The notes under the pieces: model-generated
Seen by the model: the letters and a program-made list of their open reading frames with translations, nothing else
Databases searched by the model: none
What the model was told of the DNA's origin: nothing
Translations under genes and position numbers: made by a program
Shown: piece after piece, positions 1 to 40,202 of the stretch
How the letters are laid out: every line of letters begins with the position of its first letter
Position numbering within the stretch: position 1 is the stretch's first letter
Virus record (IMG/VR): IMGVR_UViG_3300042923_000755
Coordinates: 1 to 40,202 of that record
Length of the DNA: 40,202 nt
From: a virus
Reading direction: 5' to 3' (one strand)

Positions 1-62
1 GTCGCCCCCCTTAATGCGTATAAAGTTCCCCACAGAAAATTTCGGGAAGGAGGTTTTTGTAA
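1..62. other. Probable cos region, left part, and terS leader
   Basis: Begins GTCGCCCCCC, suggesting a GC-rich cohesive end, and ends with the GGAAGGAGG site of terS. I see no clear sigma-A promoter; late transcription may start upstream across the joined ends. Confidence 0.5.
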
Positions 63-599
63 ATGGCTGGAAAAAGGCAACCGATTGATCTGCTGCTCTA
101 CAAGGGAAAAAAGAACCTGACCAAACAGGAGATCGAGACAAGAAAAAAGCAGGAAGTGAAGGCGCCCGCCGATAAAATCCGGGCGCCTTCGTATTTGTCC
201 AAGGAGCATAAGCGGGAATTTGGCAGAATTGCCAAGGAGCTGGAGCGGATCGGCATCATGTCGAACCTGGATGTGGACGCACTGGCCCGGTACATCATTT
301 CCCGGCAGATGTACCTGGATGTCACCGAGGCGCTGCTCAATCGAAAGCCTATTGTGCAGTATGAGGCCAAGGAAAACGACGATGTGGACGGGGAGCTGAT
401 CCCGAACACGACCACTAAGGAGGCAGCCAGCGGCGTATATGCGGACCTGCTGCTGAACCAGGACAAATTGTTTAAGCAATGTCGGCAGGCGGCTTCTGAT
501 CTTGGATTGACCATTGCTTCCCGGTGCCGGTTGGTGATTCCAGAAGGACCGACAAAGGAAGAGCCTTCCGAGTTTGAACAAAAGTTTGGTGATGTCTAA
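63..599 (+). CDS. terS: Terminase small subunit, P27 family
   Basis: 178 aa, probably the DNA-recognition subunit of the packaging motor, which binds near cos and hands DNA to the large subunit. The Lys-rich N-terminus followed by a helical segment with PSYLSKEHKREFGRIAKEL and SNLDVDALARY (about residues 40-82) is typical of P27-type small terminases. The ATG is preceded by GGAAGGAGG with good spacing. Its TAA overlaps the ATG of the large subunit (TAATG), implying translational coupling. It is the first gene of the late operon and sits directly beside the probable cos site. Family call is by sequence pattern and position. Confidence 0.9.
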   Translation: MAGKRQPIDLLLYKGKKNLTKQEIETRKKQEVKAPADKIRAPSYLSKEHKREFGRIAKELERIGIMSNLDVDALARYIISRQMYLDVTEALLNRKPIVQYEAKENDDVDGELIPNTTTKEAASGVYADLLLNQDKLFKQCRQAASDLGLTIASRCRLVIPEGPTKEEPSEFEQKFGDV

Positions 600-2338
600 T
601 GCTGGGCCTAAAACACTGGATGATGAACTATTGTTACGACGTCATTCATGATGATGTGCCAGCGTGCCAGAAGCACAAACAGGCATGTGAACGATTCCTG
701 CGGGATATGGACCGCGCCGGAACCAAGGACTTCCCGTATGTGTTCGATGAAGATCGGGCCATGCGCTTTTTCGAGTGGATGAACCTATTTCGGCACACCA
801 AAGGAGTGCTTAAGGGGGAACGCCTGCAGCCGCATGATATACAGGTCTTTGTCTTTGGGAATGTGTACGGCTGGGTTAACCCTGCCACCGGCTACCGCCG
901 GTTCAGAAAGGCATATTGGCAAGTGGGCCGGAAGAATGCGAAGTCTCAGACGCTGGGATGTGTCGCAACATATGAGGCTATGGCCTTCGGTGAGGGCATG
1001 TCCGAGGTGTATATAGGGGCTACGAAGTCTGAACAAGCCAAGATCGTTTATAAGGAAGCCAGGGCCATGCTTGCAGGCTGCCCGGAGTTGAAGGGGAAAT
1101 GGCGGGAGGCATACGGGAGAATCACACACACAAAAACGGACTCCGTGATACGTGCATTATCCAAAGAGGACCAGAAGACAGGGGACGGCCTCAACCCGCA
1201 GGCGGCCATTATCGACGAATATCACGCCCACCTGACCACGGAAATTTATGACGTCTTGGATTCCGGGATGGTGGCCCGGCCGCAGCCCTTGCTGATGGTC
1301 ATCACCACGGCCGGGGATGTCAGCGGGCCTTGTTACCGCGTGGAATATGATTATGTGTCCCGTCTGCTTGATTCGGCCGACCAAGCCGAGAATGAGCAGT
1401 ATTTTGTCATGGTCAATGAACTGGACAAAGATGAAGATGGGAACCTAATTGATGATATCCGCGATGAAAAGGCTTGGTTAAAGGCAAACCCTATTGCGGC
1501 ATCTTATCCCGAAGGACTGAACAATATACGGGCGCGTATGAACGAAGCGCTGGAGAAGCCGGAAGCCATGGACGACTTTCTAACCAAAAATATGAACGTG
1601 TGGATGGCAACGGGGGAGAAGAAGTACCTGCGGGCCGACCGCTGGAAAGCCTGTGGCGCTTCGGAAGCGAATCCCTTCCCGGAACTGCGCGGCAAACTGG
1701 GGTATTTGGGCGTGGACTTATCATCGAAGATCGACTTAACAAGCGTTGGCTTCGTGTTTCCGCTGGACGATGGGCGTTACGCAGTCCTGGGGCATTCTTT
1801 CATGCCGGAGGAAACCATGCTGCAGCGGGAAAAGAAGGACAAGGTGCCTTACAGTCGCTGGGTGCGGGACGGCTGGCTGACGGCTACACCGGGCGCAGTG
1901 GTGGATTATCGGTTTGTTCAGGCGTATGTCATGGAACAGATCGAGGCGAACGGGTGGAAGGTGCAGGAGAACTGTTTCGACCCGTACAACGCTACTCAGT
2001 TCGCGCAGAACATGGAAACAGAGGGATTCATCCCCGTGGAGATCCGGCAGGGGATAAAAACGCTTGGAGAGCCTACCAAGGCCTTCAGAGATAACGTCCT
2101 TGAAAAGCAAATTATCCATGACAATGATCCTGTTATTGCTTGGGCCTTCGGCAATGCCATCGCTCGGGCAGATCACAATGACAATATCATGCTGGATAAA
2201 CAAAAATCCCGGCAGCGCATTGACCCGGCAGCGTGTATCATCAACGCGTTTGTTCGGGCCATGTTTGATGTTGAAGAGACGTCGGATGATGTATCAGAGT
2301 TCAGCAAAGAAGATTTCTTAAAGAAACTATGGGGCTGA
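599..2338 (+). CDS. terL: Terminase large subunit (packaging ATPase/nuclease)
   Basis: 579 aa, the packaging motor that pumps DNA into the prohead and cuts concatemers. The N-terminal ATPase domain has a deviant Walker A, GRKNAKS, at about 110-116, a Walker B AAIIDE at 202-207 and a TTAG coupling motif at 236-239. The C-terminal nuclease domain starts near 370 with GVDLSSKID, whose Asp373 is the expected first metal ligand. Length and motif spacing are normal for Terminase_1 proteins of HK97-type phages. No frameshift or truncation is visible. Confidence 0.96.
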   Translation: MLGLKHWMMNYCYDVIHDDVPACQKHKQACERFLRDMDRAGTKDFPYVFDEDRAMRFFEWMNLFRHTKGVLKGERLQPHDIQVFVFGNVYGWVNPATGYRRFRKAYWQVGRKNAKSQTLGCVATYEAMAFGEGMSEVYIGATKSEQAKIVYKEARAMLAGCPELKGKWREAYGRITHTKTDSVIRALSKEDQKTGDGLNPQAAIIDEYHAHLTTEIYDVLDSGMVARPQPLLMVITTAGDVSGPCYRVEYDYVSRLLDSADQAENEQYFVMVNELDKDEDGNLIDDIRDEKAWLKANPIAASYPEGLNNIRARMNEALEKPEAMDDFLTKNMNVWMATGEKKYLRADRWKACGASEANPFPELRGKLGYLGVDLSSKIDLTSVGFVFPLDDGRYAVLGHSFMPEETMLQREKKDKVPYSRWVRDGWLTATPGAVVDYRFVQAYVMEQIEANGWKVQENCFDPYNATQFAQNMETEGFIPVEIRQGIKTLGEPTKAFRDNVLEKQIIHDNDPVIAWAFGNAIARADHNDNIMLDKQKSRQRIDPAACIINAFVRAMFDVEETSDDVSEFSKEDFLKKLWG

Positions 2339-2363
2339 CGTTCCGAAGGGAGGGGGTGCATGT

Positions 2364-3761
2364 GTGAGACAGAATTTTTTATCGCGAATGTTTGGTTTTG
2401 GCCGGAGCGAAGCGGAAACGCGGAGTTATGAGGTGGGCCTGAATGACCGGAAGCTGCTGGAGTGGCTGGGTTTGGATGTGGGGCCGGGCGAAGTCAATAT
2501 CAAAGGCTGGAACGCACTGAAGGTGGACACGGTGTATGCCTGCATTAAGGTATTATCAGATGCCATATCTAAGCTGCCGTTAAAGGTGTATCAGGAAGAC
2601 GAATCCGGGATCACCAAGGGCGTGAAACATTACTTGTACAGGCTGCTGAAGCTGCGACCTAACCCTTACATGTCGGCTGCCGACTTCTGGAAGGCCATCG
2701 AGGCGAATAGGGCTATGGGTAACGCCTATGCTTCTATTGAGTTTGATAAGCGGACCGGTAAAGTGGTGGGCCTGTGGCCGATGGATAGCAGCAAAGTTCG
2801 GGTCATTGTGGATGATGCCGGGATCTTGTCGGACCCGACGCTTCGCATTGCGTCCAGCCAGACCCGGTTATGGTACGAAGTGGACATAGGCAACGGTCAA
2901 AAGCGTAAGCTGCTGCCGGACGAGGTGCTGCATTTCAAGGGCAGTATTACCCTGGATGGCTTGGTGGGCGTGCATACGATGGATTATCTGCGAACGTCCG
3001 CCGAAAATGCGGCGTCTGCGGGCAAGTTCATCAATAATTTTTATAAGCAGGGCCTCCAGGTTAAGGGTTTGGTTCAGTATACCGGTGCGCTGGATGAAGG
3101 GTCCAAAAAGGTATTCATTGATAATTTTGAAAGCATGACAGCGGGACTGAAGAACAGTCACCGGGTCGCCATGATGCCTTACGGCTATCAGTTCACGCCG
3201 ATATCTATCAGCATGGCAGATGCACAGTTCCTCCAAAATACAGAGCTGACCTTCAGACAGATTGCCAATGCCTTCGGCGTTAAAATGCACCAACTCAACG
3301 ACTTAGCGAAGGCGACTTATAGCAATGTGGAACAGCAGCAGCTTGCATTCTACTCCGATACGCAGCAGCCGATTCTTACCACCTATGAGCAGGAGCTTTC
3401 TTACAAACTGTTCATGGATTCGGAGCTGGACGACGGGTATTATTGCAAATTTAACGTGGATTCTATCCTTCGCGCCGACCTGAAAACCCGGTATGAAGCC
3501 CATGGCAAGGGAATTGAAAAGGGCTTTATTACCCCGAATGAAGCGCGGGCTGCCGAAGACAAACCGCCGATGCCGGGCGGGGATCAATTGCTCTTCAACG
3601 GCAACGTGATTCCGTTGACCATGGCAGGCCAGCAATACGTGAAGGGGGGTGAAGAAACTGAGCCAGAAGAAGACGAACCCGACTCCGACGAAGGAGAAGC
3701 GGGCAATGCCGGTGAAACTGGAGATCCGGGAGACGGAGGCGACGGAGGAACAGCCGAGTAA
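2364..3761 (+). CDS. Portal protein, HK97 family
   Basis: 465 aa, forms the dodecameric ring at the head vertex through which DNA enters and leaves. The sequence has the family pattern: an early WNALKVDTVYACIKVLSDAISKLPLKVY block (described here by its start, near residue 50), YLYRLLKLRPNPYMSAADFW near 90-110, and a long helical core with NAFGVKMHQLND. The start is GTG with GAAGGGAGGGGG upstream. The last 40 residues are very rich in Glu, Asp and Gly, and this region overlaps the start of the protease gene in another frame. Confidence 0.95.
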   Translation: MRQNFLSRMFGFGRSEAETRSYEVGLNDRKLLEWLGLDVGPGEVNIKGWNALKVDTVYACIKVLSDAISKLPLKVYQEDESGITKGVKHYLYRLLKLRPNPYMSAADFWKAIEANRAMGNAYASIEFDKRTGKVVGLWPMDSSKVRVIVDDAGILSDPTLRIASSQTRLWYEVDIGNGQKRKLLPDEVLHFKGSITLDGLVGVHTMDYLRTSAENAASAGKFINNFYKQGLQVKGLVQYTGALDEGSKKVFIDNFESMTAGLKNSHRVAMMPYGYQFTPISISMADAQFLQNTELTFRQIANAFGVKMHQLNDLAKATYSNVEQQQLAFYSDTQQPILTTYEQELSYKLFMDSELDDGYYCKFNVDSILRADLKTRYEAHGKGIEKGFITPNEARAAEDKPPMPGGDQLLFNGNVIPLTMAGQQYVKGGEETEPEEDEPDSDEGEAGNAGETGDPGDGGDGGTAE

Positions 3762-4296
3762 ACGGACCATTACCGGGGCGATTAAGTATGAGAGTGACAG
3801 CGAAGTGATGCGGGACTGGTACGGTGACGAATTTGTGGAACAGATTGCAGCCGGCGCATTCGATGAGAGCTTGGCAGCCCGGGATGTGGTCGGCCTATGG
3901 TCGCATGATACCTCTCAGGTGCTGGGCAATACAAAGAGCGGCACGCTGCGGCTCCTGAGCGGCAAGCAGGAGCTACGTTTTGAACTGGATCTGCCGGACA
4001 CTACATCCGGGAATGATGCTTTTGCCATTATCCATCGGGGAGATGTGGACGGCGTATCCTTTGGGATGCGAGTCACCAAGGATAAATGGTCCTCCGAGAC
4101 CCGCGAGGACAAAAGCAAGCTCTACAAGCGCTCCATCTTGAACGCGGAGCTGTACGAAATCTCCCCGGTAGCCTTCCCCGCCTATCCGGCGAATGAGGTT
4201 TCCGCCCGTAGTCTGGAGGACTATAAAGCCAGTGAGCAGCGGGCAGCCGACCAGTTGTCAAAACAGAAAATGTTGATTGAGTTGGAGCTGATCTGA
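3706..4296 (+). CDS. Prohead maturation protease, HK97 family
   Basis: 196 aa, the serine protease that trims the capsid scaffold domain during head maturation. GLWSHD carries the probable catalytic His and VDGVSFGM the probable Ser of the U35-type fold; YEISPVAFPAYP near the C-terminus is a family hallmark. The frame is open from a GTG at 3649, but that codon abuts its G-rich stretch. The ATG at 3706 has AAGGAG nine bases upstream and starts MPVKLEIRE, so I take it as the start. The gene overlaps the portal 3' end, a common arrangement. Confidence 0.92.
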   Translation: MPVKLEIRETEATEEQPSKRTITGAIKYESDSEVMRDWYGDEFVEQIAAGAFDESLAARDVVGLWSHDTSQVLGNTKSGTLRLLSGKQELRFELDLPDTTSGNDAFAIIHRGDVDGVSFGMRVTKDKWSSETREDKSKLYKRSILNAELYEISPVAFPAYPANEVSARSLEDYKASEQRAADQLSKQKMLIELELI

Positions 4297-4345
4297 TCGG
4301 CTCTTTTTGTTTGGCCAAAAACCATTATACGGAGGGTTACAACCT

Positions 4346-5548
4346 ATGAATAAAGAATTGCGGGAGCTGCTGGCGAAGCTGGAGCAGCGTAAAACAGAAG
4401 TACGTTCATACTTAGCGCAGGATAAGACGAAGGAAGCGGAAGAGCTGATGGATGAAGTCCGTTCCCTTCAGGCGAAGGCGAAGATGCTTCAGGAGCTGGA
4501 GAATGAGGAACGCGACAACCTGGGCGCCGGCGAAGAACTGGGCGGCCGCAATACCGACATGGACAAGCGCGAGGACGCGGAGCTGGAGCGCGAGTATCAG
4601 AGCATTTTCCTTCGCGGCCTGCGCCGTCAAGGGATTACCGCCGACATGCGCAGCGTGGTAAAGGAGTATGATCGCCGCGCCGTCATGAATGAAGGGGAAA
4701 CAGTGCCGCCAATTCCGGAAGGGGATGCCAGCCTGCTGGTTCCGAAGGACATTCAGACGAAAATTCTGACCTTCATGCGGTCGCAGCAATCTGATCTGGG
4801 CGAGTACGTCAATGAAATCACGGTAGGCACCCTGTCCGGTTCCCGTGTGCTGGAATCCCTGGACGAGATGACTGAGTTCCCAATTATCGAAGAATATGGG
4901 CCGATTTCTGAGATCGACAACCCTAAATTCTCGAATATTGAGTACAAAGTCAAGAAGCGCGGCGGGATTTTGCCGCTGACGAATGAGCTTTTGGCCGATT
5001 CAGATCAGAATTTGGTCGCCTATATCACCAATTGGATTGGTCGCAAGGCCATATTCACACGAAACACGCAGATTATCAACCTGCTGAAGACCTTGCCGAA
5101 GAAGGAGTTAGCGAACTTCGGGGACATCAAAACGGTGCTAAACGTCGGTTTGGACCCGGCTATTAGTAATACATCGACCATTTTAACCAACCAAGACGGA
5201 TATAACTGGCTGGATCAACTGGTGGATAGCCAGGGACGGCCGCTGTTGCAGCCGGATATTACCCAGGCGGGCGGTTATTTGTATAAGGGCCGCCGTATTG
5301 TGGTAGTGTCGAACCGGTTCTTGCCGAGCGATACCGTCAACGCTAAGGCTCCAATCATTATCGGTAATCTGAAAGAGCTGATTGTGCTGTTCACACGTAA
5401 ATTTTTCGAGCTGGCCAGCACCAAAGAGGGCGGCGACGCTTGGAGACGGGATACCACGGAGTTCCGGGCCATTATGCGTAACGATATCAAGATTTGGGAC
5501 CCGGCTGCCGCCGTTTTTGGACAACTGGACATTTCGGACGAAGCATAG
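4346..5548 (+). CDS. Major capsid protein, HK97 fold
   Basis: 400 aa, the main shell protein. Residues 1-65 are a charged coiled coil (MNKELRELLAKLEQRKTEVR onward), the delta-like scaffold domain expected to be removed by the upstream protease. The rest matches HK97-type capsids, with PKDIQTKILTFMR, a TEFPIIEEYGPISEID segment and GRKAIFTRNTQIINLLKTL. The ATG at 4346 has GGAGG ten bases upstream; a TTG at 4307 in the same frame lacks a binding site. A strong terminator overlaps the stop codon, so this highly expressed gene probably ends a transcript segment. Confidence 0.95.
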   Translation: MNKELRELLAKLEQRKTEVRSYLAQDKTKEAEELMDEVRSLQAKAKMLQELENEERDNLGAGEELGGRNTDMDKREDAELEREYQSIFLRGLRRQGITADMRSVVKEYDRRAVMNEGETVPPIPEGDASLLVPKDIQTKILTFMRSQQSDLGEYVNEITVGTLSGSRVLESLDEMTEFPIIEEYGPISEIDNPKFSNIEYKVKKRGGILPLTNELLADSDQNLVAYITNWIGRKAIFTRNTQIINLLKTLPKKELANFGDIKTVLNVGLDPAISNTSTILTNQDGYNWLDQLVDSQGRPLLQPDITQAGGYLYKGRRIVVVSNRFLPSDTVNAKAPIIIGNLKELIVLFTRKFFELASTKEGGDAWRRDTTEFRAIMRNDIKIWDPAAAVFGQLDISDEA

Positions 5549-5568
5549 GGGCGTTTCGCCCCTTTTTT
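5548..5568 (+). terminator. Rho-independent terminator after the capsid gene
   Basis: Six-base stem GGGGCG/CGCCCC with a TTT loop followed by six T. It begins at the last base of the capsid stop codon. It probably reduces read-through into the connector genes. Confidence 0.88.
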
Positions 5569-5607
5569 AATCCCATAGCCGGATGAACCGGCAGAAGGAG
5601 GCCAACC

Positions 5608-5844
5608 ATGGCGAAGACAGCGGAGAATTACGAGGTATTGAAGGTATTCCGGGACAAGGAGACGCAGAAACGCTACATTGTGGGCGCACTTTACCCCGGA
5701 GACTCCCCGGAACGTATTGCAGAGCTGCAGGAAGCGGGCTATTTGGCGGCTGAAGCGCAGGCACCGGAAGCCGCGAAGCCTGCAGAGAAGAAGGGAAAAG
5801 CGGGCGAGGTGACGCCGGATGCTAACGACGCTGGAAAAAGCTAG
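5608..5844 (+). CDS. Small head-region protein of unknown function
   Basis: 78 aa. The N-terminal half (residues 1-45) looks like a small folded domain (YEVLKVFRDKETQKRYIVGA), while the C-terminus is Ala/Pro/Lys/Glu-rich and probably disordered. AGAAGGAGG lies upstream of the ATG. Small genes of this form commonly sit between capsid and connector in Firmicute phages. Its 3' end overlaps the next gene by 26 bases. A head-decoration or joining role is only an inference from position. Confidence 0.7.
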   Translation: MAKTAENYEVLKVFRDKETQKRYIVGALYPGDSPERIAELQEAGYLAAEAQAPEAAKPAEKKGKAGEVTPDANDAGKS

Positions 5845-6367
5845 GCTCCTGGGCGTTGATCCAGCAGGCGATATGCCAGATGCAGAGCTGACAGCACTTT
5901 TAACAGTAGCCAGCGCCGCAATTGAAGAGAAATGCCGCCGGAGGTTCAAGCTCCAGACCTACAGCGGGCGGGCGAATGGGATGCGCGGGCAGTACTTGTA
6001 TCTGCCGAACTACCCCGTACACTCCATTTCTATTTATGAGAAGCCGGACCAGCCCTTTACCGACGTAGAGACGCTGGATAACGGCATTTTCTTCCGGCGA
6101 TGCGGTTGGCCGGGCGGCGAGCAGGGGCTGTCGGTGACTTACACCGCCGGTTACGTGCTGCCAGAGGATGCTACAGAGGATAACCCGTCCACGCTGCCGG
6201 AAACGCTGGAATATGCCTGTGTGCTGATGGCAAAACACCTGCAACGGGAGCCGGGGGTTACCTCAGAGCGGGTCGGGGATATCTCGGTTGCGTATGCAGC
6301 GGCAGAAGCGGATATGCCAATGGCGGTTAAAGCGCTAATTGCGCCGCATATCCGCCCGGAATTGTGA
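5819..6367 (+). CDS. Head-tail connector (gp6/YqbG-like)
   Basis: 182 aa, predicted ring protein below the portal. The N-terminus LEKARLLGVDPAGDMPDAEL followed by an AAIEEKCRRRF helix, and the middle YLPNYPVHSISIYE and TYTAGYVLPED segments, match gp6-type connectors. Starts at an ATG inside the end of the previous gene, with GAGGTG upstream. Followed nine bases later by the gp10-like gene, as in HK97-type head-joining modules. Confidence 0.8.
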   Translation: MLTTLEKARLLGVDPAGDMPDAELTALLTVASAAIEEKCRRRFKLQTYSGRANGMRGQYLYLPNYPVHSISIYEKPDQPFTDVETLDNGIFFRRCGWPGGEQGLSVTYTAGYVLPEDATEDNPSTLPETLEYACVLMAKHLQREPGVTSERVGDISVAYAAAEADMPMAVKALIAPHIRPEL

Positions 6368-6376
6368 GGTGATATC

Positions 6377-6865
6377 ATGGCAGCGCCAAGACGCCGGGCA
6401 ACTGGGGTGCGGGTCCAGGTCACCGGCGAGGATAATCTAAAGAAGCTGACCAAACGAATGAAGGCTATCACAGAACACCGGGTGGTAGTCGGCATCCGAG
6501 GCAGTGAAGAGCTGGCGGTAATCGGTATCGTTCATGAGTTTGGCAGCGCGCCGAAGCATATCCCGGAGCGCTCTTTTATTCGGACTGGGAAAATTAAATC
6601 CCGGCCCATTATCAACAAAATTGTTAAGGCCGGCGTTACTGAAATTGCCTTTGGCCGTAAGACGCCGCAGGAGCTTTACCAGGAGATTGGCGAGGCTGGC
6701 CTGGAAAAGACCCGCGCGAACTTTGAACGGATCAAGCAGCCGCCCCTGAGCGCTATCTATGCCAGCCACAAGCAGGGGCGTAAGCTCTTGCAGGCCGAGG
6801 AAATGCGCTTGAAAGAGGCGTTGTCCTGGTCGATTATTGCCCGCGCGAGAAGGGGGCCGCGTTGA
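6377..6865 (+). CDS. HK97 gp10-like neck/tail-completion protein
   Basis: 162 aa. The core motif VVVGIRGSEELAVIGIVHEFG followed by IPERSFIR (about residues 35-72) is the hallmark of gp10-like and Mu-type virion morphogenesis proteins that act at the head-tail joint. GAGGTGAT precedes the ATG. Its stop overlaps the start of the next gene (TGATG). Confidence 0.8.
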   Translation: MAAPRRRATGVRVQVTGEDNLKKLTKRMKAITEHRVVVGIRGSEELAVIGIVHEFGSAPKHIPERSFIRTGKIKSRPIINKIVKAGVTEIAFGRKTPQELYQEIGEAGLEKTRANFERIKQPPLSAIYASHKQGRKLLQAEEMRLKEALSWSIIARARRGPR

Positions 6866-7209
6866 TGAGAGAATTTAGGTTCGCTGGCGTTGTCCGGAAG
6901 TATTTCCGGCCGTATACCCTTGTGCGAGACAGCGGCGGTGCCTGGGTGAAGGGGAAATGGATGCCGTCCCCGCCGGAGCGTGTGCAGCGGAGCGGGAGCA
7001 TTCAGCCGGTCAATGCCCGCCTGCGGGCGATAGAGGGCGGGAACTACACCGAGACAGACCGTATGCTCTACACAACGGCTGTGCACAACACCGGGGAACG
7101 TATCGAGTACCTGGGTGTACAGTACACCGTCGCGGAGTCACCGGACCGGGAGTATTCGGATGTTAATCAGTATCTGCTGCGGAAGGTGGTTGCCAATGCT
7201 CCCGTTTGA
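6865..7209 (+). CDS. Head-closure (stopper)-like protein
   Basis: 114 aa, probably a beta-barrel adaptor that closes the portal channel. Compatible features are the short length, beta-rich composition and the block RIEYLGVQYTVAESPDREYS near 75-95. The ATG at 6865 overlaps the previous TGA; AAGGGGG lies upstream. The function is assigned mainly from position between gp10-like and neck-terminator-like genes. Confidence 0.6.
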   Translation: MREFRFAGVVRKYFRPYTLVRDSGGAWVKGKWMPSPPERVQRSGSIQPVNARLRAIEGGNYTETDRMLYTTAVHNTGERIEYLGVQYTVAESPDREYSDVNQYLLRKVVANAPV

Positions 7210-7696
7210 GGATATACGAGTGACAATAGTGGAGGGGCTGGAGCAGGCAACCGGCGGGCTGGTGATCGAGATGAACGGCGGCGGGGATATTCCTCCCGGT
7301 GATTTCATGACTTATAGCTTCGTTGGTGGGTTTGATTCCGCCGGCGGACAGCCCATCATCACCCAGCAGGGCGGGCAGCAGCAAAGACGGGAGACGGTGA
7401 GCTTTACTGCCTCTTTTAACTGCTACGCCGATGATTCGGACGTTGCCATGGTCAACGCCATGCGGGCGCGGGACTGGTTCAAGGCGACGGGCCGGGAGAT
7501 ACTGAAGGACACTTTAGACGTTGTTGTGATCGAGATTGGAGAGATTCAAAACCGGGATATCAATATAGACGAAGAGTGGGAGCGGCGGCAGGGGTTTGAC
7601 GTCGAGCTTCGGGCAACGGACCTAGTGATTACCGATTTAACCGGCTGGATCGAGACAGCAACACCAATACAAAGGAGTGATTATGTTGAGCATTAG
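7196..7696 (+). CDS. Tail terminator/neck protein (LIC_12616-like)
   Basis: 166 aa. Likely caps the tail tube and joins it to the head. The pattern PFEDIRVTIVEGLEQATGG, FMTYSFVGGFDSAGGQPI, and a C-terminal ERRQGFDVELRATDLV fits neck-terminator proteins of contractile phages. The frame is open upstream to 7115, but the ATG at 7196 has GGAAGGTGG just before it and gives a sensible N-terminus. It overlaps its neighbour by 14 bases. Confidence 0.72.
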   Translation: MLPFEDIRVTIVEGLEQATGGLVIEMNGGGDIPPGDFMTYSFVGGFDSAGGQPIITQQGGQQQRRETVSFTASFNCYADDSDVAMVNAMRARDWFKATGREILKDTLDVVVIEIGEIQNRDINIDEEWERRQGFDVELRATDLVITDLTGWIETATPIQRSDYVEH

Positions 7697-8708
7697 CGAC
7701 GTAACAGTAACGATTGCCGTACTTAAGCCGACCCCCATCCTGGGTGGATTCGGCAAGCCTCTGATTTTGGGCAGCAGCACGGCGGGCAAGGGCTTCAAAA
7801 ATTATGCGGATATCGACGCGGTGAAGGGAGATTATGCAGCCAGCACAGAGGAATATAAGGCGGCATTCGCCTTGTTTGCCCAGAAAAATCCGCCTGCAGA
7901 GATTGCCATCGTCTCCCGTAAGACCGGGGCCAGCCCGGAAGCGTTGGGGGATTTACTGCCGACCCTGTTTCTAAAGGACTGGCACTTTCTCGTCACCACT
8001 TCCACCACGGTCGAGGACCTGATCTTGATTGCGGATGCCGTCGAGGCTGACAAGTCCCGGCAGTTTGTGACCCGGACCAGCAGTAAAGCCGATTTGGCGA
8101 CCATTAAGGCGAAAGGTTATGACCGCACAGCGGTAATTTATCACACGACGGTCAACAACTACCCTGACGCGGCATGGGTGGGCGCTGTCGGCAGCCTGCC
8201 GGTGGGTAGCGTGACCTGGAAGGGGTGGACACTGGTCGGCATTGCGCCGATGGACATTGATGCTTCCGAGCTTAACGCCATCCATGCGCTGGGCGCCAAT
8301 ACCTATGTGACCAAGGCCGGCACAAACGTCACCAGCGACGGCCGGGCGGTCAGCGGGGAGTTCATCGACTTTGTTCACTCCCAGGACTTCATTGTGTTTT
8401 CCATTCAATACGCGGTGCAGGACCTGTTCAACCAAGCGCAGGCAGCCCTTAGCAAAATTCCTTACGATAACCGCGGCATTGCACAGATTGAAAGCGCGGT
8501 GCGGACGGTGCTGCAGCGGGCATATCTGCAGGGTATGATTGCGGCCGATGATGATGGCGTACCGATGTACAATACGACATTCCCGCCGCGTTCGCAGGTT
8601 GATCCGGCGCAGGTTGCCGCCCGTAATTACCCGGATGGACAATTTGAGTTTGTCATTGCCGGTGCTGTTCATACCGCCGTGATTCGCGGCACAATCAAAT
8701 TTGCATAG
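7683..8708 (+). CDS. Tail sheath protein, short DUF3383-like type
   Basis: 341 aa, contractile sheath subunit. The N-terminus (MLSISDVTVTI, ILGGFGKPLILGSST), the domain with AIVSRKTG and the C-terminal YPDGQFEFVIAGAVHTAVIR agree with the compact sheath family found next to DUF3277 tube proteins. It is well below the size of T4-type sheaths. An in-frame GTG at 7677 is adjacent to the AAAGGAG site, so the ATG at 7683 is preferred. It shows that the virion has a contractile tail. Confidence 0.87.
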   Translation: MLSISDVTVTIAVLKPTPILGGFGKPLILGSSTAGKGFKNYADIDAVKGDYAASTEEYKAAFALFAQKNPPAEIAIVSRKTGASPEALGDLLPTLFLKDWHFLVTTSTTVEDLILIADAVEADKSRQFVTRTSSKADLATIKAKGYDRTAVIYHTTVNNYPDAAWVGAVGSLPVGSVTWKGWTLVGIAPMDIDASELNAIHALGANTYVTKAGTNVTSDGRAVSGEFIDFVHSQDFIVFSIQYAVQDLFNQAQAALSKIPYDNRGIAQIESAVRTVLQRAYLQGMIAADDDGVPMYNTTFPPRSQVDPAQVAARNYPDGQFEFVIAGAVHTAVIRGTIKFA

Positions 8709-8720
8709 GAGGCGGTACAA

Positions 8721-9122
8721 GTGGCAGGAGAAGTTAAAACATACGATTCGATGGACGTCACCACGATTGTGGATGGCGTCTTTTTGACGGGATATGGTGA
8801 GGATTTGGTTACGGTGGCCAAGGATGAAGAGCAGTACACTACAGCGGTAGGCGCTCAGGGGGATGTAATCCGCAACAAGGTGAATAATCCCCTGGGAACC
8901 ATCACCGTCACTCTGCAGCGGACCAGCCCGCAGGTCCCTTTCCTGGATGGGCTTGCGAACAGCGGCAAACTCGTTCCGGTGTCCGTTATTTTTTCGGGGA
9001 CGCCAAAAGAAACGAACATTGCGACTCAGGCATACCTCAAAAAGCCCGCAGACCGGGAATATGGCAGCGAAGCGGGCGATAAATCGTATGAGTTCCAGTG
9101 CCTGGACCTGAGTATGAACTAA
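8721..9122 (+). CDS. Tail tube protein (DUF3277-like)
   Basis: 133 aa, predicted inner tube subunit. Features include TYDSMDVTTIVDGVFLTGY at the N-terminus, NNPLGTITVTLQRTSPQV in the middle and EFQCLDLSMN at the end. The start is GTG with AGGAGGCGG upstream. It lies directly after the sheath gene, the usual sheath-tube order. A conserved hairpin element overlaps the TAA. Confidence 0.87.
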   Translation: MAGEVKTYDSMDVTTIVDGVFLTGYGEDLVTVAKDEEQYTTAVGAQGDVIRNKVNNPLGTITVTLQRTSPQVPFLDGLANSGKLVPVSVIFSGTPKETNIATQAYLKKPADREYGSEAGDKSYEFQCLDLSMN

Positions 9123-9146
9123 AATCCCAAGCGTTTGGGAATATCA
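9120..9146 (+). repeat. Conserved 3'-end hairpin element, copy 1
   Basis: Begins at the tube-gene stop codon and contains TCCCAA GCGT TTGGGA, a 6-bp stem with a 4-base loop, followed by AATAT. A second copy lies at 25631-25657 after the holin gene with three differences in 27 bases. The stem difference (C to T) keeps pairing as G-U. It has no T run, so it is not a standard terminator. Confidence 0.7.
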
Positions 9147-9168
9147 CAATTTGAGAGGGGTAATTCAA

Positions 9169-9468
9169 TTGGCAACAGCTAACTCCAAGCAAAAAAAGGT
9201 AACCACAAAATCAGGCAAGACATACACCTTGCAGCATCCAGGTGTTCGCGCCGTCACCAAAATCACGGACCGTGTGAAAAATAAACACGGCGTCCCTTCA
9301 GACGAACGGCTTGCAGAGGAAATGCTGGAATATGTCGTGGTGGAGCCGAAGGTGCGGCTTGATGATTTCGATTCCTATATGGAAATGACGGAGATTGTCG
9401 GTAAAGCCTTTGCCTTCATCACCGGCCAGGATACCGACGAGCTGGAAGACGATGCCCAGGATCAGTAA
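9169..9468 (+). CDS. Tail assembly chaperone, first frame
   Basis: 99 aa. Its position between tube and tape measure, its small acidic C-terminus (TDELEDDAQDQ) and its overlap with a second short frame mark it as the gpG-type tail assembly chaperone that coats the tape measure during tail assembly. The preferred start is TTG at 9169, with GAGAGGGG eight bases upstream; an upstream in-frame TTG at 9151 has no site. Confidence 0.78.
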   Translation: MATANSKQKKVTTKSGKTYTLQHPGVRAVTKITDRVKNKHGVPSDERLAEEMLEYVVVEPKVRLDDFDSYMEMTEIVGKAFAFITGQDTDELEDDAQDQ

Positions 9469-9646
9469 GACCGAAGCCAAGCGCCGCGCCGAAGAGAATT
9501 GGAGCCAGTGGCGGCTATTGCTGTCAGACATGGGCATTACCTATTCTGACCTGCTAATTATGGATGATGAGGATGTGGCGGAGGCTAATGCTGCTCTGGA
9601 CATCCACATCAAACAGCAAAAGGAAATGAATAAAAGCAAGAAATAG
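9452..9646 (+). CDS. Tail assembly chaperone, second frame (possible frameshift extension)
   Basis: 64 aa from ATG 9452, overlapping the first chaperone gene by 17 bases in the +1 (equivalently -2) frame. The frame is open upstream to at least 9395. SKTEAKRRAEENWSQWRLLL and MDDEDVAEANAALDIHIKQQ are helical and typical of the T domain of gpG-T chaperones in contractile phages. The local binding site (GGAAGA, four bases away) is weak, consistent with expression by ribosomal frameshift or coupling. I see no classic XXXYYYZ slippery heptamer. Confidence 0.65.
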   Translation: MPRISKTEAKRRAEENWSQWRLLLSDMGITYSDLLIMDDEDVAEANAALDIHIKQQKEMNKSKK

Positions 9647-9669
9647 ACGTCCTTCGGGGCGTCTTTTTT
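9646..9669 (+). terminator. Rho-independent terminator before the tape measure gene
   Basis: Seven-base stem (with one G-U pair) closed by a UUCG tetraloop, then six T. It overlaps the chaperone stop codon and probably lowers tape-measure transcript relative to the tube. Confidence 0.88.
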
Positions 9670-9690
9670 CTGCTGGAAAGGAGGGGGAAT

Positions 9691-12534
9691 ATGGCAGGCG
9701 GAATTATTGGGTCCCTGATGTATGCAGTAGGCTTCAAGTTTAACAGCAAGGGCTTAGATAGCGCGGACAAAAAGGTTAGCAAGCTGACAAAAGGCGTAGT
9801 TGCCATGGGAGCAGCCGCAGGCGCGGCCATGGTGGGAATTGCTGCGGCCGGCGTCGGCGCGGTAACTAAGTATGAAACCGCCATGAAAAACGTCGAAGGA
9901 GCTACGGGGATGGCTGCGGATCAGATGGAGGCCACCCGAGGCGTTGCCAAAACCCTATATGCCGATAATTTCGGGGAGAGTTGGGACGACCTGGGCGCGG
10001 CTATCTCTACGGTGACGCAGGTCACCGGGCAAACCGGGAAAGAGCTGGAGAACACCACCAGGAATGCGATTCTCATGCGAGATCAGTTCGGCTTTGAGAT
10101 TCCCGAGTCAATTAAATCCGTAGACACCATGATGCGACAATTTGGGATCACATCGGAAGATGCTTACAACCTACTGGCCCAGGGAGCGCAGCGGGGGCTA
10201 GATAAATCGGGCGAACTGGTGGACTCAGCCAATGAGTACGCGAACCAGTTCAAGAGCCTGGGCTTTTCTGCGGATGAAATGTTTGACGTCTTCGCGGCCG
10301 GATCTTCTAAGGGCGTTTTTCAGGTAGATAAGGTAGGCGACGCCGTGAAGGAATTTAACATCCGTTCCAAAGACGGTAGTAAAACCTCTTCGGATGCCTT
10401 TACCGCGCTCGGTCTCAATGCAGAAGCCATGATGCAGACATTCGCCCGGGGTGGACCGCAGGCAAAACAGGCATTTAGCGATATCGTTTCCATGATCTCG
10501 GACATCGAGGACCCGGTTGCCCGGAATAATATCGGGGTTGCATTAATGGGTTCGCAGTTTGAAGACTTGGAAATTAACGTCATATCGGCCATGGGTGCGG
10601 CCGGCAAGTCGTTTGATAAAAGCAAAAAGACCATGGACGAGCTAAATAAAATCAAGTTTGAAAAGCCCGGCGAAGCCATGAAGATGTTCGGCCGGCAAAT
10701 TGAGGTAGGCATCCTGATTCCCATTGGGCAGAAGCTGCTGCCGTACTTTAACGCCTTCGGTCAATGGCTGTCTGAACACAAGCCACAGATTGAGGCGGTA
10801 GGGAACGCGATAGGCAACGGGCTAGGTAAGGCGCTGGGGGCTGTAGCGGGTTGGGTCAAGGCGGCGCTGCCGTATCTCCAGCAGTTTGGCGCTGCTGTGG
10901 TGGATAAGGTCGGAGGCTGGATACAAACGGCAATGCCTTACCTCCAGCAATTCGGGCAGATGACGGGAGATGCGTTTAATACGCTGGTCACCAAGGGACA
11001 GGAACTATGGACCAGCCTGCAGCCGATAGTCGAGTTAGTAGGAACGAAGCTGCTCGGGGCTGCTGTGGCGTTATGGCCGGAGATTCAGAACATTGCTACG
11101 AAGATGTACGATGTCGGCAAAGCAGTTGTGGAGTGGGGAGGGTTTATCCCTATTGTGTCCGGTATAGCCGCCATGCTGCTGACCTACAAAGCGGCCATTT
11201 TTGCCGTAACAACTGCGACCAAGATAGCCGGGATTGCGACAAAGGTTTGGTCAGGCATCACCAAAGCGTTCACCGCCGTCCAGACGGCCTTTAATGCGGT
11301 CATAAGCATGAACCCCATTGCTCTAATTGTACTGGCCCTGGTAGGGCTTGGCGTAGCGCTGACGGTGGCCTACAAACGTTCAGACAAGTTCCGTGCGTTC
11401 ATAGATAAGATGTGGAAAGGCATTAAAACAGCGACTATGGCAGTCCTTAATTTCTTCAAAGTGACCATTCCAAAATACTTTATGATAGCTTTTAATGCGG
11501 TCACCTCTTTCCTTAAAAAGTGGGGAGTCGTCCTATTGACCGCGATTGCCGGACCTGTGGGGCTGGTTGTGGGCCTCATCATCAAGCATTGGGATAAGGT
11601 GAAGGCCGTGACCGTAGCTGTATTTACGGCCGTGTGGAACTGGCTTAAAAAAGCCTGGGGCTGGATATCCAGTACCGTATCAGGTGCAGCTTCTGGGATC
11701 TGGAACACAGTAACCGGAGCCTGGTACAAAGTGAAATCCACTACATCCAATATATTCACCGCAGTCTGGAACAAGATTAAGTCGATCTGGAGCAGTATTA
11801 CCGGCTCTGTGTCCGGTGCCGTGTCCAATGTATGGAGCGCCATTAAGGGAGCATGGGACCGGGTGTTTGACACCACAAACTCCCTCATGACGAAGGTCTG
11901 GAACAAGATCACCGGGATATGGAATCAGATTGTCAGCGGGATCAAAAGTGTCGGTACGAAGATGTTGACGGCGGTTACGGATATGTGGGAGAGTGTGACA
12001 GGGTTCTTTGAGGGCATTGATCTAATGCAAATTGGTAAGGACATTATTCAAGGTTTTATTGACGGGTTAGGTTCGATGAAGGATTCACTTATTGCAAAGG
12101 CAAAAGAGTTGTTCGGTGTTGTGAGGGATGTTTTTTCAGGAAAAGACACTTCAGAGAATACAGTTTCTGTAAAGGCTAATTATGAAGGAGTAGGAACTGG
12201 TACAGGTAGAAAGTCGATACTAGACGGTAGTAATGCCAACGGCCTAGCCTACGTTCCATTCGACGGCTATATTTCCGAGCTGCACAAAGGCGAACGTGTC
12301 CTAACCGCAAAGGAGAACGAAGAATACTCCCGCTACACTCCTGAGACGGCCCCGGCCCGTCAGAGCAGCAGCCAAAGAGTCAATATCACTGCTCCCACCA
12401 TCACAATTACAGTTCAGGGCAATGCAGATACTAAAACAGCGCAGCAAATAGGCAGTATTGTTGACCAAAAGCTGCAGGACTTCCTGGAATCGGCATCCCG
12501 GATCATGGGGGTGGAAATCAGTGGCGCTAATTAA
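9691..12534 (+). CDS. Tail tape measure protein, TP901-type
   Basis: 947 aa, sets tail length and is ejected with DNA. Residues about 70-290 form the TP901-type domain (KNVEGATGMAADQMEATRGV, AAISTVTQVTGQTGKELENT, MMRQFGITSEDAYNLLAQG). Hydrophobic segments lie near 485-560 and 605-640. Residues about 640-770 carry repeats built on VWNKIKxIWxxI. The ATG has GAAAGGAGGGGG upstream. Bases about 12000-12240 are clearly AT-richer than the rest, suggesting recombination inside the gene. The short length suggests a short tail. Confidence 0.93.
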   Translation: MAGGIIGSLMYAVGFKFNSKGLDSADKKVSKLTKGVVAMGAAAGAAMVGIAAAGVGAVTKYETAMKNVEGATGMAADQMEATRGVAKTLYADNFGESWDDLGAAISTVTQVTGQTGKELENTTRNAILMRDQFGFEIPESIKSVDTMMRQFGITSEDAYNLLAQGAQRGLDKSGELVDSANEYANQFKSLGFSADEMFDVFAAGSSKGVFQVDKVGDAVKEFNIRSKDGSKTSSDAFTALGLNAEAMMQTFARGGPQAKQAFSDIVSMISDIEDPVARNNIGVALMGSQFEDLEINVISAMGAAGKSFDKSKKTMDELNKIKFEKPGEAMKMFGRQIEVGILIPIGQKLLPYFNAFGQWLSEHKPQIEAVGNAIGNGLGKALGAVAGWVKAALPYLQQFGAAVVDKVGGWIQTAMPYLQQFGQMTGDAFNTLVTKGQELWTSLQPIVELVGTKLLGAAVALWPEIQNIATKMYDVGKAVVEWGGFIPIVSGIAAMLLTYKAAIFAVTTATKIAGIATKVWSGITKAFTAVQTAFNAVISMNPIALIVLALVGLGVALTVAYKRSDKFRAFIDKMWKGIKTATMAVLNFFKVTIPKYFMIAFNAVTSFLKKWGVVLLTAIAGPVGLVVGLIIKHWDKVKAVTVAVFTAVWNWLKKAWGWISSTVSGAASGIWNTVTGAWYKVKSTTSNIFTAVWNKIKSIWSSITGSVSGAVSNVWSAIKGAWDRVFDTTNSLMTKVWNKITGIWNQIVSGIKSVGTKMLTAVTDMWESVTGFFEGIDLMQIGKDIIQGFIDGLGSMKDSLIAKAKELFGVVRDVFSGKDTSENTVSVKANYEGVGTGTGRKSILDGSNANGLAYVPFDGYISELHKGERVLTAKENEEYSRYTPETAPARQSSSQRVNITAPTITITVQGNADTKTAQQIGSIVDQKLQDFLESASRIMGVEISGAN

Positions 12535-13060
12535 TGGCATGTACATCACCGTTCAGAGCGAGTCGCCTAGCTTCCCGGTGACTGTGACCGAGCAGCCGGT
12601 CGAAAAGGGCATCAACCTAATTGACCATGTACAAGCACAGGCCCGGACGTTATCCCTGTCCGGAATTATTGCCGGGCCAAAGGCAGCGAAGACGCGGGCG
12701 GATATCATATCCGTCAAGGATAAAGGCCAAATTGTCAGTTACGTAGGGCGTAATGCCTTCGTTGGCGTAATTACGGACTTTTCAACGGCGACCGATTATA
12801 CGACGGCGGACGGCATGACCTTTAGTATGGAGCTGCGGGAGGTCCGTGTTGCGGCCGCCTCATATGTCGACACGCTGCCGCCCCCGATCAAGGCTCAGGC
12901 GGCGCCGATTGTAAACAGCGGCACTAAGCAGACCAAAGGCAAGGACGCCGACAAGGACAAAGGGAAGGGAACGAACAAGGATAAGGAAAAAAATAAGGAC
13001 AAAGATAAGGACAAGGTTAAACAGGTCAAATTTAAGCCCGGCAGTAAGTGGAACAAGTGA
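12521..13060 (+). CDS. Baseplate/tail protein with Dit-like N-domain and Lys/Asp-rich tail
   Basis: 179 aa. Residues 1-125 (VTVTEQPVEKGINLIDHVQA, ARTLSLSGIIAG, GQIVSYVGRNAFVGVITDFS, FSMELREVRVA) resemble the N-terminal domain of XkdP/Dit-like baseplate proteins. Residues about 135-179 are almost entirely Lys, Asp, Gly and Asn in KDKDK-type runs and must be disordered; no LysM domain is visible where XkdP proteins often carry one. GTG at 12521 has GGGGTGG upstream and overlaps the tape measure 3' end; ATG 12539 has no site. Confidence 0.68.
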   Translation: MALINGMYITVQSESPSFPVTVTEQPVEKGINLIDHVQAQARTLSLSGIIAGPKAAKTRADIISVKDKGQIVSYVGRNAFVGVITDFSTATDYTTADGMTFSMELREVRVAAASYVDTLPPPIKAQAAPIVNSGTKQTKGKDADKDKGKGTNKDKEKNKDKDKDKVKQVKFKPGSKWNK

Positions 13061-13068
13061 GGTGAGCC

Positions 13069-13392
13069 ATGGAATACATTGAAATTCAAAAAGACCTGAT
13101 CCCCTATCGGTTTGATATCTCCATTGCTGACGAGGTGTTTAATTTTGAGATCCACTACAATTCTGATTACGACTTTTTTACTGTGGATCTGGAGCGAGAC
13201 GGGGAGGTTTTGGTATACGGGGAAAAGCTGGTATACGGTCAGACGCTCTTTTATGACGTCCAGGATAATCGGTTTCCTAAAATTCCGATTGTCCCTTATG
13301 ACTTGTCGGAGCATAGCAGCGCGGTAACCTGGGAGACGCTCGGTGTGAGCGTCTTTTTATATTTGCTGCTGGAGGATGATTCCGATGGCTAA
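13069..13392 (+). CDS. Baseplate plug protein (Pam3 gp18-like)
   Basis: 107 aa beta-rich protein: FDISIADEVFNFEIHYNSDY, DLERDGEVLVYGEKLVYGQ, then FPKIPIVPYD. This matches the small plug domain seen in minimal contractile-tail baseplates such as that of cyanophage Pam3. GAGGTGAGCC precedes the ATG. It lies between the Dit-like protein and the hub gene, as expected for the tube-proximal baseplate. Confidence 0.72.
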   Translation: MEYIEIQKDLIPYRFDISIADEVFNFEIHYNSDYDFFTVDLERDGEVLVYGEKLVYGQTLFYDVQDNRFPKIPIVPYDLSEHSSAVTWETLGVSVFLYLLLEDDSDG

Positions 13393-14179
13393 AACAAATT
13401 TCGGCCGTGTGGCTGAGATCATGACGGGCAATATGTCTTTTGCCTTAAGCAAATACAGCATGGAGGGAAACGTCCCTTTTGATGCGGACGCGCTGCCGAA
13501 CGAATCAGAGCTGCGGCTGTGGAATCTGGCACAGACGACTATTAACAACATCAAGCGTAACGGCGTACTGATGGTCAATGCCGGCTACACCGGTGATATC
13601 GGCATCATCCTCCACGGACGCATATCGGCAGTCCGGACCCGCTGGGAGGGCGTGGACAAGATCACGACCATTAATGTGCTGGACAGCGAGGACCTGAGTA
13701 AACGGGAAGTCACCGAAATTGCCTTCGCGAAAGGGACGTTGGCCAGCGCGATCATAAAGCAGATGGCCGGATACATCGGCCTGCCGGTGGCGCAAATGAC
13801 CTTGAACCAGGATTACCGTTACCAGGACGGGTATACCGCCAAAGGCAAGGTAACGGACATCATCACCGAGGTCTGCAAAGACTGCGGCACATCGGTTTAT
13901 ATCAACCAAAGTAAATTGTATGTCCGTAACCTACGCAGCGGCGCGGATGCGGTCTTTGCGCTGTCTCCGGCGACCGGCTTGATTGGCAGCCCGGAGTATT
14001 TCGAGGATAACGGCATCAAGGGCTTTAAAATCCAGGCGCAGTTACAGCGGCGAATTACCACGGCATCGGTCATAAATCTGACCTGCCGGGAGTGGTCCGG
14101 CAAGCTGCATGTTCGGAGCGGCAGCCATAAATTCAGCAACTCCGGCGATTTTGTGACGGAAGTGGAGGCGATCATGTGA
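13385..14179 (+). CDS. Baseplate hub, gpD/XkdQ-like
   Basis: 264 aa, probable trimeric hub (gp27-like fold) that links tube and spike. Typical segments are MVNAGYTGDIGIILHGRI, TTINVLDSEDLSKREVTEIAF, the helical GTLASAIIKQMAGYIGLPV and GFKIQAQLQRRITTASVINL. The ATG at 13385 has GGAGG nine bases upstream; an in-frame ATG at 13376 is adjacent to that site and is less likely. The end overlaps the next start in ATGTGAG. Confidence 0.78.
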   Translation: MAKTNFGRVAEIMTGNMSFALSKYSMEGNVPFDADALPNESELRLWNLAQTTINNIKRNGVLMVNAGYTGDIGIILHGRISAVRTRWEGVDKITTINVLDSEDLSKREVTEIAFAKGTLASAIIKQMAGYIGLPVAQMTLNQDYRYQDGYTAKGKVTDIITEVCKDCGTSVYINQSKLYVRNLRSGADAVFALSPATGLIGSPEYFEDNGIKGFKIQAQLQRRITTASVINLTCREWSGKLHVRSGSHKFSNSGDFVTEVEAIM

Positions 14180-14601
14180 GTAAAACAGACCCGGCGGGAG
14201 CGCTGGCCCGGATCATGGGTGGGCATGGAGCAAGGCAGGCTGACGGCATCAACGTGGCCCTGCCCTGCAAGGTGATTGCCTTTGATCCTTCGACACTGAC
14301 GGCCTCTGTGCAGCCGCTGCTGAAGCTATCGGGCAGCGATCCGGCACAGATCATGTCCGTACCGGTGGCGGGGCAAAAGTTCAAATTCAAATTAGATATC
14401 GACATCGGCACCGGCAATAAGCCGCAGGAATTTGAAACTGTCATGCGTCCCGCCCTGCAGCCGGGAGATATCGTATATGTCGTGTGCGCGGATGCGGAGA
14501 TAAAAAACACCTTATCAGGCCGAGTGGCCGCGCCAGACTGCGGCAGGCGGCACAGCCGGAATGATGCTGTCATAGTGGGGGTGATGCCATGCTCACTATA
14601 A
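14176..14601 (+). CDS. Baseplate central spike, Gp138-like
   Basis: 141 aa. ALPCKVIAFDPSTLTASVQP followed by SVPVAGQKF and RPALQPGDIVYVVCADAEI is the OB-like N-terminal domain of Gp138-type membrane-puncturing spikes. It is short, with almost no C-terminal beta helix, so a separate tip protein may exist or the spike may be very small. GTG start overlaps the hub stop. Confidence 0.72.
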   Translation: MSKTDPAGALARIMGGHGARQADGINVALPCKVIAFDPSTLTASVQPLLKLSGSDPAQIMSVPVAGQKFKFKLDIDIGTGNKPQEFETVMRPALQPGDIVYVVCADAEIKNTLSGRVAAPDCGRRHSRNDAVIVGVMPCSL

Positions 14602-14951
14602 AGCTTGATGATGTCGGTGATATTCTTGTTAACTCTGGACAACTGCAAATGATGTCCGGCCCCCTAGAAATTGCCCAATCCTGCAGGCTGATCCTGGGGG
14701 TGCAAAAGGGGGAATGGTTTTTAAACCCGGATCTGGGCATCGATCACCGAAAGTTTTTGGGCAAGGGGGTTTCCCGTGACGAGGTGCAGGATGAAATCAT
14801 GGCAGGCTTGCTCCAGGAGCCGAGAATACAGACCGTGAACACAATAGATTTTAACTTTAACCGGCAGCTCCGGCAGCTTGTCGTATCGTTCACCGCGACA
14901 GGCATCAATGGCGAGGTCATAACAGTAGAGGGGGTGGAAATCGGTGGATGA
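14589..14951 (+). CDS. Baseplate wedge, gp25/DUF2634-like (XkdS-like)
   Basis: 120 aa. DDVGDILVNSGQLQMMSGPLE, then an RLILGVQKGEWFLNPDLGID block and LLQEPRIQTVNTIDF agree with gp25-like wedge proteins that initiate sheath assembly. The Glu of GEWFLN is in the position of the conserved EPR-type motif region. It overlaps the spike gene by 13 bases. Confidence 0.83.
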   Translation: MLTIKLDDVGDILVNSGQLQMMSGPLEIAQSCRLILGVQKGEWFLNPDLGIDHRKFLGKGVSRDEVQDEIMAGLLQEPRIQTVNTIDFNFNRQLRQLVVSFTATGINGEVITVEGVEIGG

Positions 14952-16041
14952 GCAAGGGTTCAAACGTCAGCGGTATGCTGAAATATTGGATGATGTCGTG
15001 GATAAAGCCAAGGAGGTGTACGGCCAAGAGCTGGACACATCCGAAAAGTCACCTATGGGAATGATTCTCCGGCTGTTCGCATGGCACTTAAGCAAGGCTG
15101 ACGAGCGCCTGGAGGATGTGTATAATTCGGCGTCCATCAATGCGTCAACCGGGGCTAATCTCTACAAGCTGGGCGGCAATGACGGGCTGTCGGTATACAG
15201 TGAGGAATATGCTTCCGGCTACATCACTGTGACCGGCACGCCGGACTATGAACTGCTTGCGGGGTTCCTGGTGGCTACAGCTACCGGCGTGCGGTTTGAA
15301 ACCATGGAAGCGGTCAAGCTTTCTTCTGCAGGAATCGGGACCGTGGAAATTATGGCCACGGAGATGGGGGCGGCCGGCAACGTCCCAACTGGAGCTATAA
15401 CGGTTGTCGTCAACCCTAATCCGGATGTCGTATCCGTCACCAATGCCCAGCAGACCCAAGACGGGCGAGACCGGGAGACAGATGCAGCTTTTCGGGAGCG
15501 CGTGCTGCAGCGGCGCCAGAATCCCGGTACGAGCGGCAATAAGGCTGACTACATGCGTTGGAGCCGGGAAGTCGCGGGTGTAGGAGCGGCCAAGGTCTTC
15601 CCGCTATGGGCCGGACCGAAGACGGTCAAGGTGGTTATTGCAGACGCCGATAAATTACCCGCCTCTGCTACGCTTGTTCAGCAGGTGCAGGATTACATTG
15701 ACCCTGACCCGGGGCGCGGTGAAGGACAAGCACCCATCGGCGCGGTAGTCACTGTGGCGGCTGCGATTGCCAAAACGATCAATATCACAGCTACGGTGGT
15801 ATTAGCTGCTGGGTATGCGCTGCAGGACGTCATAGACCGTTTCCGGGAGAAGGTGGAGGAATGGCGACAAAAGGCGGCGTTCTCAGTGTCATATGTCAGT
15901 CATGCCGTGATTGGTGCGTTGCTGCTCGGTACAGATGGGGTGCTGGACTATTCAGCCTTAACCCTGAACGGGAGCAGCGCGAATATCGCCCTTGCTGATG
16001 AAGAGGTGCCGCTGCTCGGTGCTGTGAATTTGGGGGTGTGA
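14944..16041 (+). CDS. Baseplate J-like protein (XkdT-like)
   Basis: 365 aa, wedge protein of the baseplate periphery. Hallmarks are the N-terminal YAEILDDVVDKAKEVYG, ASINASTGANLYKLGGNDGL, the segment GAAGNVPTGAIT, and the DRETDAAFRERVLQRRQNPG motif followed by GNKADYMRWSREVAGVGAAK. The GTG start overlaps the gp25-like stop. The gene pair order gp25-J is universal in contractile tails. Confidence 0.9.
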   Translation: MDEQGFKRQRYAEILDDVVDKAKEVYGQELDTSEKSPMGMILRLFAWHLSKADERLEDVYNSASINASTGANLYKLGGNDGLSVYSEEYASGYITVTGTPDYELLAGFLVATATGVRFETMEAVKLSSAGIGTVEIMATEMGAAGNVPTGAITVVVNPNPDVVSVTNAQQTQDGRDRETDAAFRERVLQRRQNPGTSGNKADYMRWSREVAGVGAAKVFPLWAGPKTVKVVIADADKLPASATLVQQVQDYIDPDPGRGEGQAPIGAVVTVAAAIAKTINITATVVLAAGYALQDVIDRFREKVEEWRQKAAFSVSYVSHAVIGALLLGTDGVLDYSALTLNGSSANIALADEEVPLLGAVNLGV

Positions 16042-16042
16042 T

Positions 16043-16456
16043 ATGGCTTATCCGAATGGTGTGGATGTTTTTAATGAGAAGCTGAACAAAAGCCAAACCG
16101 GCTATGACTATGTAATTGAAGAGCGGATTCCAATAACGGCCGGCTATTATGACGGTCTGCTTCGGCATGACAATATTAACAATAAGACGATTCGAGTGTT
16201 CACCGGCCCCCGCTTTACCGGCGAGGAAATACGTAACTACAGCGTATCTTTCCCCGATGCGACCCCCTGGCGGCGGATTATCAGGATATTCACGGCCGCC
16301 CCAGAGGTCTATGTGACTTATGAGACACCGGGGGACACCGTGGAAGCCGACGACATTAACGTTGTGCAGTCGGCCATCACAGCCACACAGACCGAAGTGG
16401 AGCGATATAAACAGGCCGGAGTGATTGACGGCGGATCATTCGAGAGAGAGGTGTAA
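16043..16456 (+). CDS. Tail/baseplate-associated protein of unknown function
   Basis: 137 aa, not recognised. It is soluble and beta-rich (KTIRVFTGPRFTGEEIRNY, RRIIRIFTAAPEVYVTYETP) with a short helical C-terminus (QSAITATQTEVERYKQAG). It lies one base after the J-like stop and just before the first fibre gene. Its position suggests a fibre adaptor or the protein at the tip of a wedge, which is an inference. Confidence 0.7.
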   Translation: MAYPNGVDVFNEKLNKSQTGYDYVIEERIPITAGYYDGLLRHDNINNKTIRVFTGPRFTGEEIRNYSVSFPDATPWRRIIRIFTAAPEVYVTYETPGDTVEADDINVVQSAITATQTEVERYKQAGVIDGGSFEREV

Positions 16457-16457
16457 C

Positions 16458-17480
16458 ATGGCACAAACAATCCAAATAAAACGCGGTACCCGGGCGGAGC
16501 TGTCGACCTATGGAGCATTGAAGGCCGGGGAGATGGGCTTCTGCACAGACACGAAAGAGATCTATATCGGAGACGGCACATCTAATTCGATGGTCGGCCG
16601 GGCGCTGTCGGGTCCCGAAGCCTCTCGCCCGGCGGCGGCATCGGTGGGCCGCCTGTATTATGTGAGCAGCGGGAGTAACACCGGATATCTGTATTTTGAC
16701 GACGGGAGCGCCTGGCGGCGGGTGAATGCGCAGAAATTAACCGATCTGACCGGAAGCGTGGACGATATTGCCGACGGCAGCACCTATGCCAAGGTCCTGA
16801 AGGCGGATATCACCGCAGGGCATCCGAATAAGGTGTCAGACGGCACCAATACGAAGACCGCGGCAGAAATCGCGACGCACCTTAATGATGTTGCCAAGCA
16901 TCGGACCATTAACGACAGCGGGACGGCCATTACAGACCTGTGGTCAGCGCAAAAAATCAAAAATGAGATTGAGCTGGCCAAACACAACATCGAGCCGCAG
17001 GCATCCGTGAAGGATCAGCACCTCACCGCCCCGCCGACCAGCCCGACCGAAGCGGACCGCTATATTATCCCTTCCGGCGCTACCGGCGTCTGGGCGGGGA
17101 AAACGAATCAGATTGCGGAGTATGCCTCCGGTGCCTGGGCCTATTATGTTCCGGCTGTCGGCTGGACGGCGTATGTGGACGACGAGCAGAAGATTTATAG
17201 CTGGAACGGGAGCGCCTGGGTGCGGACCGGCGGTGCACTGCAGACGATTACGGCGGGCAATGGTCTTACCGGCGGCGGACAGGCGGATAGTGTGACGCTG
17301 ACCGTGGGAGCAGGCAACGGGATTACGGTAGGATCAACCAGCGTTGCGGCAAAGCCGGGCAAGGGTATCCTGGTGAATACGACAGGCATTGAGGCCAACA
17401 TCGACGGTGACAGTATTGTGTATGATACAGCCAATGGGAACCGTCTTATGGTCGCGACCATTGACGGCGGAACATTCTAG
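16458..17480 (+). CDS. Tail fibre 1, Mtd-type N-terminal domain
   Basis: 340 aa. Residues 1-40 (IQIKRGTRAELST, LKAGEMGFCTDTKEIYIGDG) match the attachment domain of the major tropism determinant family. Residues about 190-255 (APPTSPTEADRYIIPSGATG, WAYYVPAVGWTAYVDDEQKI, SWNGSAWVRTGG) form a DUF2793-like beta domain. The ending is Gly/Thr/Val-rich. GAGAGAGAGG precedes the ATG at 16458. No C-type-lectin variable repeat or reverse transcriptase accompanies it. Confidence 0.82.
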   Translation: MAQTIQIKRGTRAELSTYGALKAGEMGFCTDTKEIYIGDGTSNSMVGRALSGPEASRPAAASVGRLYYVSSGSNTGYLYFDDGSAWRRVNAQKLTDLTGSVDDIADGSTYAKVLKADITAGHPNKVSDGTNTKTAAEIATHLNDVAKHRTINDSGTAITDLWSAQKIKNEIELAKHNIEPQASVKDQHLTAPPTSPTEADRYIIPSGATGVWAGKTNQIAEYASGAWAYYVPAVGWTAYVDDEQKIYSWNGSAWVRTGGALQTITAGNGLTGGGQADSVTLTVGAGNGITVGSTSVAAKPGKGILVNTTGIEANIDGDSIVYDTANGNRLMVATIDGGTF

Positions 17481-17492
17481 GGGGCGGGTGAT

Positions 17493-18404
17493 ATGGCAAG
17501 AAAAGCGTTAATACAGATCCGGCGCGGCCTGGAATCCGCCATCGGCACGCTGGAGGTGGGAGAGCTTGGGTATTGTACCGATACTAGCAAACTATATATC
17601 GGTACTCCAACAGGCAATGTCCTACTGGTAGCCGCGCAAAGCACAGGGGATATGCTGAAGAGCATTTATGATACGAACAACGACGGTAAAGTGGACTATG
17701 CTTCTGTGGCTGACAGTGTGATATGGTCAGGTGTTGCCGGTAAGCCATCGACATTCCCTCCTTCCGCCCATACCCATGATGCGCTGATTGGCGGCGGGCA
17801 CACCTTCATTAATTCGAGTACCAATACAGGTCAGCAAAACGCCCTAAATCCCCTGTGGTACGCACTACGCTCGGGGAAACAGTTGTACTTAGATGAAGAG
17901 TTTGCGAATGGCAGAAATGGAATATCTCCTTACAATAACTCTGGGGGAACTGGCGTTGAGCTTTCATTAACAAATCAAACAGGTGTGCCCAATGCAACAG
18001 GGAATGTAATCGAGGTTCGCCACAATGGAAATGTTACATCGCCTAACCTTGGGGGGGTCGTTTTAGGGTACACAGCTAAATACAATGCTGTCTTTGTACA
18101 ACTGATCCGAGCAAAATTGCCTGTCGGGTATACGTTGAATCCAAATTCCAATCCAATGGGAACGAGTTTTAGAGATTACTTTATGACTAATCCAGCAGGG
18201 ACAGGGAAATGGGAGACCTATATCCGTGTTACGATGTGTGGTTACGCAGATTCACTAAGCAGTGGCGGACATGTATCGGTATCTGGACCTGCACCTACAG
18301 CTAGTTCTAATTTAGTATGGCAGATAGCTAGTGCAACAGTATTTGAGCTAACGGATAACACTTCCAGGATTCCGCTGACCTGGAATCAGCTCAAGGGGGT
18401 GTAA
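17493..18404 (+). CDS. Tail fibre 2, Mtd-type N-domain with a distinct C-terminal domain
   Basis: 303 aa. It repeats the attachment domain of fibre 1 (LIQIRRGLESAIGTLEVGEL, GYCTDTSKLYIGTPTG). DTNNDGKVDYASVADSV (about 57-73) is an EF-loop-like acidic motif frequent in fibres, then PPSAHTHDALIGGG. From about residue 110 the codon use becomes AT-richer, suggesting an exchanged receptor-binding domain (VELSLTNQTGVPNATGNVIE onward). Confidence 0.78.
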   Translation: MARKALIQIRRGLESAIGTLEVGELGYCTDTSKLYIGTPTGNVLLVAAQSTGDMLKSIYDTNNDGKVDYASVADSVIWSGVAGKPSTFPPSAHTHDALIGGGHTFINSSTNTGQQNALNPLWYALRSGKQLYLDEEFANGRNGISPYNNSGGTGVELSLTNQTGVPNATGNVIEVRHNGNVTSPNLGGVVLGYTAKYNAVFVQLIRAKLPVGYTLNPNSNPMGTSFRDYFMTNPAGTGKWETYIRVTMCGYADSLSSGGHVSVSGPAPTASSNLVWQIASATVFELTDNTSRIPLTWNQLKGV

Positions 18405-18406
18405 CC

Positions 18407-19018
18407 GTGGCCTACGGTGAATCCAAATATGGAACATTGCTCTTTTCTGGCACTTCTGATGAGGACCAATCTGGCGGAATACAGGCCCCGGACATTAGTA
18501 AGCAGCTTCCCGATGTCTACAACAAAGCGGGGAAACTCCGGCAGCTCCTTGACATCTTGTCCGAACAGATCACCTTGCACAATACCCGGACGGAGGAAGT
18601 CAGGGCGCAGAATGCTGTTGAGACGGCAACCTATAGCCTTGGACGATGGGAGCAGGAATTGGGCCTCAGCGTTGACACGGCGAAGTCTCTGGCCACACGC
18701 CGGGAATTGATATCCGCCAAGCTGCGGGGCATCGGCACTACAACGCCGCAAATGATCCAGCGGACAGCCTCCGCATTCTCGGGCGGTGATGTACTGGTAG
18801 AAGAGGTGCCGGGCGAATACCGGTTCGTTGTTCGCTTCATTGGTACGCTGGGTATCCCGCCTAATATGGCTGGACTCATTCAAATGCTTGAAGAGATTAA
18901 GCCGGCGCACTTGGCCTATGAGTTTCTGTACACATACACGTTCTGGGATTCACTGAAGAATCTCACCTGGAACAGCGCGCGTGGCAAGACTTGGAACGAA
19001 CTAAGAGTATATGGATAG
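18407..19018 (+). CDS. Tail protein, DUF2313/XkdU-like
   Basis: 203 aa. LPDVYNKAGKLRQLLDILSE, LGRWEQELGL, then TRRELISAKLRGIGTTTPQM and EIKPAHLAYEFLYTYTFWDS are the conserved pattern of YmfQ/XkdU-like proteins (DUF2313), which connect fibres to the baseplate edge. The GTG start lies two bases after the fibre 2 stop. In most relatives this gene follows J directly; here two fibres were inserted between them. Confidence 0.82.
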   Translation: MAYGESKYGTLLFSGTSDEDQSGGIQAPDISKQLPDVYNKAGKLRQLLDILSEQITLHNTRTEEVRAQNAVETATYSLGRWEQELGLSVDTAKSLATRRELISAKLRGIGTTTPQMIQRTASAFSGGDVLVEEVPGEYRFVVRFIGTLGIPPNMAGLIQMLEEIKPAHLAYEFLYTYTFWDSLKNLTWNSARGKTWNELRVYG

Positions 19019-19029
19019 GAGTGAAAGCG

Positions 19030-20913
19030 GTGAAAACAACGGGCAATCTGGGGCTGAAGAAGCCCGAAGGAACAGATAACGTAGACATAGCTGATTTAAA
19101 CGGCAATATGGATATTCTGGACACTGCTGTTAAGGCTGTCCAAGATCACGCGGCTGATACGGTCAAGCACATCTCGGCTACTGAGCGCAGCACATGGAAT
19201 GCCAAGGAGACCACGGCTGGAGCGCAGGCCAAGGCAGACGCAGTACAGACTAATCTGACTACTCATACAGGTAATACCACAGCGCATATTACGGCAGCCG
19301 AGCGTACCGCGTGGAATGCCAAGGCATCTACAACTGTCGTCACTACGGCTGCAGCCGGATTGATGGCCGCCGCAGATAAGATGCTACTGAATAATAATAC
19401 AGGGTATGGCACAACAGCAGGTACAGCAACGGCATATACCGTGACGCTATCCCCTGCGCCTACGCTGGCCCCCGGAATGAAATTTAGTTTCAAGGCCCAC
19501 GTAGCCAGCGGCGCTAATCCAACACTTAATCCTAACGGACTTGGGGCCAAGCCCATCAAGAAGCCAAATGGTAACGCTGCCGCGCTTGCATTAAACGGAG
19601 TGTACACGGTTGTGTACGACGGCACAAATTTTATCTTACAGGGTGAAGGGGGGGAATACGGGAACGCGACGGCCAGTCAGGTATTGAGTGGAACTACATT
19701 TGGAACTGAAAACGGTTTGAGCACAGGGACGATGCCAGATTACTCAGAACAGCGAATGGATGGAGAAGTCTATGTTCAGGATACACAGCCCACACAGCTT
19801 GTTGTCGCACCTACTGTCTCTGGTGGATATTTTAATAGATGGACTACCTTCTTTATTAAAGAGCCAAACTTTATTCCCGCAAACATAAAGTCTGGTGTAA
19901 CCATGTTTGATGTAGAAGGGGGATATACGGCAGATGCTACCGCAACGGTAGACGACATCCTTGAAGGGAAAAGCGCATATGTAAACGGTAAGAAAATAGA
20001 AGGCCAACTGTGGGATATTACCAATCAGGCAACGGGCGTTAACATGCATGTACAAGATGTTTCACCTGGAAAACTGGTTGTATTTCCCGCCATTGGTGGT
20101 AACGGTGTGGTAAATAACCAAACCACGTTTAACATGTACGAAGATGGTTTCATTTCGTCCAACATCATGTCGGGTATGCGCATGTTTGGAATGGATGGCA
20201 CAGCTACCTCAGATGCTACAGCCACCCCAGCAGACATAGCTGCTAACAAGTCTGCTTATGTTAATGGCAATAAGGTCTGGGGGACAATGCCTGTTATAAG
20301 CGAAGGCGCTGATCCAGCCCAAGGAGTAGGGAAATGGGGCGATGGAGCACTCGCAGTATATCCACGCGAAGGATATCGTAAAGGCGGAGCTGGGGCGGGA
20401 GAGATTAAAGTCTCCCCTGCTCAGCTCCAGTCAGCAGAGCCGGCCTTTGTTCCCTCCAATATTAGAGCGGGAGTAAGTATTTACGGAGTATCCGGGAATA
20501 TGAGTGTTAGCCCTTCTACTGGGGTAGTCAACTTTGGCTTTGTGGCTCCATCCAGCGCGACAGCAAACGGGATAACCTGGACCCTATCAACTAATATAGG
20601 TGCTGGGAAAACAGCTATTATCGCAGTGAATCTATATTGCAGTGCAAGTAATAACTATTATGTCTCTTCGAGTTTATTTTCGGGACTCGAACTTTGGCTA
20701 TCCGCAGCCTGGACCGCAGGAGGGTCAACAAGAGCATCGATTATAGGTCAAGTGGGAGGAGCAAATATCGTTATGGCTAGATTATCCGGTGTAAGCTACA
20801 ATGCCAACACTGGGGACCTATCTATGTACTACAGCTATGTGACCTCGGGAGCAGGAACAATAAGCTGCGTAAATAATGCTCTGGGAATAAACATTGAATA
20901 CGTGTATATCTAA
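19030..20913 (+). CDS. Tail fibre 3 with repeated modules
   Basis: 627 aa. The N-terminus (KTTGNLGLKKPEGTDNVDIA, NMDILDTAVKAVQDHAADT) is nearly the same as that of fibre 4. Two coiled repeats of the form H-x6-HI(S/T)A-ER(S/T)xWNAK lie at about 48-110. Two tandem modules at about 250-420 share LVV(A/F)P, a central FI, SGxxMF and KSAYVNG(K/N)K. The last 110 residues form a beta-rich head. GTG 19030 has TAGGAG upstream; an in-frame start at 18991 would run through the previous gene. Confidence 0.82.
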   Translation: MKTTGNLGLKKPEGTDNVDIADLNGNMDILDTAVKAVQDHAADTVKHISATERSTWNAKETTAGAQAKADAVQTNLTTHTGNTTAHITAAERTAWNAKASTTVVTTAAAGLMAAADKMLLNNNTGYGTTAGTATAYTVTLSPAPTLAPGMKFSFKAHVASGANPTLNPNGLGAKPIKKPNGNAAALALNGVYTVVYDGTNFILQGEGGEYGNATASQVLSGTTFGTENGLSTGTMPDYSEQRMDGEVYVQDTQPTQLVVAPTVSGGYFNRWTTFFIKEPNFIPANIKSGVTMFDVEGGYTADATATVDDILEGKSAYVNGKKIEGQLWDITNQATGVNMHVQDVSPGKLVVFPAIGGNGVVNNQTTFNMYEDGFISSNIMSGMRMFGMDGTATSDATATPADIAANKSAYVNGNKVWGTMPVISEGADPAQGVGKWGDGALAVYPREGYRKGGAGAGEIKVSPAQLQSAEPAFVPSNIRAGVSIYGVSGNMSVSPSTGVVNFGFVAPSSATANGITWTLSTNIGAGKTAIIAVNLYCSASNNYYVSSSLFSGLELWLSAAWTAGGSTRASIIGQVGGANIVMARLSGVSYNANTGDLSMYYSYVTSGAGTISCVNNALGINIEYVYI

Positions 20914-20920
20914 ACCGATA

Positions 20921-20969
20921 GCGCCCAAGCGGCGTTTTTATTTTTGCCCTCGGATCCCCGGGGGCTTTT
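20921..20969 (+). terminator. Double terminator between fibres 3 and 4
   Basis: Hairpin 1 is GCGCC/GGCGT at 20921-20935, followed by a T-rich run. Hairpin 2 is GCCCTCGG/CCGGGGGC with an ATCC loop at 20946-20965, followed by TTTT. Almost the same pair recurs at 23597-23643, so the fibre 4 to XkdX block is bounded by repeated sequence. Confidence 0.8.
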
Positions 20970-20992
20970 AAAGGGGAGAAGGGAGTAGGAGA

Positions 20993-22969
20993 ATGAAGAC
21001 AACAGGGAACTTAGGACTGAAGAAGCCTGAAGGAACGGACATTGTAGATATTAACGACCTGAACGGCAATATGGATATACTGGACACTGCTGTTAAGGCT
21101 GCGCAGGATCACGCTGCAGATACAACCCGGCACATCACGGCAGCAGAGCGCACGGCATGGAATGCTAAGGCTCCGCTCGCAAGCCCAGCATTCACTGGCG
21201 TACCCACGGCCCCGACAGCAGCCGCAGGAACGAACACAACCCAGATCGCAACGACGGCATTCGTCGCGGCGATGAATGATAAATCTGTCTCAAGGGTAGT
21301 TGCCCCATTTAACAGCCTTGCGGCGGGTAGTGAGTGGAAAAGGATCGCGGTAGGTGCGGCGGGGTTGGCGAAGAAGACAGCAACGTTTGAATTGGCGTGG
21401 ATAGGAACCGGATTAGGAGGAAACGCGACTATCGAAGTAAGTATATACGATGTTGCGAAGCCGATGATTTCCCAGACTTTGTGTAGCAGTTATGGGGCAA
21501 TGGGTATTACGCAGGTTCGCATTGTATACGGACCGTCCGGATCTGAAGTGTATTTAGAGGTGTTAAAGTCCGCCTCTGTGGCCTTTACATCTTTTGAGGT
21601 GGTCATGATAGGTTCAAAGAATTGGTCCTTGCTGGCAAACACTCAGTCAGGGGCGATCCCTGGCGGGTACACCTCTGCGGACGTTAACATCGTTTCCGGG
21701 GCGATCATATCTAATTCAGACGTCCAATTTGTCAATGGTAATTTCTCTGGAATGCAGGCGTCGAATGTGGAATTTGGTGACGTCAATGTTACCGGGAGTT
21801 TGACAATAGAGGGAATGCTTAATGTAACCGGAGTGCCGGGAGCCACGACCTCAGACATGAATTTTTTCATCTCTGCAACCACGGGTTCAGACACGAACAC
21901 AGGGCTGGACCAGGGGAACAAGCTGAAGACTCTCGCTAGGCTTTTCGAGGACACGGCAGCAGGCCCTAAGCTTATGCCCGACATTATCAATCACACAGTA
22001 AACGTGATTATCGACGACGGGACATATGCAGAAGCATTGAAGATAAAGGGTTTCTCTGGAGCCGGAAAAATAACCATCAACTCAGGATCGACATACAGGA
22101 CAGCTCTCCTTATCAGAGGAGCGGAAATCACACAATGCACTTGCCGAGTTGAGATTAACGGAGTTACTACGGACCCGAGCGGTAATTATTGGTTCAACGT
22201 CGACGCATGTAGCGATTTATCAATCAGATTCGTCACGATCCAGCCTTCAACTTTGAAGGCGAGTACTGCGATTGACATTGATTCTTCAAATGTCGCGATT
22301 GGCAGTTGTAACATTAGTAATATGGGGGGAGGTATTCGCGCGAACTATAACTCTAGAGTTTTTGTCTCCTCGACGAGCGGAACGGGAGTTATTTTAGGGT
22401 ATACCTCAACTAATAATTCCCGGATGACTTTGACGAGCACCGGAATTTCGGCGACGACATTGCTTTCAGTTGGTTCCGGCGGCGAAATATTTAATCAACA
22501 AACTACGGGGATAATCAATTCGTGGGGAGATAATACAACTAGTTCCCGAGTAATCGGTGAAATGGCTAGAATCGGAGCAGGTGCACAAGGAATTTCTGCA
22601 AACACAATTACGAAAGTGTTATGGACCTATGTTTTCACAAATAATAAGAATGTTTGCAATGTATCTAATTCTAAATTTGTGATACCGGAGAATGGAATGT
22701 ATTCTGTTTGTTTCCGTGTTGGCCTTGATTGTAGCGCACCTTCCACGACGCAGCGTGTTATGACCTTTATAACAGTCAATGGAGTAATAAACGCTCAGAT
22801 TACTGATGTTCCTGTCTTAGCCGGTGTTAGTGGTGTAACATCCTCTGGTTCATCTCTGATGTATTGTAATTCAGGTGACACCATTGAATTGTATATTCAA
22901 TCAAGTGTTGGGGGCACAATCAGTAATGGTGACACTTACACTCATGCAAGTATTGTGAGAATTGCATAA
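20993..22969 (+). CDS. Tail fibre/spike 4 with beta-helix and C1q-like end
   Basis: 658 aa. The first 60 residues copy fibre 3. Next comes a collar-type repeat (SPAFTGVPTAPTAAAGTNTT). Residues about 290-510 have parallel beta-helix character (FFISATTGSDTNTG, NHTVNVIIDDGTYAEAL, then short strands with regular Asn/Ser), as in spikes that degrade or bind glycans. The last 110 residues (ENGMYSVCFRVGL, SGDTIELYIQSS) look like a C1q/TNF-type jelly-roll. The 3' end is AT-rich, a sign of domain exchange. Confidence 0.82.
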   Translation: MKTTGNLGLKKPEGTDIVDINDLNGNMDILDTAVKAAQDHAADTTRHITAAERTAWNAKAPLASPAFTGVPTAPTAAAGTNTTQIATTAFVAAMNDKSVSRVVAPFNSLAAGSEWKRIAVGAAGLAKKTATFELAWIGTGLGGNATIEVSIYDVAKPMISQTLCSSYGAMGITQVRIVYGPSGSEVYLEVLKSASVAFTSFEVVMIGSKNWSLLANTQSGAIPGGYTSADVNIVSGAIISNSDVQFVNGNFSGMQASNVEFGDVNVTGSLTIEGMLNVTGVPGATTSDMNFFISATTGSDTNTGLDQGNKLKTLARLFEDTAAGPKLMPDIINHTVNVIIDDGTYAEALKIKGFSGAGKITINSGSTYRTALLIRGAEITQCTCRVEINGVTTDPSGNYWFNVDACSDLSIRFVTIQPSTLKASTAIDIDSSNVAIGSCNISNMGGGIRANYNSRVFVSSTSGTGVILGYTSTNNSRMTLTSTGISATTLLSVGSGGEIFNQQTTGIINSWGDNTTSSRVIGEMARIGAGAQGISANTITKVLWTYVFTNNKNVCNVSNSKFVIPENGMYSVCFRVGLDCSAPSTTQRVMTFITVNGVINAQITDVPVLAGVSGVTSSGSSLMYCNSGDTIELYIQSSVGGTISNGDTYTHASIVRIA

Positions 22970-22989
22970 AAAGGAGGCGAAACAAACAT

Positions 22990-23475
22990 ATGAATATAGC
23001 ACAAGCAATTATGTATTTATATCCTAACACTGAACAAATGCGAGATTTTATTGTTCAAGATAACGGCCCTGAACCTGTTCTACATGAAGGAGCAGAAGAA
23101 AAAGGCCGTGTACGCTACGAGATCAAGCCGCCAGAAGATGGCAAGGAACCGCAGGAGGGTGTTCACTACCGTTACGGCATTGACTATAACCTACTGACCG
23201 AGGGCGAGGATTACGACCTGATTGAGCGCGGCCCTCACATTGCCGTCTGGAACCTGGACGCGCCGCAGCCTACGGAAGCGGAGTTACAAGCAGCCTGGGA
23301 AGCGTATCAGATTGCCGAGGGGAACAAGCCGCCGGAGCTGACGGAGCTGGAGCAGCTGTGGATGGATAACGCTGGGTTGCTGCTGGAGCTGGCGCAGACA
23401 CAGGCCCGCCAGGATCAGGCCGAGCAGGATCAAGCGGCCCTGGTACTCAGCCTTGTTATGGGAGGTGTATTGTAA
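22990..23475 (+). CDS. XkdW-like tail protein
   Basis: 161 aa. The pattern MNIAQAIMYLYPNTEQMRDF, then Tyr-rich GVHYRYGIDYNLLTEGEDYD, WNLDAPQPTEAELQAAWEAY and a Gln/Ala-rich helical C-terminus is that of PBSX XkdW. Relatives sit between fibres and the lysis genes and may act as fibre chaperones. The first 100 bases are AT-richer than the rest. The ATG has AAAAGGAGG upstream. Its TAA is followed at once by the XkdX-like ATG. Confidence 0.78.
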   Translation: MNIAQAIMYLYPNTEQMRDFIVQDNGPEPVLHEGAEEKGRVRYEIKPPEDGKEPQEGVHYRYGIDYNLLTEGEDYDLIERGPHIAVWNLDAPQPTEAELQAAWEAYQIAEGNKPPELTELEQLWMDNAGLLLELAQTQARQDQAEQDQAALVLSLVMGGVL

Positions 23476-23607
23476 ATGGACTGGTTTACACTCATTAAGC
23501 GTTACTACGCCGGAGGGTTTTACACAGTGGAGCAAGTGCAGGTCTTTGTATCTGCTAAAAAGATTACAGCCGAGCAGGCTACAGAGATTACAGCAGACGC
23601 CGAATAG
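23476..23607 (+). CDS. XkdX-like small protein
   Basis: 43 aa, starting MDWFTLIKRYYAGGFYTVEQ and ending ITADAE. This matches the tiny XkdX family (a W-F/I-x-Lys-x-YY-x-x-G-x-Y/W-T core) that follows XkdW in PBSX-like phages. It begins at the base after the XkdW stop and ends inside the downstream terminator stem. Function unknown in the family. Confidence 0.8.
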   Translation: MDWFTLIKRYYAGGFYTVEQVQVFVSAKKITAEQATEITADAE

Positions 23608-23643
23608 CAGGCGTTTTTATTTTGCCCTCGGATCCTCGGGGGC
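23597..23643 (+). terminator. Double terminator after XkdX-like gene
   Basis: Hairpin 1 ACGCC/GGCGT (23597-23614), followed by TTTTATTTT, overlaps the XkdX stop. Hairpin 2 GCCCTCGG/TCGGGGGC (23624-23643) repeats the one at 20946-20965, including the ATCC loop. Confidence 0.78.
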
Positions 23644-23674
23644 TATTTGAATTTTGGGAGAGGGGAGCGGGGGA

Positions 23675-23974
23675 ATGAATAGCACTAGCGTCAATAATCT
23701 CGAAAAGCTGCTGCCGCTCGCAGACAAATACGGCCTTGCCTATATCGTGGCGCTGGTATTGGTCTTTATCGTCTTCGGTTTTGTCCGGGACGTCCGGCGC
23801 GGGAAGCTGGTTCCGCGTGAGCTGCTGGACCGTGCAGAGGAGGACCGGGACCGGCTGCAGGCGATTCTGGATAAAGAGCGGGCCGACTTTATGGCTCCAA
23901 CGCTGGAAGTGCTGCAGCGTCTCAAAATAGATCATGCTGCCCATAACGGCAGTGATGAGGATAGGGGAGGATAA
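23675..23974 (+). CDS. Small membrane protein of lysis cassette (BhlA/UviB-like layout)
   Basis: 99 aa. A single hydrophobic helix at about 21-38 (YGLAYIVALVLVFIVFGF) is followed by a charged coiled coil (LLDRAEEDRDRLQAILDKER). This topology resembles BhlA/UviB-type holin-associated proteins. ATG 23675 has GAGCGGGGG upstream; an in-frame TTG at 23654 has none. First gene of the lysis cassette after a terminator, so a promoter may be nearby, though I cannot identify one with confidence. Confidence 0.7.
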   Translation: MNSTSVNNLEKLLPLADKYGLAYIVALVLVFIVFGFVRDVRRGKLVPRELLDRAEEDRDRLQAILDKERADFMAPTLEVLQRLKIDHAAHNGSDEDRGG

Positions 23975-23976
23975 CC

Positions 23977-24177
23977 GTGTTTAGTCAATGGTTAAAACGA
24001 TTATCGCCCCAGCACCGAGAAAAAGAGAAGGAGCTGGAACGGGCATCAGGTCGGGTTGCGTTAAGCATTGCCCGCTATAAAAATATGTCGAGGGAGATCC
24101 AGGAGGAAATCGAGCGGAACAAGTTCGCGCGCTTCCTGGTTTATGACAAGGGGGATCATTACCATGGGGGGAATTGA
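23977..24177 (+). CDS. Small helical protein of unknown function in lysis cassette
   Basis: 66 aa, strongly charged (HREKEKELERASGRVALSIA), no membrane segment, and an HYHGGN C-terminus. GTG start with GGGGAGGA upstream, two bases after the preceding stop. It overlaps the next gene. Not recognised; position between membrane proteins suggests a lysis-control or spanin-related part. Confidence 0.65.
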   Translation: MFSQWLKRLSPQHREKEKELERASGRVALSIARYKNMSREIQEEIERNKFARFLVYDKGDHYHGGN

Positions 24178-24538
24178 TATTTTGCTGCTGGTGGCGTATT
24201 CCGTATCTATGATCTGCGCGGTGCTGCTGTTTATTTCACTGTCCATGTATTTTCACAAGCGATTCCAAAGGAAGACGGTGAGCCTATTCATGCTCGCGGT
24301 CTTCTTTTTTCTTAGCGCCTACACGGTAAAGATGGCCGTGGCGTTCTGGGTTCGCTTTAGCTCAGCTTCAGGCGGCGCGGCGCTATACACAACGCTTAAA
24401 TCTACCGCCTGGGCTGTGGCGCAGGTCGGGACCACCGTAGGGCTGCTGGTGCTTACGGTGTTGATGTACACAAAAGGGCAAGACATCTTTGTGTCGCTGC
24501 CTAAGAGGGGGAAGAGAAGTCATGAAGATAGCCATTGA
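24164..24538 (+). CDS. Three-helix membrane protein, possible holin/antiholin
   Basis: 124 aa with hydrophobic segments at about 4-30, 42-62 and 84-106 and a basic C-terminus. ATG 24164 has AAGGGGG eight bases upstream. It overlaps the amidase start. Family not recognised; the position suggests a second holin or an antiholin beside the LLH-type holin. Confidence 0.68.
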   Translation: MGGIDILLLVAYSVSMICAVLLFISLSMYFHKRFQRKTVSLFMLAVFFFLSAYTVKMAVAFWVRFSSASGGAALYTTLKSTAWAVAQVGTTVGLLVLTVLMYTKGQDIFVSLPKRGKRSHEDSH

Positions 24539-25277
24539 CGCCGGACATGGCCCGCAGACGCCGGGCAAACGCTGCCCGGACGATAGCATGAGGGAATTTG
24601 CTTTTAACAGCGTGGTGGCCCGGTACGTCCGGGCGGGCCTGCTGGAGTATGACGGGGTACAGACGATGTTCACGCACGCAGATGATGGCAGCCGGGATGT
24701 GCCGCTCAAAGAGCGCACCAACGCCGCCAACAAGTGGGGGGCAGATCTATTTGTGTCCATCCACGCGAACGCCATGGGGGCCGGCTGGAGCGCAGCCCGG
24801 GGCATCGAGACCTTCACCTATACGACCCGTCCGGCGTCTGCGGTGGCGCTGGCTACGGCCGTGCAACGGCAGCTCGTCAAGGCAACGGGCCTTTATGACC
24901 GCGGCGTGAAAGCAGAGAACTTCCACGTGCTACGGGAATCTAAGGCGGTATCTATCCTGGTCGAGTGCGGTTTTATGAGCAACCGGGAAGAGGCCGTATT
25001 ATTGAAATCGGATGCTTACCGGCGGAAGTGTGCGGCGGCCATCGTGGCCGGGATTGCAGAAGCAGTGGGACTCAAAAAGAAGAAGGAGGAATCAAACGAT
25101 ATGCGAGTGGATAAGGCGGGAACGGTTGTCAACGGTAACCGGCTGGGGGAAGACAGCGTGCTGATTGAGGGCCGGGTATATGTGCCGCTGGCTGCCATAG
25201 GTAAGGCCCTGGGCGCGGCGGTGGACTGGAACAACGTCACTAAGACGGCGACCATCACAACCAAGGGGGCGAAGTGA
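24522..25277 (+). CDS. Endolysin: N-acetylmuramoyl-L-alanine amidase (Amidase_3) with stalk domain
   Basis: 251 aa. It cuts the amide bond between MurNAc and the stem peptide. Zinc ligands are His9 (IDAGHG), Glu25 (SMREFAFN) and His81 (VSIHANA); Glu148 (LVECGFMSN) is the catalytic residue. Residues about 195-251 form a copper-amine-oxidase-N-like stalk domain (NGNRLGEDSVLIEGRVYVPL), a wall-binding module common in Paenibacillus. There is no signal peptide, so release depends on the holin. The ATG at 24522 follows AAGAGGGGGAAGAG. Confidence 0.93.
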   Translation: MKIAIDAGHGPQTPGKRCPDDSMREFAFNSVVARYVRAGLLEYDGVQTMFTHADDGSRDVPLKERTNAANKWGADLFVSIHANAMGAGWSAARGIETFTYTTRPASAVALATAVQRQLVKATGLYDRGVKAENFHVLRESKAVSILVECGFMSNREEAVLLKSDAYRRKCAAAIVAGIAEAVGLKKKKEESNDMRVDKAGTVVNGNRLGEDSVLIEGRVYVPLAAIGKALGAAVDWNNVTKTATITTKGAK

Positions 25278-25633
25278 TGCAACCAATCGTTGAAGCAGCA
25301 CAGCCCTATGTCACGACCATTGTCACCGCCGTTGTGGGCGCTCTGGCTGCCGTTCTGCTGGCTGCTGTTGGCGCGGTGAGGGCTAAGGCAATAGCGTACT
25401 TTGACAGCAAGCTGGACGCTACACAGCGGGAGCTGCTGCATAAGGTGGCCGGCGAAGCATTTGCATACGCGGAGACGGTGTACAAAAGCGAAGAGAGTCA
25501 AATTAAGCTTGCCCAGGCTCTGGAGTATGCAACCCAGCAGTTAGGCCGCAAGGGCATCCGGGTAACCCCGGAAGAGATCCGGGCGGCCATTGAGGCAGCG
25601 TGCCTTAAGGCACAAGCTCCCGCAGCACAGTAA
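25277..25633 (+). CDS. Holin, LLH family
   Basis: 118 aa. One hydrophobic helix at about 11-36 (VTTIVTAVVGALAAVLLAAV) is followed by a long amphipathic helix and the conserved C-terminal part (ALEYATQQLGRKGIRVTPEE, then IEAACLKA), as in phage LL-H-type holins. The ATG overlaps the amidase TGA. Last gene of the late operon. The conserved hairpin element starts at its stop codon. Confidence 0.88.
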   Translation: MQPIVEAAQPYVTTIVTAVVGALAAVLLAAVGAVRAKAIAYFDSKLDATQRELLHKVAGEAFAYAETVYKSEESQIKLAQALEYATQQLGRKGIRVTPEEIRAAIEAACLKAQAPAAQ

Positions 25634-25657
25634 AATCCTAAACGTTTGGGAATATGA
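25631..25657 (+). repeat. Conserved 3'-end hairpin element, copy 2
   Basis: Starts at the holin stop codon. Stem TCCTAA/TTGGGA with an ACGT loop, then AATAT. It matches copy 1 (9120-9146) at 24 of 27 positions. The single stem change is C to T opposite G, which keeps the RNA stem. Confidence 0.7.
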
Positions 25658-25659
25658 AA

Positions 25660-25684
25660 AGCCCCGCCGGTTGATGCTGGCGGG
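25660..25684 (-). terminator. Convergent terminator between holin and lipoprotein genes
   Basis: CCCCGCC/GGCGGGG stem with a loop of about ten bases. On the minus strand it is followed by CTTTTC, so it mainly ends the lipoprotein transcript, but the stem can also stop the late transcript. Confidence 0.7.
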
Positions 25685-25691
25685 GGAATGC

Positions 25692-26234
25692 TTAAAATTC
25701 TATTTTTACATCATATCTTTTCTGATTATCTCGCGTAATGTCAGATGAACCGCCTTTATGAGTAAGCCACTTTAAAGTAATCCACTTTATATCCTCAGCA
25801 TGGCCTTTTTTAAGAAAGAAAATAACATCCCCTTCTTTGGTAACACCTTCATATATTTCTCCGCCAATGTCTCCACTTTGTTTCCAATCTGCTGTTAGCT
25901 GTTCTCCAGTGGAAGTAACTAATGTTGCCTGGTCAGGATATGTTGTGAAAGTATTTTTAGTAGTGTTAGTTATTTTAACCTTTAAACCTACTGCTGAAGC
26001 AACACTTCCATCACTCATAGGCACTTTATCGGAAACAGCAATTTTTTCTATCGTAGTTTGTAGACCTTCAAAATCATCAGACCACGTAGCCCCTTCAATC
26101 AACGTCCAAAATTCTAAAACCTTTGGTTCCTGCGCATTGGATGGAGATGGATTTTCAGCTTTATCATTTGAACAACCACCCAAGATCAAAGCAACGACAA
26201 TAGAGGCCGAGGCCAAGAATTTTAGTTTTATCAT
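25692..26234 (-). CDS. Secreted lipoprotein, probable lysogenic-conversion moron
   Basis: 180 aa. A type II signal peptide (MIKLKFLASASIVVALILGG with Cys21) is followed by an Asn/Ser/Pro linker and a beta-sandwich-like domain: GLKVKITNTTKNTFTTYPDQ, TGEQLTADWKQSGDIGGEIY, then IFFLKKGHAEDIKWITLKW. That resembles DUF4352-type immunoglobulin-like lipoprotein domains. It is AT-rich, reads against the late operon, and lies where phages carry superinfection-exclusion or fitness genes. The role is inferred. GGAGGG precedes the ATG. Confidence 0.78.
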   Translation of the reverse strand: MIKLKFLASASIVVALILGGCSNDKAENPSPSNAQEPKVLEFWTLIEGATWSDDFEGLQTTIEKIAVSDKVPMSDGSVASAVGLKVKITNTTKNTFTTYPDQATLVTSTGEQLTADWKQSGDIGGEIYEGVTKEGDVIFFLKKGHAEDIKWITLKWLTHKGGSSDITRDNQKRYDVKIEF

Positions 26235-26309
26235 ATTCCCTCCGCTAAAATGATCTATGAATCAGTTTAGCAGATTTAGGAAAATCAATCTATGTATTTT
26301 ACAAAGAAA

Positions 26310-26336
26310 TGAAGGCCAGCAATGCAGGCCGGCCTT
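26310..26336 (-). terminator. Terminator downstream of hicB1
   Basis: Inverted repeat AAGGCC/GGCCTT around an internal GGCC; on the minus strand it is followed by a T-rich stretch (CATTTCTTTG). It separates the toxin-antitoxin genes from the lipoprotein promoter region. The remaining bases of 26235-26363 hold nothing else I can identify. Confidence 0.5.
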
Positions 26337-26363
26337 CGTCAGATGGGCTACTTCAATTTCCAG

Positions 26364-26783
26364 TTATACACGCTGATTATCAATCCCTAAACTCCGTTTC
26401 AGTCCCTCCTGTAGCACCTGACTAAAATTCAAGTGCTGACGCTCTGCTTCGTCATTTAGCCATTTTGGTACTGTTAGTGTCTTTTTGATTGCTCTGGATT
26501 CCATGGCTGCCCGAACGGTTGGCATCCACACTAATACATCTAAAGCGGCTTCTCCGTCTTCTGCCTGCTTCAGGATAGCATCCAGCGGAGAAGGTTCAGG
26601 AATGGTATCCCCATCTTGTTCCATAACATACATAAATCCTTCTAATGCCTCGCGTGCTGCAGCATGTGCTTCTTCAGCCGTATCACCTGCGGTTAGGCAG
26701 CCGGGAAGATCAGGGAAGCGAACGGAGACTCCTTCTTCAGCCGTATGCAGTAGCGACCAAAAGCGGTATACATCTTTTTTCAT
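26364..26783 (-). CDS. hicB: HicB-family antitoxin, pair 1
   Basis: 139 aa. The N-terminal HicB fold has VRFPDLPGCLTAGDTAEEAH and AREALEGFMYVMEQDGDTIP. The C-terminus (KKTLTVPKWLNDEAERQHLN, FSQVLQEGLKRSL) is a ribbon-helix-helix DNA-binding domain. It neutralises the HicA mRNA interferase and represses the operon. AAGGAGG lies upstream. It is downstream of hicA, separated by 38 bases. Confidence 0.92.
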   Translation of the reverse strand: MKKDVYRFWSLLHTAEEGVSVRFPDLPGCLTAGDTAEEAHAAAREALEGFMYVMEQDGDTIPEPSPLDAILKQAEDGEAALDVLVWMPTVRAAMESRAIKKTLTVPKWLNDEAERQHLNFSQVLQEGLKRSLGIDNQRV

Positions 26784-26821
26784 CTATGGTTTAACCTCCT
26801 TGAGGGGAGGGGCTTGCGCCC

Positions 26822-27010
26822 CTACAACCCTGCTGATTTAAGGATACTTGCTTGAGTCTTTGGAGGAAAGCTTTTTCGTGGGTGCGGCACCGTGATCTTA
26901 CCGGGCTTTGTCGGATGTTTGAAGTAATGATGACTGCCGTTTACTCCGATTTCAAACCATCCGTCCTCTTCAAGTAGTTTTATGATTTCTCTTGAACTGT
27001 ATGCCTTCAT
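26822..27010 (-). CDS. hicA: HicA-family toxin, pair 1
   Basis: 62 aa mRNA interferase with a dsRBD-like fold: SSREIIKLLEEDGWFEIGVN, GSHHYFKHPTKPGKITVPHP. The conserved His of GSHH is present, so the toxin looks intact. The ATG at 27010 has AAGGAGGG seven bases upstream; a longer frame to 27040 has no site. It is preceded by a consensus promoter with inverted-repeat operators. Confidence 0.92.
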   Translation of the reverse strand: MKAYSSREIIKLLEEDGWFEIGVNGSHHYFKHPTKPGKITVPHPRKSFPPKTQASILKSAGL

Positions 27011-27031
27011 CTCAACCCTCCTTATACTTCT

Positions 27032-27076
27032 ATTATACACGTATTTATAGTACGTGTCAACGTATTGATTATACGT
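27032..27076 (-). promoter_or_regulatory. hicAB-1 promoter with inverted-repeat operators
   Basis: Minus-strand TTGACA (27055-27060), a 17-base spacer and TATAAT (27032-27037). ACACGTA-N7-TACGTGT (27037-27057) fills the spacer, and ACGTAT-N5-ATACGT (27060-27076) lies upstream of -35. These are probable HicB binding sites. The half-site TACGTGT next to -10 recurs at the second hicAB promoter. Confidence 0.85.
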
Positions 27077-27133
27077 ATTTCGTTGTTCATGAAAAATACC
27101 TTATCCTAAAGCTTCTTTAATGTAGCATAAGAA

Positions 27134-27170
27134 AGAGCCACCATAGGAATAATTCTGGGTGGCTCTTTTT
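27134..27170 (-). terminator. Terminator downstream of hicB2 (bidirectional)
   Basis: Nine-base stem AGAGCCACC/GGTGGCTCT with T-rich sequence on both strands. It insulates the two hicAB operons. The other bases of 27077-27203 hold no gene that I can see. Confidence 0.8.
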
Positions 27171-27203
27171 AATTTCAATAATTTTCGGCCATCACTGGGC
27201 GGG

Positions 27204-27587
27204 TTATTTTCCGCTCAGTTCCTCACGGAGCGCACGCTGTAACACCTGAGAAAAATTCAATCCAGCAATTTCAGCATCTTCGTTTAAATCGCTAGGGATG
27301 GTCAGTGTCTTTTTGACGTAATTCACCTTTTCATTTAAAACCACACTAGCTACAATTGTCCGCTGGTTGCTTTCAAGTTGTAGGTCATTTAATGGAGTAG
27401 GCAACGGGATTACCTCTTTATCCTCTAGGCGGCTTTCAATGGTGAGTTTCAATACTTCGTTTGCGCGTCTAACGGCTTGCTCCACATTATCTGCCTGGGA
27501 GAGGGCTTCATCCAGATCAGGGAAGGAAATTTCAATGTGCTTATCTGTAAAATTCAAGACCGCAGGATACGTATAGCTTTTCTTCAA
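27204..27587 (-). CDS. HicB-family antitoxin, pair 2
   Basis: 127 aa from a TTG at 27587 with AAGGAAGG nine bases upstream; an in-frame ATG at 27629 lacks a binding site. HIEISFPDLDEALSQADNVE matches the HicB core. The C-terminus (KKTLTIPSDLNEDAEIAGLN, FSQVLQRALREEL) is a ribbon-helix-helix domain close to that of pair 1. The core is more divergent than in pair 1. Confidence 0.88.
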   Translation of the reverse strand: MKKSYTYPAVLNFTDKHIEISFPDLDEALSQADNVEQAVRRANEVLKLTIESRLEDKEVIPLPTPLNDLQLESNQRTIVASVVLNEKVNYVKKTLTIPSDLNEDAEIAGLNFSQVLQRALREELSGK

Positions 27588-27602
27588 TTGTATACACCTT
27601 CC

Positions 27603-27626
27603 TTTTTGATTTTTAAAAATCAAAAT
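27603..27626. repeat. AT-rich palindrome between hicA2 and hicB2
   Basis: TTGATTTTTAAAAATCAA and flanks form a perfect AT palindrome just upstream of the hicB2 ribosome binding site. It could fold in the mRNA and tune antitoxin translation or stability. Inference only. Confidence 0.5.
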
Positions 27627-27665
27627 CATTATATATTTATTTATTAAAAAGAGTAAAAGGGGGGG

Positions 27666-27860
27666 CTAGAATTTCAGCCCCGTCTTTTTCTCTATATCCT
27701 TTAGGATATGTATTGCAACATCTTTGACCGGGTGGGTTATGGTAACCTTCCCTTTAATGGTCGGGTGTTTGAGTTGGAAGTGATCGCCCACGGAGTGTAC
27801 TTTATACCACCCGTTTTCATTCAGTATCCTTAACACCTCTCTTGAAGAGTAACTCTTCAT
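27666..27860 (-). CDS. HicA-family toxin, pair 2
   Basis: 64 aa: SSREVLRILNENGWYKVHSV, GDHFQLKHPTIKGKVTITHP. It aligns along its length with HicA of pair 1. The catalytic region reads GDHF instead of GSHH; the His is kept, but the preceding Ser is Asp, so activity may differ. The ATG at 27860 follows AGGAGGTGAGGGAAAGG. Confidence 0.88.
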   Translation of the reverse strand: MKSYSSREVLRILNENGWYKVHSVGDHFQLKHPTIKGKVTITHPVKDVAIHILKDIEKKTGLKF

Positions 27861-27883
27861 CCTTTCCCTCACCTCCTAATAAT

Positions 27884-27912
27884 ATTATAACACGTATCAG
27901 TACGTACTGCAA
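27884..27912 (-). promoter_or_regulatory. hicAB-2 promoter with operator
   Basis: Minus-strand TTGCAG, a 17-base spacer and TATAAT. The spacer holds ACGTA-N4-TACGT (27892-27905), and TACGTGT abuts the -10 exactly as in pair 1. Confidence 0.83.
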
Positions 27913-27967
27913 GGAATTATGTGAATTAGGTTATGCTCAGGAAAATTTTCCTCCCCATCTATATGTC

Positions 27968-28013
27968 TTGAAATAAGAACATTTATTCGTATATAATACA
28001 GGAACAAACGTTC
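27968..28013 (+). promoter_or_regulatory. Sigma-A promoter with LexA (SOS) box for the YolD-like gene
   Basis: TTGAAA (27968-27973), an 18-base spacer, TATAAT (27992-27997), then GAACAAACGTTC (28002-28013) over the expected transcription start. The last element fits the Firmicute LexA/DinR consensus GAACRNRYGTTC at every defined position, so the gene is probably SOS-induced. Confidence 0.82.
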
Positions 28014-28028
28014 GGGAGGATGATGCAA

Positions 28029-28301
28029 ATGACAGCTATACCCAAACCATCGAGCAAACGAAAAAATGACGACCGCCCCAAGCTGGATGAATTCACACAG
28101 CAGGAAATCGCTGAAAGACTCCAGGAAGCAAAGCAGACGGATAAACCTTTAATTTTACTCGTTTACAAACAAGGAGCTATTCAGGGGACAGTTGAAAAAC
28201 TTGATGGTGACAAGCAGTTAATTCATATTCGGCAGGGTTATAATGATACTGTAAAGATACCGTTCCGAGACATTTTGAAAGTGGAGGACCCAGCTTATTA
28301 A
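28029..28301 (+). CDS. YolD-like protein, SOS-regulated
   Basis: 90 aa. The C-terminal half (ILLVYKQGAIQGTVEKLDGD, HIRQGYNDTVKIPFRDILKV) matches the YolD-like family, whose members in Bacillus accompany Y-family polymerases and are DNA-damage inducible. No polymerase gene is adjacent, so this is an orphan, possibly acting with a host Y-polymerase. GGGAGG lies nine bases before ATG 28029; ATGs at 28020 and 28023 are too close. It is convergent with the integrase across the attP region. Confidence 0.75.
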   Translation: MTAIPKPSSKRKNDDRPKLDEFTQQEIAERLQEAKQTDKPLILLVYKQGAIQGTVEKLDGDKQLIHIRQGYNDTVKIPFRDILKVEDPAY

Positions 28302-28309
28302 GCGTGAGT

Positions 28310-28334
28310 CCGTGACCATATCCTGACCATATTT
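28310..28334 (+). repeat. 25-bp direct repeat, copy 1 (putative integrase arm sites)
   Basis: Exact match to 28560-28584. Internal tandem TGACCATATCC/TGACCATATTT. Confidence 0.85.
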
Positions 28335-28559
28335 GCATCTGAACTAATCGGAATTAATCGAAATCAAAAACGAAAAACTACCTATTATATGCGGAAATCG
28401 GAACTAATCGAAAAACGTTATTTAAGAACGTAAGAAATACGGCCTCAAGGCTGCTCGTCGTGCACCTCAGTTCTCGAAACGTTAAGAACCGCATAGCATC
28501 AACGGATTTCAGCCCTTGGCCCTCGTGGTCAGGGGCTTTAATTTTGCCCTCTGTAATGG

Positions 28560-28584
28560 CCGTGACCATATCCTGACCATATTT
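28560..28584 (+). repeat. 25-bp direct repeat, copy 2 (putative integrase arm sites)
   Basis: Exact match to 28310-28334; ends four bases before the integrase stop codon. Confidence 0.85.
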
Positions 28585-28588
28585 ACTT

Positions 28589-29797
28589 TTAATCCGTAGT
28601 ATCATTGTCCCGTTCCCCTAATGCGACCACATTTGAACCGGTGATTGGATCATCTTTATCCATGAACTCCTCAAAGCGATTTGACCCTTTTTCTTTCACG
28701 CCTTTGGTTACGTGGGTGTAGACGTTCATGGTCATTTTGATATCTGAATGGCCTAAGATGTATTGAACTTCCTTAATTGATGCACCAGCCTCAAACTGCA
28801 ACGAAGCATGGGTATGCCGCAGCCCATGAACCGTAACTGAGTGCAGGTTATGCTTCATTATTAATGCTTCCAGCAGATCATTTAAATAAGCCAGCCTGAG
28901 CGGAGTTACACCATCCTCCCGCGTAAACAGGAATTTAATCGCCCCGTTTCGACCATCGGCTAATTGCTGTTTCTTTTGCATTGTAAGGAGCCGTTTCCAA
29001 AGTTGAAGGGTTTTCTTGTCTGCTGGTAAAACACGCCGTGAAGCGGGCGTCTTTGAGGTTAGAACGTAATACTTACCGTCCTCCCAGTATAGAGTTTTAT
29101 TCAGAGAGACTTGCTTTTGAGGGAAATTTATATCTGTCTCTCCAAGTGCCAGCATCTCACCTTTACGCGGCCCCCTGTATATCAGTGTGTGAAACATTAC
29201 GTAATCTCGAAAAGAACATTCAGCGGCTGCAATAGCAAGAAATTTCTTTACCTCGTGCTTTTCCCAGAAGTTTCGCTCCTCTTCTTCCGGGGCGAAATGT
29301 TGCTCTTCTGCTTTTGGAATTTTGACTTTTTTCATTGGGTTTGTTTTTATAACGTCATTTTCAATTGCAAATTCAAAAATTTGGTTAGCATACATCTTCA
29401 TATTGTCAACGGTCTTTATCTTTTCGGCCATCTTGATAACTACTTCCTGGCAGTATTTCTTAGTGATGTCTTTCATTTTAATTTTGCCGAAGTGGGGAAG
29501 AAGCTGCTGCTTGAATTTTGATTTAACCGCTCTACGTGTTGGCGGCTTCCAGTTAGGTGAATTTGTTTTTGACCACAATAGGTAAACATCCTCAAATGTA
29601 GATTCTTTATCTTTTAGAAATGTTCCTTGGTGAATTTCTGTTTCGGTTTGAGCTGCGTGTAATTGAGCCTCTTTCTTGGTTTTAAAACCGCGTTTCGTTG
29701 AAGGCTTGGCCTTTCCAGTGATAGGATCTATAGGACCGTAATACTTGTACATCCAGCGGGTACCGTCTTTGGTGTCGTATTTCTGAAAGCTGGCCAA
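28589..29797 (-). CDS. int: Tyrosine-type site-specific integrase
   Basis: 402 aa. The N-terminal arm-binding domain (MASFQKYDTKDGTRWMYKYY) is AP2-like, a SAM-like core-binding domain covers about 65-160, and the catalytic domain runs from about 185. Catalytic residues are Arg211 (RGPRKGE), His324 and Arg327 (VHGLRH), His350 (LGHSD) and Tyr360 (NVYTHV). TTG 29797 has AAGGAG eight bases upstream and gives the usual MASFQKY start; GTG 29806 abuts that site. It is transcribed away from the repressor. Confidence 0.94.
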   Translation of the reverse strand: MASFQKYDTKDGTRWMYKYYGPIDPITGKAKPSTKRGFKTKKEAQLHAAQTETEIHQGTFLKDKESTFEDVYLLWSKTNSPNWKPPTRRAVKSKFKQQLLPHFGKIKMKDITKKYCQEVVIKMAEKIKTVDNMKMYANQIFEFAIENDVIKTNPMKKVKIPKAEEQHFAPEEEERNFWEKHEVKKFLAIAAAECSFRDYVMFHTLIYRGPRKGEMLALGETDINFPQKQVSLNKTLYWEDGKYYVLTSKTPASRRVLPADKKTLQLWKRLLTMQKKQQLADGRNGAIKFLFTREDGVTPLRLAYLNDLLEALIMKHNLHSVTVHGLRHTHASLQFEAGASIKEVQYILGHSDIKMTMNVYTHVTKGVKEKGSNRFEEFMDKDDPITGSNVVALGERDNDTTD

Positions 29798-29809
29798 AAT
29801 CCTCACTCC

Positions 29810-30694
29810 TTACCATGATAAGTTTCGGTTCATAACTTGATCCCGGGAAATTTTCATTTCAACATCGTTCATCTGAATAATAAAGCAATTTTGCTTTAAC
29901 CCATGCCTGTACAAAAGCTGATGGACCTGCAGTGTAACTTTACCGTCAAAACAGATGACGTCACTGCTGAGGGCCGGCACACATTCAATTCTTTGTATTT
30001 CCTCTAAATCAATTTCTGCATGACGTTCCCCGATAGGTAATTCAATTTCCCGGCAGTTCATAAGGGTCCATTCGTCTAAGGTTACAACAAGCTGTGAAGG
30101 ACCGTCAGATATACCGGAGGGGTCATAGTAAACTGCAAACTCCACTGATTTACTCCTGACTGTTTTCACCTCCTTTCTTGCTTGGTATGTAGCCGATGTC
30201 TCTGCACACATCAGTGCTTCAAACTCTCGACGTAAAATTTGCTCATACCGTTTACGTGCTTGTTCCATACTTACAGAAAAAGTTGAGGAAATTTGTTTAA
30301 TAGCTTGTCCATGATCCGGGGGAAGATTTAATTCCTTAATCATGAAGAAGGGGAGGGAAGCGTAAAGAACAAACAATTCTGCATCTTCTTCTTGATATTG
30401 AACAAAAGGAGAAGGTAAGGTTGTTTGATTGCCTGCGTGCCTTAGTAAATGACATAGCTCATGGAGGAAATCTTTCCTCAACTCTGAACCGGATTTGCGT
30501 TGATTAAGAAAAATAATTTTTTTCCCGGATTTAGTTTCATGAGAAAGGCTATCTGAATCAAATGACACAACGGAAATTCCCAGTTTATTGGCTATAAAGT
30601 CTACGGTTATATCCTCTGGAACCATAATGCCATTGCTTATATAGAGTTGTTCGACATAATGTTCAAGATGAGTTTTTTTGTAATATTTGTACAT
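29810..30694 (-). CDS. ImmA/IrrE-family metallopeptidase
   Basis: 294 aa. FLHELCHLLRHAG (about 79-91) is the zinc-binding HExxH motif of ImmA/IrrE proteases, which cleave phage or element repressors to start induction. A C-terminal part of about 130 residues has no clear family. It lies between integrase and repressor, the usual place for an anti-repressor protease. AGGGGGACGTT precedes the ATG. Confidence 0.87.
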   Translation of the reverse strand: MYKYYKKTHLEHYVEQLYISNGIMVPEDITVDFIANKLGISVVSFDSDSLSHETKSGKKIIFLNQRKSGSELRKDFLHELCHLLRHAGNQTTLPSPFVQYQEEDAELFVLYASLPFFMIKELNLPPDHGQAIKQISSTFSVSMEQARKRYEQILRREFEALMCAETSATYQARKEVKTVRSKSVEFAVYYDPSGISDGPSQLVVTLDEWTLMNCREIELPIGERHAEIDLEEIQRIECVPALSSDVICFDGKVTLQVHQLLYRHGLKQNCFIIQMNDVEMKISRDQVMNRNLSW

Positions 30695-30769
30695 AACGTC
30701 CCCCTATGCAGATCGTATGTTCGTATGTATGGGTATGTAGAATCAGCCTGTTAGCTGAAGCTACAGAAA

Positions 30770-31141
30770 TTATTTATCGTCTTCAGAAGCGCGTTTAATA
30801 ATCTCCCAGACTTTCCGTAAATCCTTGATTCTTTCCTCAGGAGCTTTCAACAATTCTTTAAAAAACAAATTGTTATCAGGATCATTGATAAAGGCTTCAA
30901 ACTCAGTTTGATCCTTAGTTTTATTGTCTGATGAACTTTCAAGAAGGGAATCTATAGAAACATCAAAAAAATCGGCAATTATCCGAACAGCTTCCATTTT
31001 AGGGTCAGTTAAGTTATTTTCCCAACGAGAAACCATACTCTTACTAAAAGTAGTATTGTATCTATTGTTAATTTCGTTTACGAACTGGTCAATACTCAAT
31101 TTTCTATCTGACCTAAGTTTCTTTAAGAGATCACCAAACAT
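30770..31141 (-). CDS. CI-like lysogeny repressor (XRE family)
   Basis: 123 aa. The N-terminal helix-turn-helix spans about 1-67 (MFGDLLKKLRSDRKLSIDQF, SKSMVSRWENNLTDPKMEAV). The C-terminal half is acidic and helical and probably dimerises or is the protease target. It has no RecA-type autocleavage domain, consistent with the neighbouring ImmA-like protease doing that job. It diverges from the Cro-like gene across operator sites. Confidence 0.87.
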   Translation of the reverse strand: MFGDLLKKLRSDRKLSIDQFVNEINNRYNTTFSKSMVSRWENNLTDPKMEAVRIIADFFDVSIDSLLESSSDNKTKDQTEFEAFINDPDNNLFFKELLKAPEERIKDLRKVWEIIKRASEDDK

Positions 31142-31191
31142 GAACTATCCCCCTAAATAATATTATGCTTATCTAATATGATACACAGATA

Positions 31192-31207
31192 GTTCCTATT
31201 ATGCAAC
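31192..31207. promoter_or_regulatory. Operator-like site O1
   Basis: GTTCCTATTATGCAAC, 13 of 16 positions shared with GTTCCTTTTAAGGAAC. It lies near the expected repressor promoter. Confidence 0.55.
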
Positions 31208-31222
31208 AAATATATAAACTTT

Positions 31223-31238
31223 ATTCCTTTACGGGAAC
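31223..31238. promoter_or_regulatory. Operator-like site O2
   Basis: ATTCCTTTACGGGAAC, an imperfect copy of the palindrome, 31 bases (about three helical turns) from O1 and just upstream of the early -35. Confidence 0.65.
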
Positions 31239-31247
31239 AAAAATGTA

Positions 31248-31276
31248 TTGACATAGTTTATTTACTCGTTTAATCT
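31248..31276 (+). promoter_or_regulatory. Early promoter PR for the Cro-like gene
   Basis: TTGACA (31248-31253), a 17-base spacer and TAATCT (31271-31276). It is flanked by O2 upstream and O3 downstream, so repressor bound at either site should block it. Confidence 0.85.
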
Positions 31277-31282
31277 GATGTT

Positions 31283-31298
31283 GTTCCTTAAAAGGAAC
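31283..31298. promoter_or_regulatory. Operator O3, perfect palindrome
   Basis: GTTCCTTAAAAGGAAC, arms GTTCCTT/AAGGAAC, placed over the transcription start of PR. Confidence 0.82.
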
Positions 31299-31314
31299 GT
31301 GAGGAGGGGATGAC

Positions 31315-31584
31315 GTGGCAGGTATGTCACCAAAGATAGTCAGAAGAAGGCAACCTTATAGCAAAATTAAGGTTTATCTGTATCAAAATAATATTCCGCA
31401 GGTTGAAGTTGGTGCGGCTATCGGTAAGACCAGCAGCGCAATTAATCAAAAACTGAACGGAACTGGAGGTGATTTTTCACTAAGCGAAGCAAGAATACTA
31501 TGTGAGAAATTCGGCATACCAAAGGAATTTTTTTTTGAATTGGACGTTCCTTTTAAGGAACGAAATAAACTGGATGGTGAATAA
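31315..31584 (+). CDS. Cro-like XRE regulator (DUF739-like)
   Basis: 89 aa. Helix-turn-helix YSKIKVYLYQNNIPQVEVGA, AIGKTSSAINQKLNGTGGDF, then SLSEARILCEKFGIPKEFFF matches small Cro-type regulators of Firmicute phages. GTG start with AGGAGG seven bases upstream. Its 3' end contains a perfect copy of the operator palindrome (31546-31561) that encodes VPFKERN. Confidence 0.85.
   Translation: MAGMSPKIVRRRQPYSKIKVYLYQNNIPQVEVGAAIGKTSSAINQKLNGTGGDFSLSEARILCEKFGIPKEFFFELDVPFKERNKLDGE
31546..31561. promoter_or_regulatory. Operator O4 inside the cro coding end
   Basis: GTTCCTTTTAAGGAAC, a perfect palindrome 263 bases from O3. It may act as a roadblock or a looping partner site. Confidence 0.75.
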
Positions 31585-31586
31585 AT

Positions 31587-31919
31587 ATGGATTCTCCAAT
31601 CATTCAAGTAGTGATTGACCCTGAATATGTCCGGCAACTAACTGAAGCTGAGATCAAAAGACAAATCCAAGAAAACAGCCCAGGCGTATGGTGGGATATG
31701 AAGAGACTCGAAGCAGAAACATGTCGTAAGCGTGATTGGCTCCTTGCAAACATCTTATTGAACCCAAGCTTCAAGCAAGACATGTACCTTTGCTCAAATG
31801 GTGGTGAAGGTGGGCGCTGGATGTTTCGTGCTTCTGAAATGAGCAGGTTTCTGGATACGAATTTTGAGGCGTTAAATAAATCGCGCTCTAAGATCGCCCG
31901 TTCAAATCAGCTCACCTAA
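31587..31919 (+). CDS. DUF771-like early protein
   Basis: 110 aa. Pattern QVVIDPEYVRQLTEAEIKRQ, then PGVWWDMKRLEAETCRKRDW, WMFRASEMSRFLDTNF is that of DUF771 proteins, which follow cro in many Firmicute phages and are thought to bind DNA. Function unproven. Starts two bases after the cro stop, so they are co-transcribed from PR. Confidence 0.78.
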   Translation: MDSPIIQVVIDPEYVRQLTEAEIKRQIQENSPGVWWDMKRLEAETCRKRDWLLANILLNPSFKQDMYLCSNGGEGGRWMFRASEMSRFLDTNFEALNKSRSKIARSNQLT

Positions 31920-31926
31920 TCACATC

Positions 31927-31935
31927 TTATCCACA
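31927..31935 (+). other. DnaA box
   Basis: TTATCCACA, a perfect consensus DnaA-binding site in the gap between the DUF771-like gene and the next small gene. Two more lie at 33829-33848. Confidence 0.6.
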
Positions 31936-31959
31936 ATTTACCGAGAAGGAGGGGGAACA

Positions 31960-32178
31960 ATGTTCAGACGACAGGCTAAAAAGAAGAAGGCCGCCAGAAT
32001 GACGACCTTCGCACCTAAAATTATCATTTCATTATCGAATTCAGGCACACCGCCGGGTATTGCTGAATTTGAAAAAGCGGTTCAGCAATCTGTGGAACGA
32101 AATTTAAAGAGCACAGCGGCGAATGTTTCAGAATTGATCCGGACTGGGAAGCTCACTCCGAATGAAGCAAGGGTATAA
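31960..32178 (+). CDS. Small basic early protein of unknown function
   Basis: 72 aa. Very basic N-terminus (MFRRQAKKKKAARMTTF) followed by AEFEKAVQQSVERNLKSTAA and SELIRTGKLTPNEARV. No family recognised. GAAGGAGGGGG precedes the ATG. It may be a small nucleic-acid-binding protein. The 63 bases after it, up to 32241, hold nothing I can identify. Confidence 0.7.
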   Translation: MFRRQAKKKKAARMTTFAPKIIISLSNSGTPPGIAEFEKAVQQSVERNLKSTAANVSELIRTGKLTPNEARV

Positions 32179-32241
32179 CTAGGGTTTTCTTCCGGTCCCC
32201 AATTCAGAATTTAACGAAAAATTATTACAAAAGAGCATAAA

Positions 32242-32613
32242 TCATTTTTCTTGAATTGTAATTATGCAGCCCAAAGAGGGCTTGTCTGTAGTGCCACCAG
32301 TAATTTTTTTGATCTTTGCGGTCAATCGGGTTCCATTGTCTATTATCTCTGCAAGATCAATGGCATCGTCATCAGCAATGTGTCCTAGTTGTCCAACCTT
32401 AGACCACACTTCAATTGCGTTGGGATACTCCTTACTTCTTTTGCGCTTTAAAGTGATTTCTTGATTCGCGACGCATTTTTTTAACAAATTCTGTCTATTC
32501 GTTCCGTTTGGGTTATCAAAACTTACACCCACAACGCGATAATCGCTATCAATATCATTCATTGTGAGTTTTTGATGTTTTTTTCCAAAAAGCCACTCAA
32601 ACAATATAATCAC
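32242..32613 (-). CDS. Stand-alone HIRAN-domain protein
   Basis: 123 aa. YRVVGVSFDNPNGTNRQNLL, KRSKEYPNAIEVWSKVGQLG, HIADDDAIDLAEIIDNG and IKKITGG give the HIRAN pattern, a domain that binds 3' DNA ends in HLTF-type helicases and also occurs alone in bacteria. It is on the opposite strand to all its neighbours, so it looks like an independently expressed moron. GTG start with GGAGGG only three bases away, so the start is uncertain. Confidence 0.72.
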   Translation of the reverse strand: MIILFEWLFGKKHQKLTMNDIDSDYRVVGVSFDNPNGTNRQNLLKKCVANQEITLKRKRSKEYPNAIEVWSKVGQLGHIADDDAIDLAEIIDNGTRLTAKIKKITGGTTDKPSLGCIITIQEK

Positions 32614-32687
32614 AACCCTCCAATAATTTGTAGTCTGAACAACTTTTATTCTAAAGGCAAAGGGAACATTTGGAAAGGAGTTTTGAG

Positions 32688-32963
32688 ATGATCAAGAAGC
32701 CTCGTAACGCTTCAATTTATGGATTACAGCACCAAATTCTCAACAGAAGTTGGAGCAGCAAGCAGCGTCAGAAGCAAAATAATGACGCCTATGTTATACA
32801 AATAACCCTGCAATCCTGCCTGGACGCCGGAGCGCCGCCGGACCTTCTCCGGCAAATTATCGCCATGTACCGCCGGCATTACGCAGGGGACAAAGAGATG
32901 CAATTAGTAATCAATGACGTAGAGGTACGTTACATCACATCACTGGAGGGATACGCACCATGA
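32688..32963 (+). CDS. Small early protein of unknown function
   Basis: 91 aa. Basic N-terminus (IKKPRNASIYGLQHQILNRS) then a helical centre (LQSCLDAGAPPDLLRQIIAM) and a short beta end. ATG 32688 has AAAGGAG upstream; the frame extends to TTG 32670 without a site. Its stop overlaps the antirepressor start (ATGA). Not recognised. Confidence 0.68.
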   Translation: MIKKPRNASIYGLQHQILNRSWSSKQRQKQNNDAYVIQITLQSCLDAGAPPDLLRQIIAMYRRHYAGDKEMQLVINDVEVRYITSLEGYAP

Positions 32964-33655
32964 CCCAAGTTGTAAAAATTCAAGTCAATCAGCAGGCGAG
33001 GAATCTTCAAGTCCGTGAAATTTCAGGGCAGCGTATTGTAACTTTCCGGGATATTGACGAGCTTCACCGGCGTCCGGAAGGAACAGCAAGCCGCAATTTC
33101 CGTGAGAATCGGGAGCGTTTTATTTCCGGAACGGATTACTTCGATGTTACGCCGGAGCATTTCCAATCCGACGAAATTCGTCGCTTTGGAATTTCCAGCC
33201 CGCGCGGCGGGACAGTAATCACGGAATCTGGATATCTGATGTTGGTCAAGTCGTTCAATGATGATCTTGCCTGGAAGGTCCAACGCCAGTTAGTAAATAG
33301 CTATTTCAGGGGGCAAGCCTCTTCCCACGATTCGTTGCGTTCTTTAATGGCTGCTACACATAACCTGCTTGCAGGTCAGGAGATCATCACCGAACGGCTA
33401 GAGGATGTCGAGCATAAACTCGAGACTCAAATTACGCTGGACAGTGGGCAGCAGCGCCGTCTGCAGAAGGCGATTAATCAGCGCGTGTGCACTCTTGAGC
33501 AAATTAAAGAAGCACGCGGGGAATGGTTCCGGCAGCTCCATAAGGAAATTAAGGACCGCTGGAGCGTGAGCAGCTACAAAGATGTGCTGAAGCATGATCT
33601 GCAGGAAGTCATGAACTATGTTGCGGCCTGGGTGCCTATTCGGCGGGAGGATTAA
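32960..33655 (+). CDS. Antirepressor-like protein, ORF6N + ORF6C domains
   Basis: 231 aa. Residues about 8-115 are an ORF6N domain (FRDIDELHRRPEGTASRNFR, ITESGYLMLVKSFNDDLAW). Residues about 150-228 are an ORF6C domain (LDSGQQRRLQKAINQRVCTL, KEIKDRWSVSSYKDVLKHDL). Such proteins antagonise phage repressors or control early genes. A coiled-coil linker separates the two. Start overlaps the preceding stop. Confidence 0.87.
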   Translation: MTQVVKIQVNQQARNLQVREISGQRIVTFRDIDELHRRPEGTASRNFRENRERFISGTDYFDVTPEHFQSDEIRRFGISSPRGGTVITESGYLMLVKSFNDDLAWKVQRQLVNSYFRGQASSHDSLRSLMAATHNLLAGQEIITERLEDVEHKLETQITLDSGQQRRLQKAINQRVCTLEQIKEARGEWFRQLHKEIKDRWSVSSYKDVLKHDLQEVMNYVAAWVPIRRED

Positions 33656-33657
33656 TC

Positions 33658-33837
33658 ATGAAAGACGCCAGGGAATACCGTTATCAAATGCGTTTTTGGC
33701 TGGAAGCCAGTAAAGACGCCAGACTGCGGGGAGATGAAGCGAATGAGCGCCATGCCATCCAGATGTTCCGTCAGAACAGGGATGAGCTCCTTTCTATCTG
33801 GAGCAGTCCAGCAGAAGAAGCCGCACAGTGTGGATAA
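33658..33837 (+). CDS. Small charged early protein
   Basis: 59 aa, starting MKDAREYRYQMRFWLEASKD and ending EEAAQCG. Helical and charged; no family recognised. GGGAGG lies about eight bases upstream, and it follows the antirepressor stop directly. Its last codons form a DnaA box. Confidence 0.72.
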   Translation: MKDAREYRYQMRFWLEASKDARLRGDEANERHAIQMFRQNRDELLSIWSSPAEEAAQCG

Positions 33838-33848
33838 TCTGTGGACAA
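33829..33848 (-). other. Tandem DnaA boxes
   Basis: TGTGGATAA (33829-33837), the exact complement of TTATCCACA, and TGTGGACAA (33840-33848), one mismatch from it. They are 11 bases apart, one helical turn, in a gene-poor stretch upstream of the replication genes. Confidence 0.65.
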
Positions 33849-33940
33849 ACGAAAAACAGCCCGACGGGGTAGGAGCCGCGGACTATAACTTTGCAAAAAT
33901 GAATTTACAGAAAGTTTATCAAGGATCGGAGGAAATTGCA

Positions 33941-34108
33941 ATGAAAACAGCAGATAAAGAGAAATTTGTAATCGTCGGAACCTGCGCGGCCCCATATTGC
34001 CGCCGGGTGATTCTGGCCGGGCAGTCGGTGGTTCGCTGCGGTAATGCCCTTTGCTGCAACTACTCATGTCTTAATCAGTACATGTTCGGTGGGGGGCGCC
34101 GTGGTTAG
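33941..34108 (+). CDS. Small Cys-rich protein, possible zinc finger
   Basis: 55 aa. Cys residues are spaced GTCAAPYC, VVRCG, LCCNYSC, suggesting metal binding. ATG 33941 has GGAGGAAAT upstream; the frame is open further 5' but through the neighbouring gene. Role unknown. Confidence 0.68.
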   Translation: MKTADKEKFVIVGTCAAPYCRRVILAGQSVVRCGNALCCNYSCLNQYMFGGGRRG

Positions 34109-34487
34109 TTTCGGGTTCCATCCTGTACCGAAGCCCAAGCATAAGCGTAATAAGCCCACCGCCAAGCAGCGGGGAGCTATCAGCAAGGAAGTGTACGAAG
34201 CGGCGCTGGAGCGTTCCGGCGGTTGCTGTGAGCAGTGCGGCAGCACAGAAGGCCTGCAATGCGCCCACCTGCTGCGGCGCTGGCAGATTGAAGGCGAAAC
34301 CACCGTGAACGATGTCGCCATACTCTGCGGACCCAGCGTAAACAGCGGGACATGTCACCATTATGTTGACTATACCGCCAGCGGGAAGCAGTGGGCAATC
34401 AACAAGCGGGAGGAATTCTATTCCCGAGCTTTCCCGGAACTTCCAGGAAATTCCCATAACAACAAGGAAGGCGCTGCCGATGGCTGA
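34101..34487 (+). CDS. HNH-like protein of the replication region
   Basis: 128 aa. GCCEQCGSTEGLQCAHLLRR, TTVNDVAILCGP and GTCHHY give paired Cys ligands, a His, a central Asn and a final HH, the layout of an HNH/DUF968-type nuclease. The basic N-terminus (KPKHKRNKPTAKQRG) may bind DNA. GTG start overlaps the previous stop. Could take part in recombination or resolving DNA branches. Confidence 0.65.
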   Translation: MVSFGFHPVPKPKHKRNKPTAKQRGAISKEVYEAALERSGGCCEQCGSTEGLQCAHLLRRWQIEGETTVNDVAILCGPSVNSGTCHHYVDYTASGKQWAINKREEFYSRAFPELPGNSHNNKEGAADG

Positions 34488-35439
34488 AAAAAGAATGCTC
34501 TCTAAAGTAATTTCGATATCGGAAAAGGTCAACGAGCTGCCGGATATTTTCGATATGCTGCTGTACACCTGGATGATCCCGCATGCGGACGATTTTGGGC
34601 GCTTGGCGGGCTCTCCGGGCAAGGTCAAGGCTTTAGTTGTGCCGATGCTGGAAAAGTCCATTAAGGATATACGCCAATCCCTGCAGGTTCTGAACGACCA
34701 AGGGCTCATTTTATGGTACGAGGTTGACGGGGAAAGTGTCGTCCAGATTCAGCAGTTTGAGAAGCATCAGCAGGGATTACACAAGCGCACGCGCTCTAAA
34801 TTCCCCGACTTTCCGGGAAATTCCGGGAATGTCCAAGAATTTCCCTCTGAACTGAAGGGAACTGAACTGAACAGAACTGAAGAGAACAGAACTGAAGAGA
34901 ACGGAACAGAAGAGAAGAGAACAGAACAAGAACAGAACGGAAACGAAGGCAGCATGCCGGCTTCGCCCGATGCCGCCGAAGATGAATACCTTTATGGTGG
35001 TGGTCCTCTTCCTTCAATCTCTGATGCATTCAGGATGTTTGAGAATGAAGGGTTTGGCACCATAAGCGATATCACCAAAGACCAGCTCAACGCATTTATC
35101 CAGGATTACACCGAGAAATGGCTTTGTGAAGCCATGAAAAAGGCCGTATTGGCCGGAAAGCGGAATCTGAGCTATGTACAGGGCATCCTCAAACGCTGGA
35201 AGTCCGAAGGTATTGACGAACCTTGGACAAAGGACAAGCCGCCCGAGCAGGGGGGAAGCAGGGGAGCCCGCGGGGGATACAGCGGCAAGCCACATATTGA
35301 GGTCGTCCAGCCGACAACGGATGGCCCCACTCCCGAGGACATCGCCCTGCAGCAGAAATTGCTCGCGGAGCTCCAGGCCAAAAAGGAAGCGAAGCTTCGT
35401 CAAGAAAAGCGGGATAGAGGGGAGGGGCCGGAACATTGA
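34480..35439 (+). CDS. DnaD-like replication initiation protein
   Basis: 319 aa. Residues about 1-105 form an N-terminal winged-helix region (SKVISISEKVNELPDIFDML, DDFGRLAGSPGKVKALVVPM). Residues about 110-160 are a repeat-rich linker of Glu, Asn, Arg and Thr encoded by tandem 15-mers. Residues about 180-245 match the DnaD/DnaB-like domain (FIQDYTEKWLCEAMKKAVLA, NLSYVQGILKRWKSEGI). It probably opens the phage origin and loads host helicase; no separate helicase loader is visible. Confidence 0.82.
   Translation: MAEKRMLSKVISISEKVNELPDIFDMLLYTWMIPHADDFGRLAGSPGKVKALVVPMLEKSIKDIRQSLQVLNDQGLILWYEVDGESVVQIQQFEKHQQGLHKRTRSKFPDFPGNSGNVQEFPSELKGTELNRTEENRTEENGTEEKRTEQEQNGNEGSMPASPDAAEDEYLYGGGPLPSISDAFRMFENEGFGTISDITKDQLNAFIQDYTEKWLCEAMKKAVLAGKRNLSYVQGILKRWKSEGIDEPWTKDKPPEQGGSRGARGGYSGKPHIEVVQPTTDGPTPEDIALQQKLLAELQAKKEAKLRQEKRDRGEGPEH
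34871..34915 (+). repeat. Tandem 15-bp repeats inside the replication gene
   Basis: Two exact copies of ACAGAACTGAAGAGA (34871-34885, 34886-34900) and a third with two changes (34901-34915), flanked by degenerate copies from about 34850 to 34940. Encodes an (N/K)(R/G)TEE repeat. Candidate iterons of the phage origin. Confidence 0.7.
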
Positions 35440-35651
35440 GAAAAATGTGCTCAGTACCTATCTGCCAGCTCAATGCTACAACCACATGGGCGACCGTCCC
35501 GGTGTGTCGGCACTGCTGGGAAATCATCATGCAAGAACAACTAGAGTATTACGCTGGCAAGCTTCAAGAACATGAACGCTGCCGTTATGTTCGTATACGG
35601 CATCTGACACCGCTCTGGCCGATCCTTAAGCGAGAAATGGCCTATGGCTGA
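35436..35651 (+). CDS. Small Cys-containing protein of unknown function
   Basis: 71 aa. Cys pairs MCSVPIC and VCRHCW near the N-terminus suggest a zinc knuckle, followed by a helical part (QEQLEYYAGKLQEHERC). TTG start overlaps the replication gene stop, with GGGGAGGGG upstream; ATG 35445 is the alternative. Confidence 0.65.
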   Translation: MRKMCSVPICQLNATTTWATVPVCRHCWEIIMQEQLEYYAGKLQEHERCRYVRIRHLTPLWPILKREMAYG

Positions 35652-35946
35652 TCAGAACGGATGGCTGTCCCGCTCCGAGGTTGCGGCCGGCGGGCTGCCC
35701 GTATACATCACCGGTGGCCCCGGATGGCGCCCGGCGCGGCCGGCGGGCTGGATATTGCTTCCCCGCTACCGCTGTGCGGAGCTCGGGGCGCACGTTCCAG
35801 CCTGGGAGCAGCCGGCAGCTTACCTACATGTTCCGAAGGCATTCCCGCCGCACAGTTACGCCCCGCTGTATGCCCGGCGTATGGACCAGATTGATGTTAG
35901 CCGGCTGACCGCCGCCGAGAGAGCCGAAGTGGAGCGGGAAACATGA
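35644..35946 (+). CDS. Early protein of unknown function
   Basis: 100 aa, Pro/Ala/Trp-rich (GGPGWRPARPAGWILLPRYR, HVPAWEQPAAYLHVPKAFPP) with a short helical end. No family recognised. The start overlaps the previous stop by 8 bases and the end overlaps the next start (ATGA), so it belongs to a coupled series of small genes. Confidence 0.6.
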   Translation: MADQNGWLSRSEVAAGGLPVYITGGPGWRPARPAGWILLPRYRCAELGAHVPAWEQPAAYLHVPKAFPPHSYAPLYARRMDQIDVSRLTAAERAEVERET

Positions 35947-36089
35947 TTCTGGTGTGCTTGGAGTGCGCGAAGGATATGCAGGAAATCAAACAGAATGTGT
36001 TCCGCTGCCCTTGCTGCGGCTGGGGTGCGGAGCAATTAACCATACCGGAGAGGATCGATGAATATGAAACGCCCAAACACGGGACTTAA
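35943..36089 (+). CDS. Tiny zinc-ribbon-like protein
   Basis: 48 aa, beginning MILVCLECAKDMQEIKQNVF. CLEC and CPCCGWG form a CxxC...CxCC pair typical of a zinc ribbon. Coupled to the preceding gene through ATGA; overlaps the next gene by 32 bases. Role unknown. Confidence 0.65.
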   Translation: MILVCLECAKDMQEIKQNVFRCPCCGWGAEQLTIPERIDEYETPKHGT

Positions 36090-36606
36090 TGTTAAAGGAT
36101 TGTGCAGCCAAATCAGAGATTCCAAAAAAATCATGCTCTGGTCTTTCAAAGATGGCCAATATGCAATTTCTAATCGCCACTGGGTCATTCGGTTCACTGA
36201 AATTCCTGAAGAAGTCCTAAAAACACTGTTTATGATATTCGGTAGGCTGCCCGAAGATGGAACGTGTCTGAAGTTCTATTTCGATAAAGTTATTTCGGAT
36301 CCGACAGTTCCGGACTTTGAATCCATCTACCAAGGTGCCGAGAGGGGAATGCCGGGAATTAAGACCCCAATCATCAAGGAAAGCGGAGATTTGTTGCTGA
36401 GGGTCTTCAAAAATGCAGAAACGCTCTATTTTGTGTCTGAGCAAAATCTGAAGGCCGTCAATCATACCGATTACGAAGGTGAGATTTTGACATCCGGCCC
36501 GCAGTCACCAATCTTATACAAGGATTTAGAATATATCGTTTTACCTGTTCGTGTTCTTCAGGTTGTAGAAGAAGCGGCGCTTATCAATCAAGTCATTTAC
36601 GGATAG
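36058..36606 (+). CDS. Early protein of unknown function
   Basis: 182 aa, soluble, mixed alpha/beta (WSFKDGQYAISNRHWVIRFT, RLPEDGTCLKFYFDKVI, SPILYKDLEYIVLPVRVLQV). The pattern of strands suggests a sliding-clamp-like or other phage-specific fold, but no motif proves this. GAGAGG precedes the ATG. Confidence 0.7.
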   Translation: MNMKRPNTGLNVKGLCSQIRDSKKIMLWSFKDGQYAISNRHWVIRFTEIPEEVLKTLFMIFGRLPEDGTCLKFYFDKVISDPTVPDFESIYQGAERGMPGIKTPIIKESGDLLLRVFKNAETLYFVSEQNLKAVNHTDYEGEILTSGPQSPILYKDLEYIVLPVRVLQVVEEAALINQVIYG

Positions 36607-36618
36607 GGGGCGGATTCT

Positions 36619-36840
36619 TTGGATCAGGTAAATATCCCACCGGATGTACAGCAAGCATGGAACATTGTAGCAGCGTATTTGAACCAGCAGCCGGAAATAT
36701 CGTTCAGCATTAATCCCTGGTACCGCTTCGGGGAGTCTGACGAGCGCAATCAATACACCATCGAGACGAATGCAAGCAGACGCGTGCTCATTACGGCGTC
36801 CGAGGAATGGCGCTGGAAAAGCCCAGCTCGGACTAAATAG
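36619..36840 (+). CDS. Small early protein of unknown function
   Basis: 73 aa, Trp-rich (VQQAWNIVAAYLNQQPEISF, NPWYRFGES, SEEWRWKSP). TTG start with TAGGGGG upstream. No family recognised. Confidence 0.6.
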   Translation: MDQVNIPPDVQQAWNIVAAYLNQQPEISFSINPWYRFGESDERNQYTIETNASRRVLITASEEWRWKSPARTK

Positions 36841-36880
36841 TAGTGAAGAGTAGACGAATATAGCGAAGGAAGGTGTAAGA

Positions 36881-37144
36881 GTGAAGCCATCTGAAAGGTT
36901 GTCTTCAGCAGAACAGGAAAAATATGTTTTAATTGATAATACATGTACAAATTATGAAGCTCTGTATGGCTGGAAAGTTGGGACTGTATTGAAACGAGTT
37001 TCAATTTGGTACGGATCTAATGGATGCGGTAAGAACCTGAAACAAGCATATTTTGTTCCCGTAGATTCAAACCGTTGTAGTAGTCACATTGTATGGAGCG
37101 ACCATATCAAGGGAGTAACTGGGCAGCTGGAGATGGATTTTTAG
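36881..37144 (+). CDS. Small early protein of unknown function
   Basis: 87 aa. SSAEQEKYVLIDNTCTNYEA and VSIWYGSNGCGKNLKQAYFV are the central parts. GNGCGKN resembles a P-loop only superficially. GTG start; GAAGGAAGG lies upstream. AT-richer than its neighbours, so possibly a recent arrival. Confidence 0.6.
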   Translation: MKPSERLSSAEQEKYVLIDNTCTNYEALYGWKVGTVLKRVSIWYGSNGCGKNLKQAYFVPVDSNRCSSHIVWSDHIKGVTGQLEMDF

Positions 37145-37238
37145 TTTCCCAGTCCGAGAAAATGATGCATTAGGGCCGGAGGCCTCCGAGACCGACCGAA
37201 TTACCCAGCGTAGCGGGGGCCGCCAGCCTGTGAACTTA

Positions 37239-37252
37239 TCCTTATAAGGAGG
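37239..37252 (+). promoter_or_regulatory. Palindrome overlapping the ribosome binding site
   Basis: TCCTTATAAGGA is a perfect 12-base palindrome that covers the start of AAGGAGG for the gene at 37264. The site is 11 bases from the ATG. The remaining gap (37145-37238) is GC-rich with short inverted repeats and no gene that I can see. Confidence 0.5.
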
Positions 37253-37263
37253 AACATACCCCT

Positions 37264-37473
37264 ATGATTATAAAGACCACACAGAGCCTTACAGCGGCTA
37301 CAGGACACATCGTCTCTGGTGTATCCTTTAGAGCCAAACGGGAGCGGGACGGATACCGGATCACCTTGGGGGAGCACAGCGGCATCTTTGTACCGGGCAC
37401 TGCGGCATTCGTGCTCAGTGATCAGCAGCCGGACGAGAACGGCAATCGCCGCCGCGGCACACGCTATGACTGA
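37264..37473 (+). CDS. Small beta-rich protein of unknown function
   Basis: 69 aa: KTTQSLTAATGHIVSGVSFR, ERDGYRITLGEHSGIFVPGT, DENGNRRRGTRYD. Probably a small beta-barrel. Overlaps the sigma-like gene by 8 bases, so it is translationally coupled to it. Confidence 0.65.
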   Translation: MIIKTTQSLTAATGHIVSGVSFRAKRERDGYRITLGEHSGIFVPGTAAFVLSDQQPDENGNRRRGTRYD

Positions 37474-38044
37474 CTTACTGACAAGCTATGAAGAAACCAA
37501 GCGGGAACTAAACAAACAGATTGCTTCGCTGGAGAAGAAACTGGAACCACTCAAGGAAAGACTCAAGGCAGCAGAGACCAAGCAGGAGCGGGACGACATA
37601 CGGAAGCAGATGGACCCAATCAAACTGGAGAAGAACGCGTTCGCTGCCAGCGTCAGCGATATTGAGTACGGTATCGAATGGTTACGGACAGGGTATCCAC
37701 CAGGCTACCGCAGGCCCATGGAGCGGCGCAGCATATCTCAACGGACGAAGGTATGGGACCCGCAATGGATGGAGTACTTGACCGCCTACGAATTTGAGTT
37801 TGAGCCTGCGGAGGTGGGCCGGCCGCTTACCCGGGAAGAGGAGTGGAGGATTGAGGATGCCTTGCGGACTCTCTCGGAGCGGGAGCGGCAATGTTATGTG
37901 CTTCATCACGCTATTGGCATGTCAATGCAAAATATAGCAAATGAGATGGGTATCAAGAAGGGAACGGTGCAGAACATGCTGCAGCGGGCAGACAAGAAGA
38001 TAGCATTCAACAAGGCGAATAACCTGTTCCTACTTTTTATGTGA
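37466..38044 (+). CDS. Sigma-70 region-4-like late transcription regulator
   Basis: 192 aa. A long coiled coil (about 5-60, TKRELNKQIASLEKKLEPLK) precedes a DNA-binding end: LRTLSERERQCYVLHHAIGM, SMQNIANEMGIKKGTVQNML, QRADKKIA (about 133-182), a sigma region 4-type helix-turn-helix. Such proteins, placed last in the early operon before cos, activate late genes (ArpU/Xpf-like). The ATG at 37466 overlaps the previous gene and has a poor binding site of its own. Confidence 0.78.
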   Translation: MTDLLTSYEETKRELNKQIASLEKKLEPLKERLKAAETKQERDDIRKQMDPIKLEKNAFAASVSDIEYGIEWLRTGYPPGYRRPMERRSISQRTKVWDPQWMEYLTAYEFEFEPAEVGRPLTREEEWRIEDALRTLSERERQCYVLHHAIGMSMQNIANEMGIKKGTVQNMLQRADKKIAFNKANNLFLLFM

Positions 38045-38135
38045 TTTCTTGTCTTACGGTTGCCACCTATAGATAAGTGCCATAAAAAAATAGGCTGTGG
38101 GAGTCGTTGAAAAAGCGGATCTTTTTCCATAAAGA

Positions 38136-38160
38136 AAGCCCGGCATTATTCACCGGGCTT
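38136..38160 (-). terminator. Terminator of cassette B, inside the HTH gene end
   Basis: AAGCCCGG/CCGGGCTT stem with a nine-base loop holding the stop codon; minus-strand tail CTTTCTTTATG. The same stem and loop end cassette A. The gap 38045-38135 between the sigma-like gene and this terminator holds no other gene. Confidence 0.82.
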
Positions 38161-38391
38161 GTCCTTCTTCATATGGTATGCCTGAGCGGCTTCCTTCCGC
38201 TCCAAGCACTCCGACCGAAGGAACCAACGTTCCCGGCCGGTGTCTTTTATGGGAACCAACTTTCCTGACTTCACAAACTTGTGAAGATTCTGGCGGCTGC
38301 ACTCCATAAGCTCCATAGCTTCCGAAGTACTAAGCAATTCTGTGGTGACAAAATCAACAAGTGATTGCCTATCCTTAAAGGGACCAATCAT
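38146..38391 (-). CDS. Excisionase/MerR-type DNA-binding protein, cassette B
   Basis: 81 aa. TSEAMELMECSRQNLHKFVK, SGKLVPIKDTGRERWFLRSE, LERKEAAQAY is a compact HTH_17/excisionase-type domain. About two thirds identical to the cassette A copy. Its ATG overlaps the stop of membrane peptide B2 (ATGA), so the two are co-translated. Its last codons form the terminator stem. Probable regulator or antitoxin of the cassette; this role is inferred from coupling and duplication. Confidence 0.82.
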   Translation of the reverse strand: MIGPFKDRQSLVDFVTTELLSTSEAMELMECSRQNLHKFVKSGKLVPIKDTGRERWFLRSECLERKEAAQAYHMKKDKPGE

Positions 38392-38483
38392 GTCATTATG
38401 TTGATCACGACAGCAGCCACATTAATAACAAGGGCAGCGATACTGAACCAAAGAGCTAAGGACAGTTTACGGTCTATAGACAT
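38388..38483 (-). CDS. Membrane micro-peptide B2
   Basis: 31 aa, starting MSIDRKLSLALWFSIAALVI and ending INIMT: one hydrophobic helix from about residue 7 after a short charged start. AAAGGAAG lies about nine bases upstream. Stop overlaps the HTH start. Equivalent in position to A2 in the other cassette, with similar design but low identity. Confidence 0.7.
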   Translation of the reverse strand: MSIDRKLSLALWFSIAALVINVAAVVINIMT

Positions 38484-38501
38484 GTGATCAGCTTCCTTTC
38501 G

Positions 38502-38510
38502 TGGTATAAT
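38502..38510 (+). promoter_or_regulatory. Possible antisense promoter (extended -10), cassette B
   Basis: Plus-strand TGG TATAAT with a weak -35 (ATGTGA, 17 bases upstream). Reads toward the hairpins and the 3' end of peptide B1 from the opposite strand. An extended -10 occurs at the same relative place in cassette A. Confidence 0.4.
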
Positions 38511-38553
38511 CAAGAAGAGAAGAACGACCCTTTGATTTTCACTGGAACCCATT

Positions 38554-38599
38554 GGGAGCCTTGCGGCTCCCGCCGGGTCTCTGATTTAATGAATCAGAG
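38554..38599 (-). other. Two RNA hairpins between B1 and B2
   Basis: In the minus-strand RNA, CTCTGATT/AATCAGAG with a five-base loop (38579-38599) spans the B1 stop codon. GGGAGCC-GCAA-GGCTCCC (38554-38571) follows, a 7-bp stem with a GNRA tetraloop and no T run. Confidence 0.75.
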
Positions 38600-38705
38600 C
38601 AGTGATGAGGTTGATGAACGCGGCGATCAAGCTGATGGTGGCACCCACAAGCACGATCTTTGCTACTCGTTCATCCCGTCGTTCTTCTTTTCTTGTTTTT
38701 CGCAT
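38586..38705 (-). CDS. Membrane micro-peptide B1
   Basis: 39 aa, starting MRKTRKEERRDERVAKIVLV: a strongly charged N-terminus, then one hydrophobic helix (ATISLIAAFINLITALIH). AAAGGAGGTG precedes the ATG. It has its own strong promoter. Same design and partly the same sequence as A1 (TRKE, then ISLI and LI repeats). Resembles type I toxin or small holin-like peptides in layout only. Confidence 0.8.
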   Translation of the reverse strand: MRKTRKEERRDERVAKIVLVGATISLIAAFINLITALIH

Positions 38706-38731
38706 ATTGTTCACCTCCTTTCTATACTTTA

Positions 38732-38760
38732 ATTATATCATGATGGATTACAAAAGTCAA
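38732..38760 (-). promoter_or_regulatory. Cassette B promoter
   Basis: Minus-strand TTGACT, 17 bases, TATAAT with TGA just before it (extended -10). GATGG/CCATC inverted repeat spans the -35 and spacer. Confidence 0.85.
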
Positions 38761-38810
38761 CCATCTATTTAGATTATTTAGGGTTTTTAGTGTAATTTAA
38801 CCATATAAAA

Positions 38811-38835
38811 AAGCCCGGCATCATTCACCGGGCTT
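38811..38835 (-). terminator. Terminator of cassette A, inside the HTH gene end
   Basis: AAGCCCGG/CCGGGCTT with a nine-base loop, followed on the minus strand by six T. Nearly the same as 38136-38160. Confidence 0.88.
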
Positions 38836-39069
38836 GTCCGCTTTAGGTTTGCGATTATATATGCTGGCCGCCTCTCTCCGTTCCAGCACATCGGTACGAT
38901 AGAATAGACGTTCGCGGCCAGTGTCCTTAATCGGCACGAGCTTTCCACTCTGAACGAAATAATGGAGATTCTGGCGGCTACAATTCATTATCTCCATTGC
39001 TTCAGAGGTGCCGACAACTTCCCGGGCTATCCATTCTGACAATTCTTCTTTGCTGTTAAAAGTGTACAT
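38821..39069 (-). CDS. Excisionase/MerR-type DNA-binding protein, cassette A
   Basis: 82 aa. TSEAMEIMNCSRQNLHYFVQ, SGKLVPIKDTGRERLFYRTD, LERREAASIY parallels the cassette B protein; both end DKPGE. The ATG at 39069 shares TAATG with the stop of peptide A2, so I prefer it to the upstream GTG at 39075. Variation is concentrated at the N-terminus, while the putative recognition region (CSRQNLH) is kept, so both copies may bind similar DNA. Confidence 0.82.
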   Translation of the reverse strand: MYTFNSKEELSEWIAREVVGTSEAMEIMNCSRQNLHYFVQSGKLVPIKDTGRERLFYRTDVLERREAASIYNRKPKADKPGE

Positions 39070-39155
39070 TACCACTTCACCGCCAGAATAATCAGGTTAA
39101 TGATACTAATGACCAGTGTGGCATACGTTACCATATTCGTGGTCTTTTGAGTCAT
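39069..39155 (-). CDS. Membrane micro-peptide A2
   Basis: 28 aa, MTQKTTNMVTYATLVISIIN then a hydrophobic end and VKW. AGGAG lies nine bases upstream. Stop and HTH start share TAATG. Counterpart of B2. Confidence 0.7.
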   Translation of the reverse strand: MTQKTTNMVTYATLVISIINLIILAVKW

Positions 39156-39176
39156 ATTTAATCACTCCTGTTATTA

Positions 39177-39185
39177 TGATATACT
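39177..39185 (+). promoter_or_regulatory. Possible antisense promoter (extended -10), cassette A
   Basis: Plus-strand TGA TATACT, with a weak -35 (TTTAAT, 17 bases upstream). Same relative position as the one in cassette B. Confidence 0.35.
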
Positions 39186-39224
39186 GGAAGAAAGACAGCC
39201 CTTGTTATTCATCCCCTACCGCCT

Positions 39225-39271
39225 GGCCCCTTGCGGGGCCGAGGTTTCGGGTTTCACTACTTCAGCAGTAG
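39225..39271 (-). other. RNA hairpins between A1 and A2
   Basis: In the minus-strand RNA, CTACT/AGTAG (39257-39271) spans the A1 stop codon. GGCCCC-GCAA-GGGGCC (39225-39240) has the same GNRA tetraloop as cassette B. A small CCGA/TCGG stem (39239-39250) lies between. Confidence 0.75.
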
Positions 39272-39373
39272 CTTGATGAGGGTGAGGATTTGGACAATCA
39301 AGCTGATGATGCCAGTCACCGACTTGATTTTGTTGTCCCTTTCCTCTTTCTGTCTTTCTTTCCTTGTCTTCAT
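39257..39373 (-). CDS. Membrane micro-peptide A1
   Basis: 38 aa, starting MKTRKERQKEERDNKIKSVT, then a helix GIISLIVQILTLIKLLLK. AAGGAGGTG lies eight bases upstream of ATG 39373. Counterpart of B1. Alternation of charged N-terminus and single Leu/Ile helix is typical of membrane-acting micro-peptides. Confidence 0.8.
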   Translation of the reverse strand: MKTRKERQKEERDNKIKSVTGIISLIVQILTLIKLLLK

Positions 39374-39396
39374 TATCATCACCTCCTTATATATAC

Positions 39397-39425
39397 ATTA
39401 TAGCATATACTTTTACCATAGTCAA
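39397..39425 (-). promoter_or_regulatory. Cassette A promoter
   Basis: Minus-strand TTGACT, 17 bases, TATAAT with TGC just before it (extended -10). Same -35, spacing and -10 as cassette B. Confidence 0.87.
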
Positions 39426-39497
39426 ATAATATCTTCTTGAAGTCTGGTCATTTGATCGGGCTTTTTTGCTGTCCACTAACAGGAAAGGGTGAAGAGA

Positions 39498-39773
39498 ATG
39501 GAGTCACTTAAGGCGACAATACAGGTAGACATATTGAATATGCAGGCCGTTAAAGACGCCGTTGAGATCATGCAAGAGATTGTTAATGATGATCGTATTG
39601 CGGTTGAGGTCCGTAGCCAGTACCGGGAACGGTTCGATGCTATCCCTTGGAAGCTCCCGACCCACGATGAGTTTGAACAGGATTATAGAGATGTGGCCGA
39701 ACGTATGCGCGAGTCACGGGAGCGGATGAACAACCGGACATGGCGGCTCATTGGTCAGAGGAAGGATAGGTAA
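39498..39773 (+). CDS. Small protein of unknown function before the HNH gene
   Basis: 91 aa. LKATIQVDILNMQAVKDAVE, MQEIVNDDRIAVEVRSQYRE, then a charged helical end. ATG 39498 has AGGAAAGGG eight bases upstream. Its last base overlaps the HNH start (TAATG). Family not recognised. Confidence 0.68.
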   Translation: MESLKATIQVDILNMQAVKDAVEIMQEIVNDDRIAVEVRSQYRERFDAIPWKLPTHDEFEQDYRDVAERMRESRERMNNRTWRLIGQRKDR

Positions 39774-40123
39774 TGCCCAGCAAGCCTAAGCGCCCCTGTG
39801 GGAAGCCTGGATGCAGGGAACTGGTGAGTGGTGGCGGATACTGTACCAAGCACCGGCAGGAGCGGGAGCAGCGCAGGGGGACAGCAGCAAGCCGTGGCTA
39901 TGGCCACAAGTGGAGGACAGCCCGGGAAGAATACTTGATGCAGCATCCGCTGTGCGTGGAGTGTACAAGGCTGGGGCTGGCAGGGGCAGCGTCCCATGTG
40001 GACCACATCATCGCCCACAAGGGAGATCCGGCGTTGTTCTGGGACCGGAGGAACTGGCAGGGGTTGTGTGGCCCGCACCATAGCGAGAAGACGGTCAGGG
40101 AAGACGGAGGATTTGGACGATAA
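39773..40123 (+). CDS. HNH endonuclease, packaging-associated
   Basis: 116 aa. N-terminal Cys/His pairs (PCGKPGCRELVSGGGYCTKH) precede the HNH motif: HVDHIIAHKGD (His-Asp-His), NWQGLCGPHHSEKT (Asn and final His). Such enzymes lie beside terminase genes in HK97-type cos phages and are required for cleavage at cos. Here it is last in the window and terS is first, which supports circular adjacency. Confidence 0.92.
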   Translation: MPSKPKRPCGKPGCRELVSGGGYCTKHRQEREQRRGTAASRGYGHKWRTAREEYLMQHPLCVECTRLGLAGAASHVDHIIAHKGDPALFWDRRNWQGLCGPHHSEKTVREDGGFGR

Positions 40124-40202
40124 AATTTAATTTTTTTTATTTTGAAAAATTTTTAGACCCGGGGGGCCTGGAAAAAACTTTTAAAAATAAAATGGCGTAG
40201 AC
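40124..40202. other. Probable cos region, right part
   Basis: An AT-rich stretch, then a GC-rich ACCCGGGGGGCC at about 40157-40168, and an end reading GGCGTAGAC. Joined to the window start (GTCGCCCCCC, bases 1-10), this forms the intergenic space between the HNH and terS genes, where cos should be. Exact overhang cannot be read from sequence alone. Confidence 0.6.

Follow-up and report, generated by a model that had tools for sequence, protein, structure and literature searches.

The locus considered here raises the question of what two small, unannotated tandem units on the minus strand, each with two membrane peptide genes and a gene for a DNA-binding HTH protein, do for the virus that carries them. 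They lie in a viral sequence of 40,202 nt from a Paenibacillus-type phage; the whole sequence is called the window below, and a first-pass annotation had offered three roles for them: superinfection exclusion, toxin-antitoxin (TA) behaviour or control of the host membrane state. When positions 38136-39440 were examined on both strands, the two units, A and B, were found with the common order of parts described there, namely a promoter, a first peptide gene (P1), a hairpin, a second peptide gene (P2), an HTH gene overlapping P2 and a terminator (Table 1). The TTGACT-N17-TATAAT promoters with TG, the P1 frames of 38-39 aa, the P2 frames of 28-31 aa and the terminators built with 10-bp stems from the HTH 3' ends were all recovered at both units. 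The two sense promoters are the top two among seven in the region, where shuffled sequences average 3.4 promoter-like sites, and the P1 ribosome sites of units A and B read AGGAGGTG. The HTH start codon overlaps the P2 stop in each unit, as TAATG in unit A (ATG 39069) and as ATGA in unit B (ATG 38391). Other parts of the description needed revision: the GCAA-tetraloop hairpins are present in both units, but across relatives the hairpin is kept and its loop sequence is not; the stop-codon hairpin, taken as a cassette part, has not been kept in relatives, locus L008 among them; and the HTH proteins, called highly similar, are only 56-62% identical.

Table 1. Parts of units A and B, with positions in the window
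Feature	Position	Strand	Remarks
Unit A, whole cassette	39431-38811	-	
Unit A putative palindromic operator, TATTATTTGAC-TATG-GTAAAAGTATA	39406..39431	-	8/11 arm pairs vs 2.7 same-locus background; arms covary
Unit A sense promoter, TTGACT-N17-TATAAT with TG	39397..39425	-	match 11/12
Unit A P1, 38 aa (MKTRKERQKEERDNKIKSVTGIISLIVQILTLIKLLLK), ATG 39373, presumed membrane toxin	39257..39373	-	frame kept in L010, L046, L008 and others; pN/pS 0.28
Unit A hairpin between P1 and P2, GCAA/UUGC loop	39225..39240	both	hairpin in nearly all cassettes, sequences unrelated
Unit A predicted antisense RNA, up to about 276 nt	39192..39467	+	fold z -3.4; upstream terminator position conserved in subtype (i)
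Unit A antisense promoter, extended -10 TGATATACT	39177..39185	+	consensus 7/8; predicted RNA start about 39192
Unit A antisense intrinsic terminator GAAGTCTGGTCATTTGATCGGGCTTTTTT	39439..39467	+	homologous or analogous terminators in L008, L010, L011, L023, L043, L044, L046
Unit A P2, 28 aa (MTQKTTNMVTYATLVISIINLIILAVKW)	39069..39155	-	pN/pS 0.29 in close relatives
Unit A HTH, 82 aa, MerR/GlnR-like winged helix, presumed autorepressor	38821..39069	-	PF12728, PHROG 4691, AlphaFold, Foldseek
Unit A terminator from HTH 3' end	38811..38835	-	10-bp stem
Unit B, whole cassette	38766-38136	-	
Unit B putative palindromic operator, AGATGGTTGAC-TTTT-GTAATCCATCA	38741..38766	-	8/11 arm pairs
Unit B sense promoter, TTGACT-N17-TATAAT with TG	38732..38760	-	match 11/12
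Unit B P1, 39 aa (MRKTRKEERRDERVAKIVLVGATISLIAAFINLITALIH), ATG 38705	38586..38705	-	identity 74% to L021 P1, 56% to L022 P1
Unit B hairpin between P1 and P2, GCAA loop	38554..38571		gap z -4.0
Unit B antisense promoter, extended -10 TGGTATAAT	38502..38510	+	consensus 8/8, 0/200 shuffles; predicted RNA start about 38517
Unit B P2, 31 aa (MSIDRKLSLALWFSIAALVINVAAVVINIMT)	38388..38480	-	reading frame, aligned cassettes
Unit B HTH, 81 aa	38146..38391	-	PF12728 E 8e-7, PHROG 4691 E 2e-22
Unit B terminator from HTH 3' end	38136..38160	-	10-bp stem

Relatives of the units were collected through the HTH gene. A tblastn search of phage records with P1-A and with a YonT-like P1 gave no match, because the peptides are too short and too diverged, which leaves the HTH gene as the usable handle. 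The HTH-anchored searches, with small frames read upstream as had been suggested in the first-pass annotation, covered viral contigs, species genomes, phage records and plasmids and yielded 56 distinct HTH loci; at 39 or more of these the P1-P2-HTH cassette could be read upstream, and these 39 were aligned. The cassettes are found in phages and prophages of Paenibacillus, Lysinibacillus, Psychrobacillus, Parageobacillus and Clostridium, and four further ones are carried by plasmids of Bacillus velezensis, Anoxybacillus (two plasmids) and Desulfosporosinus; the same cassette is distributed over phages, prophages and plasmids of Bacillota. Its plan recurs beyond chance, in dozens of loci, and a lack of conservation of peptide frames or hairpins beside the HTH homologues was not what was found. 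The peptides follow three designs: in (i), present in Paenibacillus, Clostridium and both window units, a charged N-terminus precedes a membrane helix; in (ii), from Lysinibacillus, the membrane helix is followed by a charged tail with a DTTSKK end; and in (iii), from Psychrobacillus, Parageobacillus and B. velezensis, the helix is in most cases followed by a very basic tail, such as KKKRRSPRKGKRRK, and P2 is longer, about 54-63 aa. The P1 frames of the 39 cassettes have a hydrophobic stretch and an AGGAGG-type Shine-Dalgarno (SD) sequence, with pN/pS values of 0.28-0.67; over P1, P2 and HTH together the values are 0.15-0.67, mostly 0.2-0.4, and all three genes are under purifying selection. 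The earlier remark that the peptides hold their design more than their sequence is borne out, the membrane-peptide design being kept across loci while the sequence drifts.

Neither P1 nor P2 had a match at cutoff in Pfam, NCBIfam or PHROGs, and no homology to curated type I toxin families was detectable. The window peptides had no match to Pfam Hol_Tox (PF16935), for which the best score, 14.3 bits against a cutoff of 23.3 (E 0.037), was below threshold and came from one Clostridium P1 only. The Rfam scan gave chance-level matches only, a DNA match to phage Goe8 turned out to be merely a similar strong promoter and ribosome site, and no published description of such cassettes was found in the open-licence literature.

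The cassette had been presented as duplicated. Instead, P1-B is closer to the P1 of locus L021 (74% identity) than to P1-A (45%), and for P1-A the identity to the L046 P1 is 90%, while the HTH of that locus is only 64% identical. Simple tandem duplication was rejected on the ground that the two units do not share a nearest relative for either P1 or HTH; as judged from these comparisons, the two units are divergent mosaics and not the product of a recent duplication. Two units also occupy this slot in a Paenibacillus prophage (L079) that shares its gene block with the window, at 87-91% DNA identity across the late regulator, the terminase genes and parts of the early region. The slot is bounded by the sigma-like late regulator on one side and the 94-aa/HNH/terminase genes on the other, and the contents of the units differ: the second HTH is 94% identical to HTH-A, and the adjoining peptides are distantly related, at about 40%. 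Elsewhere too the neighbours of the cassette are phage genes, including terminases, an ArpU-type regulator and endolysin. Phages of P. larvae have been reported to carry HicAB toxin-antitoxin genes at the late-regulator/HNH end of the genome (PMC6070908), and modules of this kind may habitually sit at this end.

The plus strand of the units carries signals of its own. An extended -10 consensus (TGNTATAAT) lies opposite the strand of the genes, between the hairpin and P2; boxes matching it in at least 7 of 8 positions occur on the antisense strand of 23 of the 39 cassettes and on the sense strand of one; shuffled sequences score about 5.2 on average, and since related loci are not independent, such shuffle figures overstate independence. 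The Lysinibacillus cassettes, subtype (ii), mostly have no extended -10, only boxes resembling TTGTATAAC or TTGTATAAT. Predicted antisense terminators fall in two positions. In subtype (i), that of the window, the terminator lies upstream of the P1 promoter, 85-103 nt from P1; such terminators, differing in sequence, are present at unit A and in the loci named for it in Table 1, at both units in the case of L043. In subtypes (ii) and (iii) it falls inside the P1 frame itself, in its 3' part (one such stem is GCGACG...CGTCGC, with TTTTTGT after it), and in all 13 loci tested these in-frame terminators exceeded those of synonymous recodings of the same peptides (fraction 0-0.05 each). No convincing antisense terminator was found for unit B, where one was looked for. 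A shorter form of the unit A antisense RNA could end near 39337. Moreover, synonymous change in P1 is the lowest among the three genes in every group (in one example 0.13, against 0.36 for P2 and 0.75 for HTH), and the P1-P2 gap is near-invariant as far as the antisense start and variable past it, which is the footprint expected from an overlapping RNA gene. On these predicted signals, an antisense RNA gene with its own promoter and terminator would overlap the mRNA of the presumed toxin, as is required of a type I system. Folding is no guide to which strand makes the RNA, since strong structure is predicted for both; when equal segments are compared, the sense strand has the stronger fold (z -6.0 vs -4.9), and an apparent asymmetry in favour of the antisense RNA, which came from unequal segments and was reversed on equal ones, was discarded as proof. 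Sequestration of the P1 SD by a conserved pyrimidine tract after the hairpin was also considered and proved inconsistent across loci.

A locus with this arrangement has been characterised in the SPbeta prophage. There the toxin YonT has 58 aa and a basic tail, and its mRNA also carries yoyJ, the gene of a second, weaker toxin. The 54-nt gap between yonT and yoyJ contains the extended -10 promoter of SR6, an antisense RNA of approximately 100 nt that brings about degradation of the yonT mRNA by RNase III; no typical terminators follow yonT and yoyJ (Reif et al. 2018, PMC5848175; Durand et al. 2012, PMC3531473). Extended -10 boxes have been reported for both psr6 and pyonT (PMC5848175), and the psr6 box, TGTTATAAT, stands at the place that matches the antisense -10 of the cassettes. 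The cassettes have the yonT/SR6/yoyJ layout, with P1, an antisense promoter in the gap and P2 on one predicted mRNA. Similarly to yonT/SR6/yoyJ, they combine a first and a second small membrane peptide gene in a polycistronic mRNA, a hairpin beside the antisense promoter in the gap, a co-transcribed downstream gene, a very strong P1 SD and a prophage location, and in the YonT-like subtype (iii) the codons of the basic tail (KKKRR..KRRK) hold the antisense terminator. There are also differences. SPbeta has YonU after yoyJ instead of an HTH gene, the antisense RNA of the window subtype probably extends beyond the P1 promoter, the window P2 is a single helix of 28-31 aa whereas YoyJ is an 83-aa protein, and two units stand here in tandem. 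In addition, for yoyJ a direct cover of the ribosome site has been proposed, whereas the predicted antisense start precedes the P2 start codon and SD (in unit A, 39192 vs a P2 start at 39155), so that such cover is not expected for P2. Profiles of the three peptide subtypes did not place YonT or YoyJ among the top-ranked ORFs of the SPbeta stretch; by analogy of layout, the cassette would work like yonT/SR6/yoyJ on present evidence, and membership by descent is not claimed. TxpA/RatA, BsrG/SR4, BsrE/SR5 and the Clostridium type I modules share the short hydrophobic toxin, the convergent antisense RNA and the prophage location, but have been described without a second peptide or a co-transcribed DNA-binding protein.

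Among the three roles first offered, toxin-antitoxin behaviour is the one selected by this evidence, because the conserved antisense promoter and the antisense terminators give the yonT/SR6/yoyJ layout. The other two can be joined in a single proposal, in which P1 and P2 are envelope peptides of lysogenic conversion that serve to exclude superinfecting phages or to control the host membrane, their dose being merely tuned by the antisense RNA and the HTH protein. A strong sense promoter and ribosome sites, an own operon opposed to the late genes and a membrane-peptide design retained despite sequence drift would all suit it; the antisense-controlled layout, however, matches a demonstrated toxin locus, and P1 is lost or broken with the HTH frame retained in at least eight loci (L045, L048, L056, L058, L063, L066, L070 and L072), which would be odd for a useful exclusion gene and is as expected if P1 is a toxin. 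We consider conversion peptides unlikely.

A further element lies over the sense promoters. A 26-bp palindrome, TATCTATTKAC-N4-GTMAATAGATA, covers the -35 box and spacer of all but a few P1 promoters, with a mean arm pairing of 7.8/11 against 2.9 at other centres in the same loci. Its outer arms pair in 118 of 180 cases, against 86.6 +/- 5.5 for randomly dealt right arms (0 of 5000 deals as high), a significance that is overstated by kinship among the loci; in unit B the outer arms (GATGG...CCATC) are unlike those of unit A and yet complementary to each other. The palindrome lies upstream of the P1 mRNA start and is therefore best read as a DNA site. The likely reader is the cassette's own protein, whose AlphaFold model (HTH-A, pLDDT 87.8) points to a winged-helix fold of the HTH_17/excise type. 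Foldseek matched it to the MerR-type regulators CvkR, GlnR, NmlR (HiNmlR) and BldC with E values of about 0.01-0.05, which indicate fold class only; the small PHROG 4691/HTH_17 proteins share this fold class, but unlike them and the MerR-type proteins the cassette HTH is fixed to a toxin-like operon. Autorepression by HTH, through binding to the palindrome, is what we infer as the natural consequence, and with an operator over each -35 box the sense promoters are probably repressed by the cassette's own HTH and not simply on, where the first-pass annotation had taken the units to be probably active in lysogens. Neither the antisense promoter and terminator nor the -35 palindrome had figured in the first-pass annotation.

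HTH binding to the operator being itself an inference, it is conceivable that the operator of a type I-like module is read by a host regulator or a phage repressor and that the HTH protein acts elsewhere. Control by the phage CI repressor was rejected: the CI/Cro region carries another palindrome (GTTCC...GGAAC), the cassette operator is absent there, and an exact TTKACN4GTMAA match occurs once in the window, at unit A. In SPbeta, moreover, the yonT locus, which has no HTH gene, also has no such palindrome over its promoter, and a reader other than HTH seems distinctly unlikely. The excisionase-type label given to the HTH genes stood as regards their HTH_17 and PHROG 4691 matches, the excisionase part coming from annotation only. 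If HTH were the phage excisionase (Xis), the small frames would be its leader peptides or attenuators. PHROG 4691 is annotated as excisionase, there is a weak excise-domain match to TIGR01764, below cutoff, and RdfS and Pukovnik Xis are among the Foldseek matches; Foldseek nevertheless ranks MerR/GlnR/BldC folds over Xis, and this is not a single gene linked to integrase and att site, since the integrase (28589-29806) lies about 8 kb off and one phage has two different HTH genes. The dyad operator over the promoter, the protein-level selection on P1 and P2 and one plasmid copy in a stretch without an annotated integrase also argue against an excisionase, which we regard as very improbable.

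The reading that we prefer, with a probability of about 0.62, is that units A and B are both type I TA-like modules on the yonT/SR6/yoyJ plan, each with a winged-helix autorepressor added. Gene order, conservation, coding constraint, the antisense promoter and terminators, the covarying operator and the phage-genome slot can all be read from the compared sequences. On this basis, a single sense mRNA would encode P1, presumably the main toxin, a further membrane peptide (P2) and the HTH protein. The antisense RNA, if transcribed from the extended -10 promoter between P1 and P2, would run back over the hairpin and P1 and pair with the P1 mRNA, which, by analogy with SR6, would be exposed to RNase III; the cleavage would also free the P2-HTH portion of the message. 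The MerR/GlnR-like HTH protein, presumably as a dimer, would turn its own operon off by binding the palindrome that overlies the -35 box of P1. Loss of the element, or a disturbance lowering the antisense RNA or the repressor, would then release the peptides, whose presumed toxicity would damage the cell membrane; as to the biological role, such release may make carriage of the prophage more stable or restrain a competing phage.

A wider and more tentative extension, which we hold to be rather doubtful, is that the cassettes form a Bacillota-wide class of mobile-element toxins under double control, by an antisense RNA on the message and a winged-helix repressor on the promoter, in which HTH proteins and peptides reassort freely. 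The tandem arrays in the fixed slot between late regulator and terminase would then be an anti-competitor switch, the operators of an incoming related phage titrating the resident repressor. Type I TA genes have mostly been found singly, because toxin and RNA alike are so short that annotation misses them. The HTH gene of this cassette is recognisable and can serve as a marker, and so the family can be collected systematically over phages, prophages and plasmids. If the preferred reading is true, a large family would stand where in essence a single locus, yonT/SR6/yoyJ, has been studied so far, and a type I system would have its promoter controlled by a protein partner as well. The paired modules in one phage would provide a natural test of how two antisense-controlled toxins avoid cross-talk, and the role of prophage type I toxins for the phage becomes testable in laboratory Bacillus hosts.

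At L063, a locus holding a relative of the window's HTH gene, the HTH gene at 1500 is preceded by the P1 promoter, an operator-like palindrome and a ribosome site, with hardly any sequence between that site and the gene. The genes for both predicted membrane micro-peptides, P1 and P2, are deleted and the HTH is retained; as read from its sequence, this locus is a natural knockout with the HTH kept. The chromosome of Clostridium sp. OS1-26 harbors two single cassettes (L012 and L013) that are nearly identical and separated by 3.5 Mb, and the sense promoter of L013 is damaged (TTGATG...TGTAGC). In phage phi OH2 (L006, 2501-3733), a relative of the window HTH is fused with a DprA/Smf protein.

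The window ends join in L079, a related Paenibacillus prophage, where window 40202 corresponds to position 3547 and window 1 to position 3545. Because these ends are adjacent there, the record appears to be a full-length phage genome that has been opened between the genes for the HNH protein and the small terminase.

Repeated palindromes of the GTTCCTTAAAAGGAAC type occur between the CI-like and Cro-like genes (31193-31300) and within the latter (31548-31563), and are likely lysis-lysogeny operators. A tyrosine integrase (28589-29806) adjoins two tandem hicB-hicA-like pairs (26364-27872, minus strand), recognized by eye from translations; with these pairs, the phage appears to have toxin-antitoxin modules of two kinds, both doubled.

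Coordinates of window features
Feature	Window position	Strand	Remark
Segment matched in L079	1-3515 and 40202		L079 31-3547
HicB-like, pair one	26364-26783	-	by eye from translation
HicA-like, pair one	26822-27040	-	by eye from translation
HicB-like, pair two	27204-27629	-	by eye from translation
HicA-like, pair two	27666-27872	-	by eye from translation
CI-like gene	30770-31141		
Cro-like gene	31315-31584
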